DNA of 42,215 bases from Desulfobacteraceae bacterium. GTDB taxonomy: Bacteria; Desulfobacterota; Desulfobacteria; Desulfobacterales; SKZT01. Every line of letters starts with the position of its first letter. Within the stretch, counting starts at the first letter, position 1. The notes below the pieces were generated by a model. That model did not search any database and had not been told where the DNA came from. It saw nothing but the letters and a program-made list of their open reading frames with translations. Position numbers and translations under genes: made by a program. The stretch is from the NCBI GenBank assembly GCA_011389745.1, contig JAABTQ010000028.1, positions 1 to 42,215 on the forward strand. Reading direction: 5' to 3'. Below, piece by piece: positions 1-42,215 of the stretch.

Positions 1-1
1 T

Positions 2-2014
2 TTTAACCGAAAAGATATATTGGCCAACCCGCGATTATACCTGGATACCAACCAATGCGGAGGCATGCTCCGTGCCGATATCCGTTGGGGAAATATCCAG
101 AGTAAATATGACGCTATCCTTGCCGGAAACCTGAGCCCTGATTATCCAACGGACCGCTGGATAATGCTTACCCGATGCCGGGCATGGCTGGTGTATCAGG
201 ATTATTCCCAGGAGATCTGCTTTGACTGTTTTGATTCATTTGATTACAAGGATCGGGCGCGATGGCGTTTTAACGTTCCAAGCGGACAGGGAGAACATGT
301 CGTACTGGATATTTTCATGAAAATGATTGATGGCGAAAACACCGTTCAAATCCATTTTCATCGATGTTCATCATCAGGTACAAAGGAGCGACTCCCGGAT
401 CCGGCTGTCGTAAATTTAATCGTCAGGCCTGATATTGAAGACCGCAATTTTCATGAAACCACAAAAGCATACATGGGCCCTGAAACGTTTTGGCCTGGAT
501 CCATTGAAATGCACCAAAAAGGGTTTTTGTTTTCCCCTCCATCTCATCACCGGCTGGCGATGGAAATTTCAAGGGGCATGTTTACTTCCGAGCCTGAATG
601 GATTTACATGGTGGATCATCCTTTAGAATCAGAAAGGGGATTGGATCCCAGTTCCGATTTGTTCAGTCCCGGTTATTTTTCCGTCGAGCTCAAGGGGGGA
701 GATACCGTATTCCTGGCTGCAAAGGTCAATACAGATTACTTTGCAAAATTAACCAATTCCGACAAAACATCCCCATACTCTCCGGCATCTTTCAAAAATT
801 CAGATGACCATGAACCGGTTCCGGCGCTCCTGGATGCCCTTGAGCATTATATTGTTCACAGGGAAAACCTTTATTCGATAATTGCCGGATATCCCTGGTT
901 TCTTGACTGGGGACGTGACTCCCTGATTGTAACAAGAGGATTGATTGCTGCCGGAAAAACAGAGGCTGCCCGTGCTGTTTTATCTATTTTCGGACGTTTT
1001 GAAAAACACGGTACCATTCCGAATATGATACGGGGGGATGATGTGGGAAACCGTGATACCGCCGATGCTCCCCTCTGGTTTTGTGTTGCATGCGCCGACC
1101 TTATTCGCCAGGAAAAAAATAACGATTTTCTCGGTGTCCAATGCGGCGACAGAACCATTAACCAGGTTTTGTCATCTATTGTAAATCACATGATGATCGG
1201 TACTGACAATGGTATCAAAATGGACCCGGAATCCGGCCTCATTTTCAGCCCCAGCCATTTTACCTGGATGGACACCAACTATCCGGCCGGGACTCCAAGA
1301 CAGGGATATCCCATCGAAATTCAAGCCCTGTGGTTTGCTGCATTGTCGTTTATCATTGAAATCGATTCGACTGAAAATTCAAAAAAATACAGAAACCTGG
1401 CCGATAAGGTAAAATGTTCCATTTTGGACCTTTTCTGGATGGACTCATCCGGATATCTGTCCGACTGTATCCATGCTAATTTCAACGAACCAGCCCGCTC
1501 CGGTCGGAAGGACGACGCCCTCAGACCAAACCAGTTGTTTGCAGTCACCCTGGGTGCTTTAGAGGATGAAACCTTAATCCGACGTGTTTTGACATCATGT
1601 GAAGAACTCCTGGTTCCGGGAGCACTTAGAAGTCTGGCAGATCGGCCTGTACAATTACCCCTAAGAATTGTCCACAACGGTCAGGAGTTAAATGACCCGA
1701 TACATCCTTATTGGGGAGAATATCGGGGAGATGAAGATACCAGACGAAAACCGGCGTACCACAACGGTACGGCATGGGCCTGGCTTTTTCCAAGTTTCTG
1801 CGAGGCCTGGGTGAAGGGCTACGGAAACGCAGGAAAGGAAACCGCTCTGGCTTATCTTTCGAGCAGCATTGATCTCATGAATCAGGGGTGTGTCGGGCAA
1901 ATTCCGGAAATACTTGAAGGAGATGCTCCTCACGCCCCTCGCGGATGTGATGCCCAGGCCTGGAGTATCAGCGAAGTACTGCGGGTATGGATTCAGCTGT
2001 CAAATCCAAAATAA
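2..2014 (+). CDS. Glycogen debranching enzyme (amylo-alpha-1,6-glucosidase), 5' partial
   Basis: Hydrolyses alpha-1,6 branch points of glycogen in the cytoplasm. The C-terminal two thirds (from about residue 290 of the visible protein) carry the (alpha/alpha)6-barrel glucosidase signature of archaeal/bacterial-type debranching enzymes, including YPWFLDWGRDSL, then a GTIPNMI segment, DTADAPLW and, near the end, YHNGTAWAWLFPSF. The first in-frame start is TTG at 20, but it has no Shine-Dalgarno and the frame stays open to the window edge. The usual N-terminal family segment (a conserved Asn-Gly-Leu-Gly and an Arg-Tyr-His-Gly-Leu motif) is also missing, so I read this as the C-terminal part of a longer protein that starts outside the window. 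It converges with the next gene (2 bp between stop codons) and lies upstream of glycogen phosphorylase and branching enzyme, which supports a glycogen role. Family call is firm; the start is unknown. Confidence 0.85.
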   Translation, partial: FNRKDILANPRLYLDTNQCGGMLRADIRWGNIQSKYDAILAGNLSPDYPTDRWIMLTRCRAWLVYQDYSQEICFDCFDSFDYKDRARWRFNVPSGQGEHVVLDIFMKMIDGENTVQIHFHRCSSSGTKERLPDPAVVNLIVRPDIEDRNFHETTKAYMGPETFWPGSIEMHQKGFLFSPPSHHRLAMEISRGMFTSEPEWIYMVDHPLESERGLDPSSDLFSPGYFSVELKGGDTVFLAAKVNTDYFAKLTNSDKTSPYSPASFKNSDDHEPVPALLDALEHYIVHRENLYSIIAGYPWFLDWGRDSLIVTRGLIAAGKTEAARAVLSIFGRFEKHGTIPNMIRGDDVGNRDTADAPLWFCVACADLIRQEKNNDFLGVQCGDRTINQVLSSIVNHMMIGTDNGIKMDPESGLIFSPSHFTWMDTNYPAGTPRQGYPIEIQALWFAALSFIIEIDSTENSKKYRNLADKVKCSILDLFWMDSSGYLSDCIHANFNEPARSGRKDDALRPNQLFAVTLGALEDETLIRRVLTSCEELLVPGALRSLADRPVQLPLRIVHNGQELNDPIHPYWGEYRGDEDTRRKPAYHNGTAWAWLFPSFCEAWVKGYGNAGKETALAYLSSSIDLMNQGCVGQIPEILEGDAPHAPRGCDAQAWSISEVLRVWIQLSNPK

Positions 2015-2016
2015 AG

Positions 2017-2463
2017 TCATTTTAGGTCCAAACCTCCGGTATGTTCAACCGGGACTCTCCTGCCAAGGCCGAGTCCTCCGCTCACATAGGCATGACCGCT
2101 GATTTTGTAGCTAAATTGATTCGATTCCAGCAAGGATTGGATTCTGGATATGAAACTGATATTGTTAAGGCGAAACAAAATCTCCTGATTGGCTGAACCA
2201 AGCCGCGGAACGGTCAATTTTTCTGAGGTCATGCCCTTGCCGACATCAATGTCGTTAAGATAAAGGCGATATACACCACCATTAATGTGTAAAGGATACC
2301 GGCCTTCATTATCAATACGAACAATTGCCTTTAATCCGGTCTCTAATAAGGTAACTTCCCCTAACCTCAGATCAACAAGGGCAATTTCCGGCATGGCCGC
2401 ATACCTTGATGTGCACCCTGTTGCCAACAAAGTAACAAATACCCATAACCAAACAAATCTCAT
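2017..2463 (-). CDS. LEA type 2 (WHy-domain) lipoprotein
   Basis: Predicted 148-aa envelope lipoprotein. The N-terminus is a short hydrophobic signal peptide ending in a lipobox, LLATGC, with the lipidated Cys at residue 17. The rest fits the LEA14/WHy beta-sandwich family: a segment with the pattern 'I..V.L.EV.LLETGLKAIVRIDNEGRYPL' followed by beta-strands with small polar turns. Known family members are linked to stress or desiccation tolerance or have no assigned role, so the function here is open. The start is well supported by a near-perfect Shine-Dalgarno (AAAAGGAGG on the minus strand, 2468-2476) 4 bp upstream of the ATG. It is convergent with the debranching enzyme and divergent from the phosphorylase, so it is probably an independent gene inserted in the glycogen cluster. 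Confidence 0.75.
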   Translation of the reverse strand: MRFVWLWVFVTLLATGCTSRYAAMPEIALVDLRLGEVTLLETGLKAIVRIDNEGRYPLHINGGVYRLYLNDIDVGKGMTSEKLTVPRLGSANQEILFRLNNISFISRIQSLLESNQFSYKISGHAYVSGGLGLGRRVPVEHTGGLDLK

Positions 2464-2650
2464 AACGCCTCCTTTTTATGACATAACAATACTACAGATA
2501 TCCTCTGAAATACCATGAAAAGTCAACAAGTTAATTTTGTGACCGGCTGTGGGTTTCAAAAGGCTCGATAGAAAGCATTCTGTTGCCGGATATTAGTACT
2601 GGTTATGAAACATGAAACATCAATGAACAAGCCCCTGTGTTTATTTAAAC

Positions 2651-2679
2651 TTGACCATAGAACGCAAAGGTTATAAAAG
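2651..2679 (+). promoter_or_regulatory. Candidate sigma-70 promoter for glycogen phosphorylase/branching enzyme
   Basis: TTGACC at 2651-2656 is followed by TATAAA at 2672-2677 (15-bp spacer), or alternatively TAAAAG at 2674-2679 (17-bp spacer), about 65 bp before the phosphorylase ATG. It sits in the 280-bp gap between the divergent lipoprotein gene and glgP. The spacer is short for the better -10 match, so this is only a candidate. Confidence 0.35.
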
Positions 2680-2743
2680 AATTGATGATCATGACAATCG
2701 CATAATGCTTTGAATGAACTCGAACCCAATGGGTAATTGATAA

Positions 2744-5296
2744 ATGTATCGTTATGAAACTTATCAGGTTTTACCGGCAATCCCGGAACCACTGTCTTTT
2801 TTAGAAACCCTCGGCAGAAACATCTGGTGGTGTTGGCAGAAAGATGCCATTGAATTATTTCGAAGAATCAATCCCCGACTATGGAGAGAATCCAGACGCA
2901 ATCCCCTGGCCTTTTTAACAATGGTCTCCCAGGAACGTCTAGAGGAACTGGCAAGGGATCACAGCTTCCTGGCCCACCAGAAGCGAGTGAAAGATCGTTT
3001 TGAAAAACGTGTACTTCTTCCCCTGGATCGTTCCAAGGGACCCTATGGCACAGAAAATGTCATCGGATATTTTTCAATGGAATTCGGAATTCATGAAAGC
3101 CTTCCCCTTTATGCCGGTGGTCTGGGGATGCTGGCCGGAGATCATTTGAAAGCTGCGTCCAATTTAACCCTACCCTTGCTGGGCATGGGACTGCTTTACC
3201 GAAAAGCTTATTTTAAACAAATCCTTGATCAGGAAGGATGGCAGCAGGAACAATACCCTGAAACAGATCTTTATCATCTTCCCATTGAAAAAGTTGTCGA
3301 TGATACGGGAAATGATATCATTATATCGATACCGGGCCCAACCGGTGATATTCAGACCATGGTATGGAAACTCGATGTGGGCCGCATTCCGCTTTACCTG
3401 CTGGATACCAATCTTCCGGAAAATCCCGCTGAAATCCGGGAAATTACATCCAGATTATACGCCGGAGAACACAGTGTTCGGCTAGCCCAGGAGGTCGTAC
3501 TGGGAATCGGCGGAATGCGGGTACTTGAGGCCATGGGAAAATGCCCGCATGTATGTCATCTCAACGAGGGTCATGCAGCTTTTGCAGCAATTGAACGCCT
3601 CGCCCAGATTATGACTGCCTACTCCGTCGATTTAAAAACTGCCTTTGAAATTGTCCCCAGAACAACAGTATTCACCACCCACACGCCTGTCGCTGCAGGC
3701 CACGATGAATTTCCGGTGGATCTTGTCAAACCGTATCTGGTAGGATATGAAAAAATTTTCGGTATCGGAGTAGACGAGATTATCTCCTGGGGACAACCGT
3801 CGGGTGCCGGTCCATACGCGCCCATGTCCATGGTTGTGCTTGCTTTGAGATTATCGCAGTTTTGTAATGGTGTTAGTGAATTGCACGGAAAGGTAGCCCG
3901 ACGGATGTGGACCCATATCTGGCCCCGAAGACCCGAAAATGAAACTCCCATTTCCCATATCACCAATGGAGTTCATCTTCCCAGCTATATTTCACTGGAG
4001 CTTTCCCAACTCTTCGAACAATATATCGGCCCGGAATGGTATCTTCAGCAGAGGACCGAGGAAAATGCAAACCGTATCGATGAAATTTACGATGAGGAAC
4101 TATGGCGGGCTCATGAAATGTGTCGATTAAGGCTCATTCGGAACTGTCGTGAAATGATGGTTCAGCAGTATGGCCGGCGCAACGCCACCCTGGCGATTAT
4201 GGAGGATATTGCATCGGTACTGGATCCGGATGCCCTCACAATTGCCTTTGCCAGGCGATTTGCCACATACAAGCGTGCCCATCTGTTGTTTGATGATCCC
4301 GCACGTCTCGAAGCCATCTTGAACAATGAAAAGTTTCCGGTTCAATTCATAGTTTCAGGAAAGGCACATCCCAGGGATAATGAAGGAAAAGCCATCATTA
4401 AACGGATCATTGATTTTGCCCGAAATTCGGCCTTGCGCCATCGCATCATTTTCTTAGAGGACTATGATCCGCACATAGCCCGACACCTTGTTCAGGGTTC
4501 TGATGTCTGGCTCAATACGCCGAGGCGGCCTCTGGAGGCCTGCGGAACGTCGGGCATGAAAGCAGCCATCAATGGAGGTCTCAATGTCAGCACCCTCGAT
4601 GGGTGGTGGTGTGAAGGATATTCCGAAACTCTCGGGTGGAAAATCGGTAACGGTGAAGAATATTCCGACATGGCCTATCAGGATGCAATGGAAAGTCAGG
4701 CACTGTATAATATTTTAGAAAACGAAGTTATTCCATGTTTTTATAATCGAAAAAACGCAGGAGTGTCTCCCAAATGGCTCAGAATGATGAAAGAATCCAT
4801 GAAAATGGCGTTTAAGCAATTCAATAGCCATAGAATGCTACGAGAATATGAACATCGGTTTTATTTTCCAGCAAGTAAAAACTTTCGGAATCTTCTCAAA
4901 GACAATGCGGAAAAAGCTAAACAAATGGTTTTCCAGCGCAACAGACTCGACGGTCTTTGGAGTGGGATCAGGGTTTCACGCCCGACCAGACACGCTTCCG
5001 GACCGTTTCGAGTCGGACAAATGATTCCCGTCACTGTTGTTGTCAGGCTTGGAGAATTGAAGCCTGAAGAAGTGGACGTGGAACTTTATAATGGAAAACA
5101 AAAGTCCCTGGAATCCATATTATCCGGTGAAAACCTGACAATGGCCGTTCAGGAAAACATGGGTAATGGGGAATACCTTTATGCCGGCACCATCACCTGT
5201 AACGCAGCCGGTCGATATGGTTTTACAGCCCGGATATTGCCCCGGGGCGACGAGTGGGTTAAATATACGCCGGAACTTTTAACCTGGTCGGAATAG
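2744..5296 (+). CDS. glgP: Alpha-glucan (glycogen) phosphorylase, GT35
   Basis: Releases glucose-1-phosphate from glycogen by phosphorolysis, using PLP. The 850-aa protein fits the bacterial/archaeal alpha-glucan phosphorylase subfamily that starts with a DUF3417 domain (about residues 1-115, with 'GRNIWWCWQKDA'). The phosphorylase core follows: YFSMEFGIHESLPLYAGGLG, then GDHLKAASNL, HLNEGHAAF and FTTHTPVAAGHDEF. The PLP-binding site is EACGTSGMKAAINGGL, with the Schiff-base lysine at residue 606. A beta-rich C-terminal tail of about 100 residues is present, as is usual for this subfamily. The Shine-Dalgarno before ATG 2744 is weak. The gene is 6 bp upstream of glgB and very probably cotranscribed with it, pairing degradation of linear chains with branching. 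Confidence 0.93.
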   Translation: MYRYETYQVLPAIPEPLSFLETLGRNIWWCWQKDAIELFRRINPRLWRESRRNPLAFLTMVSQERLEELARDHSFLAHQKRVKDRFEKRVLLPLDRSKGPYGTENVIGYFSMEFGIHESLPLYAGGLGMLAGDHLKAASNLTLPLLGMGLLYRKAYFKQILDQEGWQQEQYPETDLYHLPIEKVVDDTGNDIIISIPGPTGDIQTMVWKLDVGRIPLYLLDTNLPENPAEIREITSRLYAGEHSVRLAQEVVLGIGGMRVLEAMGKCPHVCHLNEGHAAFAAIERLAQIMTAYSVDLKTAFEIVPRTTVFTTHTPVAAGHDEFPVDLVKPYLVGYEKIFGIGVDEIISWGQPSGAGPYAPMSMVVLALRLSQFCNGVSELHGKVARRMWTHIWPRRPENETPISHITNGVHLPSYISLELSQLFEQYIGPEWYLQQRTEENANRIDEIYDEELWRAHEMCRLRLIRNCREMMVQQYGRRNATLAIMEDIASVLDPDALTIAFARRFATYKRAHLLFDDPARLEAILNNEKFPVQFIVSGKAHPRDNEGKAIIKRIIDFARNSALRHRIIFLEDYDPHIARHLVQGSDVWLNTPRRPLEACGTSGMKAAINGGLNVSTLDGWWCEGYSETLGWKIGNGEEYSDMAYQDAMESQALYNILENEVIPCFYNRKNAGVSPKWLRMMKESMKMAFKQFNSHRMLREYEHRFYFPASKNFRNLLKDNAEKAKQMVFQRNRLDGLWSGIRVSRPTRHASGPFRVGQMIPVTVVVRLGELKPEEVDVELYNGKQKSLESILSGENLTMAVQENMGNGEYLYAGTITCNAAGRYGFTARILPRGDEWVKYTPELLTWSE

Positions 5297-5302
5297 CCTG
5301 TC

Positions 5303-7327
5303 ATGCCGGATACTCCAATGAAATATTTTTTCCAGAACGATCCTTATTTAGCCGCTTATGAATCTATACTGAAACGACGGATCAATAAGGCTCATCAAAC
5401 CGAATTCCGAATTACGCAAAATACAACCGACTTGATGCATTTCGCATCAGGACATGAATTCTTCGGGCTTCATTTTCGCGAAAATGAATGGCTTTTTCGT
5501 GAATGGGCTCCCCATGCCGTAGCCGTATTTTTTATCGGAACCATGACCGGATGGGAGGAAAAGCAAGAGTTTGCCTTGCAACAGAAAAATGCGTCAGGCG
5601 TTTGGGAAATCAGATTTTCTTCAGACTCTCTGAATCACGGCGACATTTATCGACTTCGAATCCACTGGCCTGGCGGAACAGGCGATCGAATTCCGGCTTA
5701 TGCCCGCCGGGTTGTTCAGGACCCGGAAACACTGATTTTCAATGCGCAGGTCTGGCATCCAGCAGCTTTTTATCAATGGCGTTGTACTGATTTTCAGTGC
5801 TCTCCCGGTCCGCTCTTGATTTATGAAACTCACATTGGTATGGCTCAGGAGGCCGAACGTGTAGGTACGTTTCGTGAATTTACTACACACATTATTCCAC
5901 GAATTGTTGATTCCGGCTACAATGCACTTCAGTTGATGGCAATTCAGGAACATCCCTATTATGCGTCCTTCGGATATCAGGTTTCGAGTTTTTTTGCGCC
6001 GTCTTTCCGATTTGGAACTCCCGAAGACCTCAAGGAACTGATTGATACGGCACATGATGCAGGTTTGCAGGTCATCATGGATCTGATTCATTCCCATGCC
6101 GTATCGAACGAAGTGGAAGGGCTCAGCCGGTTTGACGGAACCTACACACAATATTTTCATGGGGGATCAAGGGGAATTCATACCGCATGGGATTCCCGGT
6201 GCTTTGATTACGGCAAAATTCAGGTGCTTCATTTTTTGCTTTCAAACTGTCGGTTCTGGCTGGATGAATACCGTCTTGACGGATTCCGATTCGACGGTGT
6301 CACCAGCATGTTATACCATCATCACGGACTCGGAAAAAATTTTACAAACTATAATGATTACTTTAATGATGAGGTGGATGAGGATGCCCTGACGTATCTG
6401 GCTCTTGCCAACAAACTCATTCATCAATTGCGCCCCGATGCCGTTACCATTGCGGAAGATGTCAGTGGCATGCCGGGTCTGGCCGCACCAATATCGAGCG
6501 AAGGTATCGGATTTGACTACCGATACGCTATGGGCGTACCGGATCATTGGATCAGACTTGTCAAGGATCAAAGGGATGAAGACTGGGAAATGAATCGTTT
6601 ATGGCATGAACTGACAAACCAAAGAAAAGGTGAAAAAACCATCAGCTACTGCGAATCTCACGATCAGGCCCTGGTGGGTGACCAGGCCCTTATCTTCAGA
6701 CTCATCGGTTCTGATATTTATACTGCCATGCGCCTGGGCGATGAAACCATTAATGTGGATCGTGGAATCGCCCTGGTCAAACTCATCCGTTTTATTACCC
6801 TTTGCACGGCAGACAGCGGATACCTGAATTTTATGGGAAACGAATTCGGCCATCCGGAATGGATCGACTTTCCACGGCCGGACAACCAGTGGTCATACCG
6901 TTTTGCACGCCGTCAATGGCACCTGGTCGATGATCACTCACTCAAGTATCAACAAATCGCTATGTTTGACCGGGATATGCTTACCCTGGTAAAAAAGTTT
7001 CAGATTCTTGAGGAATCAAATCCTCAACTCATCTACGAACATAATGACAACAAAGTGATTGTTTTTGAACGAGCCGGGCTTTTGTTTGCCTTTAACTTTC
7101 ATCCGGGTTCCTCTTATCAGAACTATACGATTGAAGCCTCACCGGGAAAAAAGTATACCATGATTTTTAACAGTGATGATCCCAAATATGGAGGGCATAG
7201 CCGCCTGATTCCGAACCAGCATCACTTCACCCTACATGAAAACAACCGCCACTTTCTCAGCCTTTATCTTCCCACGCGCACCACTCTGGTTCTGATGCCT
7301 GAAGATCACCCATTGAGAAACGCCTGA
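5303..7327 (+). CDS. glgB: 1,4-alpha-glucan branching enzyme (GH13, eukaryotic-like type)
   Basis: Forms alpha-1,6 branches in glycogen. The 674-aa protein has an N-terminal carbohydrate-binding module (about residues 45-145, with 'FREWAPHAVAVFFIGTMTGW') and a GH13 barrel. The visible catalytic triad is Asp331 in GFRFDGVTSM, Glu385 in TIAEDVSGMP and Asp454 in CESHDQALVGD. The sequence after the nucleophile (SMLYHHHGLG) and the compact N-terminus point to the eukaryotic-like GH13_8 branching enzymes, not the E. coli-type GlgB. A C-terminal all-beta domain ends the protein (about residues 575-674). It starts 6 bp after glgP. Glycogen synthase and ADP-glucose pyrophosphorylase are not in the window. 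Confidence 0.92.
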   Translation: MPDTPMKYFFQNDPYLAAYESILKRRINKAHQTEFRITQNTTDLMHFASGHEFFGLHFRENEWLFREWAPHAVAVFFIGTMTGWEEKQEFALQQKNASGVWEIRFSSDSLNHGDIYRLRIHWPGGTGDRIPAYARRVVQDPETLIFNAQVWHPAAFYQWRCTDFQCSPGPLLIYETHIGMAQEAERVGTFREFTTHIIPRIVDSGYNALQLMAIQEHPYYASFGYQVSSFFAPSFRFGTPEDLKELIDTAHDAGLQVIMDLIHSHAVSNEVEGLSRFDGTYTQYFHGGSRGIHTAWDSRCFDYGKIQVLHFLLSNCRFWLDEYRLDGFRFDGVTSMLYHHHGLGKNFTNYNDYFNDEVDEDALTYLALANKLIHQLRPDAVTIAEDVSGMPGLAAPISSEGIGFDYRYAMGVPDHWIRLVKDQRDEDWEMNRLWHELTNQRKGEKTISYCESHDQALVGDQALIFRLIGSDIYTAMRLGDETINVDRGIALVKLIRFITLCTADSGYLNFMGNEFGHPEWIDFPRPDNQWSYRFARRQWHLVDDHSLKYQQIAMFDRDMLTLVKKFQILEESNPQLIYEHNDNKVIVFERAGLLFAFNFHPGSSYQNYTIEASPGKKYTMIFNSDDPKYGGHSRLIPNQHHFTLHENNRHFLSLYLPTRTTLVLMPEDHPLRNA

Positions 7328-7628
7328 ACACAAATTTCCACAAACAATTACCACCATACCCTCATTCACCCAACACAAGGAGTGCAAAAATCGTATTTTC
7401 GCATTTTTTATTTATCTCGACAGTTCAAGGTTGTCTTAGGACTCTTCAATTCTTCCCGCCGTTGTTCTGACCATTTGAGCGATATAATCGTGATCATAAA
7501 TGTTTTCCGGCCGTATTTTAATCTCGAAGATATTCAGGCATGCTTATCCATATATATTTCAAATAAGTTTTAGCATGTGTAATTTACTTTCGCTACTCTC
7601 GTTCCCATGCTCTGCGTGAGAACGAGGG
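7328..7628. other. Intergenic region between convergent glgB and hdrA
   Basis: About 300 bp between the stop of glgB and the stop of the minus-strand hdrA-like gene. It is AT-rich. A 63-codon open frame at 7382-7573 has only a GTG start fused directly to a Shine-Dalgarno-like AAGGAG with no spacing, and its composition looks non-coding, so I do not call it. The only structured element is the palindrome at 7598-7626. Confidence 0.7.
7598..7626. repeat. REP-like palindrome, possible terminator of the hdr operon
   Basis: Inverted repeat with 7-bp perfect arms, CTCGTTC (7598-7604) and GAACGAG (7620-7626), around the core CCATGCTCTGCGTGA. This 'GTTCCCATGCTCTGCGTG..AACG' pattern is, as I recall, a widespread short interspersed palindrome in many bacteria. 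It lies 3 bp past the hdrA stop codon and can fold on the hdr transcript, so it may stabilise or terminate it. Only one copy is seen in this window. Confidence 0.6.
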
Positions 7629-10600
7629 TTAAAACTCGATCTTATCCAGCAAGGCATTGATTTCAGCCACGGTCTGCTGATCTGTACTGTGCCTTAAAGT
7701 AATCGCTCTGGCAGGACATTCACTGGGGCACATACCACACCCCTGGCATTTGGCGGGAACGATTTCGGAAATGCCTTCCTTGTTAATAAACGGCGCTCCG
7801 AATGGGCATATCCTCACGCAAGCAAGGCAGGCCGTACATAAATCCGGATCCACCACCGCATAGGTAGGCGATGTCTTCATTTTATCCTGACATAAAACTT
7901 TTATTGCCTGCTGGGCGGCACATTTGGCCATGGCGACAGCCTCATCGGCAAACCTGGGACTGTGGGCCAGACCGGCCAGAAAAATCCCCGCCGTGGGAAA
8001 TTCCACCGGACGAAGCTTAACATGGGCCTCCATAAAAAAGCCTTCCGGAGTTCTGGACAGCTTTAAGAGCCTGGCGAGCTTTTCGTTGTCCAAAGCCGGG
8101 CGAATCCCTGTACTCAGCGTTACAATATCAGGCGTAATTCTAAATTCCTGATGAGAACTTCGGTCGGTAAAATCAACAACAAGCTGTCCATGGTCATCAT
8201 ATACCACAGGTGCTTCATCAGGAATAAAGCGGAAAAAAAGCACTCCTTTGCGGCGGGCTTCCAGATAATAGAGCTCCTTGAAACCGAACGTTCGCAGATC
8301 TCTGTACAAAATAACCACCTGAATATCGGGATTAATGTCTTTCAAGGCAATGGCATTTTTTACCGCGGCACTGCAGCAAACCCGACTGCAATAGGCAAAT
8401 GTTTCGTTTCGAGACCCTACACACTGGATCATGACCACATTCTTGAGTTGCCTGGGCCATTGAGGATCACGGCGTAAACGTTCTGCCAGTTCTACCTGGG
8501 TGACAACCCGTTCATCCTGTCCATACCTGAATTCACCGGCTTGATACGCCGTTCCCCCACTTGCCACCACAACTGTGCCATAACTTATTTCATGTCGGGT
8601 TTCCGCATTGATAATGATACCATTAAAAGCTCCAATATATCCGGAATGTTCAGAAAGCTCACTGTTTAGATAAAGGGTGATGTTGGGATTGCTTCTCACT
8701 CGGTCTTCCAGCATACGGACAAGCTTTGGCGGCGAGTGGCCTTCCAGAGTGTGTGTCAGTTTTACCGCAAATCCACCCAACTGACCTGTTTTTTCCACAA
8801 GATGAACGTGAAATCCTTGTTTGGCCATTGTCAAAGCCGCTGTCATGCCGGCGAGTCCACCGCCGATCACCAGGCTATCATTGACGATTTTGTAAGTATC
8901 CGCCTCAAGCGGTTCCAGATTTTTTGCTCTGGCCACTGCCGCTTTTATAAGTTCCAAAGCCTTTGCCGTCGCCTTTTTTGTGTCTTTGCCATGAACCCAG
9001 GAACATTGATTTCGAATATTGGCCATATCCATGAGATAGGGGTTGAGTCCTGCCTGCTCCAGGGTTTTTTGAAACAATGGTTCATGGGTTTTGGGTGAAC
9101 ATGCAGCGATCACCACTCGGTTTAAATGATGTGCCTTAATTGTTTGGGCCAGCCTGTCCTGGGTTTCTGCCGAACACGTAAACATGAAATCCTGTGCAAA
9201 TGTCACATCATTATTTCTTTGAATCGCCGATAACAAAGTGGGGATGTCCACAACACCGGCTATATTGGAACCACAATGACAAACAAACACACCGACTCTA
9301 ATTTCCTGACCAGTTTCCGGAGTTTCTTCGATTTGATTGTCAGCACCCTGATTTTCATCTGGCGCCGGCAACATTCGGGCCTCTGAAAGTAAGCCTGATA
9401 CCTCTGCGGCCGCTGCACCCGCCTGGATGACTGTCTCCGGAATATCCTTGGGCGATTCCAAAACCCCGCAGACATATACTCCGGGGCGGGATGTGGAAAC
9501 CGGCTCATCAAAATCCCCGCAGGCAAACCCGTAAGGATTTAAATGGATATTCAGACGGTCTGCAAGATTTTTCCATCCTTTTGAGGGTTGAAAACCACTT
9601 GACAATACCACCAGATCGTATTCTTCTTCCACGGTGCCGTTTATATGATGATCAAAGGTTTCGACCACAAGATTTTCGCTTTGGGGATTTACATATAACT
9701 GAGAAATCATCGAGCGTTTGTATTGAACCTGGTGCTGAAAAGTAGCGCGCTCGATATATTCGTCAAACCCTTTTCCATGGGCACGGATATCCATAAAATA
9801 GATGACCGTTTCGGATTCAGGAAGATGAGACCGGGTTAAAACGGCTTGTTTTGCTGCGTGCATGCAGCATACGGAAGAGCAAAACGGACGGTTCTTGGAA
9901 ATATCCCGGGACATGACACATTGAATCCAGGCGATACGCTTTGGACTTTTACCATCAGACGGACGCTGCAAATGCCCGCCATAGGGCCCGGTAGCAGAGA
10001 GCATCCTTTCATACTGAAGCGATGTCACCACATTACGATATCGTCCGAAACCGTATTCTCCGTGCTCTTTTGTCAGGGCCAGCTCAAAACCTGCAGATAA
10101 GATGACCGCCCCCACTTCCAGAGTGAAATTTTCAACCTTCTGGTCAAACTCAACGGCACCCACAGGACATATTTTTTTGCACAGCCCACACTTTTTTTTA
10201 GTCAAATACAAACATTGATCAGGGTCTAAAGCATACTTCAAGGGAACTGCCTGCGGAAAAGGAATATATGCCGCTTTCCGCATCCCCAATTCGGTGTTGA
10301 ATGCATCAGGAACCTTTTTGGGACATTTTTCCGCACATTGCCCGCATGCGATACATTTATCCATATTGATATAGCGGGGCATTCGTCGGACATGGGCGGT
10401 AAAATGGCCGGGCACGCCGTCAAGGTTCATCAATTCACATGAGGTCATTATCCTGATATTAGGATGGCCTGCCGCTTCAACCAGTTTTGGCGAAAAAATA
10501 CAAGTGGAGCAGTCATTAGTGGGGAAGGTTTTATCCAATTGAGCCATTGTGCCGCCAACGCTGTGGCTCTTATCCGCCAAATAGACATAAAAGCCGGTGT

Positions 10601-10688
10601 CGGCCAAATCCAAAGCAGCCTGAATTCCGCCGATTCCGCCACCGATTACCATAACTTTTCCGACAGGCTTGTTTTTTAAAGGAATCAT
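7629..10688 (-). CDS. hdrA: HdrA-like FAD/iron-sulfur protein (heterodisulfide reductase subunit A family, two-module form)
   Basis: Soluble flavoprotein that, in known HdrABC complexes, bifurcates or transfers electrons to HdrBC. The 1019-aa protein is longer than a classical HdrA (about 650 aa) because it has two flavin modules. Module 1 starts with an FAD Rossmann motif VIGGGIGG (residues about 14-21), then NDCSTCIFSPKL with the HdrA-type Cys pair, and ferredoxin motifs CIACGQCAEKCP and CGLCKKICP. A linker VGVFVCHCGSNIAG follows at about residue 470, then a second Rossmann motif VIGGGLAGM with its own cysteine-bearing segments. The C-terminal 2x[4Fe-4S] domain has CTACLACVRICP and CQGCGMCPSECP. 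The start is supported by GGGGAG upstream. It is the last gene of hdrC-hdrB-hdrA (12-bp gap after hdrB). No mvhD, floxABCD or fdh partner is adjacent, so the electron donor is unknown. Confidence 0.9.
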   Translation of the reverse strand: MIPLKNKPVGKVMVIGGGIGGIQAALDLADTGFYVYLADKSHSVGGTMAQLDKTFPTNDCSTCIFSPKLVEAAGHPNIRIMTSCELMNLDGVPGHFTAHVRRMPRYINMDKCIACGQCAEKCPKKVPDAFNTELGMRKAAYIPFPQAVPLKYALDPDQCLYLTKKKCGLCKKICPVGAVEFDQKVENFTLEVGAVILSAGFELALTKEHGEYGFGRYRNVVTSLQYERMLSATGPYGGHLQRPSDGKSPKRIAWIQCVMSRDISKNRPFCSSVCCMHAAKQAVLTRSHLPESETVIYFMDIRAHGKGFDEYIERATFQHQVQYKRSMISQLYVNPQSENLVVETFDHHINGTVEEEYDLVVLSSGFQPSKGWKNLADRLNIHLNPYGFACGDFDEPVSTSRPGVYVCGVLESPKDIPETVIQAGAAAAEVSGLLSEARMLPAPDENQGADNQIEETPETGQEIRVGVFVCHCGSNIAGVVDIPTLLSAIQRNNDVTFAQDFMFTCSAETQDRLAQTIKAHHLNRVVIAACSPKTHEPLFQKTLEQAGLNPYLMDMANIRNQCSWVHGKDTKKATAKALELIKAAVARAKNLEPLEADTYKIVNDSLVIGGGLAGMTAALTMAKQGFHVHLVEKTGQLGGFAVKLTHTLEGHSPPKLVRMLEDRVRSNPNITLYLNSELSEHSGYIGAFNGIIINAETRHEISYGTVVVASGGTAYQAGEFRYGQDERVVTQVELAERLRRDPQWPRQLKNVVMIQCVGSRNETFAYCSRVCCSAAVKNAIALKDINPDIQVVILYRDLRTFGFKELYYLEARRKGVLFFRFIPDEAPVVYDDHGQLVVDFTDRSSHQEFRITPDIVTLSTGIRPALDNEKLARLLKLSRTPEGFFMEAHVKLRPVEFPTAGIFLAGLAHSPRFADEAVAMAKCAAQQAIKVLCQDKMKTSPTYAVVDPDLCTACLACVRICPFGAPFINKEGISEIVPAKCQGCGMCPSECPARAITLRHSTDQQTVAEINALLDKIEF

Positions 10689-10701
10689 GCTCTCCCCGTA
10701 T

Positions 10702-11541
10702 CTATTTGACTAGTCCTTTTTCCCTCAAAAGCCGTCCGGGGTCGGTTAAATGCATCCGGAAATTCTGAATTGAACATTTTTCACCTTCAAACGCCAGACG
10801 CATCATTTCCGTAAAATAAAATACCGGAATCTTCGGCATTCCTTTTTCATTTTGCACCATATCCAGGTTACTCTGACATAAAGGACATGAGACAATAATG
10901 GCTTCCGCGCCTGCCTGATGTGCTTTTTTTATCAAACGAGTGGAGAGGTTGAATTGAATATCTCGTCTTCCGATACCGATACTGGCTCCACAGCATGTTG
11001 CTTTATACGACCAGTCTAATGAAATTGCCCCCAATGCAACAGCAATCTTGTCCAAAGTTTGAGGATTTTCATAATCAGTAAAACCGGTGATTTTGGGTGG
11101 TCGAACCATCTGGCATCCATAGTAGCTCACCAGACGGAGACCTTCCAGAGGCATGAGAACCTTTTGCTTTATCTGGTCAATCATATGCGGTTGCGCCAGA
11201 AATCGAGTCATATCGTAGATTTTTGTTTTTCCGGTCACTTTCCAGGGGACATCATAGATATTTTTCAAAATCATTTTTCGGGAATATGTCAGGCGATTAA
11301 AGCAATTGGCGCATGGGGATACGATATCAAGGCCCATCTTTTCAGCAGCCGCCAGGTTTTTGGCCGGAAGCAATACCGCCATGGTTTCGCTCAGGCTATG
11401 CGCAGCTGTAGCGCCACAACAAGTCCAGTCATCGATTTCCACAAGTTTGACATCCAGTTTGTCAAATACTGCCGTAATCGATCGCTCATAATCATTGGCC
11501 ATTCCTTCCAGAGAACAGCCCGGATAAAAGGCCAGGTTCAT
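10702..11541 (-). CDS. hdrB: HdrB-like CCG-domain heterodisulfide reductase subunit B
   Basis: Subunit that carries non-cubane Fe-S clusters and reduces disulfide substrates in methanogens; in sulfate reducers the physiological substrate is unsettled. Both CCG motifs are present: YPGCSLEG ... WTCCGATAAHS ... SPCANC, and YYGCQMV ... ATCCGASIG ... SCPLCQSN. I start it at the second in-frame ATG (279 aa) because GGGAG sits 8 bp upstream and because the family typically begins 'M..A.YPGCSLE'. The first ATG (11556) has no ribosome binding site and would add only MGVHF. The gene begins 16 bp after the hdrC stop and ends 13 bp before hdrA, so the three are one operon. Confidence 0.9.
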   Translation of the reverse strand: MNLAFYPGCSLEGMANDYERSITAVFDKLDVKLVEIDDWTCCGATAAHSLSETMAVLLPAKNLAAAEKMGLDIVSPCANCFNRLTYSRKMILKNIYDVPWKVTGKTKIYDMTRFLAQPHMIDQIKQKVLMPLEGLRLVSYYGCQMVRPPKITGFTDYENPQTLDKIAVALGAISLDWSYKATCCGASIGIGRRDIQFNLSTRLIKKAHQAGAEAIIVSCPLCQSNLDMVQNEKGMPKIPVFYFTEMMRLAFEGEKCSIQNFRMHLTDPGRLLREKGLVK

Positions 11542-11557
11542 AAAGTGGACTCCCATC

Positions 11558-12175
11558 TTATTTGCGACATATTTCGCGGATTTTTTTCATTTCATTGCAT
11601 CGATGGGGCAACAATTTGAGTTTTCCTTTTCGAAACATTTCAAAACCCAGAACCAACTCTTCTTTTAGTGCGCCGGTTTTGATCTTTTCCTTCAACACAT
11701 CAGGATGCCGGTTTAATGACCCCATGAGCCAGAATTCGTTGACCCGGCCAAAGCGCTGGAGTTCATTGACGAAAGTTTTATGAAATACCGCCAGTATTTT
11801 CTCAGCAGGTACAACCTTTGAAAGAAATGCCATGTTACGCAGATGGTTGATCGTTTTTGCCACATCCACATTGTTAGGGCAGTAGGTGGTACACATCTCA
11901 CACGAAAGGCATACCCAGATCGTTGTCGTTCTCAGCAACTCCTCGCGCCATCCCAACTGGACATAACGAATCACCTGGTGCGGGTTGACATCCATGTAGG
12001 CACTGACCGGACAAGCGTTGGTGCATCGCTCGCACTGGTAACAGGCTGAGATATCGGCACCGGTTTCCCCCTCGACTTTTCTGAGGAAATGGTCTCCCCT
12101 GTCACCGATTATACGTCTTGGTCCCGATAATTGATCAGGCACGTCGAGGTCTGTTTTTTCTCTTGCCGGTTTCAT
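11558..12175 (-). CDS. hdrC: HdrC-like [4Fe-4S] heterodisulfide reductase subunit C
   Basis: Small ferredoxin-like subunit that relays electrons between HdrA and HdrB. The 205-aa protein has two [4Fe-4S] motifs: CYQCERCTNACP (about residues 43-54) and CLSCEMCTTYCP (about residues 85-96), separated by the typical HdrC helix 'NPHQVIRYVQLGW'. A GGGAG sequence 7 bp before ATG 12175 supports the start. It is the first hdr gene, 196 bp downstream of the response regulator on the same strand. There is no transmembrane segment, so this is the soluble HdrC type and not a DsrK/HdrE-linked membrane complex. Confidence 0.9.
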   Translation of the reverse strand: MKPAREKTDLDVPDQLSGPRRIIGDRGDHFLRKVEGETGADISACYQCERCTNACPVSAYMDVNPHQVIRYVQLGWREELLRTTTIWVCLSCEMCTTYCPNNVDVAKTINHLRNMAFLSKVVPAEKILAVFHKTFVNELQRFGRVNEFWLMGSLNRHPDVLKEKIKTGALKEELVLGFEMFRKGKLKLLPHRCNEMKKIREICRK

Positions 12176-12371
12176 ACCTTATCTCCCGGTTTACCTTGTT
12201 CCTATTAATTTTCCAGCGACTCCCTGACCCTGACTGCCGGATCCATTTTTGAAAAGGGTTTCCGCATGAAATGTACTCCCGGATCAAGCACACCATGTTG
12301 AGCAATGACGCCGGGTGTATAACCCGACTTAAACAGGAACTTAAGATATAATGACTCAAAATCAAGCTTTG

Positions 12372-13031
12372 TCAGGGTTTTGCGACCAGTTTTTTTTCGA
12401 TCGCATATGCGGTTAATGCCGAGACATTATGTAAATCAAGCTTTTTCATAACATTAGCTCTGTGCTTTTCGACGGTCTTAACGCTTATATTGAGAAGATC
12501 GGCGATTTCTTTATTTCTATATCCCTCCCCGATAAGTTTTAAAACATCTTTTTCACGTTGGGTAATGCTGTCCCATGTTGTTGAGCCTTTAATAATTTTT
12601 TTTCCCTCCAGATACCCAACCATGATACCCCCGGAAATTCCAGGGCTGATATAAATTTTTCCGTTAAGAACGCTTTTGATGGCAATCAGAAGTTCATCTC
12701 TGCTGGCATCTTTCAAACAGTAACCATCGGCGCCGGATTGAAATGCTTCCAACACATACTGATCTGATTCATGGATTGTTAATGCAAGTATCTTAACTTT
12801 AGGGAAACGGCTTTTGATTTCTTTGATTACGGAGATTCCGCTCATTTTAGGCATGGAAAGGTCCAGAAGGATCAGATCCGGGGCATGTTTTTCCACACAT
12901 CGTATGGCTTCCAGGCCGTTTTCCGCTTCTCCAATGATTTGAAGGTCTTTTTCTGTCTGAAGAAGTGCTTTCAGACCTTCTCGTAACAATCTGTGATCCT
13001 CGGCCAGCACAATGTTTTTAGTCTTTACCAT
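12372..13031 (-). CDS. NarL/FixJ-family response regulator (REC + LuxR HTH)
   Basis: Cytoplasmic two-component transcription regulator, 219 aa. The receiver domain (1-120) has the acidic pair Glu11-Asp12, phospho-acceptor Asp57 in LILLDLSMP, Thr/Ser in ALTIHESD and Lys in YCLKDASRDE. The C-terminal LuxR helix-turn-helix (about 150-215) reads ITQREKDVLKLIGEGYRNKE and continues with a KTVEKHRANVMKKL recognition helix. No histidine kinase is adjacent. It is transcribed toward hdrCBA, so it may be cotranscribed with or regulate that operon; this is inferred from position only. It is divergent from pncB with a 224-bp shared upstream region. Confidence 0.88.
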   Translation of the reverse strand: MVKTKNIVLAEDHRLLREGLKALLQTEKDLQIIGEAENGLEAIRCVEKHAPDLILLDLSMPKMSGISVIKEIKSRFPKVKILALTIHESDQYVLEAFQSGADGYCLKDASRDELLIAIKSVLNGKIYISPGISGGIMVGYLEGKKIIKGSTTWDSITQREKDVLKLIGEGYRNKEIADLLNISVKTVEKHRANVMKKLDLHNVSALTAYAIEKKLVAKP

Positions 13032-13255
13032 TTTGATAATCCTTTTTTTACTTTAAAAAAGAGGAGTTAGTATGCATCATTAAACGGCGCAAAGTCAAGA
13101 ACAGTTCCATTTCACTTCTGGATTACTGAGGATTATGCATAAAGCATAAAACAAGTTGACGATACTAGTTTGTTTTATTAGATTAAGTTAAAAATGACCA
13201 TTGAAAATAAAATCCCATCATATGAATATCGATCTATATTTTTGAAAGAGCGGGC

Positions 13256-14617
13256 ATGAAACCGGATAATATAAATAAAGCAATGCTCACCGACCTATAT
13301 GAGCTTACCATGGCGGCATCTTATTATGAGCACGGAATTGTTGCTCCGGCCACCTTCAGCCTTTTCATACGGAAATATCCTCCTGACAGGGGCTATTTTG
13401 TCAGCGCCGGGCTTGAACAGGTATTGGATTTTCTGGGATCATTCTCCTTTGACCAGGAAGATCTCGATTATCTGGATTCCAAAAATCTTTTTTCCCATGA
13501 TTTTCTTAATTATTTAGCACAGCTTCGATTTACCGGTGATGTGCATGCCATTTCAGAGGGACGGATATTTTTCAAGGATGAACCTGTTCTAGAATTGACG
13601 GCACCGATTATCCAGGGTCAGTTGGTGGAAACCTTTATTATCAACACCATCAACTTCGGAGTCATCATTGCAACTAAAGCCTCCCGTTGTATCCATGCTG
13701 CCCAGGGAAAAAACCTCGTGGATTTTTCTTTACGAAGGACTCATGGAGCCGATGCCGGCATCCAGGGAGCGCGGGCTTGCTTTATCACAGGTTTTACTTC
13801 AACAAGCAACGTTCTGGCCGGAAAACTTTACGGGATTCCCATATCAGGAACCATGGCACATTCCTATGTATTGAGCTTTGATGAAGAAATTGAAGCCTTT
13901 CGGGCTTATTCCAAATCTTTTCCTGAAAATACCGTATTGTTGATCGACACCTATGATACCGTTGAAGGTGCTCGCAAGGCGGCGCAAGTGGGAAAGGAAA
14001 TGGCTGACCAGGGTTATAAATTAAAAGGTGTCCGCCTTGACAGCGGGGATATGGCACAATTGAGCCAGGATGTACGAAAGATTTTAAATGATTCGGGTTT
14101 ATATGATGTTACAATTTTTGCCAGTGGCGGATTCGATGAGTTCAGAATTGCCAAAAGCCTGGAGCGCGGGGCTCAAATCGATGCATTCGGAGTTGGAACC
14201 AGAATCGGGGTTTCCGCAGATGCACCTTACACAAACATCGCTTACAAGCTGGTTGAATATGACAACACCCCCGTATTGAAATTGAGTTCGGGAAAGCAAA
14301 ACATTCCGTCGTCCAAACAGATTTTCAGAACATCTCTTGAAGGGCAATTTAAAGAGGATATTATCGGCTTAAGGGATGAAAAACTGGAGGGTGAACAACT
14401 GCTTAAAAAGGTGATGCAAAACGGAAAACCCTTAGCTCCCCCTGAGCTCCTTAAAGAAATTCGTCAACGGTTCAGAAATGAATTTAAATCTCTGAATGGC
14501 TCTGTTAAAGCAATTCGTAATCCGAAATTATATCCTGTTGAATTGAGCACCAAATTAAAAAATCTTCAGGAACAAGTGATAATAAAAATCAAAGATAAAA
14601 TGTCCGACAATCGCTGA
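13256..14617 (+). CDS. pncB: Nicotinate phosphoribosyltransferase
   Basis: Converts nicotinate and PRPP to nicotinate mononucleotide in the Preiss-Handler NAD salvage pathway. The 453-aa protein has the family N-terminus MLTDLYELTMAASYYEHG, the RRTHGADAG segment with the conserved phosphorylatable His, the phosphate/ribose region LLIDTYDTVEGARKAA, and KLKGVRLDSGDMAQLS with GSGG-like FASGGFDEF. Length and motifs fit the bacterial 'type 2' NAPRTase group. The only upstream purine-rich stretch is GAAAGAG, a modest Shine-Dalgarno. It is followed after 52 bp by a small coiled-coil gene on the same strand. Confidence 0.93.
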   Translation: MKPDNINKAMLTDLYELTMAASYYEHGIVAPATFSLFIRKYPPDRGYFVSAGLEQVLDFLGSFSFDQEDLDYLDSKNLFSHDFLNYLAQLRFTGDVHAISEGRIFFKDEPVLELTAPIIQGQLVETFIINTINFGVIIATKASRCIHAAQGKNLVDFSLRRTHGADAGIQGARACFITGFTSTSNVLAGKLYGIPISGTMAHSYVLSFDEEIEAFRAYSKSFPENTVLLIDTYDTVEGARKAAQVGKEMADQGYKLKGVRLDSGDMAQLSQDVRKILNDSGLYDVTIFASGGFDEFRIAKSLERGAQIDAFGVGTRIGVSADAPYTNIAYKLVEYDNTPVLKLSSGKQNIPSSKQIFRTSLEGQFKEDIIGLRDEKLEGEQLLKKVMQNGKPLAPPELLKEIRQRFRNEFKSLNGSVKAIRNPKLYPVELSTKLKNLQEQVIIKIKDKMSDNR

Positions 14618-14669
14618 TATTCTTGTTTTTAAAGTTTATTTTTTAACCCTATTTTTTGAGGAGATTAAC

Positions 14670-14963
14670 ATGGCAGACAAAAAAGAAATTCTCGCATCCC
14701 TGGAAAAACAGCTCAGATCCCTGGAATCTGAAATTATAAAACTGAAGGAACTGGCGGCCAAAGTTGAAAAAGGCAGTACTTTAATAATAGCAGAAGTGGA
14801 AAATCTGGAAAACGAAGAAAATATTTTAAAAATGGAACTTAGTGAATTAAAAAAATCTGGGGATGCATGGAAAGAATTGGAATTGGGGGTAAATGAACAG
14901 TTGGAAAACCTGACGTTTAATGTAAACACCGCCCTGAATAAATTCAAAGAAAGAGTGAAATAA
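14670..14963 (+). CDS. Small coiled-coil protein of unknown function
   Basis: A 97-aa charged protein predicted to be almost entirely helical. Leucine/isoleucine heptads run through 'LEKQLRSLESEIIKLKELAA' and continue to about residue 90. There is no signal peptide, membrane segment or Cys. A strong Shine-Dalgarno, GAGGAG, lies 6 bp before the ATG, which argues that this is a real gene and not an artefact of low-complexity sequence. It follows pncB and is closed off by a hairpin at 15020-15049. I do not recognise the family; it could be a structural or partner protein. Confidence 0.7.
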   Translation: MADKKEILASLEKQLRSLESEIIKLKELAAKVEKGSTLIIAEVENLENEENILKMELSELKKSGDAWKELELGVNEQLENLTFNVNTALNKFKERVK

Positions 14964-15019
14964 AAACCCGCCTTTTAAATGTTGAACATCATATCTCACA
15001 TAATTAATTAATGCTGAAA

Positions 15020-15049
15020 AGGGGATGGAACCTACCATTCCATCCCTTT
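15020..15049 (+). terminator. Rho-independent terminator-like hairpin after the coiled-coil gene
   Basis: Nine-base perfect arms GGGATGGAA (15022-15030) and TTCCATCCC (15038-15046) with a 7-nt loop, followed by a short TTTA. The U tract is weak, but the stem is stable and lies 57 bp after the stop codon, before the UPF0182 gene. Confidence 0.65.
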
Positions 15050-15183
15050 AATCATCTCAAACTATCAGAATTTTAAAATTTAAACTTCGATAAGCATTCC
15101 GTTTATGAGTCTTGACCCAAAAAATTGTGCGATCTATAATATGTCAAAGTTATCTAATATAATATTTTGGTAAGGAGATTAGA

Positions 15184-17898
15184 ATGGGGCGTTGGAAAAA
15201 ATGGTTTATGGCTTTTTTGGCCCTGATTGCAATTATAGCCATTGCTTATGTGATACTGAACTTTCTTTTTATTAATTTTTTTGTAGATTTCTACTGGTAT
15301 AGTTCACTCGGATACTCGGGATTGCTGTTCCTAAAATTACTTTATAAGTATCTGATTTTTATAGGGGTAACTCTGTTTTTTTTTCTGATTATCTTTCTCA
15401 ATTTCTGGGTCGCCTCAAGATATCTTGGATGTACTCTTTCCGGTGAGTGCAAACATGAAGTAACAAAAACAAGAAAATTGATCCAGGCATTTCGCACCGG
15501 TTCATTGAAAGTGTACACCCCTCTTTCCATGATCCTTGCAATACCTTTGGCCATCCCCCTCTATGAACAATGGCAAGCGGCATTACTTTATATATTCGGG
15601 TCCAACAGTGGAGTCAAAGATCCGGTCTATGGCATCGATGTGAGCTATTACCTGTTTTCTCTTCCGATCTATAGCCTTCTTCAGAGACGTTTGATTATAA
15701 TGCTGTTGCTTCTGTTTGTATGTTTGACGATTCTTTATTACATAGAACGTCGTATGCTGGCATCTGAAAATCAACCGTTATATAAATCTGCAAAAATTCA
15801 TCTTTCTGTTGTGATTTTTCTGGCATTTTGGGTTCAAGCCTGGGGATATATGCTCGAAAGGCATCTGTTGCTGTACAATACCAATAACCTACCTTTATTT
15901 TCCGGACCCGGCTATACCGAAATGAAGGTCCTGCTTCCGCTGATCTGGCTTTCAGCGATATTTCTCCTGGCCATGGCCATATCACTTATCGTTTTTGTAA
16001 ATAGACGCAAGGGCGTCTATCCGCTTGTCATTTTCACATTACTGTTTGTTCTTACCCATGCGGGAAGAACATGGGATTTTTTATACGACAATGTTGATAA
16101 ATACCTTGTAAAGCCCAATGAAATTGAACGACAATCCAAATACATTCAAAACTCGGTTCTATCAACGTTAGGTGCTTATAATTTGACTCATGTTGAAAAG
16201 CGCGATTACGGAAGAACGCAAAATCTTCGGAGCCTGACCGATCCGGAACTCAAAACCGACCTGGAAAACATTCCGCTCTGGGACAAGGAACTGCTCATGG
16301 ATGTTTTCCAGGAAGTCCAGGCAATCCGCCCTTACTATCAATTCAGCGATATAGATGTCGGACGATATCCCATGGATAACATTTTACATCAGGTTTACCT
16401 GGCCGCAAGGGAAATTAACCTGAACAAACTTCCGTTATCGGCTCAGAACTGGATAAATATGCACCTGAAGTATACCCATGGATACGGGCCGGTTATGATT
16501 CCCGCAGCCCAGAAGGGCGAAGAAAGAATGAAATGGTATATTAAGGATATACCCCCGGTATCCGATTACGGTTTTTCGATTAAAGAACCGGGCATTTATT
16601 ATGGCACGGGTCATTACGATTATGCCATCGCCCCCAACGAAAGCGGGGAACTCTATTATCCCGGCGATGTGGACGAAGTTTTTGTCGACTACAAAGGCAC
16701 CGGAGGGACCCCCATCGGCTCTTTGTTTAAAAAAGCATTATTTGCCGTATACTTCAAGGACAGGAATATTTTTTTTACCACCAAAACCAGTCCGAACAGC
16801 CGCCTTCTCTTCAGAAGGAATATTCAGGAGCGTATCAGAACCTTGACACCGTTTATCAGGCTCGATAGAGATCCGTACCTGGTTGTCACCGATGATGTGA
16901 TGTACTGGTATCAGGATGCATATACGTTAAGCAAATGGTACCCCCAGGGAGCACCCTATAACGATGAATTCAACTATATCAGAAATTCCATAAAAATCGT
17001 TGTGGACGCCTATAACGGCACTGTAACATATTACCTTGTAGATACAAAAGACCCTATCGCCAAGGCTTATGAACGGATGTATCCCGGTCTTATCAAACCA
17101 ATTGAAGAAATGCCTGAAAATTTAGCCAAACAAATGCGATATCCGCGAGACCTGTTTGAAATCCAGATGAAAATGTATTCCAAATATCACCAGGTCAATC
17201 CGGAAACATTTTACAAAGATGAAGACCGGTGGCAATTTGCGGAATTTGTCCACCGGGACACTTTAATTCGTATGCAACCCTATTATTTAACCCTGGATCT
17301 TATCCAGCACAAAAACCCGGAATTTATTCTGGTTATCCCCATGCTTCCCATTAATCGCGAAAACCTTCGTGCACTGGCCCTTGTCGGAAGCGACGGTGAC
17401 AATTACGGGCGTATTATCGTCTATTTGTTTCCAAGGGGACGTCAGGTTTATGGCCCCTCCCAGATTAATGCGCTCATTGATCAGGACACCACCATTGCGG
17501 AAATGATTACTTTATGGGATCAGGCTGGATCAGAAGTCAAGCGTGGTAAAATGATTATTTTTCCGCTTGGCAAACATATCTTGTACATCCAGCCATTTTA
17601 TCTGGAAGCAACCGGACGGCTTAAAATTCCCGAACTAAAACGGGTCATTGTCAGTGCGGAACAAATTGTGGTTATTGATGTCACGTTGGAAAAAGCATTT
17701 GATCGTCTCAACAAACTAATCATGGAGCAGGGTGGCCGGGAAGCTAATACTCCCACGCCGGATAGATCATCAGATCAAATTGATGAGGTGATACCATTAC
17801 CATCTGAACCTGAACTGGAATTAGATCTTAACCTCGAACCGGAAGAGTCCCTTGAGATACCTCCCAACCCAATTTATCACGATAACGGTGGTGAGTAA
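15184..17898 (+). CDS. UPF0182 family large membrane protein
   Basis: A 904-aa integral membrane protein. About seven hydrophobic segments lie in the first 295 residues: near 8-32, 52-78, 112-130, 166-186, 204-224, 250-272 and 277-293. A large soluble region follows. Its start, DNVDKYLVKPNEIERQSKYI, and then LGAYNL, 'IPLWDKELL', 'QAIRPYYQFSDIDVGRYPMD' and KYTHGYGPVMIP are hallmarks of UPF0182. The C-terminal 60 residues are acidic and Pro-rich (repeated Glu-Pro and Leu-Glu-Pro). The family has no established function. A strong AAGGAG lies before ATG 15184. It is the first gene of a plus-strand group with the 140-aa protein that follows after 112 bp. Confidence 0.88.
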   Translation: MGRWKKWFMAFLALIAIIAIAYVILNFLFINFFVDFYWYSSLGYSGLLFLKLLYKYLIFIGVTLFFFLIIFLNFWVASRYLGCTLSGECKHEVTKTRKLIQAFRTGSLKVYTPLSMILAIPLAIPLYEQWQAALLYIFGSNSGVKDPVYGIDVSYYLFSLPIYSLLQRRLIIMLLLLFVCLTILYYIERRMLASENQPLYKSAKIHLSVVIFLAFWVQAWGYMLERHLLLYNTNNLPLFSGPGYTEMKVLLPLIWLSAIFLLAMAISLIVFVNRRKGVYPLVIFTLLFVLTHAGRTWDFLYDNVDKYLVKPNEIERQSKYIQNSVLSTLGAYNLTHVEKRDYGRTQNLRSLTDPELKTDLENIPLWDKELLMDVFQEVQAIRPYYQFSDIDVGRYPMDNILHQVYLAAREINLNKLPLSAQNWINMHLKYTHGYGPVMIPAAQKGEERMKWYIKDIPPVSDYGFSIKEPGIYYGTGHYDYAIAPNESGELYYPGDVDEVFVDYKGTGGTPIGSLFKKALFAVYFKDRNIFFTTKTSPNSRLLFRRNIQERIRTLTPFIRLDRDPYLVVTDDVMYWYQDAYTLSKWYPQGAPYNDEFNYIRNSIKIVVDAYNGTVTYYLVDTKDPIAKAYERMYPGLIKPIEEMPENLAKQMRYPRDLFEIQMKMYSKYHQVNPETFYKDEDRWQFAEFVHRDTLIRMQPYYLTLDLIQHKNPEFILVIPMLPINRENLRALALVGSDGDNYGRIIVYLFPRGRQVYGPSQINALIDQDTTIAEMITLWDQAGSEVKRGKMIIFPLGKHILYIQPFYLEATGRLKIPELKRVIVSAEQIVVIDVTLEKAFDRLNKLIMEQGGREANTPTPDRSSDQIDEVIPLPSEPELELDLNLEPEESLEIPPNPIYHDNGGE

Positions 17899-18010
17899 AA
17901 ACTCAGGATACAACTTGAAATTTATATAAAGGTGGTTAAGTTCTCTTCCAAGTAAGTAATTTCAAATTTTACTAAACCATCGGAATTTAGCATCAAAGGG
18001 AGGAATAGCC

Positions 18011-18433
18011 ATGAAAGACACAGAAAACTTGCACAAGAAAGTTCAGGAACATTGCGATTGTTTTGCCACAACCGACTATTTGTTGGAAATGTCAAAAGTA
18101 AAAACGGATGCCGATAAGGACGAGGCCGCATTGAAATGGCTGGCCCTTGCCGCTCTTCATGGTGTTAACAGTGGCGCTGAAGAAGTGACCATTTCCAAAA
18201 ACAAAGATGGCCAGGTTAAGGTGATTGCCGAATACAAGGATGCGGAACTACCCTCACCGGGTAATGAAGTTGCAGATAAGATTTTTGAAACCGTCAGAAA
18301 CATTACTCATATCGAGGATAAAAAAGGTAAAACCGAGTTGGCTCTGGGAATCCGGGACAGCAGCATCAGTTTGAAAGTTAAAGTTAAACAAAGTGGTGAT
18401 AAAGATAAAATCACCTTTAAATTTCCGAAATAG
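18011..18433 (+). CDS. Conserved-looking hypothetical protein (140 aa)
   Basis: Soluble 140-aa protein with no signal peptide or membrane segment. The N-terminal half is helical with a Cys-x-Cys pair (Cys15, Cys17) and an Ala/Leu-rich helix 'EAALKWLALAALHGVNSGAE'. The C-terminal half alternates charged beta-strands ending in KITFKFPK. A GGGAGG Shine-Dalgarno stands 8 bp before ATG 18011, and a strong terminator follows the stop. I do not recognise a family. It shares a strand with, and closely follows, the UPF0182 gene, so the two may be cotranscribed. Confidence 0.7.
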   Translation: MKDTENLHKKVQEHCDCFATTDYLLEMSKVKTDADKDEAALKWLALAALHGVNSGAEEVTISKNKDGQVKVIAEYKDAELPSPGNEVADKIFETVRNITHIEDKKGKTELALGIRDSSISLKVKVKQSGDKDKITFKFPK

Positions 18434-18467
18434 TGTGAACAACACTTTCCTGTCTACAGCTATTATC

Positions 18468-18508
18468 AGGGGCTATACCCTATTAAAAGGTTAAGCCCCT
18501 TTTTTTTT
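18468..18508 (+). terminator. Rho-independent terminator
   Basis: Arms AGGGGCT (18468-18474) and AGCCCCT (18494-18500) around a 19-nt loop, followed by a run of nine T (18500-18508). It lies 35 bp after the 140-aa gene and before the GNAT gene, so it ends the UPF0182 transcription unit. Confidence 0.85.
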
Positions 18509-18547
18509 GAATTTATTTTGAACTGTCATATCAAATAAGGAGTTTTT

Positions 18548-19042
18548 ATGTGGATAAAAAGTTCGGATATTCGAAAGGCTGACTTTTCGGATTCATCAAT
18601 GCTGAATTTTCTCATTCGACAATGTTTTCTGGATGTAGCCACGCGGTTTGGACTTACATTGGAAAACTACCCCGAACATCCATCCAACACCACCCTGGAA
18701 ATTGTGGAAAAAGACCTCTCCAATGACTTATCCTTTTTTATTAAAATAGATCGGGGTATTCCTTCCGGATGCATCGGATTGAAAAAAGTCTCCGAAGATG
18801 TATGCGATGTGGTAAGGTTGGGGGTACTGCCGGGAAGGCGCCGCAGAGGCTTTGGAAAGGAATTATTGGAAAAGGCAATTCTTGAAGCCAGGGAATTGGG
18901 CGCCAAAAGAGTCAGTTTATCCATTATTGCAGATGATACCGAATTAAAGAGATGGGTCGAAAAATCAGGTTTTGTGGAAACCGAAACACGTAAATTTAAA
19001 CGGCTTCCTTTTCAATTTACCGTTTTGGAGCTGTCTATCTGA
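18548..19042 (+). CDS. GNAT family N-acetyltransferase
   Basis: A 164-aa acetyl-CoA-dependent acetyltransferase of unknown substrate. Motif A is clear: VVRLGVLPGRRRRGFGKELL, whose RRRRGFGK (residues 97-104) forms the pyrophosphate loop. It is followed by the helix 'LLEKAILEARELGAKRVSL' and the motif B region VEKSGFVETET. AAGGAG lies 5 bp upstream of the ATG. It stands alone after a terminator, so it is probably a single-gene unit. Confidence 0.82.
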   Translation: MWIKSSDIRKADFSDSSMLNFLIRQCFLDVATRFGLTLENYPEHPSNTTLEIVEKDLSNDLSFFIKIDRGIPSGCIGLKKVSEDVCDVVRLGVLPGRRRRGFGKELLEKAILEARELGAKRVSLSIIADDTELKRWVEKSGFVETETRKFKRLPFQFTVLELSI

Positions 19043-19280
19043 CTCTCTTTTCCTTCTACCTTTCAAATGAAGCCGGTTCTGTTAAATCGTCATTGCGGCA
19101 AAAACCGGAATCCAGGTTGAACGTCTGAACCACCTACCCGAACTTTTTGAGAAATATGCGTGGATGTATCATACGCCCTTAATTTTTCATATAGAACAAC
19201 ATCCAAAATATTTTTTGGTTTTGATGATTTAGATATTGTTTTTCTTTTTTTAATCGCCTATATTTTTTGGTTTATGTAAA

Positions 19281-19326
19281 TAGTGCTTGAAAGAAAACTC
19301 CCCTCCCAGTGGGAGGAAAAATAAGG
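19281..19326 (+). repeat. One-ended copy of the MITE-like repeat in the argS leader
   Basis: From 19281 the sequence TAGTGCTTGAAAGAAAACTC and onward matches, base for base except for one substitution and one deletion over about 46 bp, the reverse complement of the right end of the intact element at 29694-29815. The similarity includes the CCTCCCAGTGGGAGG hairpin (19303-19317) and stops at about 19326, in the AAGGAG of argS. The other end of the element is absent. Confidence 0.85.
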
Positions 19327-19330
19327 AGAG

Positions 19331-21115
19331 ATGATGGACAGCGGGCAACTTAAAGAATCAATTTTAACTCAGATTGAACATGCTGCGGAAAAAACATTCG
19401 GAACCAGCCCTGATGGTCTGAACCTGGTTTATCCTCCCGGGGTTGACATGGGCGATTTTGCCTGCGGCTGCTTTCCCATGGCAAAACAATATCGGCGGTC
19501 ACCCAATGATATTGCCCTAAAAATTGCAAAAAATATCCCTTCCGGTGAAATCATACAAAAAGCCGAGGCTTCTGGTCCATACATCAACATCAAAGTTTCC
19601 AATGCTGTTTTATTTGGCGAAATCTGCTCGGAAATTATTAAAAAACAAGAAAAATTCTGCACGCCTAACACAAGTCCCAAAAAGCGTGTGATGGTTGAAT
19701 ACCTGTCCCCCAACACCAATAAGCCGCTACACCTGGGCCATCTCAGAAACGGTGCTCTGGGAATGGCGGTTGCCAACATCCTGATGGCTGCCGGGCACCA
19801 TGTGGTTAAGGCCAACCTTATTAACAACCGTGGAGTCCATATCTGTAAGAGTATGCTGGCATGGCAAAGGTGGGGAAATGACACCTCACCGAAGTCCGAA
19901 GGCATAAAAGGAGATCACTTTGTAGGCAAATGGTATGTAAAATACGCTCAGGAGGCTGAAAAAGACCCGGGTCTTGAAACTGAAGTCCAGAAAATGCTCC
20001 AACGGTGGGAAGCTGGTGATCCGGAAATCGTAAAGCTTTGGAAAATGATGAATGATTGGGTCTATGAAGGTTTTTCAGAAACATATAAAAAATTCGGTCT
20101 CAATTTTGATGTGTTCTACTATGAATCCGACACATACAAGCTTGGAAAAGACATCATCGCCAAAGGTCTTGAAAAACAAATTTTTCAAAAGATACTGAGA
20201 GATAACGGTGCCGGCGAAAATGTGGTGTTTCATCTTCCGGTGGAAAAGTTTGGCCTGGAAAAAAACGGAAATCCCAAAAAAATCACCGTGCTCCGTGACG
20301 ATGGCACCAGTTTGTATATGACCCAGGATATCGGCACGGCCATTTTGAAAGCAACCGATCACAACCTGGATCGATCCATATACGTGGTCGGAAGTGAACA
20401 GGTCCACCATTTTCAGTGTCTTTTTGAAATACTCAAAGCATTCGAATATCCTTGGGCGGATGGCTGTTACCATCTTTCTTACGGCATGGTCTATCTTCCC
20501 GAAGGAAAAATGAAATCCAGGGAAGGAAAAATCGTCGATGCCGATGATTTGATTGAAGAAATTGAAAATTTGGCAGCCCAGGAAATTTGCCGGAGAAATG
20601 AAGAAAATCCGTTATCCGAACAGGAATTGAAATATCGTAAACAGATTATCGGCCAGGGTGCAATCAAATTTTATCTGCTGAGGGTCAGAGCGATGCAGGA
20701 TATCCATTTCGACCCGCAGGAATCCATCTCTTTTGATGGATTCACTGGCCCATATTGTCAGTATGCATATGCCAGAATTTCAGGAATTTTAAGGAATGCT
20801 GAGAATCTTGGTCTTACCGCCGCATATGGTGACTCAAATCTATTAGGAAATGACGAAGAACTGCAATTGATAAGACACCTGGTAAGGTTTCCCGAAGAGT
20901 TTGAAATTTCCGTCAATGACCTGACACCTTCCCGGCTGGCTGTCCATATATTTAATACCGCAAAAGCATTCAACCAATTTTATAATAAACATCAGGTTAT
21001 CCATGCAGACACAAAAGAACTGGCAAAAGCGCGATTGTTGCTGATCAAAGCTGCCGGTACCGCATTGAAAACAGGTTTAAACCTCATAGGAATTGACGTA
21101 CTGGAAAGAATGTAA
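19331..21115 (+). CDS. argS: Arginyl-tRNA synthetase
   Basis: Class I aminoacyl-tRNA synthetase that charges tRNA-Arg; a tRNA-Arg(ACG) gene is also in this window. The 594-aa protein has the N-terminal Add-1 domain (about 1-115), the HIGH motif as HLGH (residues 134-137) in SPNTNKPLHLGHLRN, the connecting region with YVVGSEQVHHFQCLFEIL, the KMSK-like segment GKMKSREGKIVD, and an anticodon-binding domain ending in TALKTGLNLIGIDVLERM. Two ATGs are adjacent. The AAGGAG at 19323-19328 is 2 bp from the first (19331) and 5 bp from the second (19334), so translation more likely starts at 19334. That Shine-Dalgarno lies at the edge of a MITE-like repeat copy. It is followed by pdaD after 18 bp. Confidence 0.94.
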   Translation: MMDSGQLKESILTQIEHAAEKTFGTSPDGLNLVYPPGVDMGDFACGCFPMAKQYRRSPNDIALKIAKNIPSGEIIQKAEASGPYINIKVSNAVLFGEICSEIIKKQEKFCTPNTSPKKRVMVEYLSPNTNKPLHLGHLRNGALGMAVANILMAAGHHVVKANLINNRGVHICKSMLAWQRWGNDTSPKSEGIKGDHFVGKWYVKYAQEAEKDPGLETEVQKMLQRWEAGDPEIVKLWKMMNDWVYEGFSETYKKFGLNFDVFYYESDTYKLGKDIIAKGLEKQIFQKILRDNGAGENVVFHLPVEKFGLEKNGNPKKITVLRDDGTSLYMTQDIGTAILKATDHNLDRSIYVVGSEQVHHFQCLFEILKAFEYPWADGCYHLSYGMVYLPEGKMKSREGKIVDADDLIEEIENLAAQEICRRNEENPLSEQELKYRKQIIGQGAIKFYLLRVRAMQDIHFDPQESISFDGFTGPYCQYAYARISGILRNAENLGLTAAYGDSNLLGNDEELQLIRHLVRFPEEFEISVNDLTPSRLAVHIFNTAKAFNQFYNKHQVIHADTKELAKARLLLIKAAGTALKTGLNLIGIDVLERM

Positions 21116-21133
21116 ACAGGAGAAAAAAATAAA

Positions 21134-21688
21134 ATGTATGTACCCAAATATCTTTTTTTTACCAAAGGCATCGGAGTTCACAAAGAAAAAATTGCTTCAC
21201 TTGAAATTGCTCTCCGGGATGCCGGGATTGCCCAATTAAATATCATGGAGGTTTCCTCCATATTTCCTCCTCATTGCCGAATAATCGACGCAAAAGAGGG
21301 TTTATCCATGCTTTCTCCGGGAGAAGTCACCCCATGTGTTCTGGCCAAAGCCCATTCAAACGAACCCGGTCGAAGAATTGTTGCGAGCATAGGCCTTGCG
21401 CTTCCCCAGGAAGACGGCAAGTATGGGTTTCTTTCAGCTCACCATGCATACGGCGAAACTGAGGAGGAAGGTGGAGAGTATGCCGAGGATTTGGCAGCCA
21501 CCATGTTAGCCAATACATTAGGGCTCGATTTTGATGTGGATAAGGATTATGACGAGCGAAAAGAGGTGTTTCGAATGTCGGGAAAAATCGTGGAGACCTG
21601 GCATACGACATTAGGAGCACTTGGCCATGATAATGGCAAATGGTTATCCGTGGTCGTTGCGGCGGTTTTTGCAGGAAGCCAAAAATAG
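21134..21688 (+). CDS. pdaD: Pyruvoyl-dependent arginine decarboxylase
   Basis: Decarboxylates arginine to agmatine, the first step of polyamine synthesis or an acid-resistance cycle. The 184-aa proenzyme has the family's self-cleavage site MEVSSIFPPHC. Cleavage between Ser41 and Ser42 would leave a pyruvoyl group from Ser42, as in the characterised archaeal enzyme. Further family segments are SPGEVTPCVLAKAHSNEPG, SAHHAYGETEEEGGEYAEDL and HTTLGALGHDNG near the C-terminus. The Shine-Dalgarno is AGGAG. The gene is 18 bp after argS, so the two form an operon that both uses arginine for translation and drains it to agmatine. A nearby gene encodes an ArgA-like protein. Confidence 0.9.
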   Translation: MYVPKYLFFTKGIGVHKEKIASLEIALRDAGIAQLNIMEVSSIFPPHCRIIDAKEGLSMLSPGEVTPCVLAKAHSNEPGRRIVASIGLALPQEDGKYGFLSAHHAYGETEEEGGEYAEDLAATMLANTLGLDFDVDKDYDERKEVFRMSGKIVETWHTTLGALGHDNGKWLSVVVAAVFAGSQK

Positions 21689-21780
21689 CAGGATCGCTCG
21701 TTGTATTTCAAAAATATAACCCGTATGAATAGCCGTAAAAACCTTAATATTTAGAGTGTATCAGGGGGAAGCCGGATGCA

Positions 21781-21804
21781 AACAAATAAGGTGGTTTATT
21801 TGTT
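21781..21804. terminator. AT-rich hairpin between pdaD and the MFS pseudogene
   Basis: Nine-base perfect arms AACAAATAA (21781-21789) and TTATTTGTT (21796-21804) with a 6-nt loop, in the space between convergent genes. It has no strong T run on either side, so a bidirectional terminator role is only possible. Confidence 0.35.
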
Positions 21805-21851
21805 GTAAGTTCGGCCACTGAAAAAATTGAATTCAAGTAACATCTTGCACC

Positions 21852-23002
21852 CTATCCTTCTTCTTTTAATTTTATAAAATGCGGGAGTGCAGCGCCTGCG
21901 ATTATCAGAGCACCGATCATGATGACACCGGCACTGAATGAACCGGCATCCCCGGCCATGCCGATGATCAAGGGAACCACACCACCACCAAAAAGAAACG
22001 CCAAAGGAATGGTAAAAGAAATTGCCACATTCCGGTAACCAGCCGGCCCAATCGATGAAAGCACCGCAAAGCCGGCAGGAAAAAAACAAGTCGCCATAAC
22101 AGCCTGAATGAAAACCAGGCAAATCACCATCGCCGGTCCAGTTAAAATCCCCATTAAAATGGTGCCCACTCCGGTCAAACCGAGCATGATCATTATTGTT
22201 CGGCAGGGGCCGAATCGGTCGGCTGCCCATCCGCTGACAAGGGCGGAAAACAAGCCGAAAAGCCGGGATACAGCAATCAGAGTATTGGCAAAATTGCGGG
22301 AAATCCCCACTTCGGAAACCAGATATAACGGAAGCATGGTATAGATTCCCAAGGTACTGCTAATGGCCAGTCCAAACAGCACAACCATAATCCAGAAATC
22401 CCTCCTGACAAAAAGCGCACGAAAAGATTCCATGCCGGGAGGTTTTCCTGGAAAATTACCCCCTTTTGCACAAAAAATAAACAGAAAACCCACAGATATG
22501 GAGAAAATACCAATCCAAAAGGGTATTACCCGCCAGGAAAAATAAATCAGCATCATTTCCGCAATCAAGGGAGCAGCCACAAAACCCAGATTAGGCGCAA
22601 TTTCATGAATGGAAATCGCTTTTCCCCATTGATTTGATTCCACCATATCAGTCAAAGTGGTAATTCCGGATGGCAGGTACAGTCCGGCGGCAAAACCAAG
22701 AAAAAAAGCCGATCCCATCAGCCCCCAAAAACCTGTAGAGATTGAAATGGCACAAAGCGTATGTAACCGGAACCAATGAGGGCAAGAAAATATCCCATTG
22801 ACATACACAGAAACAAGGAGCCGGACTGCGCGTGGCTGATGCCTAAAGACTCTTCGATCTCAGGCATCAGCGGTGAAATCAGCACACGAGCGACAAAGGT
22901 CAGAAAAAAGATGAGTGTGATAAATAAAATAGGCCCGATATTGGATACCTTAAAGAATGAGGATATCGGTTTGCCTTGTCCTGTGTTTTGATTTTTCGAC
23001 AT
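21852..23002 (-). pseudogene. MFS transporter, disrupted by frameshift and apparent internal deletion
   Basis: Two minus-strand frames together make one major facilitator. The N-terminal part starts at ATG 23002 and runs through TM1-TM2, ending in MGYFLALIGSGY. At about 22750-22775 the frame changes, and TM3-TM12 continue in another frame with STGFWGLMGSAFFLGFAAGL down to 21852. In this MFS subfamily roughly 45 residues normally separate the TM2 glycine motif from the 'FLGxAAGLYLPSG' segment; here I can align only about 20-25. The break therefore looks like a deletion of some tens of bases that also shifts the frame, not a single-base sequencing error. The remainder is intact and hydrophobic. 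The substrate is unknown. Confidence 0.75.
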
Positions 23003-23404
23003 TTAACATACCATTCAACATTTTGAATTACTTAATTATTTAGCAGCAACAGTTTGTCGGCATTGATCCGCCTCCAATTTTAGAAAATTCAACTGTCTTT
23101 ACATAATTTTGTTGAATTACACCCGCATGGATGATAGTTCTTTTTGGCTATCACGATTAAGGAAGCTTCCGGAGAAATTCCTGCCCTCGAAATCAGTTAT
23201 TGAAATTTTATTCAAACGGTTGTCGATTTTACAATTATCGCGTTTGCAATTTTTATAGCTATCAAAGGCATTAACTCACTCAAACGAAAAGAGGAAGCAG
23301 CACCTGAGGTTCCACCAGAACCCTCAGCACAAGAAGTATTGCTTGCTGAAATACGTGATTTGCTGAAGGATAGGAAGTAAGTTTTTTAAGATGTCACTGT
23401 TTTT
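23003..23404. other. Intergenic region holding an mscL remnant
   Basis: The 400-bp space between the MFS pseudogene and the ArgA-like gene has no intact gene. Its first 120 bases are AT-rich with no recognisable feature; the rest is the broken 3' part of mscL on the plus strand. Confidence 0.7.
23125..23380 (+). pseudogene. mscL: 3' remnant of mscL (large-conductance mechanosensitive channel)
   Basis: Translation of the plus strand gives LAITIKEASGEIPALEISY, a TGA at 23201-23203, then [17 protein letters not shown] and a charged tail ending in [13 protein letters not shown] before TAA 23378-23380. This is the second half of MscL: the periplasmic loop, TM2 and the cytoplasmic helix. Intact family members have Gly where the TGA stands (TYR-GLY-x-PHE), consistent with a GGA to TGA change. 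Upstream, MDDSSF-like codons are in a different frame, so a frameshift lies in the T run near 23141-23145, and the N-terminal TM1 half is missing. The gene is dead by at least three lesions. Confidence 0.75.
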
Positions 23405-24424
23405 TCAAAGCAAATAGACAAACATAGGTACATCCGGAGACTTTGACTTGCGATGCTGGAGGTCTTCAGGAGTTTTTTCTTCAAATCCGACTGAGCAATA
23501 GATAGTTTTCAGTTTAGGATTTCTTGTTAATGAGACTACCCGCTGGTATCCCTCCTTTTTGGCCAATTCCACAAAGGATTTGATAAGAAAATAGCCCACC
23601 TGGTGATTCCGATAGCGGGTTGCAACTGCCAATGCACCGAGTTCCGCAGTGTTTTCCGACAAATTGATTTTTTCCACACATCCCACAGGTATACCATCGA
23701 TTTTGGCCATATAAAAATTTTTCCTCAGGGTCGAAATATGTTCCCGGTTTCTCGGTTTGATCAGGCCTTTTGATATGTAAGGCTTTAAAATATTTTCCAC
23801 CATACGCACTTCATCATCAGAATTGATGCTTTCGAGAGTTTCAATAAAGTTATTGGCTATTAACGTCCCGGTACCTTCGAGACTGAAAAGTTCATGTTTT
23901 AAACAACTTTTCCTCGCCGGAACGATATGTATGCGATCAATGTCCTGATTTTCGATTTTAGTACAGATTTTTTCGATAATTGCTTTAAAATTGGCATTGG
24001 CAATCAAATCGCCATAAGCAATTATTTTTTTTTCTTTGATTAATTTCAGAACGTTTTTAGTGGTAAGCGCATTTAGCTTACGGCCTTTTTCATCGGTCAG
24101 GTATTTCCTTTCAATAAAGACTATTTTGTTGATGTGCGGACTAAAATTAAGTGCATAGTTATAAAAATCCTCACCCGCTTCCACAGGTATTCGACAAACT
24201 TGCGTGTTAGGCAATTTTTCCTGCAAGAGACTAAAATATTTCCGGTTGGCAAACCGGTTTGCAAGATTGTGAAGCAGAATCGTTTTGATGCCCTGCCGAT
24301 CCATAAATTTGATATCACTTAAAACATGTTTAATGTTTTCACGCAAAATACCCTCTCGGCATGCAATTAAAATCCGGGATCCGATAAGTTCTTTTTTATA
24401 TTCCTTGATATAGAGTTTTGGCAT
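23405..24424 (-). CDS. ArgA-like protein: degenerate amino-acid-kinase-like region + GNAT acetyltransferase
   Basis: A 339-aa protein with the architecture of N-acetylglutamate synthase. The N-terminal 200 residues look like a diverged amino-acid kinase fold: 'DIKFMDRQGIKTILLHNLAN' resembles a first beta-alpha unit, and IDRIHIVPARKSCLKHELFS plus LEGTGTLI matches the ArgA 'R.HL....DGALL.ELFTRDGIGT' pattern. The C-terminal GNAT domain has AELGALAVATRYRNHQVGYF and then VGFEEKTPEDL. The kinase part lacks the glycine-rich nucleotide motif of ArgB, as expected for ArgA. The role may be acetylglutamate synthesis for arginine, or acetylation of another amine. The neighbourhood contains argS and pdaD. 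No clear Shine-Dalgarno precedes ATG 24424. Confidence 0.65.
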   Translation of the reverse strand: MPKLYIKEYKKELIGSRILIACREGILRENIKHVLSDIKFMDRQGIKTILLHNLANRFANRKYFSLLQEKLPNTQVCRIPVEAGEDFYNYALNFSPHINKIVFIERKYLTDEKGRKLNALTTKNVLKLIKEKKIIAYGDLIANANFKAIIEKICTKIENQDIDRIHIVPARKSCLKHELFSLEGTGTLIANNFIETLESINSDDEVRMVENILKPYISKGLIKPRNREHISTLRKNFYMAKIDGIPVGCVEKINLSENTAELGALAVATRYRNHQVGYFLIKSFVELAKKEGYQRVVSLTRNPKLKTIYCSVGFEEKTPEDLQHRKSKSPDVPMFVYLL

Positions 24425-24652
24425 CGGTAAAATTGATTTTTCAAGTTTTTATTAATTGATCTATTATATCACAAAGAATATTTTTTGAACATGAGATCAA
24501 CATTGGGTTGTTTTCTGAAAGCGTCTGATTTCAGGCACAATTGGCTATTGAGTTTATATTACACCTGTGGTATCAAAATTATATAAATTCAAAAAAGATT
24601 CGCCGACACTTTACTAAAAACAACATATTTTTACAGTAAAAAAGGTTGATAC

Positions 24653-26275
24653 ATGGAAAGGGATAAACGTAAAGATTTCAGTGATTCGTCTTTTAAAACT
24701 CTTTCCTTTGATTTTTCAACAATCAAAGCACTCTTGGCGACAACCAATCGATATCGAACATTGTTTGAAAATGCAGGGGATGCCATTTTGGTTTTGGATT
24801 TCAAAGGACGAATTCTTGATGCCAACAGAATCGCCTGCGAAAGATTAGGTTATTCCAGAAAGGAATTGCTGAACCTTAATTGGAGCGATATAGAAGTAAG
24901 GGAGCAAAACGAATCCGCCAAAGACCGGTTGGAGGAACTTCACCAGGAAGGTCATTTGATTTTTGAAACAGCACACAAGTGTCGCGACGGCAAGGTAGTT
25001 CCAATTGAAATGAGCAGTTGTATCGCTGAATATGACCGCGAGCAGACCGTATTGATCATCGCCCGCGATATCAGTGAGCGAAAAGAAGCAGAAAAGGAAA
25101 AAGGTTTATTGCAAGCCCAATTAAAACAAGCTCAGAAAATGGAGGCCATAGGAACCCTGGCAGGAGGTATCGCCCACGATTTCAATAACATTTTAACACC
25201 CATCAGTGGGTATACCGAATTGGCCTTGAGAAAAATCCCCGAAGAGTCAAAAGCCAGAACCAACCTCGAACAAGTACTCACAGCAGTCCAGCGAGCAAAG
25301 GGTCTGGTACAGCAGATTCTTACTTTCAGCCGCCAGGAGGGGCAGCAAAAATGTTCTCTTGAGATTAAAAGCATCATTAAAGAAGCTCTGAAACTGCTTC
25401 GCGCATCGCTTCCTGCCACCATTGAAATACGATCCTATATCAATGCCGAAGGATCCGTTATAGCCAACCCAACCCAAATTCATCAGGTGATGTTAAATCT
25501 CTGCACCAACGCACATCACGCCATGCGGGAAAACGGAGGAACACTTGAAATAAGGCTCGACGATATCGACTTAACCCCACAGGAGGCCAAACACGTTCCG
25601 GACTTAAAATCAGGTCCTTATGTTTGCTTAACAACCAGCGACACCGGACACGGCATGACCAAAGATATGCTCGACCGGATCTTTGACCCCTATTTTACAA
25701 CAAAACCCGAGGGGGAAGGTACCGGCATGGGACTTTCCGTAGTGCATGGAATCGTTAAAAGCCATGGTGGTGATATTATCGTTGAAAGCGAACCAGGTAA
25801 AGGCAGTATATTTAAGGTTTTTTTTCCGAGAAACCAGGAAATAGACCCCAAAAAAGAGGAGCCAAAACGCTCAGTCCCATTACCCAGGGGCAGTGAAAGT
25901 ATACTCATTGTGGATGATGAAAAAACCGTTACCGATGTCATGGAGCAGATGTTGGTCGACCTCGGTTATCATGTCAAATCTCATAACAATTCCCTGGAAG
26001 CCCTTGAATTTTTCAGCCTGAGCCCCTTTTCATTTGATCTGGTGATCTCGGATATGACCATGCCAAAGATGACCGGTGCGAAACTGATTAGCGAAATACA
26101 TCGTGTTCGTCCCGACATTCCTGTTATCATGGCAACGGGAAACCGGAAAGAAATTAACCCTGAACAGGCGGAAGCCTTCGGTATCCGTTTTTTTTTACTA
26201 AAACCACCTTCCATTGAAGATCTGGCACTGGCTGTCCGTGATGTTCTGGATAAACATAAAACACCAGGATCATGA
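24653..26275 (+). CDS. PAS-domain hybrid sensor histidine kinase with C-terminal receiver
   Basis: A 540-aa soluble two-component kinase. The PAS domain spans about residues 32-145 (RYRTLFENAGDAILVLDFKG, ending in IARDISERKEAE). The HisKA domain has the phospho-His175 in LAGGIAHDFNNIL, and the ATPase domain has the N box VMLNLCTNAHHAM, G1 TSDTGHGM, F box DPYFTTK and G2 GTGMGLS. The C-terminal receiver (about 415-535) has the acidic pair in LIVDDEK, phospho-acceptor Asp467 in VISDMTMPKM, Thr in MATGN and Lys in FFLLKPP. There are no membrane segments, so it senses a cytoplasmic signal. No cognate regulator is adjacent; the orphan NarL regulator at 12.4 kb is too far away to assign. Confidence 0.9.
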   Translation: MERDKRKDFSDSSFKTLSFDFSTIKALLATTNRYRTLFENAGDAILVLDFKGRILDANRIACERLGYSRKELLNLNWSDIEVREQNESAKDRLEELHQEGHLIFETAHKCRDGKVVPIEMSSCIAEYDREQTVLIIARDISERKEAEKEKGLLQAQLKQAQKMEAIGTLAGGIAHDFNNILTPISGYTELALRKIPEESKARTNLEQVLTAVQRAKGLVQQILTFSRQEGQQKCSLEIKSIIKEALKLLRASLPATIEIRSYINAEGSVIANPTQIHQVMLNLCTNAHHAMRENGGTLEIRLDDIDLTPQEAKHVPDLKSGPYVCLTTSDTGHGMTKDMLDRIFDPYFTTKPEGEGTGMGLSVVHGIVKSHGGDIIVESEPGKGSIFKVFFPRNQEIDPKKEEPKRSVPLPRGSESILIVDDEKTVTDVMEQMLVDLGYHVKSHNNSLEALEFFSLSPFSFDLVISDMTMPKMTGAKLISEIHRVRPDIPVIMATGNRKEINPEQAEAFGIRFFLLKPPSIEDLALAVRDVLDKHKTPGS

Positions 26276-26578
26276 TTTTCATAAGCAATCAATACTGAAA
26301 GTAATATTCTCATTCTTAACAAAACAAAAGCAGGGTTTTACCCAATACTCCCCTGAAAGCCCATTTCATATATATTTTCATACCTAACAGCAGAATCTTC
26401 AAATACTGTATTTCTACCAAACAAATAGGATTTTTACCTTATATACTTCTTTTTAAAACTGCTTTATTTTAGTCAATAATATGGGAGATGCTTTATAAAA
26501 AGCATCATGACTGACCCGTCTTACTAGGATAAGGATTGCAGGTTTTCATTTAACTTTTTTTGGAATAAGGAAACAGCC
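26276..26578. other. Intergenic region with a palindrome
   Basis: A 303-bp AT-rich stretch between the histidine kinase and the Cys-rich miniprotein gene. I see no gene. The only structure is the perfect 8-bp inverted repeat at 26487-26506. Confidence 0.65.
26487..26506. promoter_or_regulatory. Palindrome upstream of the Cys-rich miniprotein gene
   Basis: Perfect inverted repeat GATGCTTT-ATAA-AAAGCATC, 73 bp before the miniprotein ATG. It could be an operator for a dimeric regulator or a leader hairpin. There is no T tract directly after it, so it is a poor terminator. Confidence 0.4.
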
Positions 26579-26773
26579 ATGACATCTTCACCTTGCAAAA
26601 ACTGTCCAAAGCGTTTTAAATCCAAATTCGAGTGCGCCAAAGATTGTGAGATTCTGAAACAAGTGCAGGAAATGCAAAGCACTCTTCAGGAACAAAATTT
26701 TTTTTCAGCGATTGATTATACTGAAGAGGGACGATATTCTATCAATTGCAAAAGCAATTATTCTTTACCTTAA
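26579..26773 (+). CDS. Cys-rich miniprotein, possible zinc-binding
   Basis: A 64-aa protein. The N-terminus has four cysteines spaced C-x2-C-x9-C-x3-C (Cys6, Cys9, Cys19, Cys23) in CKNCPKRFKSKFECAKDC, a plausible zinc or Fe-S ligand set, followed by a helix 'LKQVQEMQSTLQEQNFF'. An AAGGAAA Shine-Dalgarno lies before the ATG, and the gene stands after a long leader with a palindrome. It converges with the 166-aa unknown gene (27 bp apart). I do not recognise a family. The Cys pattern and the ribosome binding site are the grounds for calling it real. Confidence 0.6.
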   Translation: MTSSPCKNCPKRFKSKFECAKDCEILKQVQEMQSTLQEQNFFSAIDYTEEGRYSINCKSNYSLP

Positions 26774-26800
26774 CTTATAAAGTAATCCGGAAACGTTTTT

Positions 26801-27301
26801 TTAAACAAATCGTTCTTCCAAATATTTTTTCTGTAAATTCGGAGGAAACTTGATATAATCCGCAAATTCCGGATCTGACTGGGAGAGGACCGGCATGGCT
26901 CTGCCACACACTTCATTTTGATTGCCGAAATTTTCCACAAGCACCACAAGACTGTAGCGTTGACAAGCATAATCGGCAATCCATCCCAGACGACTCATCA
27001 TCTCAAAATATACTTGTTCCTGTAAATAAACGGCAATATTATTTACCATCACTTTTTCCTGATCCGTTATGAAAGGAAATTTGGTGATTGGACCTTTGCC
27101 TGAAACCGCCATTACCAATTCCCGTAAAGCTTCCACAGAATCATTATCCGGTTTGGCCAAAAGGTAGAGGAGTTTATCTGAAATATCTGACAAACCTGAA
27201 AACAAGCCCAGATCTTCCTCAAACCGCTTTTTCCATGGTGTAAATGAGCTTTTTTGTTTGGATTCGATGATATAATTTTGAAGGTTGATAATGTCCGCCA
27301 T
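26801..27301 (-). CDS. Hypothetical protein (166 aa)
   Basis: Soluble, mostly helical 166-aa protein with no signal peptide or membrane segment. A recognisable helix-rich centre reads FSGLSDISDKLLYLLAKP, then VEALRELVMAVSGKG and WIADYACQRYSLVVLVE. There are two cysteines and no catalytic motif that I can name. The start at ATG 27301 has a weak AAGG upstream. It is divergent from the dihydrouridine synthase gene, with 115 bp between them, and codon use matches its neighbours. Confidence 0.7.
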   Translation of the reverse strand: MADIINLQNYIIESKQKSSFTPWKKRFEEDLGLFSGLSDISDKLLYLLAKPDNDSVEALRELVMAVSGKGPITKFPFITDQEKVMVNNIAVYLQEQVYFEMMSRLGWIADYACQRYSLVVLVENFGNQNEVCGRAMPVLSQSDPEFADYIKFPPNLQKKYLEERFV

Positions 27302-27416
27302 AATACTTACCTTATACAGCTTTGGAGATTAAAAATATGATCCATGCATTGGGATATCATAACAATAAACATTTTTTCATTTTTTAGCAATTAGCCTTTA
27401 TTTTGCAGATAAGCAT

Positions 27417-28454
27417 ATGGATTTTATTAAAATGCATGAAGAACTCTCAACGCTTCTGGGTTATCCACTAAAAATCGGCAAAAAGATCATGAAAAAACGT
27501 CTTGCCTTTGCACCCATGACCATGCTTGGCAATGTGGCTTTTCGGGAGCTTCTGGCCTCTTTTGGCGGATATGGACTTCTATTTTCCGAGATGTGCAGCG
27601 CCAAACGGCTGCCAACTGAAAATCCGAAAGCATCCGGTTATTTTCGTTGGCGGGAAGAAGAAAAATCTCATCTGGTTTTTCAAATATTCGGATCAGAACC
27701 TTATACTATGGCATCTGCAGCCCAACGAATCGAAAATGAAGGTTTTTTTGGCGTGGATATTAATTTCGGATGCTCAGCCAACTCCATTTGCCGCCAAAAT
27801 TGCGGAGCGGCCATTTTAAAAGACCCTAACCTTGCTGTAAAAATCATTTCCTCAGTAAAAAAAGCCGTGTCCTTTCCCCTTTTCGTTAAATTCCGTACCG
27901 GATGGAAAGATGATCCCATGATCCCGGTAACACTTGCAAAAAGATTTGAGGATGCCGGTGCTGACGCGCTGACATTTCACCCAAGGGTATCACCTGACCG
28001 TCGTGCAAGACTTCCCAAATGGAAATATATTGGCCTTGTTAAAAATGCCGTAACCATTCCGGTATTTGGAAACGGAAATATTTTTGATGCAAAGGATTGT
28101 TTGACAATGATGAAAACAACAGGCTGTGACGGTGTAGCCATCGGGCGGCTGGCAGTGGCAAAACCATGGATTTTTGCGGAATTTGCCGATCGCTTTCGCC
28201 CGGATACCGAAATCTATCTCAACTCAGCTCTCAAGCTGACCGAGCTGATTGAAAAACATTATGATCACCATATGGGACTTCGACGGTTTAAAAAATTCGC
28301 ATTGTACTTTTCGGGAAACTTTCATTTTGGAAACACACTATACAAAAGGATCAACAATGCGGGAAGCCTGGATGAAATCAGGGAGATTGTCAAAGACTTC
28401 TTTAAAATTCCGGATACACCGTATTTAAGACCGAATATGAATTTTTTAGTCTGA
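27417..28454 (+). CDS. tRNA-dihydrouridine synthase family protein
   Basis: FMN-dependent enzyme that reduces uridine to dihydrouridine in tRNA D loops. The 345-aa TIM barrel starts with LAFAPMTMLGNVAFRELL (FMN-binding strand 1), then LFSEMCSAK, VFQIFGSEPYTMASAA and GVDINFGCSANSICRQNCGA. In the last of these Cys119 occupies the usual active-site position, although the family's 'NxGCP' Pro is Ser here. FMN-phosphate binding is suggested by VFGNGNIFDAKD and CDGVAIGRLAVAKPW. The sequence differs enough from E. coli DusA/B/C that I do not assign a letter. The Shine-Dalgarno before ATG 27417 is weak. Confidence 0.85.
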   Translation: MDFIKMHEELSTLLGYPLKIGKKIMKKRLAFAPMTMLGNVAFRELLASFGGYGLLFSEMCSAKRLPTENPKASGYFRWREEEKSHLVFQIFGSEPYTMASAAQRIENEGFFGVDINFGCSANSICRQNCGAAILKDPNLAVKIISSVKKAVSFPLFVKFRTGWKDDPMIPVTLAKRFEDAGADALTFHPRVSPDRRARLPKWKYIGLVKNAVTIPVFGNGNIFDAKDCLTMMKTTGCDGVAIGRLAVAKPWIFAEFADRFRPDTEIYLNSALKLTELIEKHYDHHMGLRRFKKFALYFSGNFHFGNTLYKRINNAGSLDEIREIVKDFFKIPDTPYLRPNMNFLV

Positions 28455-28497
28455 TTGCTTAACGACATTACATGGCCTCAATCAAATCCATAGAAAC

Positions 28498-29655
28498 CTA
28501 AACAACGGTGCCGATCTTTAACAGTCTTTCTCCCGCGGCTTTCAAGGTTTCTTCCTTTTTGGCAAAATGAAACCGGACAAGATGGTTTACAGGTTCATGA
28601 AAAAAACTTGAACCCGGAACCGCAGCAACACCAATTTCCTTGATCAGCCATCGACAAAATCGGGTATCATTTTCAAATCCGAAGTCGGATATATCCACCA
28701 GAACATAATAAGCCCCTTGGGGAGTGGTGTATCGAAGTTTGGCCCTGTCCAGATAACTTAGAAACAGGTCTCTTCTTTGGGTGTATTCTTTCTGCAATGC
28801 AGCGTAATAGGTTAAAGGAAATTCCAAAGCCGCGACAGCGGCCTCCTGAAGAGGTGCCGCAGCTCCCACGGTTAGAAAATCATGCACCTTTTTCGCTGCA
28901 TGGATCACCTCAGGACAGGCAATGACATACCCCAGTCTCCACCCGGTAATGGAATAGGTTTTGGAAAGTGAGCTGCAGGAAATGGTGCGTTTTTGCATGT
29001 CCGGAAAAGAAACCATGTACCGGTGAATATTCGGTTGGTAAACAATATGCTCATACACCTCATCGGTGATGACAAACGTGTCATATTCGCAGGCCAGTTC
29101 CGCAATGAGTTTGAGTTCCTCAAAACTGAATACTTTGCCTGTCGGATTTGACGGATTGCAGAGCACCAGGGCTTTGACCCCTTGTTGAAAGGCTTTGCGG
29201 AGTTCATCAGGATCAAACTCGAATGTGGGCGGATAAAGTGGTACATATATCGGCTCAGCCCCGCATAGTATGGTATCAGCACCGTAATTTTCATAAAAAG
29301 GTGAAAAAATAATGACTTTGTCCCCCGGATTGCACGCGGTCATCATGGCCACCATCATGGCCTCGGTAGCACCGCAGGTCACCACGATATTGGAATCGGG
29401 GTCGATGTCAGTCTGCATCCAGTATTGCTGCTTTTTGGCCAGTGCTTTTCTTAACCGGGGAGAGCCCCAGGTAATGGCATACTGGTGGTACCCATCGGCC
29501 AAAGCCTGTCTGGCGGCCGCTACCAGTTGGTAAGGGGGATCAAAATCTGGAAACCCCTGGGACAGATTAATGGCATGGTACCGGTCTGAAATACGAGTCA
29601 TCTCACGAATGACCGATTCAGTAAAAGAATTCAGACGAAAGGCGGTTTGCGGCAT
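28498..29655 (-). CDS. PLP-dependent class I/II aminotransferase
   Basis: A 385-aa fold-type I aminotransferase. It has LSQGFPDFDPP near the N-terminus, the PLP-phosphate loop GATEAMMVAMM, NPSNPTGKVFS, ITDEVYEHIVY with the ring-stacking Tyr, and the Schiff-base lysine in SSLSKTYSITGWRLGY. The closest groups I recall are methionine/kynurenine-type (YbdL-like) aminotransferases. The carboxylate-binding Arg is probably in HLVRFHFAKKEE near the C-terminus. Substrate is not determinable from sequence. It stands alone and faces the MITE-like repeat 38 bp upstream of its ATG. Confidence 0.87.
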   Translation of the reverse strand: MPQTAFRLNSFTESVIREMTRISDRYHAINLSQGFPDFDPPYQLVAAARQALADGYHQYAITWGSPRLRKALAKKQQYWMQTDIDPDSNIVVTCGATEAMMVAMMTACNPGDKVIIFSPFYENYGADTILCGAEPIYVPLYPPTFEFDPDELRKAFQQGVKALVLCNPSNPTGKVFSFEELKLIAELACEYDTFVITDEVYEHIVYQPNIHRYMVSFPDMQKRTISCSSLSKTYSITGWRLGYVIACPEVIHAAKKVHDFLTVGAAAPLQEAAVAALEFPLTYYAALQKEYTQRRDLFLSYLDRAKLRYTTPQGAYYVLVDISDFGFENDTRFCRWLIKEIGVAAVPGSSFFHEPVNHLVRFHFAKKEETLKAAGERLLKIGTVV

Positions 29656-29693
29656 GATTACAATCTCCTGTATTTTCTGTTCGAACCATTATC

Positions 29694-29815
29694 TAGTGCT
29701 TGAACGAAAAGTCCATAATTCCCTCTACCATCGGGGGAGGGTCAGGGTGGGGGTTAAGAATATCAGTAACTTATTTTTCCCTCCCACTGGGAGGGGAGTT
29801 TTCGTTCAAGCACTA
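29694..29815. repeat. MITE-like element, 122 bp, with perfect 17-bp terminal inverted repeats
   Basis: Left end TAGTGCTTGAACGAAAA (29694-29710) and right end TTTTCGTTCAAGCACTA (29799-29815) are exact reverse complements. Both ends carry TA, which may be the target duplication, as in IS630/Tc1-type elements. The interior contains GGGGGAGGGTCAGGGTGGGG and the hairpin CCTCCCACTGGGAGG, but no reading frame. It is non-autonomous. A one-ended copy lies upstream of argS at 19281-19326. It sits between the divergent aminotransferase and SDR genes. Confidence 0.88.
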
Positions 29816-29967
29816 TCTATGAGATTCATCATTCTTGTTCAAGCAAAATCAGAAAATAGAGTACACAATTTCTCTATGTAAAAAATTGACTTTTTATAAT
29901 CACTGTTCTACACTTTTTAAAAACGTTAAGCTAAAATTCAATGGATACGGCACTAATCAGAGGCAAT

Positions 29968-30726
29968 ATGGCTAAAACAATTTTAATTACCGGTGCTACA
30001 TCTGGTTTTGGAGCGGCTTGCGCAAGGCGATTTGCCCAGGATGGCGAAAAGCTCGTCCTGGTTGGAAGACGAACCCGTCGGTTGGAAGCATTATCCAATG
30101 AACTGAAATACTTGTCACAGATCCATACCATCACGCTTGATATTCAAAAACGCCGGGAAGTGGAAAAAAGTTTTGGAAATCTTCCGGAAAACTTTTCCCA
30201 TGTGGATGTCCTGATCAACAATGCGGGTCTGGCCCTTGGGATGGAACCGGCATATGGAGCAGACATCAGCGACTGGGACACCATGGTGAATACCAATATT
30301 AAGGGATTAATGTATTGCACTCGCGTACTGCTTCCCGGTATGGTGGCCGGAAACCGGGGCCATATCATTAACGTGGGATCCACAGCCGGAGACTGGCCCT
30401 ATCCTGGCGGAAATGTATATGGCGGCACAAAAGCCTTTGTCAAACAATTTTCGAGAAACCTGAGAGCGGATCTTCTCGGCAAAGCCATCCGGGTCACCAA
30501 CATTGAACCCGGCATGGCTGAAAGTGAATTTTCCATTGTCAGGTTCAAAGGCGACGAAAAAAAAGCCGCCGGGGTTTATGAAGGAACAACAGCTCTGACA
30601 CCGCAGGATATTGCCGAAATCATTCATTGGGCAGTTAATGTTCCGCCCCATGTCAATATTAACCGGATCGAGGTAATGCCCACCTGCCAAAGCTGGGGGC
30701 ATCTTGCGGTGGATCGGAAAAGTTAA
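29968..30726 (+). CDS. Short-chain dehydrogenase/reductase
   Basis: NAD(P)-dependent classical SDR, about 252 aa. The cofactor motif TGATSGFG (residues 8-15) is followed by VLVGRRTRRLEAL, which has Arg residues favouring NADP, then NNAGLALGMEP, the catalytic Ser region INVGSTAGDWPYPGG and YGGTKAF with the YxxxK pair. GFG and the C-terminal pattern resemble YdfG-type 3-hydroxy-acid/serine dehydrogenases. An upstream ATG at 29941 would add nine residues but lacks a Shine-Dalgarno, while GAGG precedes the ATG at 29968, so I use the latter. It converges with the methyltransferase gene (2 bp). Confidence 0.85.
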   Translation: MAKTILITGATSGFGAACARRFAQDGEKLVLVGRRTRRLEALSNELKYLSQIHTITLDIQKRREVEKSFGNLPENFSHVDVLINNAGLALGMEPAYGADISDWDTMVNTNIKGLMYCTRVLLPGMVAGNRGHIINVGSTAGDWPYPGGNVYGGTKAFVKQFSRNLRADLLGKAIRVTNIEPGMAESEFSIVRFKGDEKKAAGVYEGTTALTPQDIAEIIHWAVNVPPHVNINRIEVMPTCQSWGHLAVDRKS

Positions 30727-30728
30727 TC

Positions 30729-31289
30729 CTATTTGTCTGCAACAATCCAGGTTCGAAAATTTTTTGTCTTTTCAGTCCTCGGATTAATACCGTTTTGGGA
30801 AATCATGCGGCAAATTTCAGACGATGAGAGAAACCGGCTTTGCATCTTTAAAAGATTTTCCAAAAGGGCGACAATTTTTACGGGGAAAAGATTGATATCA
30901 GGTTCCTCGATGACCATCCTTCCCCTTGGTTTTAGTACACGAATCAGCTCCCGGATAGCTTGTCTCTGATCACAAAAATGGTGAAGCGCATCCACCACGA
31001 GAATACGGTCGAAACTTTCATTTCCAAAAGGAAGTTGCTCCGTATGAGATTGCACCGGAATAATACTCCCTTTACGGCGTGCCTGAAACAGCATCGGAAA
31101 GGAAAGGTCACTGACCACAACCTTTCCTGCAAGGGTTTTAAAATGAACTGAGACCCGTCCGGTACCGCCACCGGCATCCAGCAGAAACCCTTTGGAAGGC
31201 AATTTGAGCAGACGTGCCGGATGATGAGGAAACTTTCGACCCAGAAAATAATCATAAAAGGGAGCAATCAGTCCAAAATGGTCCTTCAT
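30729..31289 (-). CDS. Class I SAM-dependent methyltransferase
   Basis: A 186-aa methyltransferase. Motif I is LLDAGGGTGRVSVHF. Next comes VVVSDLSFPMLFQAR with the acidic residue that binds the SAM ribose, then LPFGNESFDRILVVDALHHF and LKPRGRMVIEEPD. It resembles UbiE/Methyltransf_11 proteins, but nothing identifies the acceptor; a small molecule is most likely. It is short for UbiE (about 250 aa). It is convergent with the SDR gene and is preceded by about 220 bp with no gene toward the exporter. Confidence 0.8.
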   Translation of the reverse strand: MKDHFGLIAPFYDYFLGRKFPHHPARLLKLPSKGFLLDAGGGTGRVSVHFKTLAGKVVVSDLSFPMLFQARRKGSIIPVQSHTEQLPFGNESFDRILVVDALHHFCDQRQAIRELIRVLKPRGRMVIEEPDINLFPVKIVALLENLLKMQSRFLSSSEICRMISQNGINPRTEKTKNFRTWIVADK

Positions 31290-31511
31290 GAAAATACCTC
31301 TCAGCCTGTCGGGGCTTCATAAAAATTTGAATATAGGTGTGTATAGCTTCACAAAAAGCTTACAGACGTTTCAAGCTGGCCGCACCATGATCCTGCCATA
31401 CATTGAGATACCATTAACGTAGCACGAACAATTGGACAGCCGATAGAATTAGCCCTAAATAGTTCAAATGGCATCGGTACAAAAGGTTCCAACAGCCTTC
31501 CGGCTTAAGGG

Positions 31512-32672
31512 CTATGCCATAAAAACACGGCTGAACCGGAGCCAGAAAATCAGTGCCAAGGCACCGGAAATTGCTCCCATAAATCCTATAACACTGATTT
31601 TGTCCGCCCACGCCAGGGAGATAATTCCCATGGAAACTGAACCGATCATCATGAACGTAAAAATGACCAGCGAAGATGCCGATCCGGTGTCCCTATTCAC
31701 CTGCTCTAGAATCAGGCTGTTGGTAGGGGGTCTGCACAGGCCCAAAGAAAATGACAGAAACCACATGGGTAAAGCCAGACTCCATGGGCTGGTGTGTGGT
31801 ATGAGGACCATCCAGACACCTCCGGCCATAATGCCTGCAAAAGCAACGGCTATCAATATTTTCTGGGAAATACGCCGGGATAAATAAGAAAATGTTAACG
31901 GGCCGATCATGAATGCCAAGGCATTGAAGCCGAAAAAATACCCGAAAGTTCGCTCACTGAGCCCAAAATCAGAGATGTATATTTCGGAAGAAACAGCAAT
32001 AAAGGCAAAAAAGGGAAAAACAAGCACGGACATGGCCATCATGAGCCCTGTAAATCGTCTGTTTTTCAGGACACGATAATACACCTTCAGGACATTGGCG
32101 GCACTTACCTGGCTGAAAAATTTCAGGGGTTCCTCCAGCCTGTAAACTCCCACAAATGCCACCACCCCCATGACTGCCTGCAAAATAAAAATCCACGGCC
32201 AGCTGAACCAGTGAAGGACCCACCCGCCGATAATAGGAGCCAGCATGGGTGCAAGAGCCATGATCACCGCGATATGGGCCATGATTTGCGCTCTTGATCT
32301 GACATCGAAAAGATCCTTGCACATGGCCAGGCCCAATGCGGATGCCGAAGCAGCCCCGGCAGCCTGGAACACCCTTGCCACGATCAACATCCGGATACCG
32401 TTGGACAAAGCACAAGCCACGCTAGCGATAATAAATATGGCAATTCCTGTCATCAGCGGCCGTCGACGACCAAACCGGTCGGAAACCGGGCCATACACGA
32501 GAATGAAAAGACAATAGGTCACAAAAAAACCGACCAGGGTCAGATTGATCATTACCAAGGGCTGGTTCCACTGCTGCCTCAACAGGGGGATTGCCGGCAG
32601 ATACATATCCGTGGACAAGGGAGGAAAGGCGGTCAGAAGGGCAAGAAGCGCAATGGTTCGGTTCACTATCAA
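31512..32672 (-). CDS. Bcr/CflA-family MFS exporter
   Basis: A 386-aa, 12-helix drug:proton antiporter of the Bcr/CflA branch. It has the N-terminal TM1 motif 'TDMYLPAIPLL', the loop 2-3 motif GPVSDRFGRRRPLM, and TM4/TM5 segments with VARVFQAAGAASASAL and MLAPIIGGWVLHW. The start codon is TTG at 32672 (or GTG at 32666); neither has a strong Shine-Dalgarno. The TTG follows the TGA stop of the DUF2333 gene immediately and in the same frame, so expression probably depends on translation of the upstream gene. Confidence 0.85.
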   Translation of the reverse strand: MIVNRTIALLALLTAFPPLSTDMYLPAIPLLRQQWNQPLVMINLTLVGFFVTYCLFILVYGPVSDRFGRRRPLMTGIAIFIIASVACALSNGIRMLIVARVFQAAGAASASALGLAMCKDLFDVRSRAQIMAHIAVIMALAPMLAPIIGGWVLHWFSWPWIFILQAVMGVVAFVGVYRLEEPLKFFSQVSAANVLKVYYRVLKNRRFTGLMMAMSVLVFPFFAFIAVSSEIYISDFGLSERTFGYFFGFNALAFMIGPLTFSYLSRRISQKILIAVAFAGIMAGGVWMVLIPHTSPWSLALPMWFLSFSLGLCRPPTNSLILEQVNRDTGSASSLVIFTFMMIGSVSMGIISLAWADKISVIGFMGAISGALALIFWLRFSRVFMA

Positions 32673-34031
32673 TCAAGTTGAGAGCGCCCGGATCATCAGT
32701 CCCAAATGGAAACGGGCATGCCTGACGGGCCCGGCCAGATTAGAGCGATGGTTGGCAAAAATGCTGCCTAAATCACTGTCAAAAACAATCCAGGGATTTA
32801 TCTCTTTTCCATGGTGCAAGGATTTTAACGCATGATCGATAATTTCCACGCTTCTGCGAGCTTCCAGAGTTTTATAATAATCTGTGCGCACAGCCTCAAG
32901 AATGACGTGCATGGATTCGATGACACCTTTGGTGTAATAAAAGTAATCATCCGCCTTGAAAAAACTTACTTTACTGCCGTCATCTTCTTTTGTTTTCAAC
33001 AATATTTCATCACAACCTCCCAGCAAATCTTCAAATGAGGCTAAAAGAGGAATCAGATTGTCTGTCCTGGTAAAAAAAACGGCTGATCCTGTTTCCAACC
33101 TTCGCACATAGGCCCGCATATCCGCGATCGTCTCTTTATATTTTGATTCCGCCGATGGAAACCAATAGGACTCCGCCTTGACCATTATCCAGTTCATGGC
33201 CATTTCAAGATTCGGGTCATATAAGGCTGTGCTTCCGGTTCTTGACATTCGCTCGGCCAAAGCCACCACGGCTCTTCGGGATACTTCCAGAACGCCGAGC
33301 TGATAATTTCGCACATTATCCGTAATCTGGATTAAATCGTTTGGTCGCCATCCCCACCAGCGGCCTCTCAGCTCATTCTCCAAAACTTCGATCATGGCTT
33401 CGGTGGTGGCAATGCCCGGCGGTCGATCTGAAGTTGCAGGGGCCATCGGAGTGTAGGGTGTTGCCGACTCTGTGTCGGTATCGTTGCTGCTTTTTGGGAC
33501 CGGTAGAGTAATGGGCGGGGTGCTGGGCAGGGTGGGTTCACCGGTTTCTTGCCGGCTTGAATCAAGCGTCTGCGTAATATAATCTTTTGTTCCGTGGGTT
33601 GTTACATCTTGAGTATCAGAACCAGGCGGGCCTTGCTCTGTCTGCTCTGTCTGCGCTGTCTGCGCTGTCTTCTGCGCTGTCTGCGCTGGAATTTCGGTTG
33701 AATGCGGGTCAATGCTTTTTGTGTCTTGTAAAGAATCCATTGGAGATGCTTCAGATGCATCATGCCCGCCGGTAACCGGCTGCGCATCCTGATCGGACGC
33801 ATCTGCGCCTGAGTTGTCGATAATCAGTTCATTGGTTGCCACCTGCCCGGATGGGGTCGGCATAAAAAGGCCGATTGCCGTTGACACTAGCCACAAAAGG
33901 GCAACTGTTACAACTACTCCTATTACGATGCGCCTGGGACTAAATTTTCCCCCCCCGATTTCGGGTTCCATATCCTGCATTTCCGGAGAATCCGATTCGT
34001 TTTTACCAGTTTTTTTCTCAAAAAACTTCAT
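32673..34031 (-). CDS. DUF2333 family membrane-anchored protein
   Basis: A 452-aa protein with one N-terminal membrane segment (about residues 29-47, VVVTVALLWLVSTAIGLFM). A long low-complexity Thr/Gln/Ser/Pro linker (about 60-200) includes an Ala-Gln-Thr repeat. The C-terminal half is the DUF2333 domain, with GRWWGWRPNDLI, VSRRAVVALAERMSRTG, MNWIMVKAESYWFPSAE and FVFHA-like 'ARFHLGLMIRALST'. The domain has no known function; periplasmic localisation is inferred. I start it at the second in-frame ATG because GGGAG lies 5-6 bp upstream; the first (34046) would add five residues. It lies 62 bp downstream of selB and touches the exporter gene. Confidence 0.82.
   Translation of the reverse strand: MKFFEKKTGKNESDSPEMQDMEPEIGGGKFSPRRIVIGVVVTVALLWLVSTAIGLFMPTPSGQVATNELIIDNSGADASDQDAQPVTGGHDASEASPMDSLQDTKSIDPHSTEIPAQTAQKTAQTAQTEQTEQGPPGSDTQDVTTHGTKDYITQTLDSSRQETGEPTLPSTPPITLPVPKSSNDTDTESATPYTPMAPATSDRPPGIATTEAMIEVLENELRGRWWGWRPNDLIQITDNVRNYQLGVLEVSRRAVVALAERMSRTGSTALYDPNLEMAMNWIMVKAESYWFPSAESKYKETIADMRAYVRRLETGSAVFFTRTDNLIPLLASFEDLLGGCDEILLKTKEDDGSKVSFFKADDYFYYTKGVIESMHVILEAVRTDYYKTLEARRSVEIIDHALKSLHHGKEINPWIVFDSDLGSIFANHRSNLAGPVRHARFHLGLMIRALST
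33634..33690. repeat. 9-bp tandem repeat inside the DUF2333 gene
   Basis: Six 9-bp units, two TGCTCTGTC, three TGCGCTGTC and a final TGCGCTGGA, with a 3-bp insert before the fifth. On the coding strand they encode Thr-Glu-Gln and Thr-Ala-Gln triplets in the linker. Units of nine preserve the frame, so copy number can vary without breaking the gene. Confidence 0.85.
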
Positions 34032-34093
34032 AGTCTCTCCCGGCATACTGCCTTATGGTTAATATGGAATTCTTTAAATTATAAATCATATGA

Positions 34094-36004
34094 TCATCCG
34101 CTCCTGAGCTTTCTGATATCGCCGATTCGAATCGTCACATTTCGGGAATCAAAATATTCGATCAAAGGAATTAAATATTTTCTTGAAAGGCCGGTCATAT
34201 TTTTAAAATCAGGAGTACTGATCTGTTCATGTTTTTTCAGATAGCTTATAAGCTGATTTTTTAAATGATTGATGGCAGATGCATCGAAAAAAAGCTCTTC
34301 GTTTACTTTGACTATTTGCCCCTCTTTAGTCAATAATATAAGAACATCCCGAATGCTGGATGGGTTCACATCCAACTCTTTTGGCAATTCCTTGAAATTC
34401 GGTGGTGTAAGTCCGGTTTCACGGTATATTTTAAGCAACTTATCCCTTATGACCGTTTGATCCGCCTGGAGTGAAACCTTATGGCCGGAAAGTCTGACAT
34501 TTTCTTCCTCCTGAACGATTACCTCTTCTTTGATCATTGAATTTATGAGAAGATTGTAAAGCCTGATGCTGACCGGCGATGGCAATCTCGATTTCAGTTC
34601 TTCCCTTGGCATACCCGCCTTAAGAGGCTTAAGTTGATGATATTTCTTCAAAAATTCCATGGATTGCTTTTTTAAGTCATCTATTGTTTCCCGGTGAACA
34701 TAATTTCGGTTTTCTCTATCCACCATAACGATTTGTTGACTGGAGAGAAGTTGTTGAAGAATATTTTCAAGCTGCTTATCCGCTGTGTTGGTCATTACTT
34801 TTAATCCGGCAAATGAAACCCCGATATAACCCGATTCTTTAGTGTGCAAAACAACAATTTCTTCAGAGGGCAGGTCCCGAAGGCTTTGGAGGCTATTGAT
34901 CACCCCTGGCTTGTTACGTTTGTGTTTCAAGGGTACCGGGTTCAATATTTCTCCTCCTCCGATGGTTCTCACGGGAGAATAGCTTCGAAGCACATATCGA
35001 TCCTCTTTGACCAAAGCCACAGGAGTATCCAACCGAATCTGGGCAACGGTAATTTCTCCGGGTTCGAGTTTTTCCCTGTCAAGAAGGATCAAAAGGCCGA
35101 GAATTTCACTGGTACCGGCATGGAATCGAACGCGGGTACGATTTTTTATTGCCTTTTTATTGCTCTTTAAAAAAATTAAAGAAACGTCAACCATGTAACT
35201 GGACATGAGAGACCCAGGAACGGACAGCACATCACCGCGATTAACCAGATGTTTATCAAGACCCTGAAAATTAATGGCCGTCCGCATACCTGCCTCAGCC
35301 CGGATAACACTTTCATTATGCATTTGAATGCCGCGTACTTTTGAAGTGATTTCAGACGGGTAAATCATGATGGAATCCCCCACCGAAATACTTCCTGAGA
35401 TAAGCGTACCGGTAATGACTGTGCCAAAGCCTCTCATGGTAAACACACGGTCTACCGGAAGTCTGAACAATCCAGCGGAAGACCGGGTAGGAATTTTTTC
35501 ACAAAAAGCATCCAATGTTTTTATAAATTCAGGTATTCCATCACCTGTGACTGAAGATACCGGCATGATAGGTGATTCTTCCAAAAAAGTGCCTTGAACA
35601 AAATCACGAACATCCTCAATGACCAGTTCCCGCCATTCTTCATCCACAAGATCGGTTTTGGTCAGCACCACAAAACCGAATTTAACTCCCAGAAGAATGC
35701 AAATTTCCAGATGCTCACGAGTTTGAGGCATCACACCTTCATCAGCCGCGATGATCATGGTAACCACATCAATGCCCGTTGCACCCGCCACCATGTGTTT
35801 GACAAATTTTTCATGGCCCGGAACATCCACGATACCCACATGCTGACCACTGGGAAGATCCAACGAGGCAAAGCCCAACTCAATGGTAATCCCCCTCTCT
35901 TGTTCTTCTTTCAGACGGTCCGTATTAATTCCGGTCACCGCTTTGACTAATGTTGTCTTTCCATGATCAATATGCCCGGCTGTTCCAAGGATAATCTTTT
36001 TCAA
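34094..36004 (-). CDS. selB: Selenocysteine-specific elongation factor SelB
   Basis: GTPase that delivers Sec-tRNA to UGA codons with a SECIS element. The 636-aa protein has the G domain with [10 protein letters not shown] (residues 10-19), the [18 protein letters not shown] switch region, [12 protein letters not shown] and [10 protein letters not shown]. Domains II and III follow ([18 protein letters not shown]), then C-terminal winged-helix repeats ending in a SECIS-binding domain. The start is TTG at 36004, overlapping the stop of the upstream small membrane protein as TTGA, with AAGGAG 10 bp upstream. It shows that the organism inserts selenocysteine, so in-frame TGA codons in this genome need care. 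selA and selC are not in the window. Confidence 0.95.
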
Positions 36005-36201
36005 TCGAGATGTTCTCCTTTTTTAGCCTCTAATTCTTTCTTTTTCCTCCAGTACTCGAGAACATAAGCAAAGCCGACCAAAAAAATTGCCAGACCTGCC
36101 ACATAGATAGGAGCAACTTCGCCATAAAAAAAACGAACTAGAAAGACAGCAAACATTATGCCCAACATGGCCCTTATGACAAAAACATAAAATCGGGTCA
36201 A
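36001..36201 (-). CDS. Small two-helix membrane protein upstream of selB
   Basis: About 66 aa, with two membrane segments: VFVIRAMLGIMFAVFLVRFF and VAGLAIFLVGFAYVLEYW. A basic/acidic tail [15 protein letters not shown] probably faces the cytoplasm. The longest frame starts at TTG 36225 without a ribosome binding site. I prefer TTG 36201 because GGGGG lies 5 bp upstream of it. The stop overlaps the selB start by 4 bp, which implies translational coupling. The family is unknown; I have no evidence that it takes part in selenium metabolism beyond position. Confidence 0.65.
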   Translation of the reverse strand: MTRFYVFVIRAMLGIMFAVFLVRFFYGEVAPIYVAGLAIFLVGFAYVLEYWRKKKELEAKKGEHLD

Positions 36202-36225
36202 TTTTTCCCCCAATCTAAAAAACAA

Positions 36226-36588
36226 AATTCAGGTTAAATGATTTAGAATATGGAATTTAATATTTTTTTTAAAAGCACCCGCCAGTGCCTTAAGTGATTA
36301 AAGAGCCACACAATTGGTCTTTCATCTTAATCTCACTCTGAGGCGTCTTCATTACTGAAGTCATATTATAGCATGCATCATGGAGGGTCAATAATAAGTT
36401 TTATTTGACAAACCCTTACCTTATCATGTCTTACCAACCACATGTAAACACCGATGCTGTTTAAATTAACCATGATTTCTTGAAACCGGCATGTTTTAAA
36501 TTGCATTAAATGAACACTCAATTTAAATGATATTAAAAAAAGACTTGATATGCAAAATTAGTTTTGTTATTAAAGCGGGGTTTAATGT
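36226..36588. other. Intergenic region upstream of the tRNA genes
   Basis: About 360 AT-rich bases between the small membrane gene and tRNA-His. I see no protein gene. Its last 45 bases hold the tRNA promoter described separately. Confidence 0.7.
36545..36573 (+). promoter_or_regulatory. Sigma-70 promoter of the tRNA-His/tRNA-Arg unit
   Basis: TTGATA at 36545-36550, a 17-bp spacer, and TATTAA at 36568-36573, 16 bp before the mature tRNA-His 5' end. A GC-rich discriminator, GCGGGG, follows the -10, as is usual for stringently controlled stable-RNA promoters. Confidence 0.7.
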
Positions 36589-36589
36589 G

Positions 36590-36665
36590 GTGGGTGTAGC
36601 TCAGTTGGCAGAGCACCGGGTTGTGGCCCCGGTTGTCGAGGGTTCAAATCCCTTCACTCACCCCA
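36590..36665 (+). tRNA. tRNA-His (GTG)
   Basis: Seven-base acceptor stem GTGGGTG with CACTCAC, anticodon stem CCGGG/CCCGG, anticodon GTG at 36623-36625, and the T arm GGGTTCAAATCCC. The base before the acceptor stem (36589) is G, matching the extra G-1 of tRNA-His opposite C73. CCA is encoded (36663-36665). Confidence 0.95.
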
Positions 36666-36714
36666 CTTTTTTTTAAGCCTTTGAAATTTCGGCCTTTTAT
36701 GAAAAATTATTTTT

Positions 36715-36791
36715 GCGCCCGTAGCTCAGCTGGATAGAGTGCCGGACTACGAATCCGTAGGTCGCCCGTTCGAATCGGGCCGGGCGTACCA
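36715..36791 (+). tRNA. tRNA-Arg (ACG)
   Basis: Acceptor stem GCGCCCG with CGGGCGT (a terminal G-U pair), D arm AGCTCAGCTGGATAGAG, anticodon ACG at 36749-36751, and T arm GTTCGAATC. CCA is encoded (36789-36791). A34 is presumably deaminated to inosine by TadA. It lies 49 bp after tRNA-His in the same unit and is the substrate class of the ArgS in this window. Confidence 0.95.
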
Positions 36792-36800
36792 ATAAAATCA

Positions 36801-36835
36801 AGGGGTTATGACCATCAGGTTATAACCTCTTTTTA
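36801..36835 (+). terminator. Terminator of the tRNA unit
   Basis: Arms AGGGGTTAT (36801-36809) and ATAACCTCT (36822-36830) pair with one G-T wobble across a 12-nt loop and are followed by TTTTTATT. It lies 9 bp after the tRNA-Arg CCA. Confidence 0.75.
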
Positions 36836-37051
36836 TTCGATTCATTTTTACCCCAATTCTACCCCAGTATACCGAAAACTTTAACCTGATCACCCAAATT
36901 AAAATATCACCATCTTCCTGATATTCACACACTTTCGGCCAAGAATGGAAATTCAAGATTATCTTAAAATATTTTTCCCACTCAAAATATCAGTCATAAA
37001 TTTATCCGTTGTTGATTAATTTCAGGCCGATGGTTATGTCCAATATCCATC
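36836..37051. other. Non-coding stretch after the tRNA terminator
   Basis: About 215 bases with no gene on either strand. The only visible feature is the TACCCC direct repeat pair noted for the island-like segment. Confidence 0.6.
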
Positions 37052-37234
37052 CTATCCATCCAGCCCCCATTCCGGCTCAACAGTTAACCAGTCCTTAAAT
37101 AAAGAGTCAGCTTTTTCAAATCTTCCCATTTTAAAATAGCATTCAGCCAACGAAATACGAATATTTCCAAGGTTTCTAACATCTCTGTCCAGCATGCTCC
37201 GGTGCATATTCAAATACGATTCACAGAAATCCAA
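37052..37234 (-). pseudogene. Fragment of a TPR-like protein
   Basis: A 60-codon frame opening at TTG with no ribosome binding site. RNLGNIRISLAECYFKMGRF followed by EKADSLFKDWL is a convincing TPR-type helix pair, and its end 'WLTVEPEWG' matches how such proteins continue before a Trp-rich segment. That continuation is broken here by what looks like a frameshift in the G run near 37066-37070. I read it as the middle of a decayed gene, not a functional miniprotein. Confidence 0.4.
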
Positions 37235-37361
37235 GTTTTTGTTCGTTAAAGAATTTATCCTTTAAACTTGCACTATAGAGATCCTCTGCGAAGGTAGCTG
37301 CCCAAAAAAGCAAATCGTATGCTGTCCGCAAATATCAGTTGGATTTAAAAAAATCAATAAA

Positions 37362-37604
37362 TTGAAAACCATTGGCATTGAAGACTGTCTTTCGGCATTT
37401 CAACTGCCTGAAAAAGATCGGATCAGCAAACCCCTCTTTTCCAAACTTTTACGACTGATACGAGATATTGTAGCAAACCCGGCCTCCACCCAAGCAGTTG
37501 AAGAGCTTAAATGGCGAATTCCGATTTTTGACGATCTTCGGGAAAAAATGCGCATCACCAAACCCGGTACCTGTAACGGCCTTTCATATTTGTCAATATT
37601 TTAG
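37362..37604 (+). pseudogene. N-terminal fragment, possibly of a transposase-like protein
   Basis: An 80-codon frame from TTG 37362 with no Shine-Dalgarno. The sequence (ISKPLFSKLLRLIRDIVANP, then LREKMRITKPGTCNGLSYL) looks like real protein and is cut off by a stop after 'LSIF'. It loosely resembles the start of a transposase-like family that I recall from Desulfobacterota, but I cannot confirm this. It lies in the decayed segment after tRNA-Arg. Confidence 0.3.
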
Positions 37605-37890
37605 CTTTGTAGGGAAAGCCATAAGTACACCGATCTGTTGAAATTTTTTGGAATTCTAAAAAATTTAATTAGTTGCACTGAAAAAAATCTTATTGAATTT
37701 TCCATGAATGAAGCTTAAAATATTAAAACATTAAAGAAATAAATATAGGGTGTCGTTCATTATGAAAAAAAGCGTATTGGCCAGAAAAAAAACTATTCAA
37801 TCACTGGTTATCCAGCCATGCAACCCCCCTCACCCCAAACCACCCACGTGGAATCAGTTTTCTGTCAGCGAAAATAAGGTGGACTGCTTT
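37605..37890. other. AT-rich spacer before the GC-rich lipoprotein gene
   Basis: The frame of the next gene extends upstream to 37750, but that part has native AT-rich composition and no ribosome binding site, so I treat it as non-coding. The composition switches to GC-rich at about 37920. Confidence 0.5.
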
Positions 37891-39270
37891 ATGAATATTC
37901 AACCCTCACTTGCCACAATCACGCTGTTGGGGATGTGTCTCGCCGTGCTCATGTTGGGGGGATGCGCCACACTACAGAGGAGCGCAACCGAGGAGCCTTC
38001 GCGCCGGCTTGAGGGTGCGGAAGCTGGCGAACGAGTCACCCGGGCGGAGCTGGACGAGCTCACCCGCGGCTTTGCCGACCGCTACGTCGGCCTGCTCTAT
38101 TCCGTCTGCGATGCTTTGAAGGAGGATAACCCTGATCCGGCGCAGCGCCGAGCGGCACAGATGCTTCTCGTGGACAACGCCAGCAACGTTTACGACATCG
38201 CCAGTAACGCCGACGCGTTCACCCGCGTGCTCGACTTGGTCGTGGTCACAACATTGGTAAGTCAGGAGTGGGACGACGACGGCAGGGCCGTAGCGGTGTT
38301 CGGCAAGCGAGGTCAGACGCTGGCCGACGCCCTCTCTCAGGCCAGAGCGGAATCGCGAATACTCGCCGCTCGTGTGCTCACCGCCGATCAACTCGGCATT
38401 CTTGACTCTCTGCTGCGGGACTGGCCACAGGAGAACCCGAAAGTCGTTCGCGCCTCGTTTGTTCGCTTCTCAAACTTCGCCATCGGGCGAGGCAGGTCGG
38501 CCGCCGCCCAGGTACTCGCGGCCCGGGGCCTCTTCGCGGAGATCGGGGAAGCGGCGCAGTCCGTCGACGAGGCACGACTGCTCGGTGAGCGAATGTTCTA
38601 TCGGCTCAAGCGCGAGTCCACGCTGCTCCGGTGGCAAGCGGTGGCGATGAAGGACGATTTGGTCGCCACCCCTGAACTCAACACGGCTCTTGCCGACGTG
38701 CATTCGGTGACCGATCAGATCGAGCGACTTCCCGCAAACATCGCGGCCGAGCGGCAAGCCATCCTCACAGAGCTCAATGACCGTTTGCAGCGTGCGGATG
38801 CGACAATCGCCAACGTGCGGGCCGCTCTATACGAGGCAAGCACGTTCATCGCGTCGCTGAAACCAACGGGCGAATCACTCAACGAAATGCTCACGACGGT
38901 GGATACCCTGTTTGCACGTTATGCGGCCTCGGACCAGTCGAAGACGGGGGATGAGGGGCATCCCTTTGACATCCACGAGTACAAGCAGACAGCCAAAGAA
39001 GTGGCGCTCGCCGCAGAGAGAATGAACGAGTTGCTCACGACGACGGAACACCTGCTAGGATCGCCGGATTTGAGACACGGGATGCAGGAGGTGAATGATT
39101 CGGTCGACGAGCGGATCATGACGGTGGCCGATCAAAGCCAGGTCGTGATGAATGCATTTTTCTGGCGCGTCTGCGCATTGCTGGGTGTGCTATTCGCGAT
39201 GCTCATCTTGTACCGAGTGATTTCATTCCTGCTCATGCGGAACATTGAAAAGGGGCAGGCTGCCCGATAG
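37891..39270 (+). CDS. GC-rich, foreign-looking membrane-anchored lipoprotein of unknown function
   Basis: A 459-aa protein. Start ATG 37891 is chosen because AAGGTGGA lies 8 bp upstream and because the signal peptide begins there: MNIQPSLATITLLGMCLAVL and then the lipobox LGGC, with lipid-modified Cys25. A helical, Ala/Arg/Glu-rich body follows, with coiled-coil potential in the second half (QIERLPANIAAERQAI and similar). A C-terminal membrane helix lies at about 425-447, LLGVLFAMLILYRVISFLL. Being lipidated at one end and membrane-spanning at the other is unusual. Base composition and codon use are far richer in G+C than every neighbour, which indicates recent transfer. No enzyme motif is visible. 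Its downstream flank cuts into hicA. Confidence 0.75.
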   Translation: MNIQPSLATITLLGMCLAVLMLGGCATLQRSATEEPSRRLEGAEAGERVTRAELDELTRGFADRYVGLLYSVCDALKEDNPDPAQRRAAQMLLVDNASNVYDIASNADAFTRVLDLVVVTTLVSQEWDDDGRAVAVFGKRGQTLADALSQARAESRILAARVLTADQLGILDSLLRDWPQENPKVVRASFVRFSNFAIGRGRSAAAQVLAARGLFAEIGEAAQSVDEARLLGERMFYRLKRESTLLRWQAVAMKDDLVATPELNTALADVHSVTDQIERLPANIAAERQAILTELNDRLQRADATIANVRAALYEASTFIASLKPTGESLNEMLTTVDTLFARYAASDQSKTGDEGHPFDIHEYKQTAKEVALAAERMNELLTTTEHLLGSPDLRHGMQEVNDSVDERIMTVADQSQVVMNAFFWRVCALLGVLFAMLILYRVISFLLMRNIEKGQAAR

Positions 39271-39451
39271 GAAGTACACCACCCCAGCCCGCCGGCTTAA
39301 CGTAAAACTCCGACGCCTTCCTGCAAGGGTGCACCTGAACCGAGACAGCTAATCGATAGAACCTCCATGAGACTACACTTGATATTGGCTGGAGTCGTAA
39401 TTGCAACGCTCTTCCGGATATCCGGCTGACAGGAGGTTGGGGAACAGAGGG

Positions 39452-39481
39452 TAGATACTTGAGAAGTTCGTTTCTCTTCAT
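39452..39481 (-). pseudogene. hicA: hicA toxin, truncated after ten codons
   Basis: Beginning at ATG 39481, which overlaps the hicB stop as ATGA, the frame reads MKRNELLKYL. This is a typical HicA N-terminus, normally followed by a Gly-Cys and the catalytic 'REGxxH' segment. Instead it runs into an unrelated sequence (PSVPQPPVSRISG) that continues open to 39233 but has no HicA features and lies in the GC-rich insert. The toxin's catalytic His and most of its fold are missing. Confidence 0.6.
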
Positions 39482-39696
39482 ATCGCAATTTTTTCTTCCC
39501 TGTAGCCACTGCCTGCAGCAGCCAGCGCATCCTGACGATTGAACATCAGGGCTTCTCTAAGCGTAACCTTCAAAGTTTCTTTTAGTTCCTCGTAGGTTTT
39601 TTCCTGGCAGTTTACTCCCGGGACTTCTTCAATCCACCCGACCCACCAACCGTCTTCCTGTTTCACAACAGCTGTATAATGGTTCTGCATTGTCAT
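39478..39696 (-). CDS. hicB: HicB-like antitoxin (orphan)
   Basis: A 72-aa protein of the HicB/UPF0150 type. YTAVVKQEDGWWVGWIEEVPGVN and then TYEELKETLKVTLREAL is the partial RNase H-like HicB fold. The short C-terminus lacks a ribbon-helix-helix or HTH DNA-binding domain. AAAGGA precedes the ATG. In intact systems it blocks HicA, an mRNA interferase. Here the overlapping downstream hicA is truncated after ten codons, so the antitoxin has no toxin at this locus. Confidence 0.82.
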   Translation of the reverse strand: MTMQNHYTAVVKQEDGWWVGWIEEVPGVNCQEKTYEELKETLKVTLREALMFNRQDALAAAGSGYREEKIAI

Positions 39697-39845
39697 AGCA
39701 TCCTTTCCGGCAAATTGTTGCTGCTATCGCCCAAGGTAACCAGACTCAGGCCGCTCTTGGTTTTTATCAAGGAGGTCAGAAGTCCGCCATGATAAACTAT
39801 AACAAACCCTAATAAGCTTATCCATTTTACTTCCTCCAAATGGGG

Positions 39846-41423
39846 TTATGTCAACTCGATTTGACCTTTTCCTGCCGCGATGTCATACGATTGCGAGATA
39901 AGTTCCAGAGGGTGAAATACAGGATAGGGCAATGCATGGGTAAATTGCAGCCGGCAACTCAGGCAGTCCGTGATGACCGCCTCGGGATCAGTCTTTTTGA
40001 TTTTTTCCATTAAAGGCTGTCCCAGCTTGATCGATGCCTCGTGGAAATCCTTTTTGAACCCCAGGCTTCCACCCATGCCGCAACAATCCATCGCACCTCC
40101 CACACGCCGGATTGACAGACCCGGAATAAGCAGAAGAAGTTTTTCGTAGGGGGTTCCGATTTCCTGTTCCCGCTGGTGGCATGGGGCAAAGTAGGCCATA
40201 CGCCCTTCAAGCTTTCCAAAATGGATATTCAGACGTTTTTCCCGATACAGGCGATCCAGATATTCTCCCACGTCTGTAATTTTTTCAGACAAGGCAATCC
40301 GGTCTAAAGGATCAAGCCCGGAAAAATAACCGTCATCTTTCAGTATGGCTTGATACATGGACTTTTTGAGGCGGGTAAATCCCGGTTTTCCGCGTTTGGA
40401 ACCGGGAACCTTGATTTCATCCGTATCGGCTTTTACCAAGCATTGATAAGCTTCGGAATAATAGGCCCTGTCTTTTAACAACACTCTCATCAAAAAACCA
40501 CAGGTGGGACAGGAACATACAAGATCATAACCCTCCCGGCCGGCATTGAGCAAAGTCTCAAGATTGGACTGAACCCTGTGCAGGGTAGTATGCTCATCAC
40601 CTTCCAGCAGGGTCGGCATGCCACAGCAGTCCTGCGGCGGAACGTACACGGAAACACCATTATGAGTTAACACATTCACCGTGGCCCGAGCCACTTCCGG
40701 AAAAAGATAACCAGCCGTGCATCCGGCAAAATAGGCGACTTTTGAGTGCTGATCCGTCTTGCGGTCAAATCGTTTTCGATGGGCCCATGAAAAAAAACTT
40801 TCCTTTGCCATCAAGGGAATGTTCCGCTGGGGATGAATCCCTCCTATTTTTTTGAGTATATGGACAATGGGCTTGATTTTCAGGATCGCATTAACCAGGC
40901 GGGGTACCCGAGCGCCCAACCGGGCAAAAAATTGTACATCAGCCAACAGGCGAACTCCAAAAGGCATGCCCTCTTTTCGAACCCGTTCGGTTTTTCCCCG
41001 GATCAGATCGGTGCGGATATCCGGACAGGGACACAATCCGCAAAGGGTGCAAAGATCGGGCAAGTCAAGCAGCTCAGCTTTGCCCGCCACTTTGCCCTTT
41101 TCTTTTTCCCTGTCATACAATCGGTAGAGTTTTGGAAAAAGCAGGCAGCTTTCATCCATCAGAAATCGGCAGGAATCACAGTCGGTGCAGGCATCCAAAA
41201 CACTTCGAATCGTTTTTTCCGGATAAATGTTATCATCTCTTTTTTTCAATTCTACAATCTCATCTTTACCAACAGGCGTATTTAAAATGGATATTCTTTT
41301 CTGGGGATGATCTCCACTTCGGTAAAAAGCTTTTGGCTCCCAGGTCCGATCAATGAAATACGTTCGGGTTTTGTTTTTATGTAAAAATAGCTGTTGTCCA
41401 AAAAAATCAAACGCCTCCAACAA
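39846..41423 (-). CDS. CCG-domain Fe-S oxidoreductase (HdrD/GlpC-like)
   Basis: Predicted cytoplasmic electron-transfer protein. The N-terminal part has two [4Fe-4S]-type motifs, CTDCDSCRFLMDESC and CTLCGLCPCPD; the second is atypical. The rest carries two CCG domains: YFAGCTAGYLF ... QDCCGMPTLLEGD ... CSCPTC, and YFAPCHQREQE ... MDCCGMGGSLG ... TDCLSCRLQ. It therefore resembles HdrD, GlpC or glycolate-oxidase iron-sulfur subunits. The start is uncertain. The longest frame begins at TTG 41459, 53 bp inside ccdA, with no Shine-Dalgarno. I give TTG 41423 as a conservative alternative that still overlaps ccdA by 17 bp. It is translated after the CcdA-type gene as an operon, so it may receive or supply electrons for thiol exchange. 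This is an inference. Confidence 0.8.
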   Translation of the reverse strand: MLEAFDFFGQQLFLHKNKTRTYFIDRTWEPKAFYRSGDHPQKRISILNTPVGKDEIVELKKRDDNIYPEKTIRSVLDACTDCDSCRFLMDESCLLFPKLYRLYDREKEKGKVAGKAELLDLPDLCTLCGLCPCPDIRTDLIRGKTERVRKEGMPFGVRLLADVQFFARLGARVPRLVNAILKIKPIVHILKKIGGIHPQRNIPLMAKESFFSWAHRKRFDRKTDQHSKVAYFAGCTAGYLFPEVARATVNVLTHNGVSVYVPPQDCCGMPTLLEGDEHTTLHRVQSNLETLLNAGREGYDLVCSCPTCGFLMRVLLKDRAYYSEAYQCLVKADTDEIKVPGSKRGKPGFTRLKKSMYQAILKDDGYFSGLDPLDRIALSEKITDVGEYLDRLYREKRLNIHFGKLEGRMAYFAPCHQREQEIGTPYEKLLLLIPGLSIRRVGGAMDCCGMGGSLGFKKDFHEASIKLGQPLMEKIKKTDPEAVITDCLSCRLQFTHALPYPVFHPLELISQSYDIAAGKGQIELT

Positions 41424-42120
41424 AAGGGTTGGTAATAAAATAAATTCCCAGCAAGGCAATCATGACGCCCGCGCCCCGGCGAAACCACATCCCGGCTCCC
41501 TGCCATGTACTGCTTTCAGTCACTTTTCGCACCATGGCCGTGGAACTTCCGGCAATCACGATGGGCAAACAATGTCCCAGGGCAAACAAAATCATCATGA
41601 CCGAACCGGCAACAATTTTTTGCTGCACCGTAACAATAGCCAGTATCGGGGCGATGAATCCGAAGGTACATGAACCGGAAAGTATTCCGTAAGCCAGCCC
41701 CAGGCCAAACGCACCATGAATTCCTCTGAATTTGAGCCGATAGAGCAGAGCACCGGACATGGAGCATGCCTGCACGCCCAGCATGCCCAGGGCTACCCAG
41801 ATCAGCACGGCTCCCACCAGCACCTGCCACCAGATACCCACATCACCGAGCATACGCCCCAGCAAAGCACATATAATCCCCACAGCAGCTATGGTAATAA
41901 ACAGCCCCAGGGAAAAGGCACCGGCATACCATCCGGCCCGACGGGGATTCACAGCGGTTTCCTGACCACCCACATAGGCTACGATCAGCGGAATGGAGGC
42001 CAGATGACAGGGGCTGAAAAGCACGCTGACCATCCCCCATAGAAATGCGCCCGTTGCCGCAATGGCCAGCCCGCCTGTCATCCACTGGTTTACAGTTATC
42101 AAAAATTGGTCAAACATCAC
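41407..42120 (-). CDS. ccdA: CcdA/DsbD-type cytochrome c biogenesis transmembrane protein
   Basis: A 237-aa inner-membrane protein with six hydrophobic segments that carries reducing equivalents from cytoplasmic thioredoxin to periplasmic thiols. The two redox cysteines sit in the characteristic membrane motifs: Cys38 in LFSPCHLASIP and Cys151 in SGSCTFGFIAP. The other cysteines are not in motifs. It is followed by the CCG-domain Fe-S gene (overlapping starts and stops) and preceded, after 41 bp, by the end of another minus-strand gene. The order suggests a membrane thiol-redox module. Confidence 0.88.
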   Translation of the reverse strand: MMFDQFLITVNQWMTGGLAIAATGAFLWGMVSVLFSPCHLASIPLIVAYVGGQETAVNPRRAGWYAGAFSLGLFITIAAVGIICALLGRMLGDVGIWWQVLVGAVLIWVALGMLGVQACSMSGALLYRLKFRGIHGAFGLGLAYGILSGSCTFGFIAPILAIVTVQQKIVAGSVMMILFALGHCLPIVIAGSSTAMVRKVTESSTWQGAGMWFRRGAGVMIALLGIYFITNPFVGGV

Positions 42121-42161
42121 TCATTATACTCCTGTATTGGTAATTATTCAATTTGCAGGCA

Positions 42162-42215
42162 TCAGGATACACCCAATCGGGACAAAATATCTACAATGCG
42201 TTTTTTGTCCATAAA
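42162..42215 (-). CDS. C-terminal end of an upstream gene (partial; possibly thioredoxin-like)
   Basis: The frame enters from the window edge and ends at TGA 42162-42164. The visible residues, MDKKRIVDILSRLGVS, look like a C-terminal helix of a thioredoxin-fold protein ('...KxxIxxxLxxxG'), which would suit a partner of the adjacent CcdA. With only 17 codons visible this is a guess. Confidence 0.4.
   Translation of the reverse strand, partial: FMDKKRIVDILSRLGVS

Follow-up and report, generated by a model that had tools for sequence, protein, structure and literature searches.

The analysed window is the whole 42,215-nucleotide stretch of contig JAABTQ010000028.1 from a Desulfobacteraceae bacterium (positions 1 to 42,215, forward strand). 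It contains argS, directly followed by pdaD, and the leader of argS carries one end of a repeat that is dispersed over the genome. The features of the argS leader, the two genes and the nearest full copy of the repeat, a MITE, are as follows.

19277-19282, plus strand: TAAATA, probable left copy of a TANNTA target duplication, read from one side by the target rule of the full copies; the right copy is lost
19281-19325, plus strand: left-end fragment of the MITE (terminal inverted repeat, C-rich/G-rich hairpin region and AAAAATAAG), from repeat matches
19283-19297, plus strand: terminal inverted repeat (TIR) GTGCTTGAAAGAAAA, one mismatch to GTGCTTGAACGAAAA, from the TIR search
19298-19301, plus strand: CTCC of the MITE, predicted by folding only to be the partner of GGAG in the Shine-Dalgarno (SD) sequence
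19302-19316, plus strand: hairpin CCTCCC-AGT-GGGAGG, from folding
19323-19328, plus strand: AAGGAG, ancestral SD sequence of argS, its AAG overlapping the end of the repeat match; kept without the repeat in two relatives (G001 and G002)
19334-21115, plus strand: argS, arginine--tRNA ligase (TIGR00456, 445.8 bits, over the cut-off), starting at the second ATG as aligned with relatives
21134-21688, plus strand: pdaD, pyruvoyl-dependent arginine decarboxylase (TIGR00286, 108.9 bits, cut-off 106.95)
29690-29819, minus strand: full MITE copy nearest to the argS fragment (29694-29815 between the TA ends; TATCTA on both sides)

Sequence comparison within the genome identified positions 19281-19325 as the left end of the dispersed repeat, for which 35 matching places were found genome-wide. 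A repeat search of the window returned the inverted pair 19277-19321 / 29775-29819 (93%), and positions 19280-19325 aligned with the minus-strand copy at 29770-29815 over 46-47 positions with one substitution and one missing G. The alignment score was 40, whereas the maximum in 2,000 Markov shuffles of the region was 13, and chance similarity was rejected on this basis; the claim of a first-pass annotation that about 46 bp upstream of argS match one end of a MITE-like element is thus borne out. The match passes through AAAAATAAG and, as that annotation had also described, ends within the AAGGAG of argS: the last matched base is 19325 and the final three are AAG. Six bases separate the hairpin from AAGGAG, in line with the proximity to the ribosome binding site noted earlier, but the hairpin lies at 19302-19316 and not, as given then, at 19303-19317. 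The argS copy is not a complete element; it is a remnant that comprises the left 45 bp only. Read on the minus strand, positions 19298-19320 resemble a terminator (a 10-pair stem followed by TTTTC), the sole such site in the leader. The same intergenic region also holds half of a second dispersed repeat, CGTCATTGCGGCAAAAACCGGAATCCAG, at 19088-19115, a motif that recurs at several other loci of the genome.

A search of the whole genome with the TIR TAGTGCTTGAACGAAAA, allowing up to 2 mismatches, gave 73 matches (0 for the reversed control), and about 40 loci matched a full copy. The 26 complete copies have 60-130 bp between their ends, inverted ends GTGCYTGAACGAAAA and no coding sequence. Their flanking TANNTA words were identical in 12 of the 26 (permuted flanks: mean 1.2, maximum 6 in 5,000), readable as a duplication of all six bases or of the central two alone, with TA on either border. 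Because of these TIRs and TANNTA duplications on the set of 26 full copies, the repeat is identified as a MITE: it is short and non-coding, with terminal inverted repeats, target duplications, dispersed copies and ends common to an IS. In G001 and G002 these ends recur around interiors that differ in part, mostly with TANNTA flanks there too. At least one TIR match was found in 25 of the 40 genomes searched (the present one included), with counts far above the control in G002 (244), G026 (198), G039 (104) and G023 (67); counts of one to three in other genomes are at control level and have little meaning. The literature yielded nothing usable on TANNTA duplications or on Desulfobacter MITEs.

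Regarding the source of transposition, inward-facing MITE ends enclose an ISNCY_1 transposase gene (NF033593) in a 1,898-bp segment of the same genome (C1:48350-50247; L241 / L304), which is likely, from this arrangement, the autonomous parent of the MITE family. The likeness to an ISNCY family IS lies in the same terminal repeats bracketing such a transposase; the difference is that this copy is broken by stops and frame changes and scores 277.7 bits, below the curated cut-off of 325. Its flanks show no exact duplication. The element presumably belongs to the ISDol1 subgroup or is ISDol1-like. In G023, the end of an ISNCY-family transposase gene is accompanied by a TIR of this kind, at a similar spacing. 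Near the remaining ISNCY_1 genes of the genome set such ends are absent, so that the link between MITE and ISNCY rests on the C1 element and G023. By this link, a Desulfobacterales MITE family with TANNTA duplications is now connected to an ISNCY-type transposase.

Short, hairpin-bearing repeats with paired inverted ends and many copies are also what a REP/REPIN family moved by a RAYT tyrosine transposase would present, whose members are likewise small palindromes dispersed as inverted pairs. However, the MITE copies carry 6-bp target duplications, and the transposase associated with these ends is an ISNCY one, not a RAYT: the Y1/RAYT transposase domain PF01797 was not found in this genome (99.9% complete), whereas the positive control gave matches in five genomes including E. 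coli. A REPIN identity in place of a MITE was rejected on the duplications and the lack of PF01797 matches, and is scarcely credible.

The argS leader of the present genome (...AAATAAGGAGAGATGATGGACAGC) was compared with those of G001 (same genus, ArgS 76% identical; ...TATAAGGAGATATTTATGGACAGC) and G002 (same family, ArgS 69% identical; ...AGTAAGGAGAGACAATGGACAGC), neither of which has the repeat. These two were the only relatives with an alignable start region; more distant relatives have unrelated argS leaders. In both, TAAGGAGA...ATGGACAGC is kept at the same place. The start of argS is almost certainly the second ATG, at 19334, and on this alignment the SD sequence and start codon are ancestral and the gene's own, because G001 and G002 keep both without the repeat. 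The MITE-derived part is only the approximately 45 bp upstream of about position 19322, hairpin included. That the repeat itself gave argS its SD sequence, with the AAG of AAGGAG coming from the element, would account for the extension of the match into AAGGAG, but is highly improbable, since both nearest relatives, which are repeat-free, have TAAGGAGA in this position. The hairpin is missing from the relatives' argS leaders and was accordingly rejected as an ancestral leader common to them. The earlier suggestion that the initiation region is built on a mobile-element remnant, and the comparison of leaders proposed as a check on it, therefore hold for the hairpin, which comes from the MITE and is absent from the relatives, and fail for the SD sequence and start codon, which are conserved in them. 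This comparison shows how a MITE can remodel an essential gene's leader right up to the very border of the ribosome binding site and yet leave that site in place. The type of ArgS encoded here is common to Bacteroidota (about 40% identity) and some Desulfobacterales; for most of the order, as far as searched, ArgS is of a clearly different type (25-40% in partial matches).

The probable account of the locus is insertion followed by deletion, with a native SD sequence and start and the fragment as a tolerated passenger. A MITE with ISNCY-type ends would have entered the argS leader at a TANNTA word, on the 5' side of the native SD sequence; a later deletion would have taken the right half of the MITE and some of the native leader, and could have fused AAAAATAAG of the MITE interior with the native TAAGGAG via their common TAAG. 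The argS leader, presumably transcribed with the fragment in the argS mRNA, therefore combines the left end and hairpin of the MITE with the gene's own SD sequence and start codon. At the junction, AAAAATAAG (as in the closest copy) and TAAGGAG have 4-5 bases in common, a microhomology that is short and A+G-rich, so that a chance overlap is possible. The right MITE end and the right target duplication are gone, leaving one side from which to judge the insertion site.

Pairing of the MITE-derived CTCC (19298-19301) with the GGAG of the SD sequence (19325-19328) was predicted with a probability of approximately 0.96 in six of six fold windows, and the hairpin is intact. Both are compatible with co-option of the remnant as a translational control, in which CUCC beside the hairpin would pair with the native GGAG and make the synthesis of ArgS and PdaD responsive to conditions. 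Against this, the argS leader folds no better than shuffled sequences (z 0.22), the predicted cost of opening the SD sequence, 2.8 kcal/mol, ranks 15th among the 27 genes of the window, and the initiation region taken as a whole belongs to the more open ones there. The predicted cost is higher (3.4 kcal/mol, via another structure) in G001, the same-genus relative without the MITE, and the argS fragment was seen in one genome only. Such co-option is unlikely. An unusual occlusion of the argS start was rejected on the mid-range opening cost. The idea of the first-pass annotation that the hairpin could tune ArgS/PdaD synthesis may be regarded as possible but unsupported. A consensus scan of the argS leader found no sigma-70 promoter, and no Rfam leader RNA was found at 19281-19340, only two tRNAs in the window reaching gathering scores. 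Most probably the MITE fragment is a passenger that is tolerated and affects initiation or mRNA stability no more than modestly, its neutrality being judged from an absence of evidence.

A second fusion of this kind was found on the minus strand of C2 at approximately 7936-7985 (L042, G000:C2:7000-9000), where sucA (2-oxoglutarate dehydrogenase E1) is immediately preceded by another left-end MITE fragment, in the fused leader TTGTGCTTGAATGAAAACGCCC...GGGGCTGGGGGAGGAAAAAAAAATGATGACC. The sucA gene of G001 has the common upstream sequence (TTGACA...TCAGGG...ATTAAT) and start, with CATAGGGAAAAAATGAC and no repeat. Here, too, some bases at the junction are common to GAGGGAAA of the MITE interior and TAGGGAAA of the native site. 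The repeat probably supplies the SD sequence of sucA, as suggested by its GGGGAGG, and the earlier idea of an initiation region built on the element fits sucA better than argS, since this GGGGAGG is the sole good SD sequence of sucA in the present genome. It would be a far-reaching generalization, and a very unlikely one, that left ends of the MITE repeatedly fuse to SD sequences (argS, sucA) through microhomology of their purine-rich interior and that the resulting CUCC/hairpin leaders are new control elements of core genes. Two SD fusions among about 40 loci do not demonstrate a preference for start codons.

The Correia elements of Neisseria (CREE/NEMIS) already offer examples of MITEs that lie in leaders and even touch the start codon. 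They resemble the present family in being MITEs (about 100-157 bp) often found immediately before genes, and in one reported gonococcal case the last A of the element doubles as the A of the ATG (PMC2649163). Promoters, an IHF site and cleavage by RNase III are on record for Correia elements (PMC10969869; also PMC2649163) but not for the present MITE. Of 17 positions compared, 13 agree between TAGTGCTTGAACGAAAA and the Correia TIR TATAGTGGATTAACAAAAA (PMC5039591); shuffling the whole TIR gives this level about once in 10,000, and shuffling the part after TAGTG gives it in 2.4%. The core appears to differ, and the target reported for Correia elements is TA. With a TIR agreement of 13/17 only and a duplication of TANNTA rather than TA, the present family is kept apart from the Correia elements. 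The agreement might point to an ISNCY-type transposase for them. The argS fusion and the ISNCY link leave the general picture of MITEs in leaders unchanged and represent ordinary MITE biology.

Among the MITE copies, two further forms were observed. In G002 (L206, L216 and other loci), versions of the element of 36-37 bp, with the ends almost back to back, occur beside 141-bp ones and are mostly flanked by TANNTA. In several MITE copies, the CCCASTGGG hairpin is the insertion site of a second element (ends like CTGRTCWT...ACACACTTGACAC), which is possibly, from this position, a hairpin-targeting element. The copies with this second element in the hairpin are as follows.

C34:147758-148105 (L066): MITE copy with the second element in its hairpin
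C20:27199-27583 (L049): MITE copy with the second element in its hairpin, CCCASTGGG on both sides
L027 and L060: MITE copies with the second element in their hairpins
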